Shown one piece after another: positions 1 to 37,345 of a DNA stretch of 37,345 nt. The position numbers and the translations under genes were made by a program. Each line of letters opens with the position of its first letter. The stretch's first letter is position 1. The stretch lies in the NCBI GenBank assembly GCA_903836465.1, contig CAILRB010000013.1, positions 1 to 37,345 on the forward strand, written 5' to 3'. Below the pieces are notes generated by a model that was not told the origin of the DNA, did not search any database, and was given only the letters and a program-made list of their open reading frames with translations. Source of the DNA: an uncultured Chlorobiaceae bacterium (GTDB taxonomy: Bacteria; Bacteroidota; Chlorobiia; Chlorobiales; Chlorobiaceae).

Positions 1-2823
1 AACGATTTTAGTGAAAGAGTCGGTTCGATAGCCGGATCAGGTAATATCATGCTTGGTATCGGCGAACTGACCGCTGGCGATTCCAGCAGCACGACGTATA
101 GTGGAATCATCACTGGTTCAGGGGGTCTGACGAAGGTAGGCTCAGGAACATTGACGCTGACGGGCGCCAATACCTATACCGGCCCAACGATGATAACGGG
201 CGGGTGGTTGAACAGCGGCGCCTCCGAAGTGATCCCCAACGAGTCAGTACTTTATATTGGTTTAGGAGCAACTTGGAATCTGAATAGCAATACTGAAACA
301 GTCGGATCAATATATGGCTCAGGTGATATCGTTCTTGGTTACGGCAATCTGACCACCGGTGTTGATGCCACCAGCACGACCTATGGCGGAATCATCTCGG
401 GTTTCGGAAGTCTGAGAAAGGTTGGCGCAGGTACGCTGACACTGTCGGGGCCAAATACGTATACCGGATCAACAAATATCAATGGAGGAGCAATAAGGGT
501 ATCAGGAGACTTCGCTACACTCGGCAATGTGAATAGTGCATGGGTTGAGGTTTTCAGTGGTGCAGCGTTGGAACTTGACAATGTAACAATAGGCAATAAA
601 GAACTTTATTTGACGAATAATAACGTCAGTTTGCCATCGCCCGCCTTGCGGAGTGTCAGCGGCACCAACACCTATGGTGGTGATATTTTCCTTTCTGAGG
701 CAGCCACTGTTAGCGCTGATTCTGGAACAACGCTCATTTTGAGTAATCCAGTTTATAGCTTGTATGGATTGAGTAATCAATATTTATCTTGTGATCTTAC
801 GGTATCTGGTAATGGGCTTGTTATTTTTGAAGGAGCAATCGGCAATATCGCATCTGTGCCTGGGCAGGACTCTTGGACTATTCCGCTTGATTCATTTACG
901 GGCTCTCACGGGACGACACTGTTTCTCAACGGCGGTTCAGTGACTACTACAGGTTCCCAAACGTACAATGAGATTGTGACGCTGGGAGGGAACACTATCC
1001 TGACCGGTGCAGATATCTCGTTCGTTTTTGAGGTGAAGTCTGACGTTACGAGCCAAAAGAACTTCAGTTTGACGGTTTCAGATTTGGGCACAACGACATT
1101 TGGAGGATCTGTTGGTGGCTCAAATGCGGGCGAAGAGCTTTCAAGCTTGTTTATCATGAGCAATGGCGGCACAGCGATCAACGGCGGCTCGGTGACGACC
1201 ACAGGCCCCCAAACGTACAATGACATTGTCATACTGGGAACAAACACCTCTCTGAAAGGTTCTGGAATAACATTCGATTCAACAGTCCAGTCTGACGGAA
1301 CGGGCAATTACAGCCTGACAGTGTACGATCCGGGCATCACAATTTTTCGAGGCGCTGTTGGCGGCTCAAGAGCTGGAGAACAACTTTTAAGCCTGGAGAC
1401 CTATGGAACTGACCCCGTGTTCTATGGATCAGTAACAACGACCGGGGCACAAATCTATCATGATATTGTCACCATGGGTTCGGATATCATACTGATAGGC
1501 CAAAACATCACGTTCGATTCTACAGTGCAGTCTGCCGTTTCGAGTACGAGGATTACGAACTTCAGTTTGACGGTGGTTGATTCTGGTTCCACAGTTTTCG
1601 GTGGAGCAGTTGGTGGTGACGGCACGGTTACTGGCGAAAAACTATCAAGCCTGACCATCTCCAGTGTCGGTGATGCTACGCTCAATGGTATACAGGCAAC
1701 CGGGCCGATCTCTGTCGTGACCAGTACCGGTAACCTGATTGTTGATGGGAATATTTCTACAGTAGACACCAGTGCAAAAGCCATTCAACTGAATGCAGGA
1801 CAAGACCTTGCTGCAGGGACTGCGACAGGTGGTAATATTATTATTAACAGCGGAACGATCAGCGTTGGTACAGGTGGTATTGCGACACTCTACACAGGCA
1901 GTGTCTCGAACAGTACAGGTCTGACTAATCTTGTTGGTCGTGGAAACTTTCGCTACAATAGCGATGAGGAGAAGGCAAATTATACAAAAACTCTCAACTT
2001 GGATTTGAACGCAATCTATCGAGAAAATCCGTCTCTTGAGGTTGCGTTAGCGAACGAATCTATTCAAAGTATTATAGGGGTGCAAAATAACGATCCAGTA
2101 ACAGATCTTGCGAGTCTCATTGCGCTTGGATATACTATTTCAAAGGTCACCGTCTTGACGGACAATACAACGTCAGTTTATGCTAGTACCAGAGTTGATG
2201 ATGGACTGTTAAATTCCCCTCCTGTGATAGTGGATGATCTTATAACTGTTGTCTCTGCTCATGTGGATGATGTAGCTACAACTGCGGATGAAGTCGAGTC
2301 AAATCTCCCGGGGACTACTCATGTTGATGATTTGCCAACTTTGGATGTGGTCACCACTCCTCCCGCCAGTGGTGTGATATCAGGCACAGGCCCTTCAATA
2401 CCTGTTGCTGTGCCGACCCTGGTACTGGCGGGCATCAATACGTTCAACGGCGGGAATCCCATCACAGCAGCGGTACCAAATATGCACTCTGAAGAAATAT
2501 CACCTAATGTTCAAGGAGATGTCATTAAAAATGAAGCGGATAAATATGCAGATCTGGTACAGAAAGTACTGATGACAGGAGGCGCTGTCCTCATTCTTGG
2601 CAGCGGGGCTCTGTTGTTAGGCAAAAAATACACCGTTTCTCAAGCAGCTTTTGGAAAACATGCCAATGTTTATGCGCACCTTGACCACGGCTACCAACAT
2701 CTCAATTCTGACGTTTTGCCAAAAGAGTCAGAGCAGAAGAGAGAGGTATCTGTTCGTATTCATCTTGATATGGGCATTCAAGAGGTTAAGGTAAATGCTG
2801 GTTCACTCGTTAATTCAGATTAA
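1..2823 (+). CDS. Giant repetitive adhesin-like surface protein (3' part, 5' end outside window)
   Basis: The frame is open from base 1, so this is the C-terminal 940 residues of a larger protein; the first ATG at 49 is only internal. Two copies of an autotransporter-associated beta-strand repeat are visible near 118-200 and 400-490 (core VGSGTLTLTGANTYTG and VGAGTLTLSGPNTYTG). They are followed by three tandem units of about 80 residues that begin near 931, 1183 and 1426, each opening with VTTTG and a Q-x-Y-x-(D/E)-I-V motif. Composition is rich in Gly, Ser, Thr and Val and no cysteine stands out, as expected of a beta-helix. The tail has one hydrophobic segment near 2566-2625 (GGAVLILGSGALLLG) and about 65 polar residues, with no recognisable autotransporter beta-barrel. 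A role in adhesion or cell contact is inferred from repeat type only; how it is exported or anchored is unknown. Confidence 0.8.
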   Translation, partial: NDFSERVGSIAGSGNIMLGIGELTAGDSSSTTYSGIITGSGGLTKVGSGTLTLTGANTYTGPTMITGGWLNSGASEVIPNESVLYIGLGATWNLNSNTETVGSIYGSGDIVLGYGNLTTGVDATSTTYGGIISGFGSLRKVGAGTLTLSGPNTYTGSTNINGGAIRVSGDFATLGNVNSAWVEVFSGAALELDNVTIGNKELYLTNNNVSLPSPALRSVSGTNTYGGDIFLSEAATVSADSGTTLILSNPVYSLYGLSNQYLSCDLTVSGNGLVIFEGAIGNIASVPGQDSWTIPLDSFTGSHGTTLFLNGGSVTTTGSQTYNEIVTLGGNTILTGADISFVFEVKSDVTSQKNFSLTVSDLGTTTFGGSVGGSNAGEELSSLFIMSNGGTAINGGSVTTTGPQTYNDIVILGTNTSLKGSGITFDSTVQSDGTGNYSLTVYDPGITIFRGAVGGSRAGEQLLSLETYGTDPVFYGSVTTTGAQIYHDIVTMGSDIILIGQNITFDSTVQSAVSSTRITNFSLTVVDSGSTVFGGAVGGDGTVTGEKLSSLTISSVGDATLNGIQATGPISVVTSTGNLIVDGNISTVDTSAKAIQLNAGQDLAAGTATGGNIIINSGTISVGTGGIATLYTGSVSNSTGLTNLVGRGNFRYNSDEEKANYTKTLNLDLNAIYRENPSLEVALANESIQSIIGVQNNDPVTDLASLIALGYTISKVTVLTDNTTSVYASTRVDDGLLNSPPVIVDDLITVVSAHVDDVATTADEVESNLPGTTHVDDLPTLDVVTTPPASGVISGTGPSIPVAVPTLVLAGINTFNGGNPITAAVPNMHSEEISPNVQGDVIKNEADKYADLVQKVLMTGGAVLILGSGALLLGKKYTVSQAAFGKHANVYAHLDHGYQHLNSDVLPKESEQKREVSVRIHLDMGIQEVKVNAGSLVNSD

Positions 2824-2830
2824 TACGTTT

Positions 2831-3442
2831 ATGGAGAACAAAAATTATACACTTCTTGATTTTTTCGGCCGAAAAAAAGATGAGTCGAATCTTAAGCAAC
2901 TGCATTCAAAAGAAGTGATCGGAGGGCTGAAAACGCAGCTTCATCAGGAGTGTCAGAAGCATGAGTGGAAAGTGGTTTGGAAAAGTATCATTGATCACAT
3001 CGATAAGCTTCTCAAGATTGACCTTCTGGAAATTATGATGCGGCCCTGGAAAAATTACGCGGGGTTTTCAAAATATAAGGATGCAGAAAAATATCCTCCC
3101 GACAGGACGTATATAGTTCCCTTGCTGGAACATACGATCTCATCATCACACAATCCTGAAATAATTGTCGAGTTAGAGCCATTGTTCAAAACAGTAATTC
3201 CTCTCGCGGTCACCGTTGAGCTGCTGCTGAAGGGGTTTTCTCTGGAAATTCAGGCCGGAAGGATTAAAAAAATTTACACTGGCGAATGTCAGGGATCCGG
3301 ATTGGTTCAATGCATGAATGTTACCCTTCTGAGAAAATCGATGGAGACTATTTCTCTGCCGGGTATCATCGACCTTGGTGAAGGTATTCGGATCGGGAAG
3401 GGGTCAACTGAATCAATCAAAGTGGTTAAAAACACCGCTTGA
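2831..3442 (+). CDS. Hypothetical protein downstream of adhesin
   Basis: A 203-residue product starting MENKNYTLLDFF. The frame also opens earlier, at 2795 inside the preceding gene, but the ATG at 2831 lies 7 bases after that gene's stop and gives a sensible polar N-terminus. I see no signal peptide, membrane segment or metal-binding motif. The first half is rich in Lys, Glu and His; the second half is more beta-like. It follows the adhesin closely on the same strand, so co-transcription and a role connected to the surface protein are plausible but unproven. I do not recognise the family. Confidence 0.6.
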   Translation: MENKNYTLLDFFGRKKDESNLKQLHSKEVIGGLKTQLHQECQKHEWKVVWKSIIDHIDKLLKIDLLEIMMRPWKNYAGFSKYKDAEKYPPDRTYIVPLLEHTISSSHNPEIIVELEPLFKTVIPLAVTVELLLKGFSLEIQAGRIKKIYTGECQGSGLVQCMNVTLLRKSMETISLPGIIDLGEGIRIGKGSTESIKVVKNTA

Positions 3443-3487
3443 TCGTCGCTCACTTGATGTGGACTCCTTTGTAGCACTATAAAGTAT

Positions 3488-4480
3488 CTAACGGTGGTCG
3501 ATTAGACCCATCAGTCGAGGGTATACGATCTCAGTTCGTTGGTCAGGCTGTGACGGATCAATCAGGTCATGCCCAAGCTTCAGATCAGCCCTGAATTCGT
3601 AGGTGGTCAAATTAGCGTTGTCTGCTTTCCAGACGTTTATAATGTTGTTGGTCTCATCGTTATTGACCATGATGTCGTTGGCGTTGAGGACCATGATGAT
3701 CTTTTTGGCTGCTGGCGGATGATGTCGGGCATCATTCAGGGTGGCAAAGCCGAGTCGGAGGATTTCGACCAGAGCGTGACGGGAATAGAGGGCATAGGAG
3801 TGTTCCGGTGGCGCCTTTTCCTTCAGGAGAGGATCCCACCATTCGAGGGCGTCGGGTAAAATAGTATAGAAATTCATGGCGGCGGCGGTAAGAGGCGCCG
3901 GTATCTTTTTGAATCCGAAGGCTGGAGAAATAATAACCGCAAGATCGATATCGTTCCGGTTTTGTGCCGCCCATGCGGTGGTTACACCCCCGGCAGAAAG
4001 CCCCATCATAAACACTTTACCGCCCAGTCCCCGGGCAATATCGACCGCCTGGTCGGCATAAGCGGCCAGCTCTTCGGCCGTAAGCTGGCTATGTGCGTTT
4101 GTCATTCGGTCAGCCAGGCCGTGATGTGGAAGGGGAGCAATAAGCACGTTATATCCTGAATCATAAAACCGTTGTCCCAACTCGTGAAATTGTTGTGGAC
4201 AGCTCGAATAGCCATGAACCAGAATGATGGCCCGTTCTGTTTTTTTATTATGGGTCATCAACTGCATACGGCAGACAGGATTCATCTTCTGCCGCTCCTT
4301 TTCCTGAAAGATTTCAACAAGATGCAACGCTTCGTTGTAACTCTGTGCAGGTCGGGGGTGAGACGAAAGATGAGAAGTATTCCAGGGCGTCAGGACGAAA
4401 TATACGATGGTGATCAATACTCCTGAGATCACGAACAAAAGCCACCAGGGTCGAGAGCCATTCCGCAACCGTTGTGTCAT
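3488..4480 (-). CDS. Membrane-anchored alpha/beta hydrolase
   Basis: A 330-residue serine hydrolase. The N-terminus carries one hydrophobic segment (about residues 12-31), so the enzyme is probably anchored with its catalytic domain outside the cytoplasm. The oxyanion-side motif is LVHGYSS (about 87-93), the nucleophile elbow is GLSAGG with Ser162, and the likely acid and base are Asp259 (NAND) and His294 (LGHD). This resembles the lysophospholipase/serine aminopeptidase S33 group; the substrate cannot be told. The start lies only 3 bases past the stop of the transglutaminase-like gene, making it the last gene of a four-gene minus-strand run. It may hydrolyse a product made or handled by its neighbours, which is inference. 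Confidence 0.85.
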   Translation of the reverse strand: MTQRLRNGSRPWWLLFVISGVLITIVYFVLTPWNTSHLSSHPRPAQSYNEALHLVEIFQEKERQKMNPVCRMQLMTHNKKTERAIILVHGYSSCPQQFHELGQRFYDSGYNVLIAPLPHHGLADRMTNAHSQLTAEELAAYADQAVDIARGLGGKVFMMGLSAGGVTTAWAAQNRNDIDLAVIISPAFGFKKIPAPLTAAAMNFYTILPDALEWWDPLLKEKAPPEHSYALYSRHALVEILRLGFATLNDARHHPPAAKKIIMVLNANDIMVNNDETNNIINVWKADNANLTTYEFRADLKLGHDLIDPSQPDQRTEIVYPRLMGLIDHR

Positions 4481-4483
4481 GGA

Positions 4484-5308
4484 TTATACCTGTTCCATGG
4501 AGCTTACTTTCACTGAAACACTGAGTTTCTCTTTGGCATTGCCTTTGTAGGTACCCCGTACAGGCGGTATGTCGTCATAGTCCCTTCCAGAACCGATTTT
4601 GATGTAGCGTTCATCAACAAAAAGGGTTTTGTGGGTTGGGTCCATCCCGATCCACCCTTTTTCTTTACCGCAATAGACTTCGCACCAGGCGTGGCTGGCT
4701 TCATCACGTCCATCCGGAGTGCTTCCTCCGAAGAGGTAACCGCTGATGTAGCGGGCGGGGACCCCGAGACTTCGGCAGGCCGCAAGCATGATATGGGCGA
4801 AATCCTGGCAGACGCCGCGTCCGAGTGCCATGACAACGGCACTGGTGCTGTGAACATCGGTCACCCCCGGTTCGTAGATGAAAGTGTCGTTGATGTGGCG
4901 GCAAATTGATTCTGCAAGCAAAAAACTGTCGGTATCTGTTGCAAAGCGGGAAGCAAAGTCACGGATTGCCTGGTCAAAATGGACGTAACGGCTTTGGCAG
5001 GAAAAGTCCATCAGATAAATATCCTCATCATCACCGGCAGCAGAGATGCCCATGCCGGTTTCTACGACGGAGGTCGCAACGATTTTCACCCGTTTATGGC
5101 TCTGAAGCAGGTTGAAGTGGTTAACGTGGTTCCCGTAAAAATCGGTGTACTCAAAAAGAGTTGCAGGGGGATCGACCTCAAGCTTGAAGCTTGCGCAACG
5201 CTGTGGAGCAGCAGGGTTGTTGTTGGGGTGAAGCCTTACTTCAGTCGCTGTTTCATAGATTGGATTGTCATATTCAAACAGGGTTGCGTGCTCAACTTTC
5301 AGAATCAT
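4484..5308 (-). CDS. Transglutaminase-like cysteine protease family protein
   Basis: A 274-residue protein with an N-terminal bacterial transglutaminase-like beta region (begins MILKVEHATLFEY) and a C-terminal transglutaminase/protease core. The catalytic triad is readable: Cys167 in GRGVCQDFAH, His206 in SHAWCEVY and Asp223 in GMDPTH. There is no signal peptide, so it is probably cytoplasmic. Proteins of this type recur next to alpha-E and circularly permuted ATP-grasp genes, exactly as here, and are thought to act as peptidases or amide-cleaving enzymes on a peptide made by the ATP-grasp partner. It lies 21 bases downstream of the alpha-E gene and almost abuts the hydrolase gene. Confidence 0.92.
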   Translation of the reverse strand: MILKVEHATLFEYDNPIYETATEVRLHPNNNPAAPQRCASFKLEVDPPATLFEYTDFYGNHVNHFNLLQSHKRVKIVATSVVETGMGISAAGDDEDIYLMDFSCQSRYVHFDQAIRDFASRFATDTDSFLLAESICRHINDTFIYEPGVTDVHSTSAVVMALGRGVCQDFAHIMLAACRSLGVPARYISGYLFGGSTPDGRDEASHAWCEVYCGKEKGWIGMDPTHKTLFVDERYIKIGSGRDYDDIPPVRGTYKGNAKEKLSVSVKVSSMEQV

Positions 5309-5329
5309 GCTCTTTTGGTTTACCTCTTT

Positions 5330-6409
5330 TTATTGCTGTTGTTGCTGCTGATGCTGTTGTGCCTGACTCCAGTAGGCTCGTCCTCCGGCCACTCCGGTAA
5401 AGGGTAGAGCCTCTTCAATATCCACAGGTTCGATTTCAGGAGTGTGATAGGCAAAATAGGTCAAATGAACCTGCTCACCAACTTTTACCAGCCGCTGTTC
5501 CAGATCTTCAAGGTAGTGATGCAACCCTTTGGTATAAATGTCTTCAATGGCAGTGTAGCTCAGCTCGGCCTCCAGTTTTCCGATAAGCCGGTCAGCGTTG
5601 TTGACATAGCGATGGCGGGAGCTGCCCGATATGCGCCACAGGGCATCTTCTGCCGCACAGACAGAGAAGTTGATGCTGCGCGGAAAGGTCCGGTCGAGAA
5701 TGAGAAAACGCAGGATGTTGTCGGGATCGATTTTTGAGAGATAAACCTTGCGAAACGCCTCAAGTGCGCTGCAGCTTTTCAGTACGGCCATCCATTGAAT
5801 AATATCCTCTGATCCCTCAACAATCTCTGGCTGGTTTTGTGCTTCAGAGAGCAGCATGTGGTACTTCACATCAATCAGACGCGCAATATTGTCGGTACGC
5901 TCAAGATATTTGGCAATCTGAATGAAGTCCCACCCTTCATTATGAGAGAAGGTGTTGTCGGTAATGCCCTGGAAAAGGTGAGAGGCATTCTTGATCTCTT
6001 TGTAGAAGCCGTAGGGGTCGTTATGCACAAACTGTGGCGTAACGCTTTGCAGGTAGTGGTAGAGGTTGTTGACCTGCTCCCACATTTCGCTTGAGATGCT
6101 TTCGATAATGCTTCGGGCATTTTCCCTCGCCAGGCTGACACAGGAGGTGATGGAGTTCGGATTGTCTTTATTGAATACCAGATAGTCGGTGACGGTATGC
6201 GCCGAATACTCCTCATAGAGACTGTTGAATCGTTCCCTGTCGCTGGTGACAAGAATCAGCGCGATCCAGTAGCTCGGGTTCTCAACGTGGGTGATTTTGT
6301 TGAGGTCAAGCAGCAAGTTAAAATTGACGTCAAGAAACCTTGCAGTATTCTCTGCCCGTTCAAAATAGCGACTCATCCAAAAAAGTGATTCGGCAACACG
6401 GCTTAGCAT
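5330..6409 (-). CDS. Alpha-E domain protein (DUF403)
   Basis: A 359-residue, largely helical protein with the family's N-terminal signature MLSRVAESLFWMSRYFERAENTARFL cut short here as RVAESLFWMSRY, followed by long alpha-helical stretches. It occupies the middle of the operon, 20 bases downstream of the ATP-grasp gene and 21 bases upstream of the transglutaminase gene. The family's biochemical role is not settled; its constant association with circularly permuted ATP-grasp proteins suggests it is a partner in the same reaction. The last 11 residues are almost all Gln (QAQQHQQQQQQ), encoded by a CAA/CAG run that could slip and change length. That tail lies past the conserved domain. Confidence 0.93.
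   Translation of the reverse strand: MLSRVAESLFWMSRYFERAENTARFLDVNFNLLLDLNKITHVENPSYWIALILVTSDRERFNSLYEEYSAHTVTDYLVFNKDNPNSITSCVSLARENARSIIESISSEMWEQVNNLYHYLQSVTPQFVHNDPYGFYKEIKNASHLFQGITDNTFSHNEGWDFIQIAKYLERTDNIARLIDVKYHMLLSEAQNQPEIVEGSEDIIQWMAVLKSCSALEAFRKVYLSKIDPDNILRFLILDRTFPRSINFSVCAAEDALWRISGSSRHRYVNNADRLIGKLEAELSYTAIEDIYTKGLHHYLEDLEQRLVKVGEQVHLTYFAYHTPEIEPVDIEEALPFTGVAGGRAYWSQAQQHQQQQQQ
5333..5365. repeat. CAA/CAG (Gln) trinucleotide run
   Basis: The 3' end of the alpha-E gene consists of mixed TTG/CTG triplets on the + strand (CAA/CAG on the coding strand), interrupted once by ATG (His) and once by TGC (Ala). It ends directly at the stop codon, so length changes of whole triplets would only alter the Gln tail. 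Confidence 0.8.
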
Positions 6410-6429
6410 GATAGTTACAATATTAGTGT

Positions 6430-7878
6430 TTATTCATCAACAACCCAAGTATCCTTGCTGCCTCCGCCCTGGGAGGAGTTGACCACCAGCGAACCGCGCT
6501 TGAGGGCGACTCTTGTCAGACCTCCGGGGACTATAGTAATCGTTTTACCATACAAGACATAGGGACGAAGGTCGATATGGCATCCCCACAGTTCGGTGTC
6601 ATTGAAAAAGCTTGGGTGGCGCGACAGCGAAATCGTTGGCTGCGCGATGTAGTTGCGGGGATTGGCGACAATCATCTCGGCAAACTTTTCCTGCTCTTCA
6701 ATGGTAGACTCCGGCCCGATCAACATCCCATAACCTCCCGACTCGTTGGCGGCTTTGACAACCAGAGTACCGAGGTTAGCAAGAATGTATTTCAGGTCAG
6801 CAGGATTGCTGGCCAGCCAGGTTGGAACATTCTCCAGAATCGGATCTTCTCCGAGATAGTATTTGATAATTTTGGGAACAAAACTGTAGATGACCTTGTC
6901 GTCGGCCACGCCGCAGCCAATGGCGTTGGCAAGCGTGACATTTCCTTTTCGGTAAGCGTTGACGAGGCCTGCCACTCCAAGTTTTGAATCAGGGCGAAAG
7001 ACCAGAGGATCAAGATAGGCATCATCAACCCTGCGGTAGATCACGTCAACCTGTTCGAGCCCTCTTGTCGTTCTTGTGTAAACCTTGTTGTTGTTGACCA
7101 CAAGATCTTTGCCTTCGGTCAGTTCAACACCCATCTGACGGGCAAGAAAGCTGTGCTCGAAATAGGCTGAGTTGAAAATGCCGGGGGTAAGGACAACCAC
7201 GTTCGGTTCGCGACGTGAAACCGGCCCGATCTCCTGCAGGGTGCGAAGCAGCTCCTGTGGATAATTTTCTATCGGTCGGATCTTGTATTTGTCGAACAGT
7301 ACCGGGAAAGCGCGTTTCATTGCCTGCCGGTTCTGCAGCATGTAGGAGACCCCGCTCGGGGTGCGCAGGTTATCTTCAAGCACCAGATAGTTGCCCTGCC
7401 GATCGCGGATGATATCACTCCCGGTGACGTGAATGTAGATGCCGAGCGGAGGTTTTACCCCCACAAATTCGCGTCTGAAGTGCTGGCTTCCGAGAATCAG
7501 TTCGGCGGGAATAATTTTGTCCTTGAGAATTTTCTGACCATGATAGATATCGTTCAGAAACTCATTGAGTGCTGTAATCCGCTGGGTAAGTCCTTTTTCG
7601 ATGGTCTGCCATTCGTGAGCCGGCACGACTCTTGGAATAAGATCAAATGGGAAGAGTCGTTCAACACCCTCATCTTCGCCATAGACGGTAAAAGTGATTC
7701 CCTGGTTCCGGAAAAAAATGTTGACAATCTCCCTGCGGGCCTTGATATCGTCGATCGAAAACTGGGCAAAACGCTGAAGCATCTTGTCGTAATGAGGCCG
7801 GGGGGCACCCTCTGTTTCGATAACCTCATCAAAAAATTGACTGGTTTCAGGCTCGTACCGCTCAAAGAAGCGACTCAT
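6430..7878 (-). CDS. Circularly permuted ATP-grasp type 2 protein (DUF404/DUF407)
   Basis: A 482-residue protein matching the circularly permuted ATP-grasp family. Visible hallmarks are [15 protein letters not shown] (about 167-181), a [18 protein letters not shown] block with YYLGEDPIL and NVPTW following, and the glycine-rich ATP-binding loop [14 protein letters not shown]. These enzymes are predicted to form amide or peptide bonds at the cost of ATP. This is the first gene of the run ATP-grasp, alpha-E, transglutaminase-like, hydrolase, with gaps of 20, 21 and 3 bases, so one transcript is likely. The 236 bases upstream (7879-8114) are AT-rich in their first half and probably hold the promoter, but I cannot fix it. 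Confidence 0.93.
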
Positions 7879-8114
7879 AGGGTTATAAATTCTTGATGTT
7901 CTTGAGAATCATGTTCTGTTACCACTCAATAGCTTAAATATTTTCGGACAACGTCTGAGTATACCTAAATTTATTATAAAATAGTAAGAATTTTTACCTT
8001 TTTGTTGGTTTTTGCCTTGAAAGGCACTTGTTTTATAGCTTTTGTTGAGGAGTGAGGGGAGGGGAGTAGTCAAACCGTTTTTGTTGTTATGTCTGATGTT
8101 TTCCTGATAGGCGG

Positions 8115-8855
8115 CTAATACTCCATCGTTGGTGAAATTGCATTGATTTCGACCGTGGCGCCAGGTATAATAACAAATTCACTTAACCCGATGTGGCGAT
8201 GGTGATCTCCCCAGTCGTAGGTATAACCGAGTCTGGTCCAGGGATATCCATCAACTGAGTATGAACGCATCTTCAACTCATTGAACCATTTGACATAGTT
8301 GTCACTCACCGTCACATACTTATTGGAGCTCCGGAACTCTGTTTCCGCTTCACAGTCAGTGATCTCTGGATCAGCGCTTGGCCTGAAAAGATCGCCCGGC
8401 TTGACCCACATCTCCACAAACCTGGTTTTTCCCGCATTGGCAGGAAGTCCCAAAAGTTGTTCCAGTCGCAGCGCTTTGTTTCCGTTCAGTGTTTTACAAT
8501 AATTTTTGATTTCAGGAGCGGTTGTGACCCACACCTCTCGTGAAAGCTTGAGCGATTGCCCAATTTTATTATCATAACCGTCATAGTTTGTCCAGGTGAC
8601 CACCAACAGCATGGCATTTTGGGCATCGTTGCGGTTCTTCCACACCAACTTGTCGTTTGAGGGCAAAATGGCAACAAGATTGTTCGATATCTCCGCTGGC
8701 TCTGCGGTTTCAGCATCAACGATGGCGCTGTGATAGGCCTTTTGCAGGTCAGCCTGATCAAGCGCCGGGCTCTGTAGGGCACAGGCTGAAAAGAGGCAGG
8801 AAACAAGCAGAAAAAGAGTAAACCGCTTTGCGTGAGAAAATCGGGTTTTCTTCAT
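8115..8855 (-). CDS. Hypothetical lipoprotein
   Basis: A 246-residue product with a basic start (MKKTRFSHAKR), a hydrophobic stretch and a lipobox LFSAC, so lipid attachment at Cys25 is expected. The mature part is mixed alpha/beta, with several aromatic residues and acidic patches and no motif I can name. A stretch near the C-terminus reads YTYDWGDHHRHIGLSEFVI. It stands alone, with 236 bases before the ATP-grasp gene and the accessory island on the other side. No function is offered. Confidence 0.8.
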   Translation of the reverse strand: MKKTRFSHAKRFTLFLLVSCLFSACALQSPALDQADLQKAYHSAIVDAETAEPAEISNNLVAILPSNDKLVWKNRNDAQNAMLLVVTWTNYDGYDNKIGQSLKLSREVWVTTAPEIKNYCKTLNGNKALRLEQLLGLPANAGKTRFVEMWVKPGDLFRPSADPEITDCEAETEFRSSNKYVTVSDNYVKWFNELKMRSYSVDGYPWTRLGYTYDWGDHHRHIGLSEFVIIPGATVEINAISPTMEY

Positions 8856-8926
8856 TGGGTCATCTGGTTTTGTTCTTTCTGTGTGTTCTGTAAGATGGAA
8901 TTGTGTTCAATCATCTTCTCATTCCG

Positions 8927-8970
8927 GCATTTATCCAGCTTTCAAATCCCGCAAAAGGGGGTCGAATGCC
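8927..8970. repeat. Scrap of a TIR-gene 3' end
   Basis: On the minus strand this reads as the last codons of a TIR-domain gene (F-D-P-L-L-R-D-L-K-A-G like) and matches, with small differences, the tail of the TIR remnant at 12325. The shared core AGCTTTCAAATCCCGCA also recurs near 9565 and 12205. It lies directly next to the hicA stop. Confidence 0.6.
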
Positions 8971-8974
8971 TTGG

Positions 8975-9193
8975 TTAATGCAACGCAGTAATAAACTCTT
9001 CAACCGAAACTCCTGCTTGTTTTAAAATTCCTGCCAACGTACCTGTTTTGATTTCACGATGGTTGGGGACAACACATCCGCACCTGTCTTGCCGAAGAAT
9101 AATATGGCTTCCTTTTTGCCTCACCACAGTAAATCCAAGACGTTGCAGTGCTTTAACTGCTTCGTTTCCAGACACAATTGGTAGTTTAGGCAT
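8975..9193 (-). CDS. hicA: HicA-type mRNA interferase toxin
   Basis: A 72-residue protein of the HicA/YcfA family, a double-stranded-RNA-binding-like fold that cleaves mRNA. Diagnostic features are the N-terminal GNEAVKALQRLGF helix, the G-S-H-x-I-L core with the catalytic His (QKGSHIILRQ), VPNHREIKTGTLAGILKQAG and a short C-terminal helix. The chosen ATG at 9193 overlaps the last 8 bases of hicB; the upstream TTG at 9202 in the same frame is less likely. All conserved positions are present, so the toxin looks intact. The gene order antitoxin then toxin is one of the two known HicAB arrangements. Confidence 0.9.
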   Translation of the reverse strand: MPKLPIVSGNEAVKALQRLGFTVVRQKGSHIILRQDRCGCVVPNHREIKTGTLAGILKQAGVSVEEFITALH

Positions 9194-9395
9194 GGCTTGC
9201 AACCTGGAAAGTTGTCAGTAATGGTCTATTTTCGGCAAGTATTAATGGAAATTCCTCTAAATAAAGCTCGGTTGCTTCTCGTAAATTGGCTAATGCTTCT
9301 TCAATGTTTTCACCTTGTGTTGTTGTGCCGGTTTCAGGATTATAGGCAACATATCCACCTTCAACTGCGGGTGTAAGGATTGCGGTAAGTTCCAT
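9186..9395 (-). CDS. hicB: HicB-type antitoxin
   Basis: A 69-residue protein of the HicB family: MELTAILTPAVEGGYVAYNPETGTTTQGE shows the degenerate RNase-H-like fold with the E-G-G-Y-V-A-Y motif, followed by the helix NIEEALANLREATELYLEE. It is the short form without an obvious C-terminal DNA-binding helix. It overlaps hicA by 8 bases, which suggests coupled translation, and would neutralise HicA by direct binding. The pair sits at the edge of a stretch of broken toxin-antitoxin genes but is itself complete. Confidence 0.9.
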   Translation of the reverse strand: MELTAILTPAVEGGYVAYNPETGTTTQGENIEEALANLREATELYLEEFPLILAENRPLLTTFQVASHA

Positions 9396-9461
9396 GATTG
9401 ATGTGCTTAAAAGTTAACAGATGGTATATCGTCGTTAAACATAAGAAATATTCCTGCCAAC

Positions 9462-9833
9462 ATGCAGGCAGTTCATGCACTGGATGAGATAGCCAACCCA
9501 CTCAGTCAGGCTACGCTTGCCACCCTTCCGGCGAAGGGGATTCTGATACCAATCAATTCTATCCAGCTTTCAAATCCCGCATCCCTCCCTGGGAACGCCG
9601 GGCTCCAGCTCGGCATAGTGCTGTTTCCACTGGGTGAAGTCATCCGCTGTGCCGCTGGCGATTCATGTTTCCACCCTCAAAGCTCCCCAGTTTTTGATAT
9701 CCTCGATTTGATGGCTGCTGGACTTACCTCCGACGAAATTATTGAGGAGCTGCCGGATCTTGAAAAAGATGATATTCTTGCTGCACTCAAATATGCAAGC
9801 CAGAAGCTCAATCACCCTGTCATTGCAGCATGA
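9462..9833 (+). pseudogene. DUF433 antitoxin with lost N-terminus, fused to repeat-derived sequence
   Basis: Only the C-terminal half looks like a gene: from about 9684 it reads SPVFDILDLMAAGLTSDEII and then EELPDLEKDDILAALKYASQ, the typical end of DUF433 antitoxins. The usual preceding helix-turn-helix start (about 30 residues) is missing. The upstream part of the open frame is made of a TIR-gene scrap in antisense and a GC-rich palindrome, so the 123-residue frame is a chimera, not a natural protein. It overlaps the following toxin gene by 4 bases (ATGA), the normal layout for DUF433/DUF5615 pairs. Expression of a partial antitoxin cannot be ruled out. Confidence 0.72.
9561..9672. repeat. 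Composite scrap: TIR tail plus GC-rich palindrome plus TIR internal piece
   Basis: Three elements in a row. The TIR-tail core AGCTTTCAAATCCCGCA is followed at 9591-9616 by an imperfect palindrome containing GGCTCCAGCTCGGC, and then from about 9617 by a stretch (starting TGCTGTTTCCACTGGGTGAA) that is closely similar to 12379-12434 inside the TIR remnant. In the remnant the tail and internal piece are joined by TIR coding sequence; here the palindrome takes that place. Confidence 0.65.
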
Positions 9834-10045
9834 TCATCTGGGTTGATGCACATCTTTCCCCCTCGATTGCGGCGTGGATCAACCGCAATTTTTCCAGTTT
9901 TCAGGCACAGTCGGTTCGTTCTTTAGGCCTGCAACGGGCCGATGATCGAGTAATCTTTGATGCCGCCCGACAAGCCAATGTGGTTGTAATGAGTAAAGAA
10001 TACCGCCAAAATGGGTACAAAATTACTCCGCACTACATAAAATAA
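9830..10045 (+). pseudogene. DUF5615 PIN-like toxin, C-terminally truncated
   Basis: The first 57 residues (MIIWVDAHLSPSIAAWINRN, then QSVRSLGLQRADDRVIFDAA, then VVVMSKE) are a good DUF5615 start, including the N-terminal Asp and the second acidic site region. Family members continue for about 50 more residues with a conserved TKDxDF segment and a helical tail. Here the match stops at about 10000 and the frame runs into antisense sequence of the neighbouring ParE-like gene, stopping after 14 unrelated residues. The toxin has therefore lost part of its active site and is probably dead. It follows the broken DUF433 antitoxin by a 4-base overlap. Confidence 0.75.
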
Positions 10046-10252
10046 ACCGTAAGGAAAGCGGGGAAGGAGAGCGCGGCGGACATTTTGGATAACTTCGGAA
10101 TAAAGTAACGGAGCTTGCTCAAGCCGTTTTAGCTGTAATTCCAAAGCAGCCATAAATTCAGCACCAAGGCCGAGGCTCTGTAATTCGTACCACTCTTGAG
10201 CTTCACCAGTTTCACGTAACGCTCGTGCAGAGAACTTCAGACGGTACGCCAT
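9923..10252 (-). CDS. RelE/ParE-type toxin with replaced C-terminus
   Basis: A 109-residue frame. Residues 1-85 match the ParE/RelE toxin fold: YRLKFSARALRETGEAQEWY, then a helix with EFMAALELQLKRLEQAPLLY and the beta-hairpin RRALLPRFPYGLFYVVR followed by VPILAVF. Family members normally end within about 15 residues after this strand with a H-x-x-R-(D/N)-P-x-x-W type tail. Here the sequence instead runs antisense through the DUF5615 gene for about 25 residues. The junction is near 9998-10001. The toxin may be weakened or inactive. Its start overlaps the 3' end of the antitoxin gene by 16 bases, the usual order antitoxin-toxin. Confidence 0.75.
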   Translation of the reverse strand: MAYRLKFSARALRETGEAQEWYELQSLGLGAEFMAALELQLKRLEQAPLLYSEVIQNVRRALLPRFPYGLFYVVRSNFVPILAVFFTHYNHIGLSGGIKDYSIIGPLQA

Positions 10253-10470
10253 GAGCCCTTTTTAAGGTGTGATTTCACTTGATCCCAGGAGTAGCCAGCT
10301 TCAGGGTTTGCTTCGAACTCCGCAAGGCGTGTTTCAAGCTCAGCCTTGAGCGCAGGCGAAATCTCCACGGCTTCAGGCAGTGCTGCAACGCTATCCCAGA
10401 TAAGCTCAACGAGACGAATGCGTTCCTGCACTGGAAGTTCAAGAATATCGGCAATAGAAATTGTGCTCAT
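10237..10470 (-). CDS. Addiction-module antitoxin (ParD-like, Unstab_antitox family)
   Basis: A 77-residue protein, MSTISIADILELPVQERIRL onward, of the small addiction-module family with the pattern E-R-(I/L)-x-L-V-E-x-I-W-D-S-(V/I) and a C-terminal W-x-x-V-K-x-x-L/ rich helix (YSWDQVKSHLKKG). The open frame continues upstream to 10626, but the ATG at 10470 gives the normal family length and start. It would bind and neutralise the ParE-like toxin encoded immediately downstream. It appears intact, unlike its partner. Confidence 0.88.
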   Translation of the reverse strand: MSTISIADILELPVQERIRLVELIWDSVAALPEAVEISPALKAELETRLAEFEANPEAGYSWDQVKSHLKKGSWRTV

Positions 10471-10654
10471 GTTGGATAAGGTGTTCTTCTTCTTGTTTAA
10501 CACTTGCGAGGTTAACTGACCCCGAAAAGTACGAAAAATGTACAGATAATTTGGCCAAACATAAAAAACAGTGCCACCATAGGAAATGTCAGGCCTGACG
10601 GCATATAGTCGTCTGCTTTCACTCAATGAACTTTTTCGTTTTCACTACAATTAC

Positions 10655-11104
10655 CACGACAACCTCAGCTCCGGCAATCCCTCCACAGTCTGCACGCTCA
10701 CGCTGATAACGCTCAGCAGTAGGTCAAGAATGTAGCGGGGGTTGCAGACCTCTTTGGCCCAGTCGTTGGGGTTGTTGGTGATGCTGCTCTCTTTGTGGGT
10801 GGTGATTTGGTAGCGTTCATGATCCATTCGATGGCGCTTTTGCCGTTGACGTTGTATTCCCAGGCTTTGGCGGGGATGTTCTGGATGGTGATGGCGCTAT
10901 TGTATTCCTTCTCTCCTTTTTTTGGGAAGCGCATTTTTTCGACGGTGAAGTGGCCAGTTTCAGCGCCGGTGACCTCCTGGGAGGGTGGGACGGTTTCGTA
11001 GTCGAGGTGGAGGTTGGCGAGTTCCCTGCCAGCGTTGCTGAAGCTCCAGAAGTGGCGGGGCTCTTCGACGAGGGGGATGCGGGGGAGCATCTTTTTCAGG
11101 TCGT
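10655..11104 (-). pseudogene. 3'-end fragment of a type ISP restriction-modification gene (second copy)
   Basis: This region is a diverged copy, nearly full length, of the last 450-470 bases of the type ISP gene at 13969-18852. Both encode LKKMLPRIPLVEE, RHFWSFS, GRELANLHL, YETVPPSQEVT and HFTVEKMRFPKKG in the same order. The copy carries a one-base deletion after the EWIM codons, so the frame shifts; reading the other frame recovers TTHKESSITNNPNDWAKEV and NPRYILDLLLSV. A small deletion near 10905 removes a few more codons. The match stops abruptly at about 11104. It cannot encode a working enzyme and is most likely the relic of a second copy or a recombination footprint. Confidence 0.85.
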
Positions 11105-11130
11105 TGTTGTTATTGATTATGGCACTTGGG

Positions 11131-11697
11131 TCAGGACACAGCTATTTTTTTGATTTCCTCTTTATCGATATCAACAGGCAATCCCACACGCATAAAATAA
11201 CGTGCAAACGCCTGAGACAAATGTTCTCGATATGGAGGCAGCAGCCTGAGTCTGTGAGCCTGCGTGATGGTAAATGCCTTTAGGTAATCTTTTGGAAGGG
11301 TGTATATCCGATGGAAATCCACTACGGAATAATCGATCTCAATCTCACTGGATGTATATCGGTTCAGTAAATGGTATGCTGGTTCCTTGCCTTGCCGAAG
11401 ACTCTCTTTCCCGTTTTTGCTTTTGAAGTATTCACTGGTTTTCATGATTTCGGTCAGAGGCCAATAAGGACAGAGCACCACAGTGTCCAATTTTTCATTG
11501 ACAAGGTCGCAAGCTTGAGAGAGTACCACCAAGTTTCCAGTCTTGATATCGACAGGTTCCTCTGCGGTAGCTTCATTTTCAAGAATTGCTTTGTACATCG
11601 AAGCGTTTGGAAACGGAATCGGGCACTGCATCAAGAGGTCTCCTTGCGTAAGATCACTTGAATATGACATCCTGGAATACCACGCAAAGTCGCTCAT
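11131..11697 (-). CDS. Uncharacterised protein with VLSQACDL motif
   Basis: A 188-residue protein, MSDFAWYSRMSYSSDLTQGD onward. Notable segments are LTQGDLLMQCPIPFP near the N-terminus and NLVVLSQACDLVNEKLDTVV (about 55-74); the S-Q-x-C-D-L motif recurs in uncharacterised proteins that I remember only loosely from accessory regions. No membrane segment is seen and the C-terminus is helical and charged. Its ATG follows the TGA of the upstream ORF with no gap (TGAATG), so the two are probably one translational unit. Its 3' end lies 27 bases from the ISP fragment. I do not assign a function. Confidence 0.72.
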   Translation of the reverse strand: MSDFAWYSRMSYSSDLTQGDLLMQCPIPFPNASMYKAILENEATAEEPVDIKTGNLVVLSQACDLVNEKLDTVVLCPYWPLTEIMKTSEYFKSKNGKESLRQGKEPAYHLLNRYTSSEIEIDYSVVDFHRIYTLPKDYLKAFTITQAHRLRLLPPYREHLSQAFARYFMRVGLPVDIDKEEIKKIAVS

Positions 11698-12072
11698 TCA
11701 GATGAATCCATTGTTATCCTCAACAGGCTCAAACCGAATGGGTTGTGAAAGTCGAATGTTCACCGACATTTTTCGAAGAATTGGAAGGTCGAGTTCAGCT
11801 TGTACCGATCGATTGACCGCTTCAGTCGGGCTGGAATGGAGTGGTCGGTTCAACTTTTCGCAACCAGAAGTGTCCCCCTTGCCAGTGCTCATTGACTTTG
11901 TCATTGTGCAAACAGATTTACCTTTTTTGTTGCTGCTCTTTGCCTTCAGCATTGAAAAGGCATTGTCTCGGGTTGGCTTTTGGATGGTTTGCATATTCAT
12001 GGTCTCAATAAATTTCACGACAAGGCTACGCTTGTCTACCTCACTAAACTCTACCGACAGCAAAGTAATCAA
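11698..12072 (-). CDS. Small hypothetical protein coupled to the VLSQACDL gene
   Basis: An open frame of up to 124 residues whose stop touches the start of the next gene. The frame begins at a TTG (12072); the first in-frame ATG is at 12000 (MNMQTIQKPTRDNAF), giving 100 residues, and neither start has a convincing ribosome-binding site. The product is polar, Lys/Ser/Thr rich, with no motif I can name. A short upstream reading frame (ATG near 12117, with an AAGGAA ahead of it) ends just before this one, so a frameshifted longer gene is also possible. Coupling by TGAATG to the downstream gene suggests a shared role. Confidence 0.45.
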   Translation of the reverse strand: MITLLSVEFSEVDKRSLVVKFIETMNMQTIQKPTRDNAFSMLKAKSSNKKGKSVCTMTKSMSTGKGDTSGCEKLNRPLHSSPTEAVNRSVQAELDLPILRKMSVNIRLSQPIRFEPVEDNNGFI

Positions 12073-12200
12073 TATTCATTTGCTCAAAAAACTCTTTTTT
12101 ATACCGAAGCCAATGCCGTTAATCATAAAAAGTAGTTCCTTCAGATAAAATCCGGTCTTATAAAATAGTTGACCTATTGCTGACGTTAGTAGTATAGGCA

Positions 12201-12255
12201 TTTATCCTGCTTTCAAATCCCGCATCCCAGGGAACGCCGAGCTCCAGCTCGGCAT
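12201..12255. repeat. TIR-tail scrap plus GC-rich palindrome
   Basis: The TIR-tail core (TGCTTTCAAATCCCGCA) is followed by a perfect 18-base palindrome-like element at 12236-12253, GCCGAGCTCCAGCTCGGC, preceded by GGGAAC. The same palindrome, with one change, follows the same core at 9591-9616. The surrounding 12073-12324 holds no credible gene; the short minus-strand frame at 12158-12391 is made of this repeat and shifted TIR sequence. Confidence 0.75.
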
Positions 12256-12324
12256 AAAACAAGTGCATTGTGATAAAGGCGGTTATTAGTGAGCAGCTCT
12301 CACAACTGTAAGTAATGACAGATT

Positions 12325-12713
12325 TTAGCCAGCTTTCAAATCCCGCAAGAGGCGGTCGAATGCTGACTGGTAGGCATCGTGCTGTTTCCATTGGGTGAAG
12401 TTGCCGATGTGCCGCTGACGTTTCACGTTTCCTGCCCAGCCGGTTGTACTTTCCATTATAGCATCATCAATTCGTACAGGGAAAAAAACTGGCTTTTTTA
12501 CGCTCTCTTTCAAGGTCGAAGGAGTGTTCAACTTCATGCTCAACCCAGTTGCTTTGTACTGAGTGTTCTGGCAGAATCAAAAGAAGCTTGTCATGATGGC
12601 GGATTGAGTCATTAATGGTTTGACGTATTTTATCGTCGATTTTCATGTCATCCGGGGCAAACCAGCAGTGAGCTTTTATTGCTGTCAGGGCAGTTGTGAT
12701 AAAAAAATCTTGT
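12325..12713 (-). pseudogene. TIR-domain protein remnant, truncated and frameshifted
   Basis: Read on the minus strand from about 12713, one frame gives HCWFAPDDMKIDDKIRQTIN, then SIRHHDKLLLILPEHSVQSN and WVEHEVEHSFDLERERKK. A shift of one base within the A-run near 12495 then leads to PVFFPVRIDDAIMES and IGNFTQWKQHDAYQSAFDRL, ending LRDLKAG. This is the C-terminal three quarters of a bacterial TIR domain, including the WFAP and the S-x-x-S-x-W-V-x-x-E-V region with the presumed catalytic Glu. The N-terminal strand and loop are missing, a stop lies just upstream, and the frame is broken, so it is not a working gene. Intact relatives are NAD-cleaving immune effectors or sensors. Confidence 0.8.
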
Positions 12714-12804
12714 TTTTATTGACGTTTTTTTGTTTAAAATAGTGATATTTAATTCTGTAAAAAGTCACAATCTGCCCTTTGTATATTCGAGGAAGATACA
12801 CGGT

Positions 12805-13347
12805 ATGGATAAAAAAAGCGAATACAAACAATCAGAAAATTCAAGCTGTTCAATAAGCAAAATCGACCTGATTTTTCAGGAATGTGAGAAAGCATTCCGT
12901 GAAGAGACAAGAAGAGAAGAGTGCCTGACAGATAAAGCTGAAAAATATGTAGTAGCGATAGCATCAATTATTGGATTCAAGATAATAGACCTTGACTCGC
13001 TGAATTTTTCAGGTTTAACTTCCGAATCATTAAGGAGTTGGCTTGCTGTTGCATCCTTCGTTGTTCTTGGAATAGCTTTGGCTTATGCGCTAAAAAGCAG
13101 GCAAGTGTGGAATTTTCTATCTTATCCTCGAAAAAAAAGCGGCACAATAATAGACGCATTAAAATCGAATATGATTGATGACGATACGGCCATGATAAAA
13201 ATGGCTAAAACGTATGAGGAAATAAGGGAACATAATGCGCTCATAAATGACGAGCGAGCTATTCTGCTTTCTCACAGTGGCGTTTTGATTGTTTTTGGCT
13301 TTATTTTTGCGGTTACGGGCCATTTAGTTCAAAAGTTTTGTTTATGA
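12805..13347 (+). CDS. Small membrane protein, three predicted transmembrane segments
   Basis: A 180-residue protein starting MDKKSEYKQSENSS, chosen over the upstream start at 12730 because GAGGAAG lies about 9 bases before this ATG. A soluble N-terminal helix rich in Glu, Arg and Lys (IFQECEKAFREETRREE) precedes a hydrophobic segment at about 48-64. The second (about 82-101, WLAVASFVVLGIALAYAL) and third (about 157-176, LLSHSGVLIVFGFIFAVTG) segments are stronger. Helix-membrane layouts like this occur in SLATT-type and cyclic-nucleotide-controlled membrane effectors of phage-defence systems, but I see no motif that proves it. Its stop overlaps the next start (ATGA), so the two genes form a unit. 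Confidence 0.72.
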   Translation: MDKKSEYKQSENSSCSISKIDLIFQECEKAFREETRREECLTDKAEKYVVAIASIIGFKIIDLDSLNFSGLTSESLRSWLAVASFVVLGIALAYALKSRQVWNFLSYPRKKSGTIIDALKSNMIDDDTAMIKMAKTYEEIREHNALINDERAILLSHSGVLIVFGFIFAVTGHLVQKFCL

Positions 13348-13853
13348 CAGATTGGGATATTGATCCAATAACAGGAGGGTTGGGCTCTCACAGAGTCGGC
13401 CCCAAGGTACTGGCCATTCCTCTCTCTGAGCCGGTTATGGATGAGGAGGTAGATTTTGATATCCATACAATTTCTGGAGGAAAAGGGGCCCTCAGAAGTC
13501 CAAATAGAAAAAAAGTTACCTGTATAAGAGGGAAAAAAGCGCCGATGTTTAATCGCATTCCACACGACAAGGTGGACTTGGACAAGAATACCGATCTGCG
13601 GGTCTGGAGCCGCTCTCGAAAATTGGCGGTATCCATTCCAAGAAAAAAACGGATAAGTGGCTCTAAAAACCGTTTAAAATCAGGAATTCAACCCAAGAAA
13701 ACCTCAAAAAAACGGATTATTACACGCTCTCAACAACAAGTCAACCAGCAATACATACTGAAACAAGACTGTAATGCGCAGGTCATCCGTTTACAGTCTG
13801 GCCTTTGCATAACCAAACAAATTCTTATGGCGCGCTTTATCAAAAGGTATTAA
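13344..13853 (+). CDS. Very basic hypothetical protein, partner of the membrane protein
   Basis: A 169-residue protein starting MTDWDIDPITGGLGSHRVGP, with the ATG sharing ATGA with the stop of the membrane-protein gene, a sign of translational coupling. The first 60 residues are mixed and Gly/Pro rich. The middle and C-terminal parts are strongly basic (NRKKVTCIRGKKAP, SIPRKKRISGSKNRLKSG, KKTSKKRIITRSQQQ), which suggests nucleic-acid or membrane-phosphate contact. No catalytic motif is recognised. It ends 116 bases from the convergent type ISP gene. I do not know the family. Confidence 0.6.
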   Translation: MTDWDIDPITGGLGSHRVGPKVLAIPLSEPVMDEEVDFDIHTISGGKGALRSPNRKKVTCIRGKKAPMFNRIPHDKVDLDKNTDLRVWSRSRKLAVSIPRKKRISGSKNRLKSGIQPKKTSKKRIITRSQQQVNQQYILKQDCNAQVIRLQSGLCITKQILMARFIKRY

Positions 13854-13968
13854 AAGCAAAGCAAAAAATTAATTTCGGGTTATTTTTCTTGATATCTTCC
13901 ATTTATTTCCTCGCTGATGTGGATACTATCTGGTATTCAAATGCCCTGATGTTTGATTCTCTGATAAT

Positions 13969-16900
13969 TCACTCAAACTTCAACTTCGGCAACCCCTCCA
14001 CAATCTCCACGCTCTTCACACTCACGTTGATCACACTCAGCAACAGGTCAAGAATGTAGCGGGGGTTGCCGACCTCTTTGGCCCAGTCGTTGGGGTTGTT
14101 GGTGATGGTGCTCTCTTTGTGGGTGGTGAGTTGGTAGCGTTCCATGATCCATTCGATGGCGCTTTTGCCGTTGACGGTGTAGTCCCAGGCTTTGGCGGGG
14201 ATGTTCTGGATGGTGATGGCGCTGTTGTAGATGATGGTGTCTTTTTGGCCTTTTTTGGGGAAGCGCATTTTTTCGACGGTGAAGTGGCCGGTTTCGGCGC
14301 CGGTGACGGTGACCTCCTGGGAGGGTGGGACGGTTTCGTAGTTGAGGTGGAGGTTGGCGAGTTCGCGGCCTGCTTTGCTGAAGCTCCAGAAGTGGCGGGA
14401 TTCTTCGACGAGGGGGATGCGGGGGAGCATCTTTTTCAGGTCGCTCTGGAAACAGGTGCGGTATTCGGGGCTGTGGAGGATGCCGTAGACGTAGTAGAAG
14501 ATATCCTCTTTGGTGACACGGCTGCCGTACATTTTTTGTGCGCGTTCGAGGATGAAGTCTGAGAGGCCGTCGCGGCGGATCTGCTCGATTTCTGTGGCTG
14601 CGTCAAAGAGTGTCGGGCTGGATTTCTGGCGCTCTTCGTAGTAGTAGAGGGGGAAGCATTGTCCGTTAAATTGAAGCTGTAGATCAGGTATACAATCAAC
14701 AATAAGTGTGGAAAAATCCTTGCTTCCCCCAACTCCTGAAACACAAATCACCAGATTTTTGGTATTTGGAGAAGGAAACAGTTTTGGAAGTTGATAGATC
14801 ATGTCGTTTAACTCTTTCGAGAAATAAACGTTCTGTTTGAAAAATGGCCTGTACATGCCTTTCAAAACACAATCATTGCTGAAAATGATTGCTTTATTGC
14901 GTTCAAGGTCATTTTTTAATCCCCGATTCCAGGTAACTCTGGTTGAATCAAATTCAACAAAATCTTCAACTTGCAAGGATGGCTCTGTTTTCCTTTTGTC
15001 AAAAAATGCCAAGCGTTGCTGGTTATAAAAGTCGATTATGATTTGAATGTTTTTGACCAGTTCTCTCTTCGATGAGTTGTAGCACCATGCATCACGGGCT
15101 GAAGCAAGACCTCGGCTGTAAAATTGATTAAAAACGGTTGAGTTTTTCTTGTCATCCTTATCTCCAATCGGAATAAAGGTCTCAAACAAATTATTGCGCT
15201 GGTTCAGCCAATCTCCATGTTCATTGGGCTGCAGGGTCTGCCAGGGCATCTCGGGATTGCCGACGGAACGGTATTTGTTGATAATCGCGAGCTTCTCCTC
15301 CCGGTTGAGATAGTCGCCGATATCGACATAGTGGATGGTGGCTTTGGCGGCGAGCTTGCCGGGATTCTTCACCAGCAGGGTAATGGCTATGGGTGTACGG
15401 GAGCCAGAACCAAAGATCTTGCCGCCCTCTTTTCTGGAAAGTTCGCCACTGGTGCGCTGGTTGCCTCTGAGGTTGAAAACCCAGATGCTGGAAAACTCTT
15501 TTTGCAGGCATTGGCGCAAGCCGTCGGTGCTGTTGCCATCAAGCCATGCGCCGTTTGAAACAAAGGCGATGATACCGCCATTTTCCGGGTCAAGCCGGTC
15601 GGTTGACCAGCGGAAAGCCTTGATGTAGGAGTCGTAGAGCGAGTTTTTGTTGGTGGCATCGGTTGCGGCGGCATAGGTGGCCGCAATCCGCCCATCAAGC
15701 TTCGTATAGCTCTGGTTCTGCGCATTGTCGTTGGCAGATTTCTGGCCGACAGAATAGGGCGGGTTGCCGATAATGACGCGCAACGGTGTCTTCTTCTGCG
15801 CAGATACCCGCTCGGAATTCTGCGGGAACATCTCGGAAAAGAGCACAGCGCTGGCATCGGTTTCCCCGAGCTGAAAGGTGTCGGTGAGGCAAATTCCGTC
15901 GAAGGCTCTGTAGGGTGTGGCATCACCCATCATGTCGTGAAAGGCGTTCTCAATGTTGACTGCGGCGATGTAGTAGGCGAGCAGCACAATTTCGTTGGCG
16001 TGTATCTCCTTCTGGTACTTGTGTTCAAGCTCCCTCTGCCCGATGAGACCGCTTTGCAGCAGACGGGTGATGAAGGTGCCGGTGCCGGTGAAGGGGTCGA
16101 GAATGTGGACGTTTTCATCGGCGAGAGTGCGGCCAAACTCCTTTTTGAGCAGGTCATTGACGGAGTGGATAATGAAGTCAACCACCTCTACAGGCGTGTA
16201 GACAATGCCGAGCTTTTCGACCATGCCGGGGAAGGCGGTTTTGAAGAACTTGTCGTACAGCTCAATGATGATACGCTGTTTGCCTGCGGCGTTGTCGATG
16301 TCGGCAGCCCGCATTCTCACGGACTCATAAAACTTTTGCAGGGTATCGAAATCTTCCTGAATGGTCTGCGCTTCGAGCAGGTCGAGCATCTTCTGCATCG
16401 AGACAGAGATGGGGTTGTTCTGCACGAAGGAGTAGCCTTTGAAGAGCGCCTCAAAAACCGGTTTGGTGATAACGTGCTGCGAGAGCATTTCAACGGCCTC
16501 CTGCTCGGTGATGGAGGGGTTGATGTTCTGACGCAGGCCGCCGAGAAACTCCTGAAAAGCTCTCTTGTGCTCCCCGTCAGCCTTGATGAGGCGGTTGATT
16601 CTTTCGGCCTGCCGCTGTGCAATCTCCGCAACATTCTTCGCCCACTGCTCCCAGTAGCGCCGGTCGCCAACCTTCTGCACCAGGCGGGCAAAGAAGACGC
16701 TTTGCAATTGCTGGAACTGCATGGCCATTTGTTCCCGCATAAGTTCTGCAGAAGTGCGGTAGATGTTTGAGCCTGGGTGAGCATTGACAAGATCTTCAGA
16801 TGCGCCATCCCCATAACTTCCTGCATCGGGTCGGCCAACCAGAATCTGTTCTGGCCGATGTTTGTTCAGCTCAATCTTGTTGACGGTGGCGTTGAACCGG

Positions 16901-18852
16901 TCGTCATGGGCACGCAGGGCGTTGAGCACTGACCAGACCACCTTATAGCGCTCATTGTCGTCAAGCGCGCTTGCAGGATCGATATCGGAGGGAACAACAA
17001 TGGGGATAATAATATAGCCATACTTTTTGCCGGGAGCCTTGCGCATCACCCTGCCCACTGACTGCACAACATCAACCGAGGAGTTGCGGGCAGAGAGGAA
17101 GAGGACGGCATCAAGCGTTGGCACATCAACCCCTTCGCTGAGGCAGCGGACATTGGTGAGCACCCGGCATTCGTTGGCATCGGAAGGTGCCTGCAACCAG
17201 CCGAGGAGTTCATCGCGCTCCGGGGCCGACATGGTGCCGTCGATATGTTTCGACGAGAGGGAGACCATCTGCTCCCGCTTCTCTTCGGGGAGTGAGTTCA
17301 GATAGAGCTCCGTGGTGGAGTTGAAGCTGTTGGTGATTTTTTGGGAAACCTTGATGGTCTGGCAGAAGGCCACCGCTCTCTGCATCGGTTCCGGGTCACT
17401 GCTCTTCAGCACACCGGCATCACCGAGAATCTGCTTGGAGAGGGCGTTGATGCAGCCGATAAGCTTGGACGCATCATCAGCATTGATTTCGTGCTCCTGA
17501 TTGGAGATCGCGTTCTGCACGGCTGGCGTAATATCGGCATCGCTCAGCGTGAGGATGAGCACTTTGTAGTCGGCCAGCAGGTCTCGTTCTACCGCTTCGC
17601 CAAAGCCTATCCGGTAGATCTCTTCACCATACAGCGCGGAGTCATCCATGGAGCAGAGGAGGGCATCCGACTGTGCAGCCTTTGCTTTGGAATCGTCGCT
17701 GTAGAGGCGCGGCGTGGCGGTCATGTAGAGCCGTTTTTTTGCCTGGATGAAGCTGTTGTCGTGCACTTTGATGAAGGCCGAGGAGTCCTCATCGGTGAGG
17801 GTGACACCGGTGGTTCGGTGCGCTTCGTCACAAATAATCAGGTCGAAGATGCCGCATGTAGGCTCCGCTGCAGTGAGCAACTCTTGTTGTGCCTGCGCAA
17901 TAACCTCTATGGATTGATAGGTCGAGAAAACAACCGTCATCCCGGCCCTTTCGGTTTCGTGCAGTTGCCGGAACTGGCGGATAATGGTTGCCACATCAGT
18001 TGTTGCAGGCAGGGCAAGATCGAGTACACTGGTGGAGTCGTTGTCGTCATTGCGGGCGTGCTTGCGGGTGATTTTGGGATCTGAGCAGATGCAGAGGGGG
18101 TTGATGGGCTCTCGTGCATCAGCCGTCCACTCCCTGAGCGTCTGGCCAAGCAGGGCAATTGAGGGAACAAGAAAGAGAATCAGCCCCTTGCCCTCCGTCT
18201 CGTTTTCGGCAATCCGCAGGGAGGTGAATGTTTTGCCGGTGCCGCACGCCATAATAAGTTTGCCCCGGTCGGCAGTGGTGAAATGCTCATGCGCATTGTC
18301 GATAGCGGTCTGCTGATGGGGGCGAATCTCCTTTTTTGCCGTTCGAGCCTGTTCACCGGTGATGCCCAACTCAAGGCTTGCCCAGTCAACAGGGGAGTGC
18401 TCCAGGTCGTAGAGATTGATCCTTGTAACCGGAGGGTTCTGGTTCTTGATGGCCTCATTGGCGTTCGTGCCCCACTTGTTGGTGGTTGATATCCAGAGCC
18501 GCTGGGAGAAAATGGCGGTTTGCAGCTTGTCGTTTTTGAACTCACGGCTGGAGGTGGAGAGAAAGGAGTCAACCGCCTGCTTGTCGATGGTGGCGGCAGC
18601 ATCAAAGCATTTGCACTGAATAGCCCAGTAGTCGCCTTCCAAGGTCAGCGCCACGAGGTCTATTCCGGTATCGGTTCCCCCCAAATCCTTGCGGCCGGAA
18701 AATTCATTCCAGAGCCAGACATGCCTGAAGCGATAGGCGTACTTGGGGTCAGTTTTGAGGTACGCCTGCATGAGCCGCTCAAACCGGTCGCCCTTGTCGC
18801 GCTCGGAGAAGGAGTGTTTGCGGTAGTTGGTCAGGAGGGTCTGGAAGGTCAT
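13969..18852 (-). CDS. Type ISP restriction-modification enzyme (nuclease-helicase-methyltransferase)
   Basis: A single 1627-residue polypeptide combining restriction and modification, as in LlaGI-like type ISP enzymes (about 1.6 kb of residues). In order: an Mrr-like PD-(D/E)XK nuclease with Asp65 in GIDLVALT and the QCK triad end at 79-81; a superfamily 2 helicase with Walker A GTGKT (204-208), DEAH box (342-345) and motif VI VQSVGRVMRKA (about 600); a helical linker; and an N6-adenine methyltransferase with motif I DPFTGTGTF (about 915) and motif IV NPPY (about 1030). A C-terminal target-recognition region follows. All catalytic motifs are present, so it looks active. It would methylate one site type and cleave between head-to-head unmodified sites after translocation. 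A protease-like gene lies 32 bases upstream. Confidence 0.93.
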   Translation of the reverse strand: MTFQTLLTNYRKHSFSERDKGDRFERLMQAYLKTDPKYAYRFRHVWLWNEFSGRKDLGGTDTGIDLVALTLEGDYWAIQCKCFDAAATIDKQAVDSFLSTSSREFKNDKLQTAIFSQRLWISTTNKWGTNANEAIKNQNPPVTRINLYDLEHSPVDWASLELGITGEQARTAKKEIRPHQQTAIDNAHEHFTTADRGKLIMACGTGKTFTSLRIAENETEGKGLILFLVPSIALLGQTLREWTADAREPINPLCICSDPKITRKHARNDDNDSTSVLDLALPATTDVATIIRQFRQLHETERAGMTVVFSTYQSIEVIAQAQQELLTAAEPTCGIFDLIICDEAHRTTGVTLTDEDSSAFIKVHDNSFIQAKKRLYMTATPRLYSDDSKAKAAQSDALLCSMDDSALYGEEIYRIGFGEAVERDLLADYKVLILTLSDADITPAVQNAISNQEHEINADDASKLIGCINALSKQILGDAGVLKSSDPEPMQRAVAFCQTIKVSQKITNSFNSTTELYLNSLPEEKREQMVSLSSKHIDGTMSAPERDELLGWLQAPSDANECRVLTNVRCLSEGVDVPTLDAVLFLSARNSSVDVVQSVGRVMRKAPGKKYGYIIIPIVVPSDIDPASALDDNERYKVVWSVLNALRAHDDRFNATVNKIELNKHRPEQILVGRPDAGSYGDGASEDLVNAHPGSNIYRTSAELMREQMAMQFQQLQSVFFARLVQKVGDRRYWEQWAKNVAEIAQRQAERINRLIKADGEHKRAFQEFLGGLRQNINPSITEQEAVEMLSQHVITKPVFEALFKGYSFVQNNPISVSMQKMLDLLEAQTIQEDFDTLQKFYESVRMRAADIDNAAGKQRIIIELYDKFFKTAFPGMVEKLGIVYTPVEVVDFIIHSVNDLLKKEFGRTLADENVHILDPFTGTGTFITRLLQSGLIGQRELEHKYQKEIHANEIVLLAYYIAAVNIENAFHDMMGDATPYRAFDGICLTDTFQLGETDASAVLFSEMFPQNSERVSAQKKTPLRVIIGNPPYSVGQKSANDNAQNQSYTKLDGRIAATYAAATDATNKNSLYDSYIKAFRWSTDRLDPENGGIIAFVSNGAWLDGNSTDGLRQCLQKEFSSIWVFNLRGNQRTSGELSRKEGGKIFGSGSRTPIAITLLVKNPGKLAAKATIHYVDIGDYLNREEKLAIINKYRSVGNPEMPWQTLQPNEHGDWLNQRNNLFETFIPIGDKDDKKNSTVFNQFYSRGLASARDAWCYNSSKRELVKNIQIIIDFYNQQRLAFFDKRKTEPSLQVEDFVEFDSTRVTWNRGLKNDLERNKAIIFSNDCVLKGMYRPFFKQNVYFSKELNDMIYQLPKLFPSPNTKNLVICVSGVGGSKDFSTLIVDCIPDLQLQFNGQCFPLYYYEERQKSSPTLFDAATEIEQIRRDGLSDFILERAQKMYGSRVTKEDIFYYVYGILHSPEYRTCFQSDLKKMLPRIPLVEESRHFWSFSKAGRELANLHLNYETVPPSQEVTVTGAETGHFTVEKMRFPKKGQKDTIIYNSAITIQNIPAKAWDYTVNGKSAIEWIMERYQLTTHKESTITNNPNDWAKEVGNPRYILDLLLSVINVSVKSVEIVEGLPKLKFE
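13979..14447. repeat. Direct-repeat partner of the ISP 3' fragment at 10655
   Basis: This is the intact copy of the 3'-end sequence duplicated at 10655-11104, in the same orientation. Blocks such as GTCAAGAATGTAGCGGGGGT and GACCTCTTTGGCCCAGTCGT are identical in both. The two copies enclose about 2.9 kb (11105-13978). Confidence 0.85.
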
Positions 18853-18884
18853 GGCTTATTTGGTGATGTAAAATCAGAATTCTT

Positions 18885-19265
18885 TCATTTCACTCTTGCA
18901 TGAGGAATGTTGGGACTGGAGGGATCTACTGTGACTTCGCGCCGGGCTGGAGATAGAACCAGATCCATATCTTCCATGGGCACTGCGCCAAGCAACACTT
19001 CATCACCCAAGACCAATGCACCCACATAACAAAAGCGATCCCGAAATTCTACTTTGATGGGCCCGGCGTAAGGGACGCTCATTGATCGACCATCTGCAAC
19101 CGTAACTTCCCGCTTTGACTCCATGTCAAGCTCAAGCTGAAGGGCAATATGTTCAGGTACGCAAAGCATCAAGGCTCCGGTATCAGCTAACGCCGTTGTG
19201 ACAATGGGTGTCAAATTCTGATTGCGTGGGTTACTGAGTTTAATTTCAGCAAAAATATGTCCCAT
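18885..19265 (-). CDS. Retropepsin-like clan AA aspartic protease
   Basis: A 126-residue protein with the signature ALADTGALMLCVP: Asp-Thr-Gly of a single-lobe aspartic protease that must dimerise to form an active site. Later segments fit the fold: KREVTVADGRSMSVPYAGPI and the LLGAVPMEDMDLVL block, which corresponds to the (I/L)-L-G-x-x-x-L-E/D region before the second psi-loop strand. There is no signal peptide, so it should act in the cytoplasm. It is 32 bases upstream of the type ISP gene on the same strand and probably shares its transcript. A functional link with the restriction enzyme is possible but unproven; the family is also found as stand-alone genes. Confidence 0.85.
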   Translation of the reverse strand: MGHIFAEIKLSNPRNQNLTPIVTTALADTGALMLCVPEHIALQLELDMESKREVTVADGRSMSVPYAGPIKVEFRDRFCYVGALVLGDEVLLGAVPMEDMDLVLSPARREVTVDPSSPNIPHARVK

Positions 19266-19508
19266 TTCATGTTGTCATTATAGTTGAAAGTTGCGTGCTG
19301 GTTAACAGCAGTAATACTCATCCGTAATAAATAATTGATTTAATATACAGCGAATGGTGGGATCTCTCAAGGTATAATGCTGATAGATCGGAGTTCTCAA
19401 TCAGCACCCTCATCCCTTTTTCCCCTAAAATCTTCAACCTTTGCTTATGGTTTGTTACTTTGTATTCATAAAAATAAAGCTTTGTATTAACGAACAGGTC
19501 AAGATACT

Positions 19509-22500
19509 GTGAAACCAGCCTCGATTGCTCCGCGTGAGATTCCTTTTAACTATACCTCTGCTGGCGACAGGCAGGCAATATCCTTCCTGCTTGGGGCGGA
19601 TATTGTGCAGATGCTCGAAGAGCTTCGCGAGTTGCGGGTTACGGGGCGGTCGTCGCGGCTGCTTATGGGCATTATCGGTGAAATTCTTATTCATCGCCGA
19701 AACCCCTATCTTTTTCAGGAGCTGGTGAACTCTTCTGCCCGCCGCCGCCGACTTTTTGAGAGGGCGTTTAAAGAGCTCGACACTATTTCCGATATGGGAA
19801 ATGGTGAAAGCAGGATTTCGGCGATTGTGTCGGCTGTGCGTGAGCAGCTTGAGCGGTTTCGTTCAGTGGTTGAAAAGACGCCTGAGCTTCGCCGCCGCCT
19901 GAAGCGTGAACTTGGGGCGGTGGTTGGTGCCAAAAATGTGCTTTTTGATCCCTTTTCTCTTGCGGCTCATGCCACTGATGCTACTGACTGGAGGCTTCAT
20001 CTTCCTTCAGCCGTTGTAACGCCTGACAGGGAGTCGCAGGTGGCTCCGCTGATTACCGCTATTGCAGCACTCGGGCTGCATGTTATTCCCCGGGGAGCAG
20101 GTACCGGGTTGACTGGCGGGGCGGTACCTCTGAGGTCGAAGTGTGTTATTATCAATATGGAGAAGCTGAACCGCATCCGGGGTATTTCGGAACGTGAATT
20201 TCAGCTTGACAATGGTCAGATAGCACAGGCCTCAGTGATTGATGTTGAGGCGGGTGTGGTGACGGAGAGTGCGATGGAGGAGGCTGATGAACACGGCCTT
20301 GTGTTTGCCACTGATCCGACCAGTGAATGGTCCTGCACGATTGGGGGCAATATTGCTGAAAATGCCGGTGGAAAGATGGCGGTGCGCTGGGGTACCTGTA
20401 TTGATAATTTGGTTGAATGGCGCATGGCGATGCCCTCTGGGGAGAACTGGATTGTGAAGCGTGTTGATCATCGGCTGCGGAAAATTCTGCATGAGGACAC
20501 GGTCACCTTTGAGGTGTGGAATGAGTCGGGCAAAAGGATTGATCGTATTGAGCTACTTGGCACCGATATTCGGAAAAAAGGGCTCTGGAAGGATATTACC
20601 AACAAGGCGCTCGGGGGAGTGCCCGGCCTGCAGAAAGAGGGAACTGACGGGGTAATTACCTCCGGTCTTTTTGTGCTCTATCCGAAGTATCCTGAAAAGA
20701 GGACGCTCTGTCTTGAGTTTTTCGGCCCCGATATGGATGAGGCAAGTCGCGTGATTCTTGAGCTCTCGAAAATTTTCCCGCTCCAGTCTGAAAATCGGGA
20801 AGCTCTGCTGGCGCTGGAGCATTTTGATGATGAGTATATCAGGGCTATTGACTATAAGGTGAAGGCGCCCCGTGCCCAGACGCCGAAGGCGGTGCTGCTG
20901 ATTGATATTGCCGGTAACAGCGCGGCGGAGGTGCAGAGTGGCGTTGAACGGGTTGAACGTCTGCTTGAGCCGCATCCGAATACGCTGATGTTTTTGGCCA
21001 GGGATAATGCGGAAGGCGTCCGTTTCTGGGCTGACCGCAAAAAGCTTGGCGCGATTGCCCGCAGGACGAACGCGTTCAAATTGAACGAGGATATTGTGAT
21101 TCCGCTGGAGGCACTTGCCGAATTCTCCCGTTTTATCGACAAGCTGAATATTGACGAGGAGCGTTATGCCCAGCGTCGATTTGTGCAGCGTGCAGGTGAT
21201 ATTCTTTCGACAGCAACGGTGAAAGGGGATGGCGGCCAGTTTACCTCCAAGATTCCTGCCGGACTTGAACTCTGTCGCATTTTTGATGAAAGGATTGTTG
21301 CTGAATCGGAGGAGTCTCTTCGCTCTCTCGCTGTGGTGCAGGTGCTGGCCAGTGAGCTGGGTGAGCTGGTGCAGGGTTATCCGGAGATGGAGGCTGCCCT
21401 TGAGGGTGCTTATCATCATGTTCGCGATCGGCGCATAGTACTGGCGACGCACATGCATGCCGGTGACGGGAATGTCCATGTCAACGTACCGGTACTTTCG
21501 AATGACCGGCCCATGCTTGATCGAGCCGACAAGGTGATCGACCATGTTATGGAGAAGGTAGTCTCTCTTGGCGGAGTGGTTTCTGGTGAGCATGGAATAG
21601 GCGTTACAAAACTGAAGTATCTTGATCCCGCTCTTGTTGAAGAGCTTTCTCGCTATCGTCACAAGGTTGATCCGCAGGGAATCATGAATCCCGGCAAGCT
21701 TGAAGATTATGAGGCGCTCAACCATATTTTTACGCCATCCTTTAATTTGCTGGAACTTGAGGCGCACATTCTCAAGCGGGCCCAGATTGAGGAACTTTCG
21801 AAAAAGGTTGACTATTGTATTCGGTGCGGCAAGTGCAAGACCGATTGCTGTGTCTACTACCCGGCCAGGGGAATGTTCTATCATCCCCGGAACAAAAATC
21901 TTGCCATCGGGTCGCTGATTGAGGCGCTTCTTTTTGACGCCCAGCGTGAGCGATCGACCGACTTTGCACTTTTGCAGTGGCTCGAAGAGGTGGCCGACCA
22001 CTGCACTATCTGCCATAAATGTCTGAAACCCTGTCCGGTTGATATTGATACGGGTGAGGTTTCGGTGCTGGAGCGAGAAATCCTGTCTGAGTGGGGATTC
22101 AAGCACTCGTCGCCCGTCACGGAGCTGACGTTGCACTATCTCGACAGCCGTTCACCTGCCTTCAATGCGCTTTTTCGCAGGGCGGTACTCAGGATGGGTG
22201 GAGCTGCCCAGCGAGCAGGGAATAAATTCTCTGCGCCGTTGCAGCCGGAAAATGATCCGCCAGCCTTCTACCCGCTTCGGCTGCTGCGTTCTCCCGTCCC
22301 GTCGGTTCCAGAGGAGACGCTGCGCGATGTGCTGCCGGAGTGCGGCCCTGATCAGGTTCTGGTGTTCGAGCCTTCGGGAGAGGTGACAGGGAATGTTTTC
22401 TATTTTCCGGGATGTGGTTCGGAGCGGATGAACTCTACTATTTCGATGGCGGCGCTTCACCTCTTGCTTGAGCTTGGTACGAGAGTGGTGCTTCCGCCCC

Positions 22501-23138
22501 CTTTTCTCTGTTGCGGTTTTCCGGCGCATGTCAATGCCAAAACTGATCAGTATTCAAGTATTGTTTTGCGCAACACAGTGCTCTTTAGTCAGATCAGGGA
22601 GATGTTTTCTTACCTTGATTTTGATGCCTGTGTGGTGAGCTGTGGCACCTGTATGGAAGGGCTTGATGCTATTGAAACCGGCAAGCTGTTTGGAGGGAAG
22701 ATTACTGATATTTCTGTTTATGCACTTGGCAAGGGGCTGAAGATTAATGGCGATGGTGATTATCTCTACCATGCTCCCTGTCATGATTCACTCTCCGGCA
22801 AAGCGCGTGAAACTCTGCGCACTCTTGGTGGATTTGGTTTTGTGACTGCGGTGCCGCATTGCTGTTCGGAGGCGGGAACTTTGGCGCTTTCGCGCCCTGA
22901 TATTACTGATTCAATGCTTCATCGAAAACGGGATGCTATTACGGAGGCGATGCATGGCCAATCAAAGGTGGTCATTCTCACCAACTGTCCTTCATGTGTC
23001 CAGGGGCTTGGCAGAAATCTTGATCTGGGAGTTGTGCCGCAGCATATTGTCGTTGCGTTGGCCGAAAAAATGTCTGGAAATGGCTGGATGGAGATGATGC
23101 GCAAGCAGTGCGCGGGGGCAACGGCGGTGAATTTTTAA
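19509..23138 (+). CDS. FAD-linked oxidase / Fe-S / cysteine-rich fusion oxidoreductase (DUF3683 N-terminus)
   Basis: A 1209-residue fusion related to D-lactate/glycolate dehydrogenases. The first ~130 residues are a DUF3683-type N-terminal region. The FAD-binding domain contains PRGAGTGLTGGAVPL (about 194-208) and GLVFATDPTSEWSCTIGGN; the FAD-oxidase C-terminal domain contains ATHMHAGDGNVHVNVP and SGEHGIG. Two 4Fe-4S motifs follow, CIRCGKCKTDC (about 770) and CTICHKCLKPCP (about 832), then two CCG cysteine-rich domains with FPGCG (about 967) plus LCCGFPAH, and APCHDS (about 1090) plus HCCSEAGT. It probably oxidises a 2-hydroxy acid and passes electrons to a quinone or other acceptor. The start codon is GTG. 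Its 3' end meets the convergent RNase P RNA gene. Confidence 0.92.
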   Translation: MKPASIAPREIPFNYTSAGDRQAISFLLGADIVQMLEELRELRVTGRSSRLLMGIIGEILIHRRNPYLFQELVNSSARRRRLFERAFKELDTISDMGNGESRISAIVSAVREQLERFRSVVEKTPELRRRLKRELGAVVGAKNVLFDPFSLAAHATDATDWRLHLPSAVVTPDRESQVAPLITAIAALGLHVIPRGAGTGLTGGAVPLRSKCVIINMEKLNRIRGISEREFQLDNGQIAQASVIDVEAGVVTESAMEEADEHGLVFATDPTSEWSCTIGGNIAENAGGKMAVRWGTCIDNLVEWRMAMPSGENWIVKRVDHRLRKILHEDTVTFEVWNESGKRIDRIELLGTDIRKKGLWKDITNKALGGVPGLQKEGTDGVITSGLFVLYPKYPEKRTLCLEFFGPDMDEASRVILELSKIFPLQSENREALLALEHFDDEYIRAIDYKVKAPRAQTPKAVLLIDIAGNSAAEVQSGVERVERLLEPHPNTLMFLARDNAEGVRFWADRKKLGAIARRTNAFKLNEDIVIPLEALAEFSRFIDKLNIDEERYAQRRFVQRAGDILSTATVKGDGGQFTSKIPAGLELCRIFDERIVAESEESLRSLAVVQVLASELGELVQGYPEMEAALEGAYHHVRDRRIVLATHMHAGDGNVHVNVPVLSNDRPMLDRADKVIDHVMEKVVSLGGVVSGEHGIGVTKLKYLDPALVEELSRYRHKVDPQGIMNPGKLEDYEALNHIFTPSFNLLELEAHILKRAQIEELSKKVDYCIRCGKCKTDCCVYYPARGMFYHPRNKNLAIGSLIEALLFDAQRERSTDFALLQWLEEVADHCTICHKCLKPCPVDIDTGEVSVLEREILSEWGFKHSSPVTELTLHYLDSRSPAFNALFRRAVLRMGGAAQRAGNKFSAPLQPENDPPAFYPLRLLRSPVPSVPEETLRDVLPECGPDQVLVFEPSGEVTGNVFYFPGCGSERMNSTISMAALHLLLELGTRVVLPPPFLCCGFPAHVNAKTDQYSSIVLRNTVLFSQIREMFSYLDFDACVVSCGTCMEGLDAIETGKLFGGKITDISVYALGKGLKINGDGDYLYHAPCHDSLSGKARETLRTLGGFGFVTAVPHCCSEAGTLALSRPDITDSMLHRKRDAITEAMHGQSKVVILTNCPSCVQGLGRNLDLGVVPQHIVVALAEKMSGNGWMEMMRKQCAGATAVNF

Positions 23139-23162
23139 TGTTTTTCGTCGGAAATAAAAAAA

Positions 23163-23581
23163 GCTGAAACCGAAAGCTATAAGCCGAATTCTGTGGATTA
23201 CCCGGAAAACCGTGTAAAACTGCAGCCATTTATCTAATGCGGCTTACCCGAAAACTCTCCTTGCGGAATTGAACGGGCCGCTCTTTTCCCCTGGGAGGGA
23301 AAGCTTTCCTATTTAGCCTTGCTTCGGGGAGGTTTGCCAAGCACAGTGCATTGCTGCACTGTCTGGTGGTCTCTTACACCGCCGTTTCACCCTTACTCCG
23401 CTTTACCATTGGTAATTCGGGGCGGTCTGTTTTCTGTTGCACTTTCTGTGATAACCGGCTTGCACCGTCATCCCCGGGCTTGAGCCTTGCAGCTCTCGAC
23501 CGGCACCCTGCCCTGTGAAGTTCGGACTTTCCTCTGCGCAACATCGACGTTGCACGGCGACTGCACACTTGCGATTTCAGC
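23163..23581 (-). ncRNA. rnpB: RNase P RNA (bacterial)
   Basis: The catalytic RNA of RNase P, which removes 5' leaders from tRNA precursors. Conserved blocks are readable on the minus strand: GAGGAAAGTCCGAACTTC near the 5' end, CAGGGTGCCGGTCGAGAG next, and ACAGAATTCGGCTTATAG near the 3' end, which together build P4 and the core. I set the ends by helix P1: GCTGAAATCG at the 5' end pairs over all 10 positions (one G-U) with CGGTTTCAGC at the 3' end. A run of seven T follows directly on the minus strand (23162-23156) and probably terminates it. It lies 26 bases downstream of the zinc-ribbon gene on the same strand. Confidence 0.95.
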
Positions 23582-23607
23582 TTTACAAAGAACGGTTATA
23601 GCAGTGA

Positions 23608-24408
23608 TTACCCTTCAGCCTCCTCAAAAAGTCTTTCATGAACGACAATACGCCCGCATGACTCACAGAGGTAGAAACCTCCCTGTACAATCATGGTGTG
23701 ACGATTGGTTGGTACTCTTGTGTTGCAGCCGGAACAGGCGTTACGGTTAAGTTTTACAACAGCATTGCGCAAGGTTCCGCTCCTGAGATGGTCGTACTTG
23801 TCGAGCAGTCTTTTTGCCTCCTGATCAATGAGTTCACGCTGTTCGGTCACCTTTTTTTTCAGGGAATCAACATCTTCGGCTGTTTCAATAACAATGCTTT
23901 CCAGTTCCTCTTTTTTCTGGGTTACCTGTTTGTTCAGGTCTTCGAGTTGCTGATGCAGGACATCGTCAGGCATCATCTCTTCAGTAATCTCATCATACCG
24001 ATTTTCGGTAATCAGTTGCCGACCTTTTTTCTGGATTTCTTCTATCCGCTGTATGGTATGGACTATATCCTGAAGCTGAATTTCTGCCTGGGCGATCTCT
24101 TTCTCTTCATATTCAATCTGCTTGGAAAGGGCGTCATACTCCTTGTTGTTGCGGGCAAGTGTCTGTTTTTCCTTGAAGTTCAGAATCTTGTGTTTACACT
24201 CGTTGATTGTTTCGTGCAACCGTGCTCGCTGTTTCAACTGTTCATCAGCTATCTTCTTTCGTGACTCGATCTGGCGGGTTGTAAATAACAGATCTTCGTC
24301 AAGAGCTTCTATTTCTTCCGGCAGTCCTTTTTGGAGACTGACTATGCTTTCTATCTGATTATCAAGGTGCTGAAGCTTGACAAGGAGGTTTATTTTGGTA
24401 TGATCCAC
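23608..24408 (-). CDS. Coiled-coil protein with C4 zinc ribbon (CdsZ/zf-RING_7 type)
   Basis: A 266-residue protein: about 200 residues of long antiparallel coiled coil (LDNQIESI, QIEYEEKEIAQAEIQLQD and EELESIVIETAEDVDSLKKK) followed by a C-terminal four-cysteine zinc ribbon, CSGC (about 225-228) and CESC (about 247-250). The pattern matches a widespread bacterial family thought to bind nucleic acid or ribosome-associated partners; the precise role is uncertain. The ATG at 24408 is the only start that keeps the full N-terminal helix. It is followed on the same strand by rnpB, so it may share a transcript with the RNase P RNA. Confidence 0.9.
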   Translation of the reverse strand: MDHTKINLLVKLQHLDNQIESIVSLQKGLPEEIEALDEDLLFTTRQIESRKKIADEQLKQRARLHETINECKHKILNFKEKQTLARNNKEYDALSKQIEYEEKEIAQAEIQLQDIVHTIQRIEEIQKKGRQLITENRYDEITEEMMPDDVLHQQLEDLNKQVTQKKEELESIVIETAEDVDSLKKKVTEQRELIDQEAKRLLDKYDHLRSGTLRNAVVKLNRNACSGCNTRVPTNRHTMIVQGGFYLCESCGRIVVHERLFEEAEG

Positions 24409-24438
24409 TACGGCTGATGTTTTGGATTATTAAAGCAT

Positions 24439-24467
24439 AAAAAAAGCACCTTGTTGAGAAAAGGTGC
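24439..24467 (-). terminator. Intrinsic terminator after tRNA-Leu
   Basis: GCACCTT (24446-24452) and AAGGTGC (24461-24467) form a 7-bp stem with an 8-base loop, and on the minus strand the stem is followed by seven T (24445-24439). It stands between the tRNA-Leu/rpmG unit and the zinc-ribbon gene and would end the former. Confidence 0.85.
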
Positions 24468-24566
24468 GTATCGGTGTGTTGTATGTGCAAAAACTGTCTG
24501 AGCTGATTCGACTGCTGATATATTGTCAAGCTTCTTCACCTGCATATCGCCCTTGAATTTTGTTTG

Positions 24567-24648
24567 TGCCCGAAAGGAGACTCGAACTCCTACACCTTGC
24601 GGCGCGCGTCCCTGAAACGCGTGCGTCTACCAATTCCGCCATTCGGGC
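24567..24648 (-). tRNA. tRNA-Leu (anticodon CAG)
   Basis: The minus strand folds into a class II tRNA. The acceptor stem GCCCGAA pairs with TTCGGGC, the D-arm reads GCGGAATTGGTAGACGC, and the anticodon stem CGCGT/ACGCG encloses the loop TTCAGGG with anticodon CAG. A long variable arm (CGCCGCAAGGTGT) follows, then the T-arm AGGAG-TTCGAGT-CTCCT. The discriminator base is A and CCA is not encoded. It reads CUG codons and lies 31 bases downstream of rpmG. Confidence 0.95.
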
Positions 24649-24679
24649 CTTGCGTTATGCCTGTACCAGAACAGTAATC

Positions 24680-24862
24680 CTACTTGATCTCCTTGTGCAG
24701 GGTATGACGCTGCATATTAGGATTATACTTTTTCAGAATAAGACGTTCTGTGGTATTTTTCTTGTTCTTTGTCGTGGTGTATCTTGATACCGTTTTTCCC
24801 TCTTTTTTTGCCTCAGTGCATTCAAGTGTGATAACGATTCTATTTTCTTTTCCTTTTGCCAT
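24680..24862 (-). CDS. rpmG: 50S ribosomal protein L33
   Basis: A 60-residue basic protein, [19 protein letters not shown] onward, with [20 protein letters not shown] and an ending RHTLHKEIK. It is a typical L33 of the form without the four zinc-binding cysteines (only one Cys is present). L33 sits near the E-site of the large ribosomal subunit. It precedes tRNA-Leu on the same strand by 31 bases and is divergent from lysA; the 149-base gap to lysA should hold both promoters. Confidence 0.95.
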
Positions 24863-25011
24863 GGTAAAGCCTCAGAGTATGTATTTATAAATAGCTTAAA
24901 ATATAAGCTCAAAAAGGTGATTTTGCAAGTCATGGGTTTTTTCTTTTCCATGATAACGGGATAATAGCTATTTTTGTTCTCTTTACAACACTTTAAAAAG
25001 GTAACGGAACC

Positions 25012-26265
25012 GTGCTTGACAGTAACTATTTTCATTATACCGGTGCTACGCTCAACTGCGACGCAGTCAGGCTCGAAGAACTTGCGGGCACTTTTGGAAC
25101 TCCTCTTTATGTGACTTCCACAAGAAGCCTTGTCGACAGTTATAGATCTTTCGAGCATGCTTTTGCGGCGTTGCCCCATTTTACCTGTTATTCAGTCAAG
25201 GCGAACTTCAATCTCAGTGTCATTCGAACCTTTGCGGAGCTTGGGTGTGGGTGCGATGTTAATTCCGGCGGGGAACTCTTTCGTGCTCTGCAGGGTGGTG
25301 TTGCCCCGGAAAAAATTATTTTTGCAGGAGTAGGTAAAAAAGACGAAGAAATTACGTATTCTTTAAGGGTTGGAGTACTGATGCTCAAGGCGGAATCCTT
25401 GTCGGAGCTTCGGGCTATCGACCGGATTGCCGGAGAGCTTGGTAAAACCGCCTCGGTTGCGTTAAGGATCAATCCAAATGTGACTGCTGAAACTCATCCC
25501 TACATTACGACGGGTGACAGCAAGGAGAAATTCGGGATTGATGAGGCGGAGCTTCCGGAAGTGTTTGCCCTTATCCGTCAGATGCCGAACCTTCGACTTG
25601 TCGGTCTTGACATGCATATCGGGTCACAGATTTTTGATCCGGAATATTTCGTTGCAGCGACAGTGAAGCTCCTTGCTCTTTTCAATTTGTCGAAAACGAT
25701 GGGATTTTCGGTTGAATTCCTTGATATTGGCGGCGGATTTCCCGTAACCTACGATCCTTTTAAACCGGCCACTCCGATTGAGCGGTTTGCCGAAAAGCTT
25801 GTTCCAATGCTTTTGCCTGCGGGTGTCACCGTGATTTTTGAGCCCGGTCGCTATCTTGTGGCCAATGCTTCAGTACTGCTGACCAGGATTTTGTATAAGA
25901 AGCACAACCATGCCGGCAAGAAGTTTTTTGTGGTTGATGCCGGGATGACCGAACTGATTCGTCCTGCTCTCTATCAGTCGCACCATGAAGTTCAGGCTGT
26001 TAGCCGGCATGACGAAACCGTCGTTGCTGATGTGGTCGGGCCTATATGCGAGTCGAGCGACTTTTTTGCCCGTCAGCGGGAGATTGATGCGTCGGAAGAG
26101 GGTGAACTGCTTGCCGTAATGTCCTGCGGCGCTTATGCGGCGGTTATGAGCAGCAACTATAACGGCAGGCTTCGACCGGCAGAGGTTATGGTCAATGGAA
26201 GTGACGTGAAACTTGTTCGCAAGCGTGAAACCCTTGAACAGCTCGTCCAGAATGAGCTGCTCTGA
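25012..26265 (+). CDS. lysA: Diaminopimelate decarboxylase
   Basis: A 417-residue PLP enzyme that converts meso-diaminopimelate to L-lysine, the last step of lysine synthesis. The PLP lysine is in YSVKANFNLSVIRTFAELGC; other hallmarks are CDVNSGGELFRAL, DMHIGSQI, DIGGGFPVTYD, EPGRYLVANA and CESSDFFA, where Cys binds the substrate across the dimer (the usual CESGD has Ser in place of Gly). The start is GTG at 25012, with AAAAAGGTAACGGAACC just ahead. Its 3' end is 12 bases from the convergent metF gene. Confidence 0.95.
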   Translation: MLDSNYFHYTGATLNCDAVRLEELAGTFGTPLYVTSTRSLVDSYRSFEHAFAALPHFTCYSVKANFNLSVIRTFAELGCGCDVNSGGELFRALQGGVAPEKIIFAGVGKKDEEITYSLRVGVLMLKAESLSELRAIDRIAGELGKTASVALRINPNVTAETHPYITTGDSKEKFGIDEAELPEVFALIRQMPNLRLVGLDMHIGSQIFDPEYFVAATVKLLALFNLSKTMGFSVEFLDIGGGFPVTYDPFKPATPIERFAEKLVPMLLPAGVTVIFEPGRYLVANASVLLTRILYKKHNHAGKKFFVVDAGMTELIRPALYQSHHEVQAVSRHDETVVADVVGPICESSDFFARQREIDASEEGELLAVMSCGAYAAVMSSNYNGRLRPAEVMVNGSDVKLVRKRETLEQLVQNELL

Positions 26266-26277
26266 GAGGTAACCAGT

Positions 26278-27147
26278 TTATGGGTGCAGGTTTTTGAAGA
26301 TTCTGAGAGTTGCATCGGCCATGTTCAGGGTGTAGAAGTGAACTCCCTTGAGGTGATGGTCGATCAGCTCTTGTACCTGTTTTGTCGCCCACTCAATACC
26401 GATTGATGCGACGTCGGTATCATTCTCACACGCCAATACTTTTTTCAGAAGCGGTGCAGGAATTCTTGCTCCGAGGGCTAATTCCGACATTCTGATCATC
26501 CCTTTTTTTGTGCTGATCGGCATGATTCCCGGAATAACAGGCACCGTAATACCGGCAATCTGGCAGCGCTCCACAAAGTCGAAGTAGTCGCGATTGTCAA
26601 AAAAGAGCTGCGTAACAATATAGTCTGCACCTGCATCCACTTTCTCTTTCAGGTATTCAATCTCTTTCATTCGATTCGGTGTCTCGGGGTGCCCCTCCGG
26701 AAATCCTGCAACGCCGACGCCGATAGCGGGGTAGTTGTTCTTGATGAAACTGACAAGATCTATGGCGTGTGGAAAGTCCTTCACGGCCTCTTCAATCGAT
26801 GCCACTCCAGCAGGTTTATCACCTCTCAGGGCAAGCACGTTATTGATGCCGTTCTCCTGGTAATTCTTGAGAATCATTCCGATCTCCCCGGTATCGGAAC
26901 AGATGCAGGTAAGGTGCGATACAACCGTCAGCCCTGTCTCCTGCTGAATTTTGGTTACCAGATTATGGGTTCGTGAACGGGTTGATCCTCCAGCTCCGTA
27001 GGTAACGCTGACGTAGGAGGGGTTAAGCGGGGAGAGGGCAGCGATTGTTCCAAAGAGTGTTTCCCAATCGTCATCTTTTTTGGGGGGGAAAAACTCGAAG
27101 CTGAAGACAGGTTTGGCGGCAGAGGCCAGTATTTCTTTGACAAGCAT
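26278..27147 (-). CDS. metF: 5,10-methylenetetrahydrofolate reductase
   Basis: A 289-residue FAD-dependent TIM-barrel enzyme that reduces 5,10-methylene-THF to 5-methyl-THF for methionine synthesis. The N-terminal FSFEFFPPK motif carries the catalytic Glu; further on are YVSVTYGAGGSTR, the FAD-binding NVLALRGDKP, YIVTQLFFDN and VIPGIMPI, all at the expected places and order. Length fits the bacterial family. It is convergent with lysA; upstream, the divergent comEC homologue begins 90 bases away, so their promoters may overlap. Confidence 0.95.
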   Translation of the reverse strand: MLVKEILASAAKPVFSFEFFPPKKDDDWETLFGTIAALSPLNPSYVSVTYGAGGSTRSRTHNLVTKIQQETGLTVVSHLTCICSDTGEIGMILKNYQENGINNVLALRGDKPAGVASIEEAVKDFPHAIDLVSFIKNNYPAIGVGVAGFPEGHPETPNRMKEIEYLKEKVDAGADYIVTQLFFDNRDYFDFVERCQIAGITVPVIPGIMPISTKKGMIRMSELALGARIPAPLLKKVLACENDTDVASIGIEWATKQVQELIDHHLKGVHFYTLNMADATLRIFKNLHP

Positions 27148-27236
27148 GCAGAGCGTGACGTTTAGAGGCTTGAAGAAAAAAAAGAATATACAAAAACAAT
27201 GATGTGCCTAACGTAAAAAATAGAAAGGAGCTGCGG

Positions 27237-29447
27237 TTGTCTGAGCAGTTTTCCATGGCCCCCTATCCAGCGGTGCGCCTGCTTGTTGTGATTGTTCTGG
27301 GGATTCTTGCAGGGGTGAACATTCCCCTTCCGCTTGAGGGGTGGATGCTTTTGTGCGCGTTTACCCTGTTAGCTCTTCTGGCAACTCTTTTTTATGAAAA
27401 GATCAGGGGCAGTTCTCCCTTCCCGTTCTTTTTCACTGCCTTCAGCTATTCTCTTTTTGTTGTTTTCTGCTTTGCTGCCTTCAGTGCTTACCGTCAGGAC
27501 TATACTCCACGCAATGGCCTTTTGCCGTTTTGTGGAAAAAATGTACTGATCTACGGACGCATTGACGGACGACCAAATTTCTCTGAATCGGGCGTTGGCT
27601 GGATCATGGAGGTCGAGGAGATTTTTGAGAATGGCCGGACGGTCAAAATGCAAGATCGTGCAAAGGTCTACATGCGCAACGGAGGGCAGCCGGGTGCGAG
27701 GGTTCATGATGGCGATATGGTGCGGGTAAAAGGGAAGCTCGACCTTATTCCAGAGGCCTCAAACAGGGGAGAGTTTGATCCCCGAAAAGCAGCTCGCATG
27801 AAGCAGCTTTCGGTACAGCTCTACTGTTCTGGTCCCTGGCAGGTGCTGTCCGATGGGGAGTCGAGGCTCAATGGATTTGAACGGTTCATTGTGCAGCCAA
27901 CCTACGACTATATCATGAAGAGCCTTGAAGAGCTGATACCGGAGGGGCAGGAGCGCAAACTCTCTTCCGGAGTGATCACTGGCGAACGGGAGACCATGTC
28001 GGAAGAGGTTTTTGAGGCTTTCAAAACGACTGGTACAGCCCATATCCTTGCGGTGTCAGGGCTGAATGTGGGGTTGCTTGCCCTTGTTATTCAGATTTGT
28101 CTTCAGCGTCTGAAGGTTACCATAGTTGGTCGATGGCTCTCTTTTGCGCTCTTTGTCTTTATACTTCTTGTCTATTGTTCTGTTACAGGCAACTCAGCCT
28201 CAGTTAAACGAGCAGCCTTCATGTCTCTGGTACTGATCGGAGGAGAGACGCTTGGCAGAAAAACCTGGCCGGTTAACTCGCTCGCCTTTGCCGATATCCT
28301 GATTCTTCTGTTTGATCCTCTTGATCTACTGAATCCTGGATTTTTAATGACCAACGGGGCTGTTCTGGCAATATTTTTGATCTATCCGGTTTTTGTTCCT
28401 GCTCAAAAACAGGAAGGCGGGTTTCTGCGGGGACTGGCGGGCGCCTTGTTCAGCAGCGTCATGATTACTCTTGCTGCCATTATCGGAGTGTCGCCAGTGA
28501 TTGCTTACTATTTTGGTACTTTTTCGGTAATCAGTATTCTTGCCAATATTCCCGTTGTACTCTTTTCCACCCTGCTTATGTATGCTCTCGTCCCGATGCT
28601 GCTGGTAAATCTTGTGTCAGGCTCTGTTGCCTCCTATTTTGCTGCAAGCTCTTTTTTTCTTGCAGAGATTACCCTCAAATCGGCACTCTGGTTCAGTCGT
28701 TTTCCCTGGGCATCCGTCACCATCAAGCCTGATATTGCCGAGATCTTGATTTACTACACGATGATTGCCATTGCACTCTTTTTTTTCAATCGAAAAGCGT
28801 GGGGTTTGGTTGCAATAACGCTCCTCCTCGGAGCGAACATGCTCTTCTGGTACTCCTTTTTCCTTCAGTCGGCGCCAGTTGCGCCCGCTATGGTGACGGT
28901 CAATCTTGGCAAAAACCTTGCCACACTTTTTTCCTCTGGCAGCGAAACCGTACTGATCGATGCGGGTAAAGCTCCACAAGACCAGAAACGCATTATCCAG
29001 CAGGTTAACGAGTACGGCTTCGACATACCAAAAGCCGTTGTAGAGTTTTATTCCCCCGATACTCTCATTGCGCAGATTCCAGCCAGTAAACGCCTTTTTC
29101 AGGCAGATACCACAATAACCCTTTCCTCCATGGTTATTGTGCGCCCTGAAGAGAAGGTCATCAAAATTTGGAGTCGCAAGTGCTCCATGCTCATGGTATC
29201 GGGTACAAGCCGACTGAAAGAGGAGGAGCTTTACAAAGCTGATATTGCAGTTCTCTGGCTCTACCGTTTCAGTGAAAAACAGCAGCAGCAGATTATTTCA
29301 TGGCTTAACTATGCCAGGCCAAAGCGCTTTGTTGTAGTGCCCGGCTCTTTTCTGTCGCATGATCAGCTTGTTGATCTACATCGATTTGTCAAGGAGCATC
29401 AAGGGGTTGAAGTGAGAAGCAAAACAAAGCAGGTTGTAGTGTGGTAG
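27237..29447 (+). CDS. comEC: ComEC/Rec2-type DNA uptake channel protein with degenerate MBL domain
   Basis: A membrane protein of about 736 residues. I favour the TTG at 27237 because AAAGGAG lies 6 bases ahead; the GTG at 27204 has no such site and an ATG exists at 27255. The layout is an N-terminal hydrophobic region with a soluble OB-like DUF4131 segment (LIYGRIDGRPNFSESGVGW) and then the Competence domain with the family motif HILAVSGLNVGLLALV and about eight membrane segments. The tail resembles the family's metallo-beta-lactamase-like domain (LFSSGSETVLIDAG), but neither the usual GQGD nor the HxHxDH zinc site is present. DNA transport may persist without the nuclease-like part. It is probably a single gene. 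Confidence 0.88.
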   Translation: MSEQFSMAPYPAVRLLVVIVLGILAGVNIPLPLEGWMLLCAFTLLALLATLFYEKIRGSSPFPFFFTAFSYSLFVVFCFAAFSAYRQDYTPRNGLLPFCGKNVLIYGRIDGRPNFSESGVGWIMEVEEIFENGRTVKMQDRAKVYMRNGGQPGARVHDGDMVRVKGKLDLIPEASNRGEFDPRKAARMKQLSVQLYCSGPWQVLSDGESRLNGFERFIVQPTYDYIMKSLEELIPEGQERKLSSGVITGERETMSEEVFEAFKTTGTAHILAVSGLNVGLLALVIQICLQRLKVTIVGRWLSFALFVFILLVYCSVTGNSASVKRAAFMSLVLIGGETLGRKTWPVNSLAFADILILLFDPLDLLNPGFLMTNGAVLAIFLIYPVFVPAQKQEGGFLRGLAGALFSSVMITLAAIIGVSPVIAYYFGTFSVISILANIPVVLFSTLLMYALVPMLLVNLVSGSVASYFAASSFFLAEITLKSALWFSRFPWASVTIKPDIAEILIYYTMIAIALFFFNRKAWGLVAITLLLGANMLFWYSFFLQSAPVAPAMVTVNLGKNLATLFSSGSETVLIDAGKAPQDQKRIIQQVNEYGFDIPKAVVEFYSPDTLIAQIPASKRLFQADTTITLSSMVIVRPEEKVIKIWSRKCSMLMVSGTSRLKEEELYKADIAVLWLYRFSEKQQQQIISWLNYARPKRFVVVPGSFLSHDQLVDLHRFVKEHQGVEVRSKTKQVVVW

Positions 29448-29617
29448 GCGGGTGGGAATTGTTTTCCTGCTTTGATACGTTACGTCATAATTGTTATTTT
29501 ATTAAATTTTTAGTAAAAAAGAGTTTCTCTTCATTAATCTGAACGGATAATGCTGTAAGCTCGTTAAGGGTTTGTAATGACTTACTATGAGTGGACTTTT
29601 ATCTTATTCTTTGGAAC

Positions 29618-29671
29618 AGCCAACTCGAGAGTGTAATATATTGCCCGGACAAGGGTTGGCTATAACCGGGC
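29618..29671 (+). promoter_or_regulatory. Possible H-type pseudoknot in the leader of the peptide gene
   Basis: Two fully Watson-Crick stems interlock: AGCCAAC (29618-29624) with GTTGGCT (29655-29661), and GCCCGG (29643-29648) with CCGGGC (29666-29671). The order A-B-A'-B' is that of a pseudoknot; alternatively the two are rival hairpins. It ends 28 bases before the peptide start codon. It does not match a riboswitch class I know. The rest of 29448-29617 is AT-rich and holds no gene. Confidence 0.45.
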
Positions 29672-29699
29672 TTCTAATCCTAAACCAATGGAGAGCAAT

Positions 29700-29909
29700 A
29701 TGCCGACAACCCCTGCAAAGGTGAGTGCTTCCAGTGCAGCAAATGTTCTGCACCTGCATAATCCAATATGGGATCCTGTCCCGGATTGGATAAAGTTTGA
29801 CGAACAACGTCTTCATGAGTTTGGCCAGCTTCAAATTCAGGCGAAGCTCAAAGAGCTTGAACTTACAAAGTTAAAGCTCGAACAGCTTCAGAAGTTGTCA
29901 TCGAAGTAA
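29700..29909 (+). CDS. Small Cys-free peptide, candidate substrate of the adjacent radical SAM enzyme
   Basis: A 69-residue peptide starting MPTTPAKVSASSAANVLHLH. I choose the ATG at 29700 because GGAG stands 6 bases ahead; the ATG at 29688 has no good site. The centre has Trp24 and Trp30 in NPIWDPVPDWIKF, with Pro22, 26 and 28. The C-terminal half (about 35-66) is an amphipathic Leu/Lys/Glu helix (KLKELELTKLKLEQLQKL). There is no Cys, signal peptide or membrane segment. A strong terminator follows 15 bases after the stop and a radical SAM gene comes next, the layout of an abundant precursor with a maturase gene reached by read-through. It could instead be a small structural protein. I do not recognise a named family. 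Confidence 0.75.
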   Translation: MPTTPAKVSASSAANVLHLHNPIWDPVPDWIKFDEQRLHEFGQLQIQAKLKELELTKLKLEQLQKLSSK

Positions 29910-29924
29910 TTATGCAAGCATGAG

Positions 29925-29967
29925 ATGTGGCGGATGTTCCCCAAAAACATCTGCCATATTTTTTTTC
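29925..29967 (+). terminator. Intrinsic terminator/attenuator between peptide and radical SAM genes
   Basis: ATGTGGCGGATGTT (29925-29938) pairs with AACATCTGCCATAT (29946-29959) over 14 bp with two G-U pairs, closing a 7-base loop, and is followed by a run of T to about 29966. Most transcripts of the peptide gene should stop here, with read-through or a separate promoter serving the radical SAM gene. An apparent upstream start of the radical SAM frame at 29920 lies within this hairpin and is unlikely to be used. Confidence 0.9.
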
Positions 29968-30015
29968 TCTTGCCCCAGTAACTCCATTCACTCTCATCAC
30001 TACCAAGGCTTCTTT

Positions 30016-31605
30016 ATGTCTATGGCAACAGCACAGCATACCAATACCCATGTTTTGCTTATTGGCTATGAAAATCAGGAAAACCTCGGCCTGCGATCAA
30101 TTATTGCCTCTCTGCAGGAAAAAGCGTATACCACACATCTTGTTCCTTTTTTTCCGGGAAAAGACTCTCTGGTTCTCGATGAAATCAAAAAGCATAAACC
30201 TCTGTTGATAGGATTCTCACTAATTTTTCAATTCAGCATAGAAACCTTTTCATCTTTGATGCGTTACTTGCGCGCCAATGGCGTGAGTGCTCACTTTACT
30301 GCAGGCGGGCACTTTCCAAGCCTCCGCCCCTCAGAAACCCTTGAACTCATTCCTGAATTAGACTCTATTGTTCGTTTTGAAGGCGAAGAAACATTGCTTG
30401 AACTGCTTCTTCATCTTGAGGATCGTGATTGTTGGCCTGCGATCAAAGGAATTGCTTACCGTTCGAACAACTCTACCGTCGAAACTCCACATCGTCCCCT
30501 TATTGAGAATCTTGACACACTGCCATTTGTCTACCGTAATGAGTCAGCCCAAACCCTCGGAGGAATACACATGGCCTCCATGCTGGCAAGCCGTGGATGT
30601 TATTTTAACTGTTCATTCTGCAGTATCAGACAATTTTACGGCACAGCTCCCGGAAAACTCCGCCGTTCCAGATCACCTGAAAATGTTGCTGAAGAGATGC
30701 AATCTCTTTTTAAAAAAAGAGATGTACGTTTTTTCAGTTTTCAGGATGACGATTTTGCATCACGCTCCCCGGCACAGAAAACCTGGATCAGAGCATTTTT
30801 AAAAGCACTTCGTCAAAAAGAACTTAGCTCGATTATCAAGTGGAAAATTTCTTGCAGGGTAGATGATATTGAGCCGGAACTGCTCAAAGAGATGGTCGAA
30901 CATGGATTATTTGCCATTTACCTTGGAGTTGAGTCAGGAAACGAAATCGGACTTAAAACCCTCAATAAACAGGTTAGTGTCCAGAAAAATATCGAAGCTA
31001 TAGCCATTGTTAAAGCTTTCAATTTGGCACTCTCCATTGGGTTTATGCTTTTTGATCCTTCTTCGACGTTTTCATCGATAACTGAAAACATCCAATTCCT
31101 TGCCACCGTTGGACAAGATGGCTACTTCCCAATCAATTTTGGTAAAATGCTTCCCTACGGAGGTACTCCTATAGAGCAGCAACTCCGTGACAGTGGAAGG
31201 CTGACAGGCACGGTCACCCATCCTGACTACGAATTTTTAACTCCAGATCTCAACTGGTATGCGTTTCTGGTACAAAAGCTTTTCGCTCACCGCAACTTTA
31301 GTCCCGAAGGAATTGCAAGTTTACAGAATACCGATTTTGAATATCGACTTACTGAAGCCTTTAACCTTAAGGGGGCAGCAAGCTTGCAGCAGGGAAAACT
31401 TCGAGACCTTATCAGTCAATCAAATACTCTTGCAACCCAAACCCTCAAGAATTTAATCGACGCTATTGGAACCATGGGAGCCGAAGAACTTCTCAGAGAA
31501 GAAAAAACACTGCTTTCAATTGCTGATAAAGAGTGGACTGGAGAGTCGAAAATTCAACATGAAAACAATATTCTTTTTAATGAGCTTTATGCGTCATTTC
31601 AATGA
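30016..31605 (+). CDS. Radical SAM enzyme with B12-binding-like N-terminal domain
   Basis: A 529-residue protein. Residues about 10-145 form a Rossmann-like B12-binding domain (HVLLIGYENQENLGLRSI, then PLLIGFSLIFQFSIETFSSL and HFTAGGHFPSLRP). The usual DxHxxG His-on motif is absent, so cobalamin, if bound, would be base-off or His-off. The radical SAM core has the CxxxCxxC motif at Cys195, Cys199 and Cys202 (SRGCYFNCSFCS), followed by FFSFQDDDFA and YLGVESGNEIGLKTLNKQ as in Elp3-type folds. A C-terminal extension of about 130 residues is helical. Such enzymes methylate or crosslink unreactive carbons in peptides, porphyrins or lipids. The gene follows the small peptide gene after a terminator; the peptide is its natural suspected substrate, by position only. 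Confidence 0.9.
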   Translation: MSMATAQHTNTHVLLIGYENQENLGLRSIIASLQEKAYTTHLVPFFPGKDSLVLDEIKKHKPLLIGFSLIFQFSIETFSSLMRYLRANGVSAHFTAGGHFPSLRPSETLELIPELDSIVRFEGEETLLELLLHLEDRDCWPAIKGIAYRSNNSTVETPHRPLIENLDTLPFVYRNESAQTLGGIHMASMLASRGCYFNCSFCSIRQFYGTAPGKLRRSRSPENVAEEMQSLFKKRDVRFFSFQDDDFASRSPAQKTWIRAFLKALRQKELSSIIKWKISCRVDDIEPELLKEMVEHGLFAIYLGVESGNEIGLKTLNKQVSVQKNIEAIAIVKAFNLALSIGFMLFDPSSTFSSITENIQFLATVGQDGYFPINFGKMLPYGGTPIEQQLRDSGRLTGTVTHPDYEFLTPDLNWYAFLVQKLFAHRNFSPEGIASLQNTDFEYRLTEAFNLKGAASLQQGKLRDLISQSNTLATQTLKNLIDAIGTMGAEELLREEKTLLSIADKEWTGESKIQHENNILFNELYASFQ

Positions 31606-31784
31606 ACGGGGTTGTTTTCATTTCGTAAACGGACGCTTTACAATAACTTGAATGAACCGTTATGGACTGCGGCCATGTTAAGAAAATGAATACCTGAATT
31701 GTGGTATTTCAAAAGTCACGTTTATTGACGATTTTTTTGAAAATATTCTGAATGACAACAGGTAAAAGTTTCAATCATCTCCTC

Positions 31785-32888
31785 ATGAATATCGGAATCC
31801 CCAAGGAAATAAAGGTAAAAGAGAGCAGAGTGTCCTGTACTCCGGCTGGTGTTCGTCATCTTGTCAGCGGCGGTCATCGTGTTGTTGTTCAGCGCGGGGC
31901 AGGCGAGGGAAGTGGTTTCAGTGATGAAAAGTACCAGCGAGCTGGCGCAATCATGTCGGCTTCGGCTGAAGAGGTATGGCAGAATGAGTTGATCGTGAAG
32001 GTTAAAGAGCCAATTGCACCGGAGTTTCAATTTTTAAGACAGGATCAGATTCTTTTTACTTTTCTTCATCTCGCAAGTGCACCCGAGTTGACCAGAGCGT
32101 TACTTGATGCCAAAACGACTTCAATTGCCTACGAAACTATTGAGCATGGCGGGCGTCTGCCACTGCTGGCTCCAATGAGTGAAATTGCAGGCAAAATAAG
32201 CATTATCATGGGAGGCTTTTACCTTGCCTCTCATCATGGCGGTGAGGGAAAACTGCTTGGCGGTCTTCCTGGAGTGTTGCCGGGAAAGGTGCTCATTCTC
32301 GGAGGTGGCTCTGCAGGCACAAATGCAGCGAAATCTGCAGCAGGTCTCGGCGCAGAGGTGACGGTCATGGAGATCAATCAGGACAGATTACGTGAACTTG
32401 AAGCTGTGTTGCCTCCACAGGTTCGTACTCTTTATGCCAGTGAGCAGAATCTTGAGGAGATGCTTCCGGATGTTGACCTTATAGTCGGTGCTGTGCTGGT
32501 AACTGGTGCGAGTGCTCCAAAACTGCTGACTCGATCGATGCTGCGGAAAATGAAGCCGGGCTCTGTTGTTGTCGATATTGCCATTGATCAGGGCGGTTGT
32601 TTTGAGTCTTCACGCCCGACAACGCATGAAAATCCTACCTATATCGAAGAGGGTATTATCCATTATTGTGTGGCCAATATGCCGGGTGCTTACCCTCGAA
32701 CATCAACAGAAGGCCTTACAGGAGCAACGTTGCCTTATATCAGGCGAATTGCGGATCTTGGTCTTGAAGGTGCCATGGTCATGGTGCCTGGACTTGCCGG
32801 AGGATTGAATACCTGGAATGGTTCTGTGACTCATCAAGAGGTGGCTTGTTCTCTTGCTCTTTCTTTTCATGATAATCCTTTTTTGTGA
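31785..32888 (+). CDS. ald: Alanine dehydrogenase
   Basis: A 367-residue NAD-dependent alanine dehydrogenase that interconverts L-alanine and pyruvate plus ammonia. MNIGIPKEIKVKESRVSCTP is the family's start, so I use the ATG at 31785 in place of the one 33 bases earlier. Key features are FTFLHLASAPELTRALLDA with the catalytic His, the lysine in VKVKEPI, PLLAPMSEIAGKISI, and the Rossmann motif VLILGGGSAGTNAAKSAAGL. Near the C-terminus are VVDIAIDQGGCFES and NMPGAYPRTST. A weak inverted repeat GTGAG-CTGTAT-CTCAC overlaps the stop and may aid termination. It appears to be a single-gene unit. Confidence 0.94.
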   Translation: MNIGIPKEIKVKESRVSCTPAGVRHLVSGGHRVVVQRGAGEGSGFSDEKYQRAGAIMSASAEEVWQNELIVKVKEPIAPEFQFLRQDQILFTFLHLASAPELTRALLDAKTTSIAYETIEHGGRLPLLAPMSEIAGKISIIMGGFYLASHHGGEGKLLGGLPGVLPGKVLILGGGSAGTNAAKSAAGLGAEVTVMEINQDRLRELEAVLPPQVRTLYASEQNLEEMLPDVDLIVGAVLVTGASAPKLLTRSMLRKMKPGSVVVDIAIDQGGCFESSRPTTHENPTYIEEGIIHYCVANMPGAYPRTSTEGLTGATLPYIRRIADLGLEGAMVMVPGLAGGLNTWNGSVTHQEVACSLALSFHDNPFL

Positions 32889-33104
32889 GCTGTATCTCAC
32901 CATGATTTTTATTGCTCTTCTCTTATCAGGGCAAACGGAAACCAATTCGAAAACATCAGCATCCCTCTATGATCCAAGTGTGATAGTCGCGTAGTATGTA
33001 GCATTCATGTTTGTAGTTGCGTGATAGTCATTGTATATTTTGAAAAGAGGTAGATGATACGCTATGCCCGGGCAACAGGGCGAAACAGGAGAATCGGAGG
33101 AGTT

Positions 33105-33701
33105 ATGCCAAGAAAAATTAACCCTGACGCAATCGCCTTATTAGACAGACTACTGGTCGGCAATGCACTTGCGCAAGACTGTATTGAGAAGAAACGAGCA
33201 AGGCAGTTGTTTCTCGAAGCGGCAAAGGCCTGTATTGGAATCAAGGAAGTGTCAAAGAACCAGGGTGTTGAAGTGGAACTGTTCCAGAAAACGGTAGGTT
33301 TGAGCAAGGGAGATTCGTGGTGTATGGCATTCATGCAAACCTGTATCGCCTATGCTGAGGTGAAGATTGGCATTGTTTCACCAATTTTTGCTGCAGGTGG
33401 CTGTGTCAACGTTTGGCAGAAGACTTCCCCTGACTGTCGGGTCAAAGTTTTACCGCTAGGTGGCGCTATCGCGATATGGCAGCACACTCATGATCCTGTT
33501 CACGGTCATACGGGCATGGTATTGGATTGCGACGGGACGTCTTTTCATGCGATTGAGGGTAATACTTCTGCCGGGAGCGACAACCTGAATAACGCCGTTG
33601 GACAGACGGGTGATGGCGTACGATTTACGCATCGCAGGTATGACTTGTTCAATCCACACAATGGCGACATGCAGTTGCTCGGGTGTCTGAAGCCATTCTG
33701 A
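33105..33701 (+). CDS. CHAP-domain amidase/peptidase, no signal peptide
   Basis: A 198-residue protein starting MPRKINPDAIALLDRLL; the ATG at 33105 has GGAGGA ahead, whereas the longer frame from 33054 does not. The domain is of the CHAP type, with Cys in DSWCMAFM, His in VHGHTGMVLD and a later acidic/Asn position in HAIEGNTSAGSDN. CHAP enzymes cut amide bonds in peptidoglycan or in glutathionylspermidine-like compounds. It lacks a secretion signal, so it resembles phage endolysins or effector-like hydrolases more than a housekeeping wall enzyme. No holin or other phage gene lies nearby. The 216 bases upstream show no gene. Confidence 0.82.
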   Translation: MPRKINPDAIALLDRLLVGNALAQDCIEKKRARQLFLEAAKACIGIKEVSKNQGVEVELFQKTVGLSKGDSWCMAFMQTCIAYAEVKIGIVSPIFAAGGCVNVWQKTSPDCRVKVLPLGGAIAIWQHTHDPVHGHTGMVLDCDGTSFHAIEGNTSAGSDNLNNAVGQTGDGVRFTHRRYDLFNPHNGDMQLLGCLKPF

Positions 33702-33790
33702 GCAAAATGGCAGGAAGAGTATGGTGGAGCCCCTCAGTATGGGCATGCCAGATTTAAGGCGAGTACATTCTGCTGGGGATAGGGTGGAAG

Positions 33791-34063
33791 TTACTGTCTA
33801 TCCTTGTTGAAGAGGTTGTTCCTGACAAGACCGTTTACAATGTTCTGTACGTCTTGAGAGAGTCCTGACGGATTGATTTTGCTGATGACAAAAGCAAGGG
33901 TATAGATTTTTCCTTCGAGAGGGAGGAATTTGTTGACGATAACGACGTTGTTTTCTCTCAAGCGACACTCACCGCCAAGAAAGTTGCCCTTTTCATAGCG
34001 GAGGGTATAGCCGAGTTCTTTTATTGTGGTTTCAAGCAGGGTGAGTTGTGCTTTTTTTTTCAT
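33791..34063 (-). CDS. Conserved-looking small hypothetical protein
   Basis: A 90-residue protein, MKKKAQLTLLETTIKELGYT onward, with EKGNFLGGECRLRENNVVIV and a hydrophobic FLPLEGKIYTLAFVI segment. It is mixed alpha/beta and presumably soluble. Its start lies 26 bases after the stop of the permease gene on the same strand, so it is probably the second gene of that transcript. No function can be read from it. Confidence 0.78.
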   Translation of the reverse strand: MKKKAQLTLLETTIKELGYTLRYEKGNFLGGECRLRENNVVIVNKFLPLEGKIYTLAFVISKINPSGLSQDVQNIVNGLVRNNLFNKDRQ

Positions 34064-34089
34064 GAGAGTTCACCTTCAAACGTTGAGGT

Positions 34090-35619
34090 TTATCCTCGCA
34101 TTCTTGGGTCAAGGGCGTCGCGAACACCATCACCGATCAGGTTGAAGCAGACGACTGTGGTCAGGATGGCAATGCCAGGGAACGTTGAAATCCACCAATA
34201 GTTTAACAGACTGTCGCGCCCTTCATTGATAATGTTGCCCCAGCTTGGGGTGGGAGGCTGAACGCCAAGGCCAAGAAAGGAAAGCCCCGCTTCAGTAAGG
34301 ATAATACTGCCGATTCTCAGGGTTGCCGCTATTATGACCGGCGTCAGGGTATTGGGCGCAAGGTGTCGGAAGATTATTCTCATGTTTGAAAGACCAAGGG
34401 ATTTTGCGGCAAGGATGAACTCCTGCTCCTTGAGCGAGAGCACCTGGCTTCTGACTATCCTTGCCACTCCCATCCATCCGGTAAAGGAGAGGGTGATGAC
34501 GATGAGATAGATGGAGTTGCCAAAGGTTGCTATGATGATGAGAATAAGAAAGAGTGCAGGAAAGGCTATCAGGACATCAACTATTCTCATCATGATGGCG
34601 TCGATCCAGCCACCGAAATAGCCTGATGTGACACCAATGACAGTGCCGAGACTGACGGAGATCAGGACAACCAGAAAGCCGATTGAGAGTGAAATTTTTG
34701 AGCCGTAGATTACCCGGCTGAGAATGTCGCGCCCGTACTGGTCAGTACCGAGAATAAAGGTACGGGTAACAGCAATTTTATTTTCTTTGGCACCTGCCAG
34801 TTCATCAAGAGCGATAGTTTTGGTGCGCATGCCCTGGCGATAGATCACCTTGTCGCCTTCCTGGTGATATTCGTTGACAAACCTTATCGCGTTTGGTTCG
34901 TTGCGTGTTTTCAGTCTCTGAAAATCAGCGATCAGACTGTTTGCAAGATCGATGGATGTTCCGGTGCCTTTTTGCAGGGGTATGATCAGGTTTTTCGGTT
35001 GATTGAGCACGAGTGCTTCCAATCGGGCAAGCGGTGGTTGATAGGCGGTGACCAGAAAGTCCTGTTGGTCATAAGGGCTGAAGGGAGCAATGAACGGAGC
35101 GAGGAATGCTGCAGAATAGAGGATAAAAATCACGCATGAGGCGTAGATGGCTATGGTATGTCGCATGAATGCCCTGAGGCTTATTTTGCCGAGGCTCAGT
35201 TCTGCGTGTGTCGGGGTTCTTTTTTTTCTGAAAGATTTCAGGGCAATAAGCGCAATAATAAGCGGTATTGCCACAAGGTAGATTGCTCCAGCCCAGAATT
35301 CAATAATTTCTGAGGAGAATATTTCCATCAAAGCTGTCGGAGCGGAGAGGAAAAGGGCTATTGCTGTACAAAGTGAGCGGAAACTGATCAGAACAAGCTC
35401 TGCCTTGATGAGCAGAATGAGCAGAAAAACAACAAAAGAGATAATCAGAAAAATGGGTAGTCGGTTTTTCTGTACTCTGCTTTGCCCGGCGCCGGATTTG
35501 TTGTTCAGCAGGGATGATGGTGTGCTGCTCTCTGTGTTCAAGCTTGTGTGGCTATCGGTGAATGTTGTTTCATGAAACACAAAAAAGCTGCTTTTCCCGG
35601 AAGAAAAGCAGCTTTGCAT
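34090..35619 (-). CDS. OppC/DppC-type ABC transporter permease (start uncertain)
   Basis: An inner-membrane permease of the peptide/nickel ABC importer family. The C-terminal half shows the permease core: LGTDQYGRDILSRVIYGSKI and ISLGTVIGVTSGYFGGWIDA, the EAA loop ILAAKSLGLSNMRIIFRHLA, and GLSFLGLGVQPPTPSWGNII. The N-terminal half is long, with three or four extra hydrophobic segments. The first ATG (35619) is the only early one, yet the first 12 codons fall in the rplY terminator, so translation may begin later, at a GTG (35583) or TTG (35541). No ATPase or binding-protein gene is adjacent. Confidence 0.85.
   Translation of the reverse strand: MQSCFSSGKSSFFVFHETTFTDSHTSLNTESSTPSSLLNNKSGAGQSRVQKNRLPIFLIISFVVFLLILLIKAELVLISFRSLCTAIALFLSAPTALMEIFSSEIIEFWAGAIYLVAIPLIIALIALKSFRKKRTPTHAELSLGKISLRAFMRHTIAIYASCVIFILYSAAFLAPFIAPFSPYDQQDFLVTAYQPPLARLEALVLNQPKNLIIPLQKGTGTSIDLANSLIADFQRLKTRNEPNAIRFVNEYHQEGDKVIYRQGMRTKTIALDELAGAKENKIAVTRTFILGTDQYGRDILSRVIYGSKISLSIGFLVVLISVSLGTVIGVTSGYFGGWIDAIMMRIVDVLIAFPALFLILIIIATFGNSIYLIVITLSFTGWMGVARIVRSQVLSLKEQEFILAAKSLGLSNMRIIFRHLAPNTLTPVIIAATLRIGSIILTEAGLSFLGLGVQPPTPSWGNIINEGRDSLLNYWWISTFPGIAILTTVVCFNLIGDGVRDALDPRMRG
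35581..35615 (-). terminator. Strong intrinsic terminator after rplY
   Basis: AAAGCTGCTTTTC (35584-35596) pairs perfectly over 13 bp with GAAAAGCAGCTTT (35603-35615) across a 6-base loop; on the minus strand the stem ends in a run of T. It lies 43 bases beyond the rplY stop and inside the nominal start of the permease frame. Confidence 0.92.
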
Positions 35620-35658
35620 AATAAAAAACCGGGTTCGTCAACTGAGGCTGAAAAATTC

Positions 35659-36258
35659 TCAGCTTTCTGTTGATGGAGCCTCTTCAACAGTGGCTTCTGC
35701 TTCTTTTTTCGAGGCCAGTATGGTAATAACGGGAGTATCGGGATCGTCCATGATCGTGAGTGACGTGTAGGCCGTCATCGGGATTTCCTTGACGTGGAGT
35801 GAATGACCGATTTGAAGCGCAGTAACATCAATCACGATATGATCAGGCATGTTTTCCGGTTTGCCCTTTATGGTCAGCGCATGGAGAATAATTTGAAGTT
35901 TTCCACCTTTTTCAACGCCGATACTGTCGCCTGAAACAGCAACAGGGACTTCGAGTTCAATGATCTCGTCAGCGGAGAAGAGCTGGAAGTCGGTGTGAAT
36001 GATACGGTCGGTCACCGGGTGAAATTGAACGTCTTTGATAAAAGAGCGCTTGATTTTTCCGTCTGGGAACTGGAGATCAATAATATGTGATTCAGCCGAA
36101 TGGACGATTTTTTTTAAAGCCAATTCATTGACGCCGATTGCGACGGTTTCTTCGCCTTTATGATAGACAACAGCAGGAACGACACCGTTCTTCCGCAGTT
36201 TTTCAGCGTCTCCCTTTTTGATAATACGAGGCTCTACCCCTAATACAATAGTTTCCAT
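35659..36258 (-). CDS. rplY: 50S ribosomal protein L25/general stress protein Ctc
   Basis: A 199-residue long-form L25, which binds 5S rRNA. The N-terminal L25 domain (METIVLGVEPRIIKKGDAEK, VPAVVYHKGEE and FHPVTDRIIHTDFQLF) is followed by the C-terminal TL5/CTC beta domain (IELEVPVAVSGDSIGVEKGG, LQIGHSLHVKEIPM) and an acidic tail. Its ATG has AAAGGAAGAG directly ahead. It is 31 bases downstream of prs on the same strand, a pairing common in bacteria, and its own terminator closes the unit. Confidence 0.95.
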   Translation of the reverse strand: METIVLGVEPRIIKKGDAEKLRKNGVVPAVVYHKGEETVAIGVNELALKKIVHSAESHIIDLQFPDGKIKRSFIKDVQFHPVTDRIIHTDFQLFSADEIIELEVPVAVSGDSIGVEKGGKLQIILHALTIKGKPENMPDHIVIDVTALQIGHSLHVKEIPMTAYTSLTIMDDPDTPVITILASKKEAEATVEEAPSTES

Positions 36259-36289
36259 GCTCTTCCTTTATCTCTTTTATCGCTTGTGT

Positions 36290-37273
36290 TTAATGAAGGT
36301 TCGTAAGTTTTTCGATGATATTTTTGCTGTCGAACAGGCAACTGACAGAATCATCTTCATAAATACGTTTTATAGCTTCGCCGATGAGGTTGCTGACGGA
36401 TACGGTCTCAATTTTTGATGAGTAGGCGTGATTCGTTATAACAGAATCGGTTACGATCAATTTTTCAAGTACTGAAGCGTTGATTCTCTCAATTGCCGGG
36501 CCAGAAAGAATCGGGTGTGTTGCTGCTGCATAAATCTTCAGTCCTCCAGCTTCGCGAATGGCTTTTGCTGCGTTTACTATGGTTCCGGCAGTGTCGATCA
36601 TATCGTCAACAAGCAGAACGTTTTTTCCTCTGACATCACCGATAATGTTCATGACTTCCGCAACATTGGCCGCTGGCCGGCGTTTGTCGACAATCACCAG
36701 ATCGGTACCGAGTTCTTCCGCAAACTTTCTGGCAAGCTTGACACCACCAACGTCAGGAGAGGCTACCACAAGGTTGTCGCGAAATTCTCTGTGACGGATA
36801 TCGTTTATCAGTACTACACTGGAGTAAAGGTGATCGAACGGAATATCAAAAAACCCCTGAATCTGCGGTGCGTGCAGGTCCATGGTCAGGATACGGTTAG
36901 CACCAGCCTGGGTGAGCAGGTTAGCGACAAGTTTTGCGGTAATGGCAACGCGGGGCCTGTCCTTTCTATCCTGCCGGGCATAGCCATAATAGGGCATAAC
37001 TGCAGTGATTCTTGCGGCTGAAGACCTTCTAGCGGCGTCAATCATGATCAGCAGTTCCATCAGGTTGTCGCCGGGAGGGTTAGTGGACTGGATGATGAAG
37101 AGGTCTGACCCTCGAACTGATTCGAAATAGTTGACCGAAATTTCCCCATCGGAAAAATTATCTACCTTTGCATTACAAAGTTCCATGTCAAGGTATTCGG
37201 CAATTTTTGCTGAGAGGGTCGGATTACTGCGCCCTGCGAAAATTTTAATGGGTTTTGCCTTTGTATCCTGCAT
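36290..37273 (-). CDS. prs: Ribose-phosphate pyrophosphokinase
   Basis: A 327-residue enzyme making PRPP from ribose 5-phosphate and ATP for nucleotide, His and Trp synthesis. Hallmarks are KIFAGRSNPTLSAKIAEYL near the start, the FIIQSTNPPGDNLMELL loop, MPYYGYARQDRKDRPRVAIT with the ATP-binding residues, MDLHAPQIQGFFDIP, and the PRPP loop VLLVDDMIDTAGTI. Length fits class I enzymes. It is the first gene of the prs-rplY unit and starts 72 bases from the window end. Confidence 0.95.
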   Translation of the reverse strand: MQDTKAKPIKIFAGRSNPTLSAKIAEYLDMELCNAKVDNFSDGEISVNYFESVRGSDLFIIQSTNPPGDNLMELLIMIDAARRSSAARITAVMPYYGYARQDRKDRPRVAITAKLVANLLTQAGANRILTMDLHAPQIQGFFDIPFDHLYSSVVLINDIRHREFRDNLVVASPDVGGVKLARKFAEELGTDLVIVDKRRPAANVAEVMNIIGDVRGKNVLLVDDMIDTAGTIVNAAKAIREAGGLKIYAAATHPILSGPAIERINASVLEKLIVTDSVITNHAYSSKIETVSVSNLIGEAIKRIYEDDSVSCLFDSKNIIEKLTNLH

Positions 37274-37288
37274 TTTCGAATGAAAGGG

Positions 37289-37319
37289 ATTATATTATGG
37301 CAGTACGTTTAACGCCCAA
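37289..37319 (-). promoter_or_regulatory. Possible prs promoter
   Basis: On the minus strand a perfect TATAAT (37294-37289) lies 15 bases before the prs start; a TTGGGC stands 19 bases further upstream. Spacing is longer than ideal and the 5' leader would be very short, so this is tentative. Confidence 0.3.
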
Positions 37320-37345
37320 AATTATATTTCAAATCGTCTTACCAA

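Follow-up and report, generated by a model that had tools for sequence, protein, structure and literature searches.

A short peptide gene lies directly upstream of a gene for a B12-binding radical SAM enzyme in the window, as we call the whole 37,345-nucleotide stretch of Chlorobiaceae DNA that we analysed, and this arrangement raises the question of whether the peptide is what the enzyme acts on. We consider it fairly probable that the two genes form a minimal two-gene RiPP-like system, in which the adjacent B12-dependent radical SAM enzyme has the peptide as its dedicated substrate. The features of the locus are collected in Table 1.

Table 1. Features of the peptide-enzyme locus, in window coordinates.
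Feature	Position	Strand	Basis
Peptide gene's ribosome-binding site, GGAGAG	29690..29695	+	Sequence; GGAG before the start in 4 relatives
Peptide gene, 69 aa, no Cys	29700..29909 (including stop codon)	+	ORF; 4 homologues; purifying selection
WDPVPDW codons, residues 24-30, proposed modification site	29769..29789	+	W24, D25, P26, P28 and W30 invariant in 5 homologues; putative role
Residues 35-68, predicted helix and putative recognition segment	29802..29903	+	AlphaFold2; 18 more invariant residues starting at D34; putative role
Hairpin between the peptide and enzyme genes, terminator-like in the window genome	29922..29962	+	Folding; stem-loop at the same place in 5 of 5 loci
B12-binding radical SAM enzyme, 529 aa	30016..31605	+	ORF; Pfam domains; homologues
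Cobalamin-binding domain, residues 22-130	30079..30405	+	PF02310; fold match to the MetH cobalamin domain
CxxxCxxC for the 4Fe-4S cluster, residues 195-202	30598..30621	+	Sequence; homologue alignment
C-terminal, mostly helical region, residues ~400-529, possible peptide-binding part	31213..31602	+	Low-confidence model; putative role

We searched for the peptide and the enzyme independently and found both in the same five of the 86 genomes of the family. Profile searches again returned an identical set of five for both genes among the 98 genomes of the class, all from a single GTDB genus. Each of these genomes has one copy of either gene, in the same order, on the same strand and adjacent, with the enzyme core beginning 139-168 bases past the peptide stop codon. 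The chance that two random five-genome sets coincide is 1.5e-8 if the genomes are taken as independent, a figure that makes the case look stronger than it is, there really being about three independent lineages. Scanning 84,980 species genomes by pattern, an approach that reaches close relatives of the peptide only, recovered it solely in four of the five carrier genomes, and at E 1e-40 the enzyme was absent from the other 389 genomes sampled across the phylum. The preliminary description had named peptide homologues with no radical SAM gene beside them as grounds for giving up a substrate role; none was found, the pairing being perfect and adjacent in five of 98 genomes. The peptide-enzyme pairing is well supported, and the locus shows the consistent linkage of a short precursor gene to a modifying-enzyme gene that serves as a RiPP criterion.

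The three lineages carry the pair in three unrelated genomic settings. In the window and in genome G069 it lies between comEC and ald (alanine dehydrogenase), in G049 and G048 near nif and molybdate genes, before metB/moaA, and in G063 it has a Fic-domain gene on one side and the toxin-antitoxin pair AbiEi/AbiEii on the other (L012, 5066-9964), surroundings typical of mobile or variable regions. In the close relatives G078, G062 and G084, comEC adjoins ald with no pair, leaving an empty site. These three settings, together with the empty comEC-ald sites, indicate that the pair comes and goes as a block. No third gene is common to all five loci. The linked protease or exporter that is usual, though not obligatory, in RiPP systems was not among the genes shared by the five loci, in agreement with the earlier remark that the window has no obvious transporter or protease gene. 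Carriage by phages or plasmids was considered and rejected: viral contigs held relatives of neither peptide nor enzyme, plasmids held no peptide relatives, and the closest plasmid enzymes (about 30-32% identical) are domain-level relatives only.

Other genes around these loci also differ. Only G069 has, after the enzyme gene and before that for alanine dehydrogenase, a class I SAM methyltransferase gene (210 aa; L011, 4057-4686, minus strand), which the window lacks, and G059, a genome without the pair, has in the same place a fragment resembling the first 45 residues of the methyltransferase (L072, 7792-7926). Downstream of alanine dehydrogenase the window holds an ORF of 215 aa (33054-33701), of which G069 has only an 18-residue remnant, so the alanine dehydrogenase side of the locus is variable too.

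The peptide itself is best read from position 29700, since GGAGAG lies about 5 bases upstream and GGAG precedes the matching ATG in all four relatives. The open reading frame bore out the description of a 69-residue, Cys-free peptide with two Trp and three Pro in its centre (Trp24, Trp30; Pro22, Pro26, Pro28). It had no family match in Pfam, NCBIfam, PHROGs or PADLOC, and matches in the PDB were at chance level only. Alignment of the five homologues showed 24 of 69 positions to be invariant: W24, D25, P26, P28, W30, D34, L38, F41, G42, L44, Q45 and I46, followed by K49, L50, K51, E52, L53, E54, K57, K59, L60, E61, Q62 and L63. The nearly fixed parts are thus WDPxPxW and the helix FGxLQIxxKLKELExxKxKLEQL, while the N-terminal 22 residues are variable and poorly conserved. 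The peptide is under purifying selection, with a dN/dS of about 0.2 in the two closest homologue pairs. In the AlphaFold2 model the N terminus is disordered and WDPxPxW irregular, and residues 35-68 form a helix predicted with confidence (pLDDT mostly above 90). The invariance of Trp24, Trp30, Pro26 and Pro28 fits these residues being the modified region.

For the enzyme, ATG 30016 is the best start because the relatives align from there; a longer ORF opens at 29920, with an extension that is not conserved in relatives. Pfam placed a B12-binding domain (PF02310, 6.9e-15) at residues 22-130 and a Radical_SAM domain (PF04055, 4.7e-19) at residues 192-353. Residues C195, C199 and C202 are invariant among homologues, and no DxHxxG was seen when the sequence was read by eye, so that the initial account of a CxxxCxxC radical SAM protein with a B12-like domain lacking DxHxxG was correct. 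With CxxxCxxC in its Radical_SAM domain and a cobalamin-binding domain at its N terminus, the enzyme is, as judged from sequence, a B12-dependent (class B) radical SAM protein. Its structure model superimposed on the MetH cobalamin domain over 136 residues at 3.2 Å (Z 11.3); the model as a whole, with a mean pLDDT of 56, is too weak to speak on a peptide-binding site. No RRE was recognisable in the enzyme by Pfam or NCBIfam.

We next set the enzyme beside named subfamilies, and it fell far under the cut-off of every one tested. The closest models included BchE, ApyD, PhpK and HpnJ, with scores that ranged from about one fifth of the cut-off, or lower, up to one quarter, values that indicate domains in common and no subfamily membership. 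By profile, its PDB relatives were OxsB and MgmA. By fold they were OxsB, TokK, MgmA, AprD4, TsrM and CysS, the cobalamin domain being clear and the model weak overall. The pigment enzyme BchE (anaerobic cyclase) was rejected as an assignment: the enzyme scored 124 of 481 bits (TIGR02026), and the genome's own BchE sits elsewhere (G000:C30, L062; 754 bits). The source genome's other B12-dependent radical SAM paralogues, the full BchE included, are distant from the window enzyme. Several more B12-binding radical SAM genes lie together on one contig of that genome (G000:C50; L063, L064, L065), and no NCBIfam model matched these at E 1e-60. A role as a defence gene was likewise discarded, the PADLOC match of the enzyme being domain-level only (PDC-M51A, 8.8e-16), with the peptide unmatched and no hit in PHROGs.

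The top plasmid relatives of the enzyme come from Burkholderia stagnalis and Sinorhizobium sojae, in loci with multiple radical SAM genes. The B. stagnalis locus (L028, 1-6695) comprises an insulinase-family gene and three B12-dependent radical SAM genes, with a 55-residue Cys-free ORF between them; the position of this ORF is suggestive of peptide work, and the locus is a candidate for a separate RiPP-like cluster. In the S. sojae locus (L029, 2477-11168), an ORF of 80 residues accompanies a radical SAM protein with a PDZ domain and two B12-dependent radical SAM proteins; the latter two are among the nearest relatives that the window enzyme has on plasmids.

Between the two genes, the window has a hairpin of 17 pairs whose stem begins 13 nt past the peptide stop codon and which is followed by a T-rich tail. 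It folds with a z of -4.0, and none of 200 shuffles was as stable. A stem-loop is present 12-27 bases past the peptide stop in all five intergenic regions, with a AATGTGGCAGAT-like stem in the window, G069 and G063 and a different GC-rich stem, lacking a T-run, in G049 and G048. The intergenic region as a whole folds clearly better than shuffles in the window and G048 and less markedly so in the other three, with z values of -1.9 to -2.6. No known RNA element was found there in Rfam. The earlier view of a terminator or attenuator therefore stood as far as the hairpin goes, which occurs in all five loci and beats shuffles in the window; the T-rich tract (U-tract) proved not to be conserved, being present in the window and two relatives only. 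From these sequences, intrinsic termination is plausible in part of the five-locus group only, and the hairpin could be explained equally well by stabilisation of the peptide mRNA. More peptide than enzyme may be made.

How might such a pair work? With the peptide as substrate, the enzyme would bind the C-terminal helix as a recognition (follower) segment and act on the WDPxPxW just upstream of it. The likeliest reaction would be methylation of an unreactive carbon (+14 Da), at the beta carbon of Trp or Asp or at a Pro ring carbon, by way of methylcobalamin and a 5'-deoxyadenosyl radical. Crosslinking between Trp, Pro and Asp residues (-2 Da) would be less likely. The hairpin would favour peptide over enzyme in amount, and the product would probably stay inside the cell or be finished by housekeeping proteases. 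A more specific form of this proposal, which we hold only tentatively and with some doubt, is an undescribed two-gene RiPP class whose WDPxPxW is modified through a helical follower, by C-methylation or by a Trp/Pro/Asp crosslink, to give an intracellular product such as a cofactor or small-molecule binder.

The substrate reading is the most economical because the peptide is the constant partner of an enzyme of a peptide-modifying type, and because Trp, Asp and Pro are frozen in a flexible stretch beside a frozen helix. By analogy, the profile and fold matches to OxsB, MgmA, TsrM and TokK would also count for it, two of these enzymes C-methylating a protein or an amino acid. Counting against it, both proposed parts of the peptide hardly change and variation is confined to the N terminus, a pattern that a protein subunit would also be expected to show; the pair has no accompanying protease or exporter, and the enzyme has no recognisable RRE. 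Most RiPPs combine a conserved recognition part with a variable product region. The frozen core here is unlike the diversifying antibiotic RiPPs and more like the frozen precursors of cofactors, of which PQQ is an example. The initial interpretation of the peptide as substrate thus gained from the pairing and from the invariant Trp and Pro, but its amphipathic Leu/Lys/Glu tail was not upheld: the hydrophobic moment at helix angles did not exceed that of shuffled tails in any of four homologues, and no hydrophobic face rose above chance.

The main rival is that the peptide is never modified and is instead a small partner, whether a subunit, a stabiliser or a carrier presenting another molecule, with a pigment, lipid, cofactor or other protein as the enzyme's substrate. 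A helical partner that aids the enzyme on another substrate would be expected to leave the same genetics. The long conserved helix with its invariant motif, in a functional region constrained throughout and unlike the variable cores of antibiotic RiPPs, speaks for such a role, as do the missing protease and exporter genes and the action of other B12-dependent radical SAM enzymes of the source genome on non-peptides (BchE). We nevertheless regard it as unlikely, because the WDPxPxW is not predicted by AlphaFold2 to be part of the fold, because Trp, Asp and Pro of short peptides are known targets of B12-dependent radical SAM enzymes, and because the hairpin suggests an excess of peptide over enzyme and not a 1:1 ratio.

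If the peptide is the substrate, the enzyme could crosslink it, forming a C-C or ether bond that joins Trp24 to Trp30, or a Trp to the intervening Asp or Pro. Two invariant Trp flank the DPxP, and PbsB, also a B12-dependent radical SAM enzyme, joins aromatic side chains in its precursor (PMC12257519). Such a bond seems improbable to us all the same: known radical SAM crosslinks in peptides mostly span three residues (PMC12257519) and the two Trp are six apart, PbsB requires hydroxylated rings, and the better-known B12-dependent radical SAM enzymes of RiPPs methylate. Another reading, already disfavoured and given hardly any credence here, is that the short gene acts as a regulatory leader or sits beside the enzyme gene by chance, the two having no biochemical connection. 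Like a leader peptide, the short gene precedes a hairpin; it is the amino-acid sequence and not the RNA that is conserved, with a dN/dS of about 0.2 and 24 invariant residues, the hairpin sequence has been replaced between lineages, and the pairing is perfect across three genomic settings.

In the literature that we searched, no paper linked green sulfur bacteria to radical SAM RiPPs or matched the pair; a hit combining Chlorobium, RiPP and radical SAM concerned an Antarctic cyanobacterium. B12-dependent radical SAM enzymes with precursors are already known as a kind, and a two-gene version lacking an exporter, with WDPxPxW and a conserved C-terminal helix, appears to be undescribed in that literature. 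If the peptide is the substrate, this would rank with the smallest radical-RiPP systems possible, having a single substrate and a single enzyme, and would occur in green sulfur bacteria. The fixed WDPxPxW beside a recognition helix would offer a compact test bed for how B12-dependent radical SAM enzymes choose carbons in peptides, and, with no exporter gene in the pair, one may ask what role a modified peptide kept inside the cell would play in a phototroph.

Among known systems, OxsB (PDB 5ul2) was the top match of the enzyme both by PDB profile (1.1e-18) and in Foldseek, but it carries out a nucleotide ring contraction and has no peptide partner of this kind. MgmA (PDB 9ccb), the methyl-coenzyme M reductase Gln C-methyltransferase, is a protein C-methylase matched by profile (2.7e-12, one of two in the PDB) and by fold; its target is a large enzyme, and the window enzyme reached 81 of 360 bits (TIGR04014). 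The RiPP maturation radical SAM C-methyltransferase TIGR03975 (rSAM_ocin_1) has an identical domain order, yet the score was 65 of 282 bits, below the cut-off. ApyD of the aminopyruvatide (apy) cluster gave the best-scoring model of a B12-dependent radical SAM enzyme from RiPPs (NF050148, E 5.9e-33 over shared domains), although at 114 of 750 bits the enzyme stayed below this cut-off as well; ApyD contains an RRE, no MNIO or P450 gene lies beside the window enzyme, and the precursors differ. ApyD makes beta-methyl-Tyr in its precursor, at a Tyr beside Asp (PMC10635010). PbsB of biphenomycin-like clusters likewise acts on aromatic residues of a precursor, between which a crosslink has been shown (PMC12257519), but it uses hydroxylated Phe from partner enzymes that are absent at the window. 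C-methylation is the commonest outcome for B12-dependent radical SAM enzymes on peptides, as with ApyD (PMC10635010) and with PoyB/C and the bottromycin enzymes (PMC11285071). Bottromycin (BotRMT1-3 / BmbB, F, J) differs in that the window pair has a single enzyme, with neither a protease nor an exporter nor any further tailoring gene recognised, and in that the bottromycin-type core stands at the very N terminus, whereas the window motif occupies residues 24-30, behind a variable N terminus and 23 residues in from the first. In both, a B12-dependent radical SAM enzyme would act on a precursor at a site N-terminal to the follower, with targets that include Pro and aromatic residues; in bottromycin Phe, Val and Pro are C-methylated and the follower is C-terminal (PMC11285071), so that its precursor illustrates how a C-terminal follower can serve as the recognition part.
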